A DNA stretch of 7,995 bases from Paludibacteraceae bacterium. GTDB taxonomy: Bacteria > Bacteroidota > Bacteroidia > Bacteroidales > Paludibacteraceae. Under the pieces are notes generated by a model, which saw only the letters and a program-made list of their open reading frames with translations, was not told the DNA's origin and made no database searches. The translations under genes were made by a program, and so were the position numbers. The stretch lies in the NCBI GenBank assembly GCA_017542915.1, contig JAFXWI010000033.1:1-7995 (forward strand). The letters run 5' to 3'. Every line of letters starts with the position of its first letter. The stretch's first letter is position 1. Positions 1 to 7,995 of the stretch are shown here, piece by piece.

Positions 1-378
1 ATTGCCACCATCAATGGGTGTGCCATTTATTCTCGGTGTCTTATCCTCTTCTGTGGTTTCTACAACAAATGGAGCTTCGCTATCAGTAGCAGTACGATTG
101 GCATCGTCATAGAATATACATTTTGTGATGGTATATCCTTCGGCAGCATTGACGGTGGCCGACCAACCGTATCCCCACCAGCCCCAGTTAGCTAAGTATG
201 CTGAGGATCCATATGCAGTATAACTGAATGAAACGGTTGCCACGTTCGCCGTACTGTAGCTTGCTTGCTCTTTTGCAGTTGCCGTAATTGTGGTCAGCAG
301 CGTTTCCGTCTGCGCCGTTGCGCCTGTCGCTGCCATGAACAGCAGGGCGAGAATTGAAAATAGTTTTAATTTTCTCAT
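1..378 (-). CDS. Secreted protein of unknown function, N-terminal part (cut by the left edge)
   Basis: An open frame of 126 codons begins with ATG at 378-376 and has no stop before the window ends, so the C-terminal part is missing. The first 22 or so residues form a classic Sec signal peptide: MRKLK, then a hydrophobic stretch (LFSILALLFMA), then ATGATA with probable cleavage before QTE. The mature part seen here is rich in Thr, Ser, Ala, Tyr and Trp, with a WGWWGYGW cluster around residues 65-72 and an acidic, Pro-containing stretch near the edge. No catalytic motif or lipobox cysteine is visible, so it is predicted to be exported to the periplasm, surface or medium. The pattern (signal peptide, then Thr/Ser/Tyr-rich beta-type sequence) is common in large Bacteroidales surface proteins, but I do not recognise a family. 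The reading frame is certain. The function is unknown. Confidence 0.8.
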   Translation of the reverse strand, partial: MRKLKLFSILALLFMAATGATAQTETLLTTITATAKEQASYSTANVATVSFSYTAYGSSAYLANWGWWGYGWSATVNAAEGYTITKCIFYDDANRTATDSEAPFVVETTEEDKTPRINGTPIDGGN

Positions 379-483
379 AATGTTATGTTGTTTTTAATTG
401 TTAATAAAATTATTTGGTTGTTTACTTTTGGTGCAAATCTTAATAATCGGACATTTTCGGTAGGGTATAACGCATATAAAACG
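379..483 (-). promoter_or_regulatory. AT-rich leader of the secreted-protein gene with a weak -7-like box
   Basis: The stretch upstream of the start at 378 is AT-rich and has no Shine-Dalgarno sequence. On the minus strand 441-434 reads AAGATTTG, one base from the Bacteroidetes -7 consensus TAnnTTTG, but no TTTG stands about 20 bp upstream. A promoter here is plausible because a hairpin with terminator character lies just upstream (484-525). The assignment is weak. Confidence 0.3.
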
Positions 484-525
484 AGCACAAGCAGCACCTG
501 ACCTAAGTCAAGTACTGCTTGCACC
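484..525 (-). terminator. Nineteen-pair stem-loop with TTAG loop, probable terminator of the toxin-antitoxin transcript
   Basis: Read as minus-strand RNA, 525-507 pairs with 502-484 at all 19 positions around the tetraloop UUAG (506-503). Five of the pairs are G-U. Read as plus-strand RNA the same positions would be C/A mismatches, so the structure belongs to a minus-strand transcript. The sequence after the stem is CGTTTTATAT, a short and imperfect U tract. It lies about 125 nt past the toxin stop codon and upstream of the secreted-protein gene, the place expected for a terminator. It could instead be the 3' part of a small structured RNA together with the hairpin at 529-548. Confidence 0.5.
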
Positions 526-528
526 TAT

Positions 529-548
529 CCGGCACCGTTGGACGCCGG
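529..548 (-). other. Second stem-loop, eight pairs with CAAC loop
   Basis: On the minus strand CCGGCGTC pairs with GGTGCCGG around CAAC. Six pairs are Watson-Crick and two are G-U, which again would be mismatches on the plus strand. Only three nucleotides separate it from the 19-pair stem at 484-525. Both lie in the 3' region of the toxin transcript and may act together in RNA stability or termination, or belong to a small RNA. No known RNA family is recognised. Confidence 0.4.
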
Positions 549-649
549 TACTATCTGTATGTTGTTTATGTCAAATCGCGCGAATACCCCCCCCACGCAT
601 GTGAGGCGGTAATTCGTACATTATATGTCATTTGCGAGAGCATGTGGGG

Positions 650-1054
650 TTAGTTTTCTATCAATTCCAAGCCTTCTTTCCGGTACTCAGGAAACCGATT
701 GTCATCAGAGATAAGGGGCATCTTCATTGCAATTGCCTGCGCTATAATGACATGATCGGAAGGGTCGTTATGATAGATATTCATATTCCCATACGTGTAC
801 ATCACATCGGGAGTCAAAGGAAGGATCTGTAAGCCATATTGGCCTGTTATAGAACGCAACATATCTATCTTGGTCTTCCAGTATTTCCGAAGCAATGCCT
901 TGTTGTTATAGTGCACAACCAACTCGCGCAGCGACTCCGTACTGATATAAATAAGATTCTCATAGTCACCAAGAATCTCAGCTACATCTCTATTGAGTTG
1001 TTGCGGGTCGGTTGCTTGGAAAATAAATATGTTGGTGTCTATTAGGTATCTCAT
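650..1054 (-). CDS. vapC: PIN-domain ribonuclease toxin (VapC-like)
   Basis: This is a 134-residue single-domain PIN protein, the usual size for a VapC toxin. VapC toxins are Mg2+-dependent ribonucleases that cut RNA, often tRNA or rRNA, unless held by a cognate antitoxin. The acidic residues of the active site are visible: Asp6 in the opening strand (YLIDTNIFI), Glu44 in the SLREL helix, Asp97 and Asp100 in HNDPSDHVIIAQA, and Asp117/Asp118 in LISDD. The core looks complete, so it should be active. The start is fixed by a 4-base overlap (ATGA) with the stop of the upstream small gene, which implies translational coupling. GC content is lower than in the neighbouring metabolic genes, in keeping with an acquired module. 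The PIN fold is secure. The substrate and the exact subfamily name are not known. Confidence 0.88.
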   Translation of the reverse strand: MRYLIDTNIFIFQATDPQQLNRDVAEILGDYENLIYISTESLRELVVHYNNKALLRKYWKTKIDMLRSITGQYGLQILPLTPDVMYTYGNMNIYHNDPSDHVIIAQAIAMKMPLISDDNRFPEYRKEGLELIEN

Positions 1055-1188
1055 GCCCGAGCCAAAGCCTCTTCGGCGCTTTGCTTCATACCATAGAAAG
1101 TTTTAGACAACCGCTTGCCTTTCCGAAGCAATTCTTGCTCTATTTCTAATAAATAAGCAAGATTTTCTTGTTTTCTTTTTCTGGTCAT
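1051..1188 (-). CDS. Putative antitoxin partner of the PIN toxin, 45 residues
   Basis: A small gene ends with TGA overlapping the toxin ATG by four bases, the usual arrangement for an antitoxin before its toxin. I place the start at 1188-1186, giving MTRKRKQENL and 45 residues. The frame is open further, to an ATG at 1269, but that codon lies within the -33 box, upstream of the predicted transcript start near 1232, so the longer form would not be made. The protein has a basic N-terminus (TRKRK), then charged helical sequence with repeated Leu and Glu (LAYLLEIEQELL), then a short Ala/Glu-rich tail. No ribbon-helix-helix or AbrB-type DNA-binding domain is visible, and it is short for an autoregulating antitoxin. 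The antitoxin role is inferred only from position and overlap. Confidence 0.6.
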   Translation of the reverse strand: MTRKRKQENLAYLLEIEQELLRKGKRLSKTFYGMKQSAEEALARA

Positions 1189-1206
1189 AGTTATATCGGT
1201 TTTTAC

Positions 1207-1218
1207 TCCCCAAGGGGA
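1207..1218 (-). promoter_or_regulatory. Near-palindrome in the leader, candidate operator
   Basis: The sequence is TCCCCAAGGGGA, two perfect 5-bp arms around AA. It lies between the predicted transcript start (about 1232) and the start codon at 1188, where a toxin-antitoxin complex could bind to repress its own promoter. It could equally be a small leader hairpin. The function is inferred from position. Confidence 0.3.
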
Positions 1219-1238
1219 ACGATTTTCAAAATCCGCTG

Positions 1239-1270
1239 CGAAGGTACTACATTTTTCTGAAATGTGCAAA
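1239..1270 (-). promoter_or_regulatory. Promoter of the toxin-antitoxin operon
   Basis: On the minus strand TTTG (1270-1267) is followed after exactly 20 bp by TACCTTCG (1246-1239). This matches the Bacteroidetes -33/-7 consensus TTTG/TAnnTTTG with one mismatch. The transcript would start near 1232, giving a leader of about 44 nt for the start chosen at 1188. Confidence 0.65.
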
Positions 1271-1310
1271 TATTTAGACCAAAAAAATTAGATTTATTCT
1301 TTTTATTTAT

Positions 1311-1340
1311 CCAAAATTACCCAAAATTTTCCAAAAATTA
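1311..1340. repeat. Three 10-bp A-tract units, possibly bent DNA
   Basis: CCAAAATTAC, CCAAAATTTT and CCAAAAATTA follow one another exactly. A-tracts spaced at one helical turn are known to curve DNA. The block lies 40-70 bp upstream of the toxin-antitoxin promoter, inside an AT-rich spacer (1270-1352) that holds no gene. It may act as an upstream activating stretch, or simply be AT-rich filler. Confidence 0.4.
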
Positions 1341-1352
1341 AACAAAAATAGC

Positions 1353-1386
1353 AAAAAAAGAGCAGCCTCGCATTCCAGCGAGACTG
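1353..1386 (-). terminator. Rho-independent terminator after ddh
   Basis: On the minus strand CAGTCTCGC pairs with GCGAGGCTG around the loop TGGAAT. That is nine pairs including one G-U that would be a mismatch on the other strand. After CTC follows a run of seven T. It stands 38 nt past the ddh stop codon and closes the glnN-glmS-ddh transcription unit. Confidence 0.85.
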
Positions 1387-1423
1387 TTCGATTGAATGAT
1401 ACTGATTAATATAAGTTAAAAGG

Positions 1424-2314
1424 CTATACCAGCGTCTTCACCAACTGCTCTGTGTCTCCAGGGAGGAGGTCGATGGGGGCGAGTTCGATCATGGTCTTGG
1501 CACCGAACTGACCACGGGCTTTCATGCGCATGGCGGCACGGGCACAGGAGACCATCACTTGACCGGTGAGGGCAGGATTATTGATTGCCATATTGAACTC
1601 AAAACGCTGATTATGAGTCTCTCCCGACACACCGGAACGAACGAGGTTCACTCCGTGCGCTACGTTATTGAGGGCATCGACCGACTCCACGGCAATGACG
1701 TGGGTCTCGTCGTGTGCGAAATAATCATCGGCAAGGATAGCTGCTTCAACGGTCTTGAAATCGGCTCCTTCTTCGAGCTCGATATAGACCATACGGCGAT
1801 GGATGCCTGTTCCCAAGGGAATGGTCATGGAGAGGGCGTTCTTGACGCCTTTGATAGCCTTGGCTGCGACGGTGTGCCCCATGGAACGACCGGGACCGAA
1901 ATTGGTGTAGGTGATACCTTTGGGAGCCAGTGCCATAAGCAGCGCACGGATCATCGAGTCCGAGCCCGGATCCCAGCCTGCGGAGATGACCGAGACGCAC
2001 TTATTAGCCTGACAAACAGCGTCTAAGGAACTGCGTAAGTTCCAGATCTGACCGTGGATATCGAAGCTATCGACAGTACAGATACCGCGTGCTGCGAGGA
2101 TAGTGGCGAACTTCTGCACTTCACGCGTCGGCGTTGCGACGAGCACTACGTCTACAGGACGTTCGTCATTTGAGATTTGAGATTTGACATTTGAGATTTT
2201 GTCCAAACAATCATTGTGGTGAAAAATACCTGCCAACTCCATATCCGGAGCGGCGTTAATGGCTTCTTCGGCGGCACGGCCTATATTGCCGTAACCGAGG
2301 ATCGCTACTTTCAT
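1424..2314 (-). CDS. ddh: meso-Diaminopimelate D-dehydrogenase
   Basis: This 296-residue enzyme of usual length belongs to the NADP-dependent family that reductively aminates tetrahydrodipicolinate to meso-2,6-diaminopimelate in one step, feeding lysine and peptidoglycan synthesis in the cytoplasm. The Rossmann nucleotide-binding loop GYGNIG is at 7-12. Family signatures DSFD (82-85), SAGWDPGSDS (111-120) and NFGPGRSMGHT (138-148) follow, with substrate-domain sequence to the C-terminus (FEFNMAINNPALTG, 238-251). It is the last gene of the operon, 34 nt behind glmS, and is followed by a strong terminator. Residues 39-49 (KISNVKSQISN) are encoded by an array of 7-bp repeats of the kind found between genes nearby. 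They fall in a variable surface segment before VDVVLVATP, so the enzyme should remain active. The identity is secure by motif. The repeat origin of this segment is seen in the DNA. Confidence 0.93.
   Translation of the reverse strand: MKVAILGYGNIGRAAEEAINAAPDMELAGIFHHNDCLDKISNVKSQISNDERPVDVVLVATPTREVQKFATILAARGICTVDSFDIHGQIWNLRSSLDAVCQANKCVSVISAGWDPGSDSMIRALLMALAPKGITYTNFGPGRSMGHTVAAKAIKGVKNALSMTIPLGTGIHRRMVYIELEEGADFKTVEAAILADDYFAHDETHVIAVESVDALNNVAHGVNLVRSGVSGETHNQRFEFNMAINNPALTGQVMVSCARAAMRMKARGQFGAKTMIELAPIDLLPGDTEQLVKTLV
2168..2201. repeat. 7-bp tandem array inside ddh
   Basis: Four units on the plus strand (ATTTGAG, ATTTGAG, ATTTGAC, ATTTGAG) are followed by a partial ATTTTG. The same unit occurs between the four-helix-bundle gene and glmS (4366-4400) and, inverted, before that gene (4762-4789). 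Here it is translated as Ddh residues 39-49 without breaking the frame. Confidence 0.85.
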
Positions 2315-2317
2315 AGA

Positions 2318-2350
2318 ATTAAAAATTAAAAATTACGAATTAAAAATTTT
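2318..2350. repeat. 7-bp tandem array in the glmS-ddh gap
   Basis: The gap holds ATTAAAA, ATTAAAA, ATTACGA and ATTAAAA, then ATTTT. It thus consists almost wholly of 7-bp units, as do the other gaps of this operon, though the unit differs (ATTAAAA rather than ATTTGAR). It overlaps the leader of ddh, where no Shine-Dalgarno site is present. Confidence 0.7.
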
Positions 2351-4340
2351 ACTCCACCGTAACCGATTTGGCGAGGTTGCGGGGCTGATCGACGTCGTAG
2401 CCTTTGACGACGGCGATGTGGTAGGCAAGGAGTTGGAGAGGGATGACGGTCAGAAGGGGCGTGAGGCACTCTTCGGTCTCCGGCACTTCGATGACGTAGT
2501 CCGCGATCTTGGAGACGAGTTCGTCGCCTTCGGTCACCACGGCTATCACCCTACCCTTGCGGGCTTTGATCTCTTGGATATTCGATACCACTTTCTCGTA
2601 GGTGCCGCAACGGGGCGCTACGACCACCACCGGCATCTCCTGCGAGATAAGGGCTATCGGTCCGTGCTTCATCTCCGCAGCAGGATACCCTTCGGCATGG
2701 ATGTACGAGATCTCTTTGAGTTTGAGAGCACCCTCCATAGCGACCGGATAGTTATATCCACGACCGAGATAGATGAAGTTCTGGGCATAGGTAAAAGTCT
2801 TCGCGAAATCCGCAATGCGTTTGTTCTGACCGAGCACGCGTTCGATCTTATCGGGGATCTGACCCAATTCACGCACGATTCGGACGAACTGGTCGTTGGT
2901 TAATGGGTTAGTGGGTGAGGGGGTTAGTGGGTTAGTGGTAGCACTCATCCTCTCATCCTCTAATCCTCTCATCCTCTCATCCTCTAATCCTCTCATCCCT
3001 TTCTCTTTGCCAATACAGAGCGCAAGCATGGTGAGAGCAACCACTTGTGCGGTGAAGGCCTTGGTGGAAGCGACGCCTATCTCGGGTCCCACATGCGTAT
3101 AACAGCCGCTGTCCGACACACGCGGGATAGAAGCGCCGACGACGTTACAGATAGAGAAGATAAACGCGCCTTTGGACTTGGCCAATTGGATAGCTGCAAG
3201 GGTGTCGGCTGTCTCACCGGACTGCGAGATAGCGATGACCACATCGTCTTTGTTGATGACCGGCTTGCGGTAACGGAACTCGGAGGAGTACTCCACTTCG
3301 ACAGGTATCTGCGCGAACTCCTCGATGGCGTACATAGCGATGAGTCCGGCGTGCCACGAGGTGCCGCAAGCGGTGATGATGATTCGTTTGGCATTGAGGA
3401 ACCGCTCTTTATTGTCAATGAATCCCGAGAGGGCGATGTTGTCCTGCCTAACGTTGACACGTCCTCGCATGGAGTCGGTCAGCGTACGGGGCTGCTCGAA
3501 GATCTCCTTGAGCATGAAATGCGGATAACCGCCTTTCTCCAACTGACTGAGTGAGAGTTCGAGACGCTTGATCTCCGGGGTCTTGGCAACGTTATTGATG
3601 GTGGTGATCGTTAAAGGGTTAGTGGGTGAGGGGGTTAGTGGGTTAGTGGTAGCTCTCATCCTCTCATCCTCTAATCCACTCATCCTTACACACACCACCT
3701 CTTCGTCCTCTATATAAATCACCTTATCCGTATATTCGACGATGGGCGTAGCGTCGGAAGCCAAGAAATACTCCTCTTCGCCGATGCCGACGACGAGCGG
3801 TGAACCCTTGCGGGCTGCAATCAGCGTGTCCGGATGATCTTTGTCCAGCACCGCAATCGCGTAGGCACCGATGACCTGCTGGAGAGCTAACTGCACAGCT
3901 GTCTTGAGATCGACATGGCGGTTCACCTGCGTATATTCGATGAGCTGCACCAACACCTCGGTGTCCGTTTCGGACTTGAAGGTGTAACCTTGCTCCATGA
4001 GTCCGGCTTTGAGGACCGCGTAGTTCTCAATGATGCCGTTATGGATGATCGCGAGGCGTTCGGACTCCGAGTAATGAGGATGCGCATTGACCGTATTAGG
4101 CTCGCCGTGGGTTGCCCAACGCGTATGCGCGATACCTATTGTACCATTGGTATCCTTGTCCGCGCAGAAGGCTTCGAGTTCTGCCACTTTGCCTTTCGCT
4201 TTATAGACGTTCAGTTGTCCTGCCTCGTTGATGAGTGCCACACCGGCACTGTCGTAGCCGCGGTACTCCAGACGATGCAAACCTTTTATCAAAATCGGGT
4301 ACGCCTTGCGTTTACCGATGTAACCTACTATGCCACACAT
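2349..4340 (-). CDS. glmS: Glutamine--fructose-6-phosphate aminotransferase (isomerizing), with two repeat-encoded inserts
   Basis: GlmS makes glucosamine-6-phosphate from fructose-6-phosphate and glutamine, the first step to UDP-GlcNAc for peptidoglycan and lipid A. After Met removal Cys2 is the glutaminase nucleophile (MCGIVGYIG). HTRWATHG (72-79), the oxyanion NG (101-102) and SETDTEV (123-129) complete the N-terminal amidotransferase domain. The first SIS domain has CGTSWHAG (325-332), SQSGETADT (372-380) and EIGVASTKAFT (420-430). The second holds KEISYIHAEGYPAAEMKHGP (542-561), and the conserved tail is DQPRNLAKSVTVE. The protein has 663 residues against about 610 in the family. The excess lies in two inserts, roughly 221-247 and 449-481, each carrying GLEDERM and ATTNPLTPSPTNPLT. 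The first is at the domain linker, the second between the SIS domains where other GlmS proteins have a short helix-linker. All catalytic motifs are intact, so activity is expected. No glmS ribozyme fits in the 62-nt leader. Confidence 0.95.
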   Translation of the reverse strand: MCGIVGYIGKRKAYPILIKGLHRLEYRGYDSAGVALINEAGQLNVYKAKGKVAELEAFCADKDTNGTIGIAHTRWATHGEPNTVNAHPHYSESERLAIIHNGIIENYAVLKAGLMEQGYTFKSETDTEVLVQLIEYTQVNRHVDLKTAVQLALQQVIGAYAIAVLDKDHPDTLIAARKGSPLVVGIGEEEYFLASDATPIVEYTDKVIYIEDEEVVCVRMSGLEDERMRATTNPLTPSPTNPLTITTINNVAKTPEIKRLELSLSQLEKGGYPHFMLKEIFEQPRTLTDSMRGRVNVRQDNIALSGFIDNKERFLNAKRIIITACGTSWHAGLIAMYAIEEFAQIPVEVEYSSEFRYRKPVINKDDVVIAISQSGETADTLAAIQLAKSKGAFIFSICNVVGASIPRVSDSGCYTHVGPEIGVASTKAFTAQVVALTMLALCIGKEKGMRGLEDERMRGLEDERMSATTNPLTPSPTNPLTNDQFVRIVRELGQIPDKIERVLGQNKRIADFAKTFTYAQNFIYLGRGYNYPVAMEGALKLKEISYIHAEGYPAAEMKHGPIALISQEMPVVVVAPRCGTYEKVVSNIQEIKARKGRVIAVVTEGDELVSKIADYVIEVPETEECLTPLLTVIPLQLLAYHIAVVKGYDVDQPRNLAKSVTVE
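2898..2998. repeat. Composite 8-bp array, copy A, inside glmS
   Basis: A run of GGGTTAGT-type units (GGGTTAGT, GGGTGAGG, GGGTTAGT, GGGTTAGT) is followed by GGTAGCA and then seven CTCATCCT-type units (CTCATCCT or CTAATCCT). The two halves are partly complementary, since GGGTTAG can pair with CTAATCC using one G-U, so the array can fold back. It encodes GlmS residues 449-481 in frame. Positions 2905-2975 repeat at 3616-3686 with two mismatches. Confidence 0.9.
3616..3686. repeat. Composite 8-bp array, copy B, inside glmS
   Basis: This is a second copy of the array at 2905-2975, 71 bp with differences only at 3654 and 3678. It has fewer CTCATCCT-type units than copy A. The offset is 711 bp, exactly 237 codons, so both copies are read in the same frame and give nearly the same peptide. 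This copy encodes residues around 219-242, after the glutaminase domain. Confidence 0.9.
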
Positions 4341-4343
4341 GAG

Positions 4344-4365
4344 ATAAAATTTATTTAAATTTTAT
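4344..4365. repeat. AT-only inverted repeat just before the glmS start
   Basis: ATAAAATTT and AAATTTTAT form perfect 9-bp arms around ATTT. The right arm abuts the 7-bp array that starts at 4366, and the left arm ends three bases before the glmS start codon. As RNA it would be a weak hairpin covering the ribosome-loading region. It may also be a trace of an insertion boundary. Confidence 0.5.
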
Positions 4366-4404
4366 ATTTGAAATTTGAAATTTGAGATTTGAGATTTGAA
4401 ATTT
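4366..4404. repeat. 7-bp tandem array, downstream flank of the four-helix-bundle gene
   Basis: Five plus-strand units (ATTTGAA, ATTTGAA, ATTTGAG, ATTTGAG, ATTTGAA) are followed by ATTT. The array begins right at the stop codon of the four-helix-bundle gene (4405-4403). It is the inverted counterpart of 4762-4789, matching at six of every seven positions. Confidence 0.85.
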
Positions 4405-4756
4405 ATTTCTCGTTTTTGATAGTTTTTACACTCGCAGCGATTATTTTGTAAATTTCCCTTACTTCTAAAACTAATTCGTCATACTTTTCTTTAGAAATAA
4501 GCTCTGCTCCATATAACACACGTAACCAATATATTGTCTCATTGGCCTCTTTGAGAGAGATTCCTAACTTATGAACAAAATCAGCACGACTTTCCCCGTC
4601 ACAAGCCTCGCTATAATTAGCTCCTATACTCGTACCACTTCGTTGAATTTGTTCGGCTATATTATATTCATGCTGAGTTTCCCGCAGATACTTACGTAAT
4701 TTCGTAATTTTAACTGCATACTCTACGCATTTTGTTAATAACTCTTCTTTTGTCAT
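4403..4756 (-). CDS. Four-helix-bundle protein of the 23S rRNA intervening-sequence family
   Basis: This 117-residue, wholly helical, charged protein has no signal peptide. It matches the small family named for ORFs in 23S rRNA intervening sequences, with which the diversity-generating retroelement protein Avd shares its fold. The signature QIQRSGTSIGANYSEA is at 36-51, followed by the second conserved stretch KLGISLKEANETIYWL (63-78), and the length is usual. Family members form oligomeric bundles with basic surfaces, and their cellular role is not settled. The gene lies between glnN and glmS, 43 and 62 nt away, and is much more AT-rich than both, with 7-bp arrays on either side. No reverse transcriptase, variable repeat or rRNA sequence is present, so it is not acting as Avd in this window. 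The family call is secure. The function is unknown, and it has no evident metabolic link to the operon. Confidence 0.85.
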   Translation of the reverse strand: MTKEELLTKCVEYAVKITKLRKYLRETQHEYNIAEQIQRSGTSIGANYSEACDGESRADFVHKLGISLKEANETIYWLRVLYGAELISKEKYDELVLEVREIYKIIAASVKTIKNEK

Positions 4757-4761
4757 AAAAT

Positions 4762-4789
4762 ATCAAATATCAAATGTCAAATGTCAAAT
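4762..4789. repeat. 7-bp tandem array, upstream flank of the four-helix-bundle gene
   Basis: Four plus-strand units (ATCAAAT, ATCAAAT, GTCAAAT, GTCAAAT) end exactly where the inverted repeat of the glnN end begins. The array is the reverse complement of the type at 4366-4400, and it supplies the leader of the four-helix-bundle gene. Confidence 0.85.
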
Positions 4790-4821
4790 AGAATTGCTGT
4801 TAGTGAATAAACAGCAATTCT
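4790..4821 (-). other. Perfect 12-bp inverted repeat across the glnN stop codon
   Basis: On the minus strand AGAATTGCTGTT pairs perfectly with AACAGCAATTCT around the 8-nt loop TATTCACT. The stop codon TAA (4802-4800) lies partly in the loop and partly in the arm, so the last codons of glnN form one side. No T run follows, which speaks against a standard terminator. It may limit readthrough, protect the 3' end of the glnN message, or mark the junction where the neighbouring cassette entered. Confidence 0.7.
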
Positions 4822-6989
4822 CTGTATTTTGGGAGTGTCCAGAGTTCGTCATCGACGATGAGTTCGAGGGCGTCAGCGTGATCGCGGATCTGCGCCATAA
4901 GCGGCAGGACGGTGTCGTGATAAGCGATCGCTTTGGAACGCTCGTCGGGCTGACGGTTCGCTTTATGACGCGCCTCGGTCATGCGCTCTACGCCTTCGAG
5001 AATAGCACCGGAGTGCTCCTCTATCTGCTTGATGATACTATAGTCCATGGCGTTGAGGGATGCCGTCTCGTCGGCGGAGAAGACTTGTTTCACCGCCAGT
5101 ACGTTCTGCAGCAGCATCGTCTGGTAGCGTTTGGCGGCAGGTAGCACATGGTTGACCACGAGGTCGCCCATCACACGGCTCTCGATCTGCAGTTTCTTGA
5201 CGTAGGTCTCCCATTTGACCTCACTACGGCTATGGAGTTCTGCCTCATTGAGCACGCCGGTCTTCTCGAACATACGGATGCTCTCCGGTGCTAAGTAACG
5301 GTCAATGACCACCGGCACACTCGTCTCGCAGTCCAGACCGCGTTTGGCAGCTTCGGTCTTCCACTGTTCACTATAGCCGTTACCGTCAAAACGGATCGCC
5401 TTGCAGGCAACGATATATTTCTTGATAACATCAAACAAGACGCGCTCTTTGGGTTCGCCTTTCTCGATGCGCTGATCGACCTCGTCCTTAAAGAGCATCA
5501 GCTGCTCCGCTACGGCGGCATTGAGGGCTAACATAGCGGCTCCGCAGTTAGCAGACGAACCCACAGCGCGGAACTCAAAACGGTTTCCGGTGAAGGCGAA
5601 AGGCGAAGTACGGTTGCGGTCGGTGTTGTCCAAGAGGATCTCCGGGATATTCGCCACACCGAGCTTCATCTCTTTCTTGGCATTGATGATGATCGCCTCT
5701 TCGGCAGTAGCGGACTCCAATTTATTGAGAACCTCGCTGATCTGTTTGCCGAGGAAGACGGAGATGATGGCAGGAGGCGCTTCGTTGGCTCCCAGACGGT
5801 GCTCGTTCGTAGCGCTCACGATAGACGCTTTGAGCAAGCCGTTATGACGATGCACCGCCATGAGCACGTTCACAAGGAAAGTGATGAACTGCAGGTTCTG
5901 GTAGGGGTTCTTACCCGGCGCCAAGAGGTTCACACCCGTGTTGGTCTGCATCGACCAGTTGCAGTGCTTACCGCTACCGTTGACCCCTGCATAGGGTTTC
6001 TCATGCAGCAGCACGCGGAAATGATGTTTCTCCGCCACACGCTCCATGATGCTCATTACGAGCAGGTTATGATCGTTTGCCAAGTTCACGTCCTCGAAGA
6101 TAGGTGCCATCTCGAACTGGTTAGGTGCTACTTCGTTATGCCTTGTACGGACAGGGATACCTGCCTTGAGGGCTTCGTACTCCAGATCGCGCATGAACGC
6201 CAACACACGTGCAGGAATAGCTCCGAAATAATGATCCTCCAACTGCTGGCTCTTGGCACTGTTGTGTCCCATGAGCGTACGACCGGTGAGCATCAGATCC
6301 GGACGGGCGTTATAGAGCGCTTCGTCCACCAAGAAATACTCCTGCTCCCACCCTAAGTTCGCGTGTACGTGTTTGACTTGTTTATCAAAGTACGCGCACA
6401 CCTCACGCGCGGCATGACAGAGCGCTGCCGTAGAGCGGATGAGCGGAGTCTTGTAATCGAGCGCTTCGCCCGTATAAGCCACAAACACCGTCGGGATACA
6501 GAGTGTGTCACCGATGAGGAAGACCGGAGACGAAGGATCCCACGTTGAGTAACCACGTGCCTCGAAGGTGTTACGTATACCACCGCTCGGGAACGAGGAA
6601 GCATCCGGCTCCTGTTGATAGAGACTGTCCCCGCTGAACTCCTCGATGAGCACGCCGTTCTTATCCAAAGTAAAGAACGCGTCATGCTTCTCTGCCGTGC
6701 CGCCCGTCAGAGGCTGAAACCAGTGCGTGAAATGCGTAGCACCGTGCTCTATCGCCCATTTACGGATACCGATAGCCACTACGTTCGCTATGTCGCGATG
6801 AATAGTACGACCGTTATCGACATCATCGAACAACTGATCCAATACCTCCTGCGCGATATATTCCTTCATTTTCTCGCGCGTGAACACATCGGTTGCGAAA
6901 TAATCCTTCACTTTGCCTTCGGGCACTGCCAAATCCACTGATTTATGCAAAAAAGCAGATTTCAACGCTTCAAAACGAATATTACCCAT
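4800..6989 (-). CDS. glnN: Glutamine synthetase type III
   Basis: This enzyme makes glutamine from glutamate, ammonia and ATP. Its 729 residues are the size of Bacteroides-type GSIII and far longer than GSI (about 470). Motifs in order are: THWFQPLTGGTAEKHDAF (88-105, type III signature), GWEQEYF (213-219, metal-binding glutamates), RHNEVAPNQFEMAP (284-297), NGSGKHCNWS (337-346, with the catalytic-site histidine) and NEHRLGANEAPPAIIS (395-410). RTSPFAFTGNRFEFRAVGSS follows further on. The protein ends in helical, type-specific sequence. GSIII forms large dodecamers in the cytoplasm and is not expected to carry the GSI adenylylation control. The start at 6989 lies 47 nt inside the predicted transcript and gives the expected N-terminus. 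It heads the operon and supplies glutamine to the GlmS encoded downstream. A perfect inverted repeat spans its stop codon. I see no frameshift or missing motif. Confidence 0.95.
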   Translation of the reverse strand: MGNIRFEALKSAFLHKSVDLAVPEGKVKDYFATDVFTREKMKEYIAQEVLDQLFDDVDNGRTIHRDIANVVAIGIRKWAIEHGATHFTHWFQPLTGGTAEKHDAFFTLDKNGVLIEEFSGDSLYQQEPDASSFPSGGIRNTFEARGYSTWDPSSPVFLIGDTLCIPTVFVAYTGEALDYKTPLIRSTAALCHAAREVCAYFDKQVKHVHANLGWEQEYFLVDEALYNARPDLMLTGRTLMGHNSAKSQQLEDHYFGAIPARVLAFMRDLEYEALKAGIPVRTRHNEVAPNQFEMAPIFEDVNLANDHNLLVMSIMERVAEKHHFRVLLHEKPYAGVNGSGKHCNWSMQTNTGVNLLAPGKNPYQNLQFITFLVNVLMAVHRHNGLLKASIVSATNEHRLGANEAPPAIISVFLGKQISEVLNKLESATAEEAIIINAKKEMKLGVANIPEILLDNTDRNRTSPFAFTGNRFEFRAVGSSANCGAAMLALNAAVAEQLMLFKDEVDQRIEKGEPKERVLFDVIKKYIVACKAIRFDGNGYSEQWKTEAAKRGLDCETSVPVVIDRYLAPESIRMFEKTGVLNEAELHSRSEVKWETYVKKLQIESRVMGDLVVNHVLPAAKRYQTMLLQNVLAVKQVFSADETASLNAMDYSIIKQIEEHSGAILEGVERMTEARHKANRQPDERSKAIAYHDTVLPLMAQIRDHADALELIVDDELWTLPKYRELLFIH

Positions 6990-7041
6990 ACTTTTGACGC
7001 TGTTTTTTGTTTTTAATCCGATTAAATTTCAAAATTCGCCG

Positions 7042-7073
7042 CAAAGGTACTGCTTTTTTTTGACATATGCAAG
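7042..7073 (-). promoter_or_regulatory. glnN: Promoter of the glnN operon
   Basis: On the minus strand CTTG (7073-7070), 20 bp, then TACCTTTG (7049-7042) is a perfect -7 box with a one-mismatch -33 box of the Bacteroidetes type. The transcript would start near 7036. The region TTGCATATGTCAA right at and after the -33 box closely resembles the divergent nqrA promoter. Confidence 0.75.
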
Positions 7074-7175
7074 AAAAAAGAGTATTTTTTTTAGAAATAA
7101 TTATTGTTTGCACTCAAAACCTTTATATGAAAGAAAAGAAAAAAAGCCCAAAAGGAGCGAATTTTCCGTTTTTTT

Positions 7176-7207
7176 CTTGCATATATGCAAAAAAAGTAGT
7201 AACTTTG
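7176..7207 (+). promoter_or_regulatory. nqrA: Promoter of nqrA, containing a 14-bp palindrome
   Basis: CTTG (7176-7179), 20 bp, then TAACTTTG (7200-7207) matches the -33/-7 pattern with identical spacing to the glnN promoter. TTGCATATATGCAA (7177-7190) is a perfect palindrome overlapping the -33 box and could be a regulator site, or be a sequence preference of these promoters. The transcript would begin near 7213 and carry a leader of about 105 nt. Confidence 0.75.
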
Positions 7208-7236
7208 CGCGCTTTTTGTGAAAACTAGTTTACTGG

Positions 7237-7281
7237 AGCATCTATAGCAACTAGAGCAACTAGTCCATCTAGAGCAACTAG
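7237..7281 (+). repeat. 9-bp tandem array in the nqrA leader
   Basis: Five contiguous units read AGCATCTAT, AGCAACTAG, AGCAACTAG, TCCATCTAG and AGCAACTAG. They lie in the untranslated leader of nqrA, about 25 nt past the predicted transcript start. CTAG steps, which are usually rare in bacterial genomes, recur at each unit end. The role is unknown. Confidence 0.8.
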
Positions 7282-7318
7282 AAATCAAACAAAATCAATA
7301 ATAATTAATTAACATTTT

Positions 7319-7995
7319 ATGCAAACGATCAAACTGAAAAAAGGTCTGGACATTCCTTTTGAAGGAACTGCGGCAGAGACGCTGGGTAGCGTTCGTCGGC
7401 CGGAGGTCTTTCATATCGTGCCCGACCAGTTCGCCGGCATCACTCCCAAACTGGATGTCAAGGTCGGCGACCGTGTGAAGGCGGGTAGCCCGCTCTTCCA
7501 CGACAAAGCGTTTGAGAGCTTGTTCTTTACCTCGCCTGTCTCGGGTGAAGTCAAAGAGATCGTGCGCGGTGAGCGACGTAAGATCATGTCCATCGACATC
7601 CTTGCGGACAGCGTCATCGAGTATGAGCATTTTGACACCGCAGGCGATGTGAAAGAGCTGCTGCTGAAAAGCGGCCTCTGGGCATTGATGAAGCAGCGTC
7701 CGTACGACTGCATCGCTCTGCCGAACAAGACTCCTCGTGCTATTTTTATTTCGAGTTTTGACAGTGCGCCTTGTGCTCCGAACTACGAGTGGGTGCTCAA
7801 GGGTCAGTTGCCTACCTTACAGGCGGCTGTCTCCGCGCTGGGCAAGATCGCGCCGGTATTCATCGGCATCAAGGGTGGCGCTAAAGCTACTGAGTTCCGC
7901 GAGTTGAAGGACTGCACCCTCTATGAGGTCTATGGTCCCCACCCTGCCGGAAACGTAGGCGTACAGCTCAACAACCTCGCGCCGCTGGCTAAGGG
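7319..7995 (+). CDS. nqrA: Na+-translocating NADH:quinone reductase subunit A, N-terminal part (cut by the right edge)
   Basis: NqrA is the cytoplasmic-side, quinone-interacting subunit of the six-subunit Na+-NQR, which oxidises NADH, reduces quinone and pumps sodium across the inner membrane. The 225 complete codons seen start with MQTIKLKKGLDIPFEG, the family opening. Next come FHIVPDQFAGITPKLDVKVG, a lipoyl/biotinyl-like hairpin segment (VGDRVKAGSPLFHDKAFESL, then FTSPVSGEVKEIVRGERRK), SGLWALMKQRPYD and GPHPAGNVG (206-214). No signal peptide or membrane span is present, as expected for NqrA. The ATG at 7319-7321 matches the family N-terminus, and no Shine-Dalgarno site precedes it. In other Bacteroidetes nqrA leads an nqrABCDEF operon, and the remaining genes probably follow beyond the edge. 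The gene is divergent from glnN and shares promoter architecture with it. Confidence 0.93.
   Translation, partial: MQTIKLKKGLDIPFEGTAAETLGSVRRPEVFHIVPDQFAGITPKLDVKVGDRVKAGSPLFHDKAFESLFFTSPVSGEVKEIVRGERRKIMSIDILADSVIEYEHFDTAGDVKELLLKSGLWALMKQRPYDCIALPNKTPRAIFISSFDSAPCAPNYEWVLKGQLPTLQAAVSALGKIAPVFIGIKGGAKATEFRELKDCTLYEVYGPHPAGNVGVQLNNLAPLAK

Follow-up and report, generated by a model that had tools for sequence, protein, structure and literature searches.

One probable copy of a widespread selfish S23 cassette between glnN and glmS in a Paludibacteraceae genome

The segment 4362–4793 of the window (the whole stretch of 7,995 nucleotides from a gut bacterium of the Paludibacteraceae that was analysed) is probably one copy of a widespread class of selfish cassettes of about 430 bp, in which a gene for an S23 protein sits between matched inverted arrays of 7–8-bp units and which is probably a relative of the S23-coding intervening sequences (IVS) of 23S rRNA. 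The same anatomy recurs in several phyla, the window's S23 gene is absent from the site in relatives, and arms and gene are associated with each other at unrelated loci; these comparisons suggest movement or copying of the cassette at the level of DNA. The original cassette idea is supported and is far more general than the window. In this reading, two unexplained things, the S23 family and the seven-base repeats found in bacterial genomes, are tied to each other.

Anatomy of the window cassette

The genes on the minus strand of the window run in the order glnN, S23, glmS and ddh (Table 1). The S23 protein matches PF05635 (E 1.1e-24, score 87.1 against a curated cut-off of 33.8) and TIGR02436 (E 1.3e-29, score 102.6 against a curated cut-off of 24), is related to PDB 2rld (E 2.1e-27), and belongs to a family that the NCBI model names only “four helix bundle protein”. 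The two arms form an inverted repeat of 36 nt that is 86% complementary, with its halves 360 nt apart and S23 as the only gene between them; TRF assigns periods of 7 and 14 bp to the left array and of 7 bp to the right one. In the sense direction of S23, ATTTGAC or ATTTGAT units make up the upstream arm, and ATTTGAA or ATTTGAG units in reverse complement make up the downstream arm. An S23-family gene between inverted 7-bp arrays in an operon, here glnN–glmS–ddh, was the core of the original prediction and is confirmed. Two further claims of that prediction are borne out: the gap between glnN and glmS measures 459 nt, of which 35 nt are left when 4366–4789 is removed, and the S23 gene is clearly more AT-rich than its neighbours, with a GC content of 34.7% in the gene and 32.1% in the block versus 53.6% in glnN, 54.0% in glmS and 53.6% in ddh.

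Table 1. Features of the window discussed in the text (TRF, tandem-repeat call)
Feature	Positions	Strand	Remarks
S23 / four-helix-bundle gene, 117 aa	4403..4756	−	PF05635, TIGR02436; GC 34.7%
Upstream (U) arm, array of ATTTGAY units directly 5′ of the S23 start codon	4758..4793	−	TRF array 4758–4790; inverted repeat
Downstream (D) arm, inverted array of TTTCAAAT/CTCAAAT units, after the S23 stop codon and before glmS begins	4362..4397	−	TRF whole array 4352–4404; inverted repeat
glnN, glutamine synthetase type III, neighbour upstream of S23	4800..6989	−	
glmS, neighbour downstream of S23, with two in-frame inserts	2349..4340	−	
ddh, next gene after glmS	1424..2314	−	
Perfect 12-bp hairpin spanning the stop codon of glnN, immediately ahead of the U arm	4790..4821	−	halves 4790–4801/4810–4821
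In-frame glmS insert, inverted 8-bp arrays back to back, no gene between	3616..3686	−	TRF; arrays 3616–3649/3653–3686
Second in-frame glmS insert, same make	2898..2998	−	TRF; arrays 2898–2938/2944–2998
Single 7-bp array in the glmS–ddh gap; same site as the S23 cassette of relative L030	2317..2348	−	TRF
Single ATTTGAG array within the ddh frame, in frame and translated	2168..2199	−	TRF

The block as originally drawn ended at 4821 and takes in, as a second feature, the hairpin over the glnN stop codon. In relative L026, the last 30 letters of glnN are identical to those of the window and the post-stop half of the hairpin is absent, so the inverted copy in the window is probably recent. Perfect hairpins of at least 9 bp that span the upstream gene's stop codon were seen at 5 of 77 S23 sites versus 1 of 361 control gaps (p 8e-4); with the limit set at 8 bp the counts are 6 of 77 versus 9 of 361 (p 0.03), and at 10 bp they are 3 versus 0 (p 0.005). 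The ends of the cassette are blurred by the arrays, and the inverted copy of the glnN end is the only end duplication seen. As a guess, this copy could have arisen incidentally from fold-back synthesis when the cassette inserted.

A phage origin of the window cassette was rejected for lack of a DNA match between positions 4340–5000 and phage records, and a defence function for S23 was rejected with 0 of 23 S23 proteins matching a PADLOC model. Elsewhere in the window, a 9-bp array of the ACTAGAGCA type at 7232–7282 lies directly before an ORF that starts at 7319.

Inverted arms at S23 genes of several phyla

For each gene, a bracket score was obtained by aligning locally (+1/−1/−2) the flank that precedes the start codon with the reverse-complemented flank that follows the stop codon, with 16 as the threshold. 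The flanks taken were 110 nt in the clade sample, 130 nt in the phylum sample and 150 nt in the plasmid and viral samples, and this difference in length makes controls comparable only within each sample.

The clade sample rests on a PF05635 search of the genomes behind 26 of the 80 glnN loci described below, 23 of which have matches over the cut-off (90 in all). The resulting set of 90 distinct S23 genes includes the window and holds matches over the cut-off only, thus leaving out L104, whose match is under it, as well as L154, an S23 gene with an internal stop. Inverted arms flank 50 of the 90 genes (or 49 of 89 if the window is set aside, every one of the 23 genomes contributing at least one), and the threshold is reached by 3 of 380 ORFs in the glnN loci and by 6 of 126 neighbours of S23 genes. 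When arms were paired across different loci, 19 of 540 combinations reached 16, so that arms match their own partner and not those of other loci; the repeat word varies from cassette to cassette, and both arms of one cassette match. The remaining 40 of the 90 genes fall under the inverted-arm threshold, and arms in the same direction score at least 16 at 15 of the 90, exceeding the inverted score at 11 of these.

The pattern recurs beyond the clade. The 61 genomes of the phylum sample, 44 of which have PF05635 matches over the cut-off (up to 16 per genome), gave 29 new loci, one of which was dropped for flanks that were too short; inverted arms were found at 16 of the remaining 28 S23 genes versus 4 of 37 neighbour controls. 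Among plasmids, 14 of 27 records with an S23 match were fetched and the S23 gene was found by profile in 13 (in L249, which stands outside the 13, it was not), comprising ten from Cyanobacteriota and one each from Spirochaetota, Chloroflexota and Bacteroidota. Twelve of the 13 have inverted arms versus 2 of 31 control ORFs, with a perfect 36-bp arm pair on a plasmid of Nostoc sp. C052, and the direct score lies above the inverted one in four of the 13. On viral contigs (44 loci), inverted arms flank 29 of 40 distinct S23 genes versus 9 of 92 other ORFs; the 40 include near-copies, and clustering at 90% protein identity gives 25 of 35. The original proposal that homologues be checked for flanking arrays is thereby answered in its favour, with rates well above the controls in all four samples.

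Two contigs were read through (328 and 400 kb without N). Of their non-S23 ORFs, 8 of 679 reach 16, none with a clear array pair by eye, and their six S23 ORFs score 19, 15, 14, 9, 15 and 20, so that two pass. A strict seeded search of the same contigs, which recovered only one of the six S23 genes, returned 12 pairs with a loop of at least 60, two of which are the arrays at that gene.

The subfamily closest to the window (18 loci, S23 identity 59–76%, partly the same genes as the 90 of the clade) has 5 loci over the threshold and 13 under it; by eye, most of the latter carry an array on at least one side and have short downstream arms, some of which run into the coding sequence of the next gene. 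When S23 proteins were clustered at 60% identity, the threshold was passed by one or more members in 17 of 19 clusters and by a majority in 13, and the bracket is thus not confined to one lineage. The GC content of S23 lies below that of its neighbours in 89 of 89 cases.

Individual loci vary in setting and make. S23 lies antisense between cas2 and cas1 in L243 and L245, both on cyanobacterial plasmids. It lies between DUF1156 and Swt1-HEPN genes in L244 from a cyanobacterium and in L246 from a chloroflexote, a shared setting that points to a site or cassette common to two phyla. The downstream arms of L365, L368 and L370 extend into the following gene and seem to code for the N-terminal residues of its product, as with MTNNKSQIKK. 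In some arms, including those of L088, L084 and L106, the heptamers are interspersed with short GC-rich words (such as gaccgcttcgct), and the matched arms of L088 extend over about 110 nt.

Empty and filled gaps in relatives

The relatives compared at the site are the best 80 of 278 related loci by GlnN (81–94% identical), for the most part titled as Bacteroidales or Paludibacteraceae MAGs and mostly ruminant-derived; the 80 loci do not stand for 80 genomes, and two isolates occur twice. As the original prediction anticipated of relatives, a tblastn search with the window S23, which misses distant S23 proteins, found it in 0 of the 80 loci. The glnN–glmS gap could be read in 64 of them, the other 16 having no glmS start within the stretch examined. 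In 16 of the 64 it measures 1–216 nt and is too short for an S23 gene, and in the other 48 the two genes are 1.2–5.4 kb apart with other sequence between them. Arrays built on other words make up several of the short gaps, for instance the 33-nt gap of TTATCAA units in L026.

A comparable picture emerges at the next gap of the operon, between glmS and ddh, which holds an S23 cassette in 1 of the 31 loci read (L030, 470 nt), one whose S23 gene the tblastn search had passed over. In the other 30, the window included, this gap is 1–312 nt long and no S23 gene was seen in it, and several have a single array. Two neighbouring gaps are thus empty in some species and filled in others.

Arms follow the S23 protein at unrelated loci

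Arm similarity was compared for pairs of S23 genes without similarity in their flanking DNA or proteins, that is, at unrelated loci. With rising S23 identity, the fraction of pairs that have similar arms in the same orientation to the gene was 0.08, 0.17, 0.19, 0.41, 0.48 and 0.81, in bins of 1256 (below 40% identity), 500, 234, 102, 63 and 21 (at least 80%) pairs, which share genes and are not independent. Similar arms in the opposite orientation also become more frequent (0.04, 0.06, 0.03, 0.14, 0.21 and 0.24 in the same bins), and the same rising trend was seen in a count with a weaker test of locus identity. Between unrelated loci, arms thus become more alike as S23 identity increases, which suggests that they travel jointly with the gene; the repeat co-varies with the S23 family in the manner of REP and RAYT, with the reservation that the pairs are not independent. 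This supports the original suggestion that such genes spread as repeat-bounded units, movement being what the likeness of arms at unrelated loci would reflect.

DNA or RNA as the level of arm matching

It had been predicted that the transcript can form a long stem with the gene in its loop. Such a fold is possible: in the predicted structure of the window transcript the arms are closed and the gene lies in the loop (MFE −91.8, z −2.23), with 3 of 100 shuffled sequences doing as well. If this stem were what is kept, the arms would be retained for pairing in mRNA, and RNase III or S23 itself would cut the S23 message out of the operon transcript in the way of an rRNA IVS. Consistent with such an RNA-processing module, RNase III excises the IVS of Coxiella (as described in the parts of PMC4990558 drawn on here), and S23 is co-directional with both neighbours at 69 of 88 loci, compared with 331 of 680 genes (about 49%). 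Against it, some S23 genes are antisense to both neighbours, including those between cas2 and cas1. The mismatches between arms also weigh against it: selection on the sense RNA should favour G.U, and 79 paired arms have 121 G.U versus 119 A.C mismatches (p 0.95), without a sign of such selection. We therefore regard the RNA stem as a possible fold and not as the selected feature, for which the counts give no support, and the RNA-processing module as an unlikely explanation of the arms. The equality of G.U and A.C favours a constraint that would act on the arms at the level of DNA.

Single arrays and gene-less pairs

A DNA-level constraint is also what one would expect if S23 played no part in it. 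Recombination, inversion or hairpin-templated repair could preserve the likeness of inverted arrays that lie close together; S23 would then serve the host in some unconnected role and owe its movement to ordinary recombination between arrays. The equal mismatch counts fit this homogenisation, and so does the abundance of single arrays, 32 and 24 strong 7-bp ones on the two contigs, which do not resemble the S23 arms of their own genome. After merging (40 and 33 arrays), an inverted partner lies within 60 nt for one array on each contig, and 63 of 73 are single. Single arrays score 17.4 against the S23 arms of their own genome versus 16.4 (sd 2.2) against foreign arms on one contig, and 12.3 versus 13.6 (sd 1.1) on the other. 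Being no closer to their own S23 arms than to foreign ones, they argue against dispersal of single arrays in trans, and the idea that a genome's own S23 disperses them is not supported.

Whether array density depends on S23 receives opposite answers, the phylum sample speaking for it and the clade test against it. In the phylum sample, in which kinship was not controlled, genomes that have no S23 match (15 of 16 readable) held 0 7-bp arrays in 284 kb, and 20 genomes with at least five matches held 17 in 388 kb, all in six of them. In the clade, array density does not follow the number of S23 genes (Spearman 0.18, p 0.37, 26 loci). One clade member without an S23 match (G018, loci L292–L298) has 21 arrays in 140 kb, or 15 per 100 kb, which again fits homogenisation; its assembly may be incomplete, or alternatively it may have lost S23. 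Another genome without a match (G025) has one array.

Two observations nevertheless stand against homogenisation without S23. First, the inverted bracket is nearly confined to S23, as seen in the other ORFs of the two contigs. Second, the arms keep their polarity relative to the gene and follow the S23 family, G exceeding C in the upstream arm at 62 of 79 loci and falling short of it at 13. We thus consider this explanation improbable. That heptamer arrays are ordinary operon spacers of the clade, with S23 between two of them by chance, is hardly credible even with a 7-bp-lag array in 44 of 365 intergenic gaps of relatives and with several empty glnN–glmS and glmS–ddh gaps made of such arrays, since it predicts equal bracket rates at other genes and unrelated arm sequences, neither of which holds, since the bracket recurs in other phyla, and since the control ORFs of the clade and of the two contigs reject it. 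The same 44 gaps, versus 0 after simple base shuffling, indicate that the arrays themselves are not due to chance and that single arrays are common in the clade too.

Gene-less inverted pairs also occur within the window. GlmS has 663 residues there versus 614–635 in the full-length relatives read, and both of its inserts lie at variable spots and consist of 8-bp units of a GGATGAG type that are followed almost at once by units of a CTAACCC type. By eye, the S23 cassette in the glmS–ddh gap of L030 has the same two kinds of arm (its downstream arm overlapping the 3′ end of its S23 frame), and the inserts thus look like a cassette without S23. The spot at 2898–2998 is variable in length in many relatives as well.

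A possible mechanism and its implications

In the selfish-cassette reading that we favour, the element would work like an S23-coding IVS of 23S rRNA that lives instead between the genes of protein-coding operons. The S23 protein, whose one recognised domain is S23, would bind the array or its hairpin, and may guide host enzymes to copy or join the cassette. Considering how often S23 shares the direction of both neighbours, it would be read from the transcript of the host operon. Loss of a cassette could leave behind single arrays in gaps and array hairpins that lack S23, as perhaps in glmS. Counting against the cassette reading are the many S23 genes under the threshold, the direct arms at some S23 genes, the array density of the clade without a link to S23, and the single arrays that fit their own genome's S23 arms no better than foreign ones.

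A much broader proposal, which we put forward as a tentative and at present rather doubtful one, is that S23 cassettes are a new and very common class of selfish DNA whose only protein would be a non-catalytic, repeat-binding four-helix bundle, and that they write and carry their cognate heptamer arrays, with the 23S rRNA IVS, the cyanobacterial and Xanthomonas heptamers, and TAACTGA as their products or relics. Should S23 prove to be the gene of a repeat-bounded element, this large and unexplained family would gain a biological setting and, in its own array, a candidate ligand; rRNA intervening sequences would gain a candidate source and the 7-bp repeats of bacteria a candidate maker.

Comparison with known systems

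Unlike an insertion sequence or a MITE, the window cassette has no transposase gene between its arms. Diversity-generating retroelements encode Avd (model NF033474), which we take to be of the same four-helix fold family as S23. The window S23 protein has no match to this model, and a reverse transcriptase was not found among the six window proteins scanned, both unlike such a retroelement; the protein of L081 matches the Avd model weakly and far under its cut-off (E 1.8e-6, 28 of 80 bits). RAYT genes are closer in layout: a RAYT is a small gene flanked by inverted copies of its cognate REP, with gene-less inverted pairs (REPIN) elsewhere. S23 is likewise a small gene between inverted copies of a cognate repeat, with gene-less inverted pairs elsewhere. 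RAYT belongs, however, to the catalytic HUH transposases, and the REPs are palindromic, whereas no HUH transposase domain was found in S23 and its array is a tandem heptamer.

Cyanobacteria have heptamer repeats known as STRR. These, TAACTGA and the GGGAATC arrays of Xanthomonas resemble the S23 arms in having 7-bp units and in being largely intergenic. According to the sections of PMC4679880 used here, TAACTGA heptamers of one Beggiatoaceae genome lie mostly close before start codons, occur also in Cyanobacteria and in five Bacteroidetes, Paludibacter among them, and may involve a repeat-binding protein as the mobile part of the system. The corresponding sections of PMC4692102 count 70 and 75 inverted pairs of GGGAATC arrays in two Xanthomonas genomes. 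Unlike the S23 cassettes, the heptamers in these sections of both papers come with no mention of S23 or of a gene inside inverted arrays. A link of solitary S23 genes to inverted heptamer arrays was not found in the open-access texts, titles and abstract openings covered, and an earlier description is possible.

The nearest counterpart is the S23-coding IVS of 23S rRNA. As the parts of PMC4990558 consulted describe it, the Coxiella IVS is a 428-nt element in the 23S rRNA that is closed by a 28-bp terminal stem and encodes S23, the ORF being preceded by heptameric repeats whose number varies between strains; S23-coding IVSs of Leptospira and others are cited there too. Unlike these, the window cassette sits between glnN and glmS and not in a 23S rRNA gene, and S23 cassettes at large occupy gaps of protein-coding operons, each with a different word. 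Like them, it is an AT-rich element of about 430 nt with an S23 ORF inside terminal inverted repeats, and its arms are able, in the predicted fold, to form a stem around that ORF.
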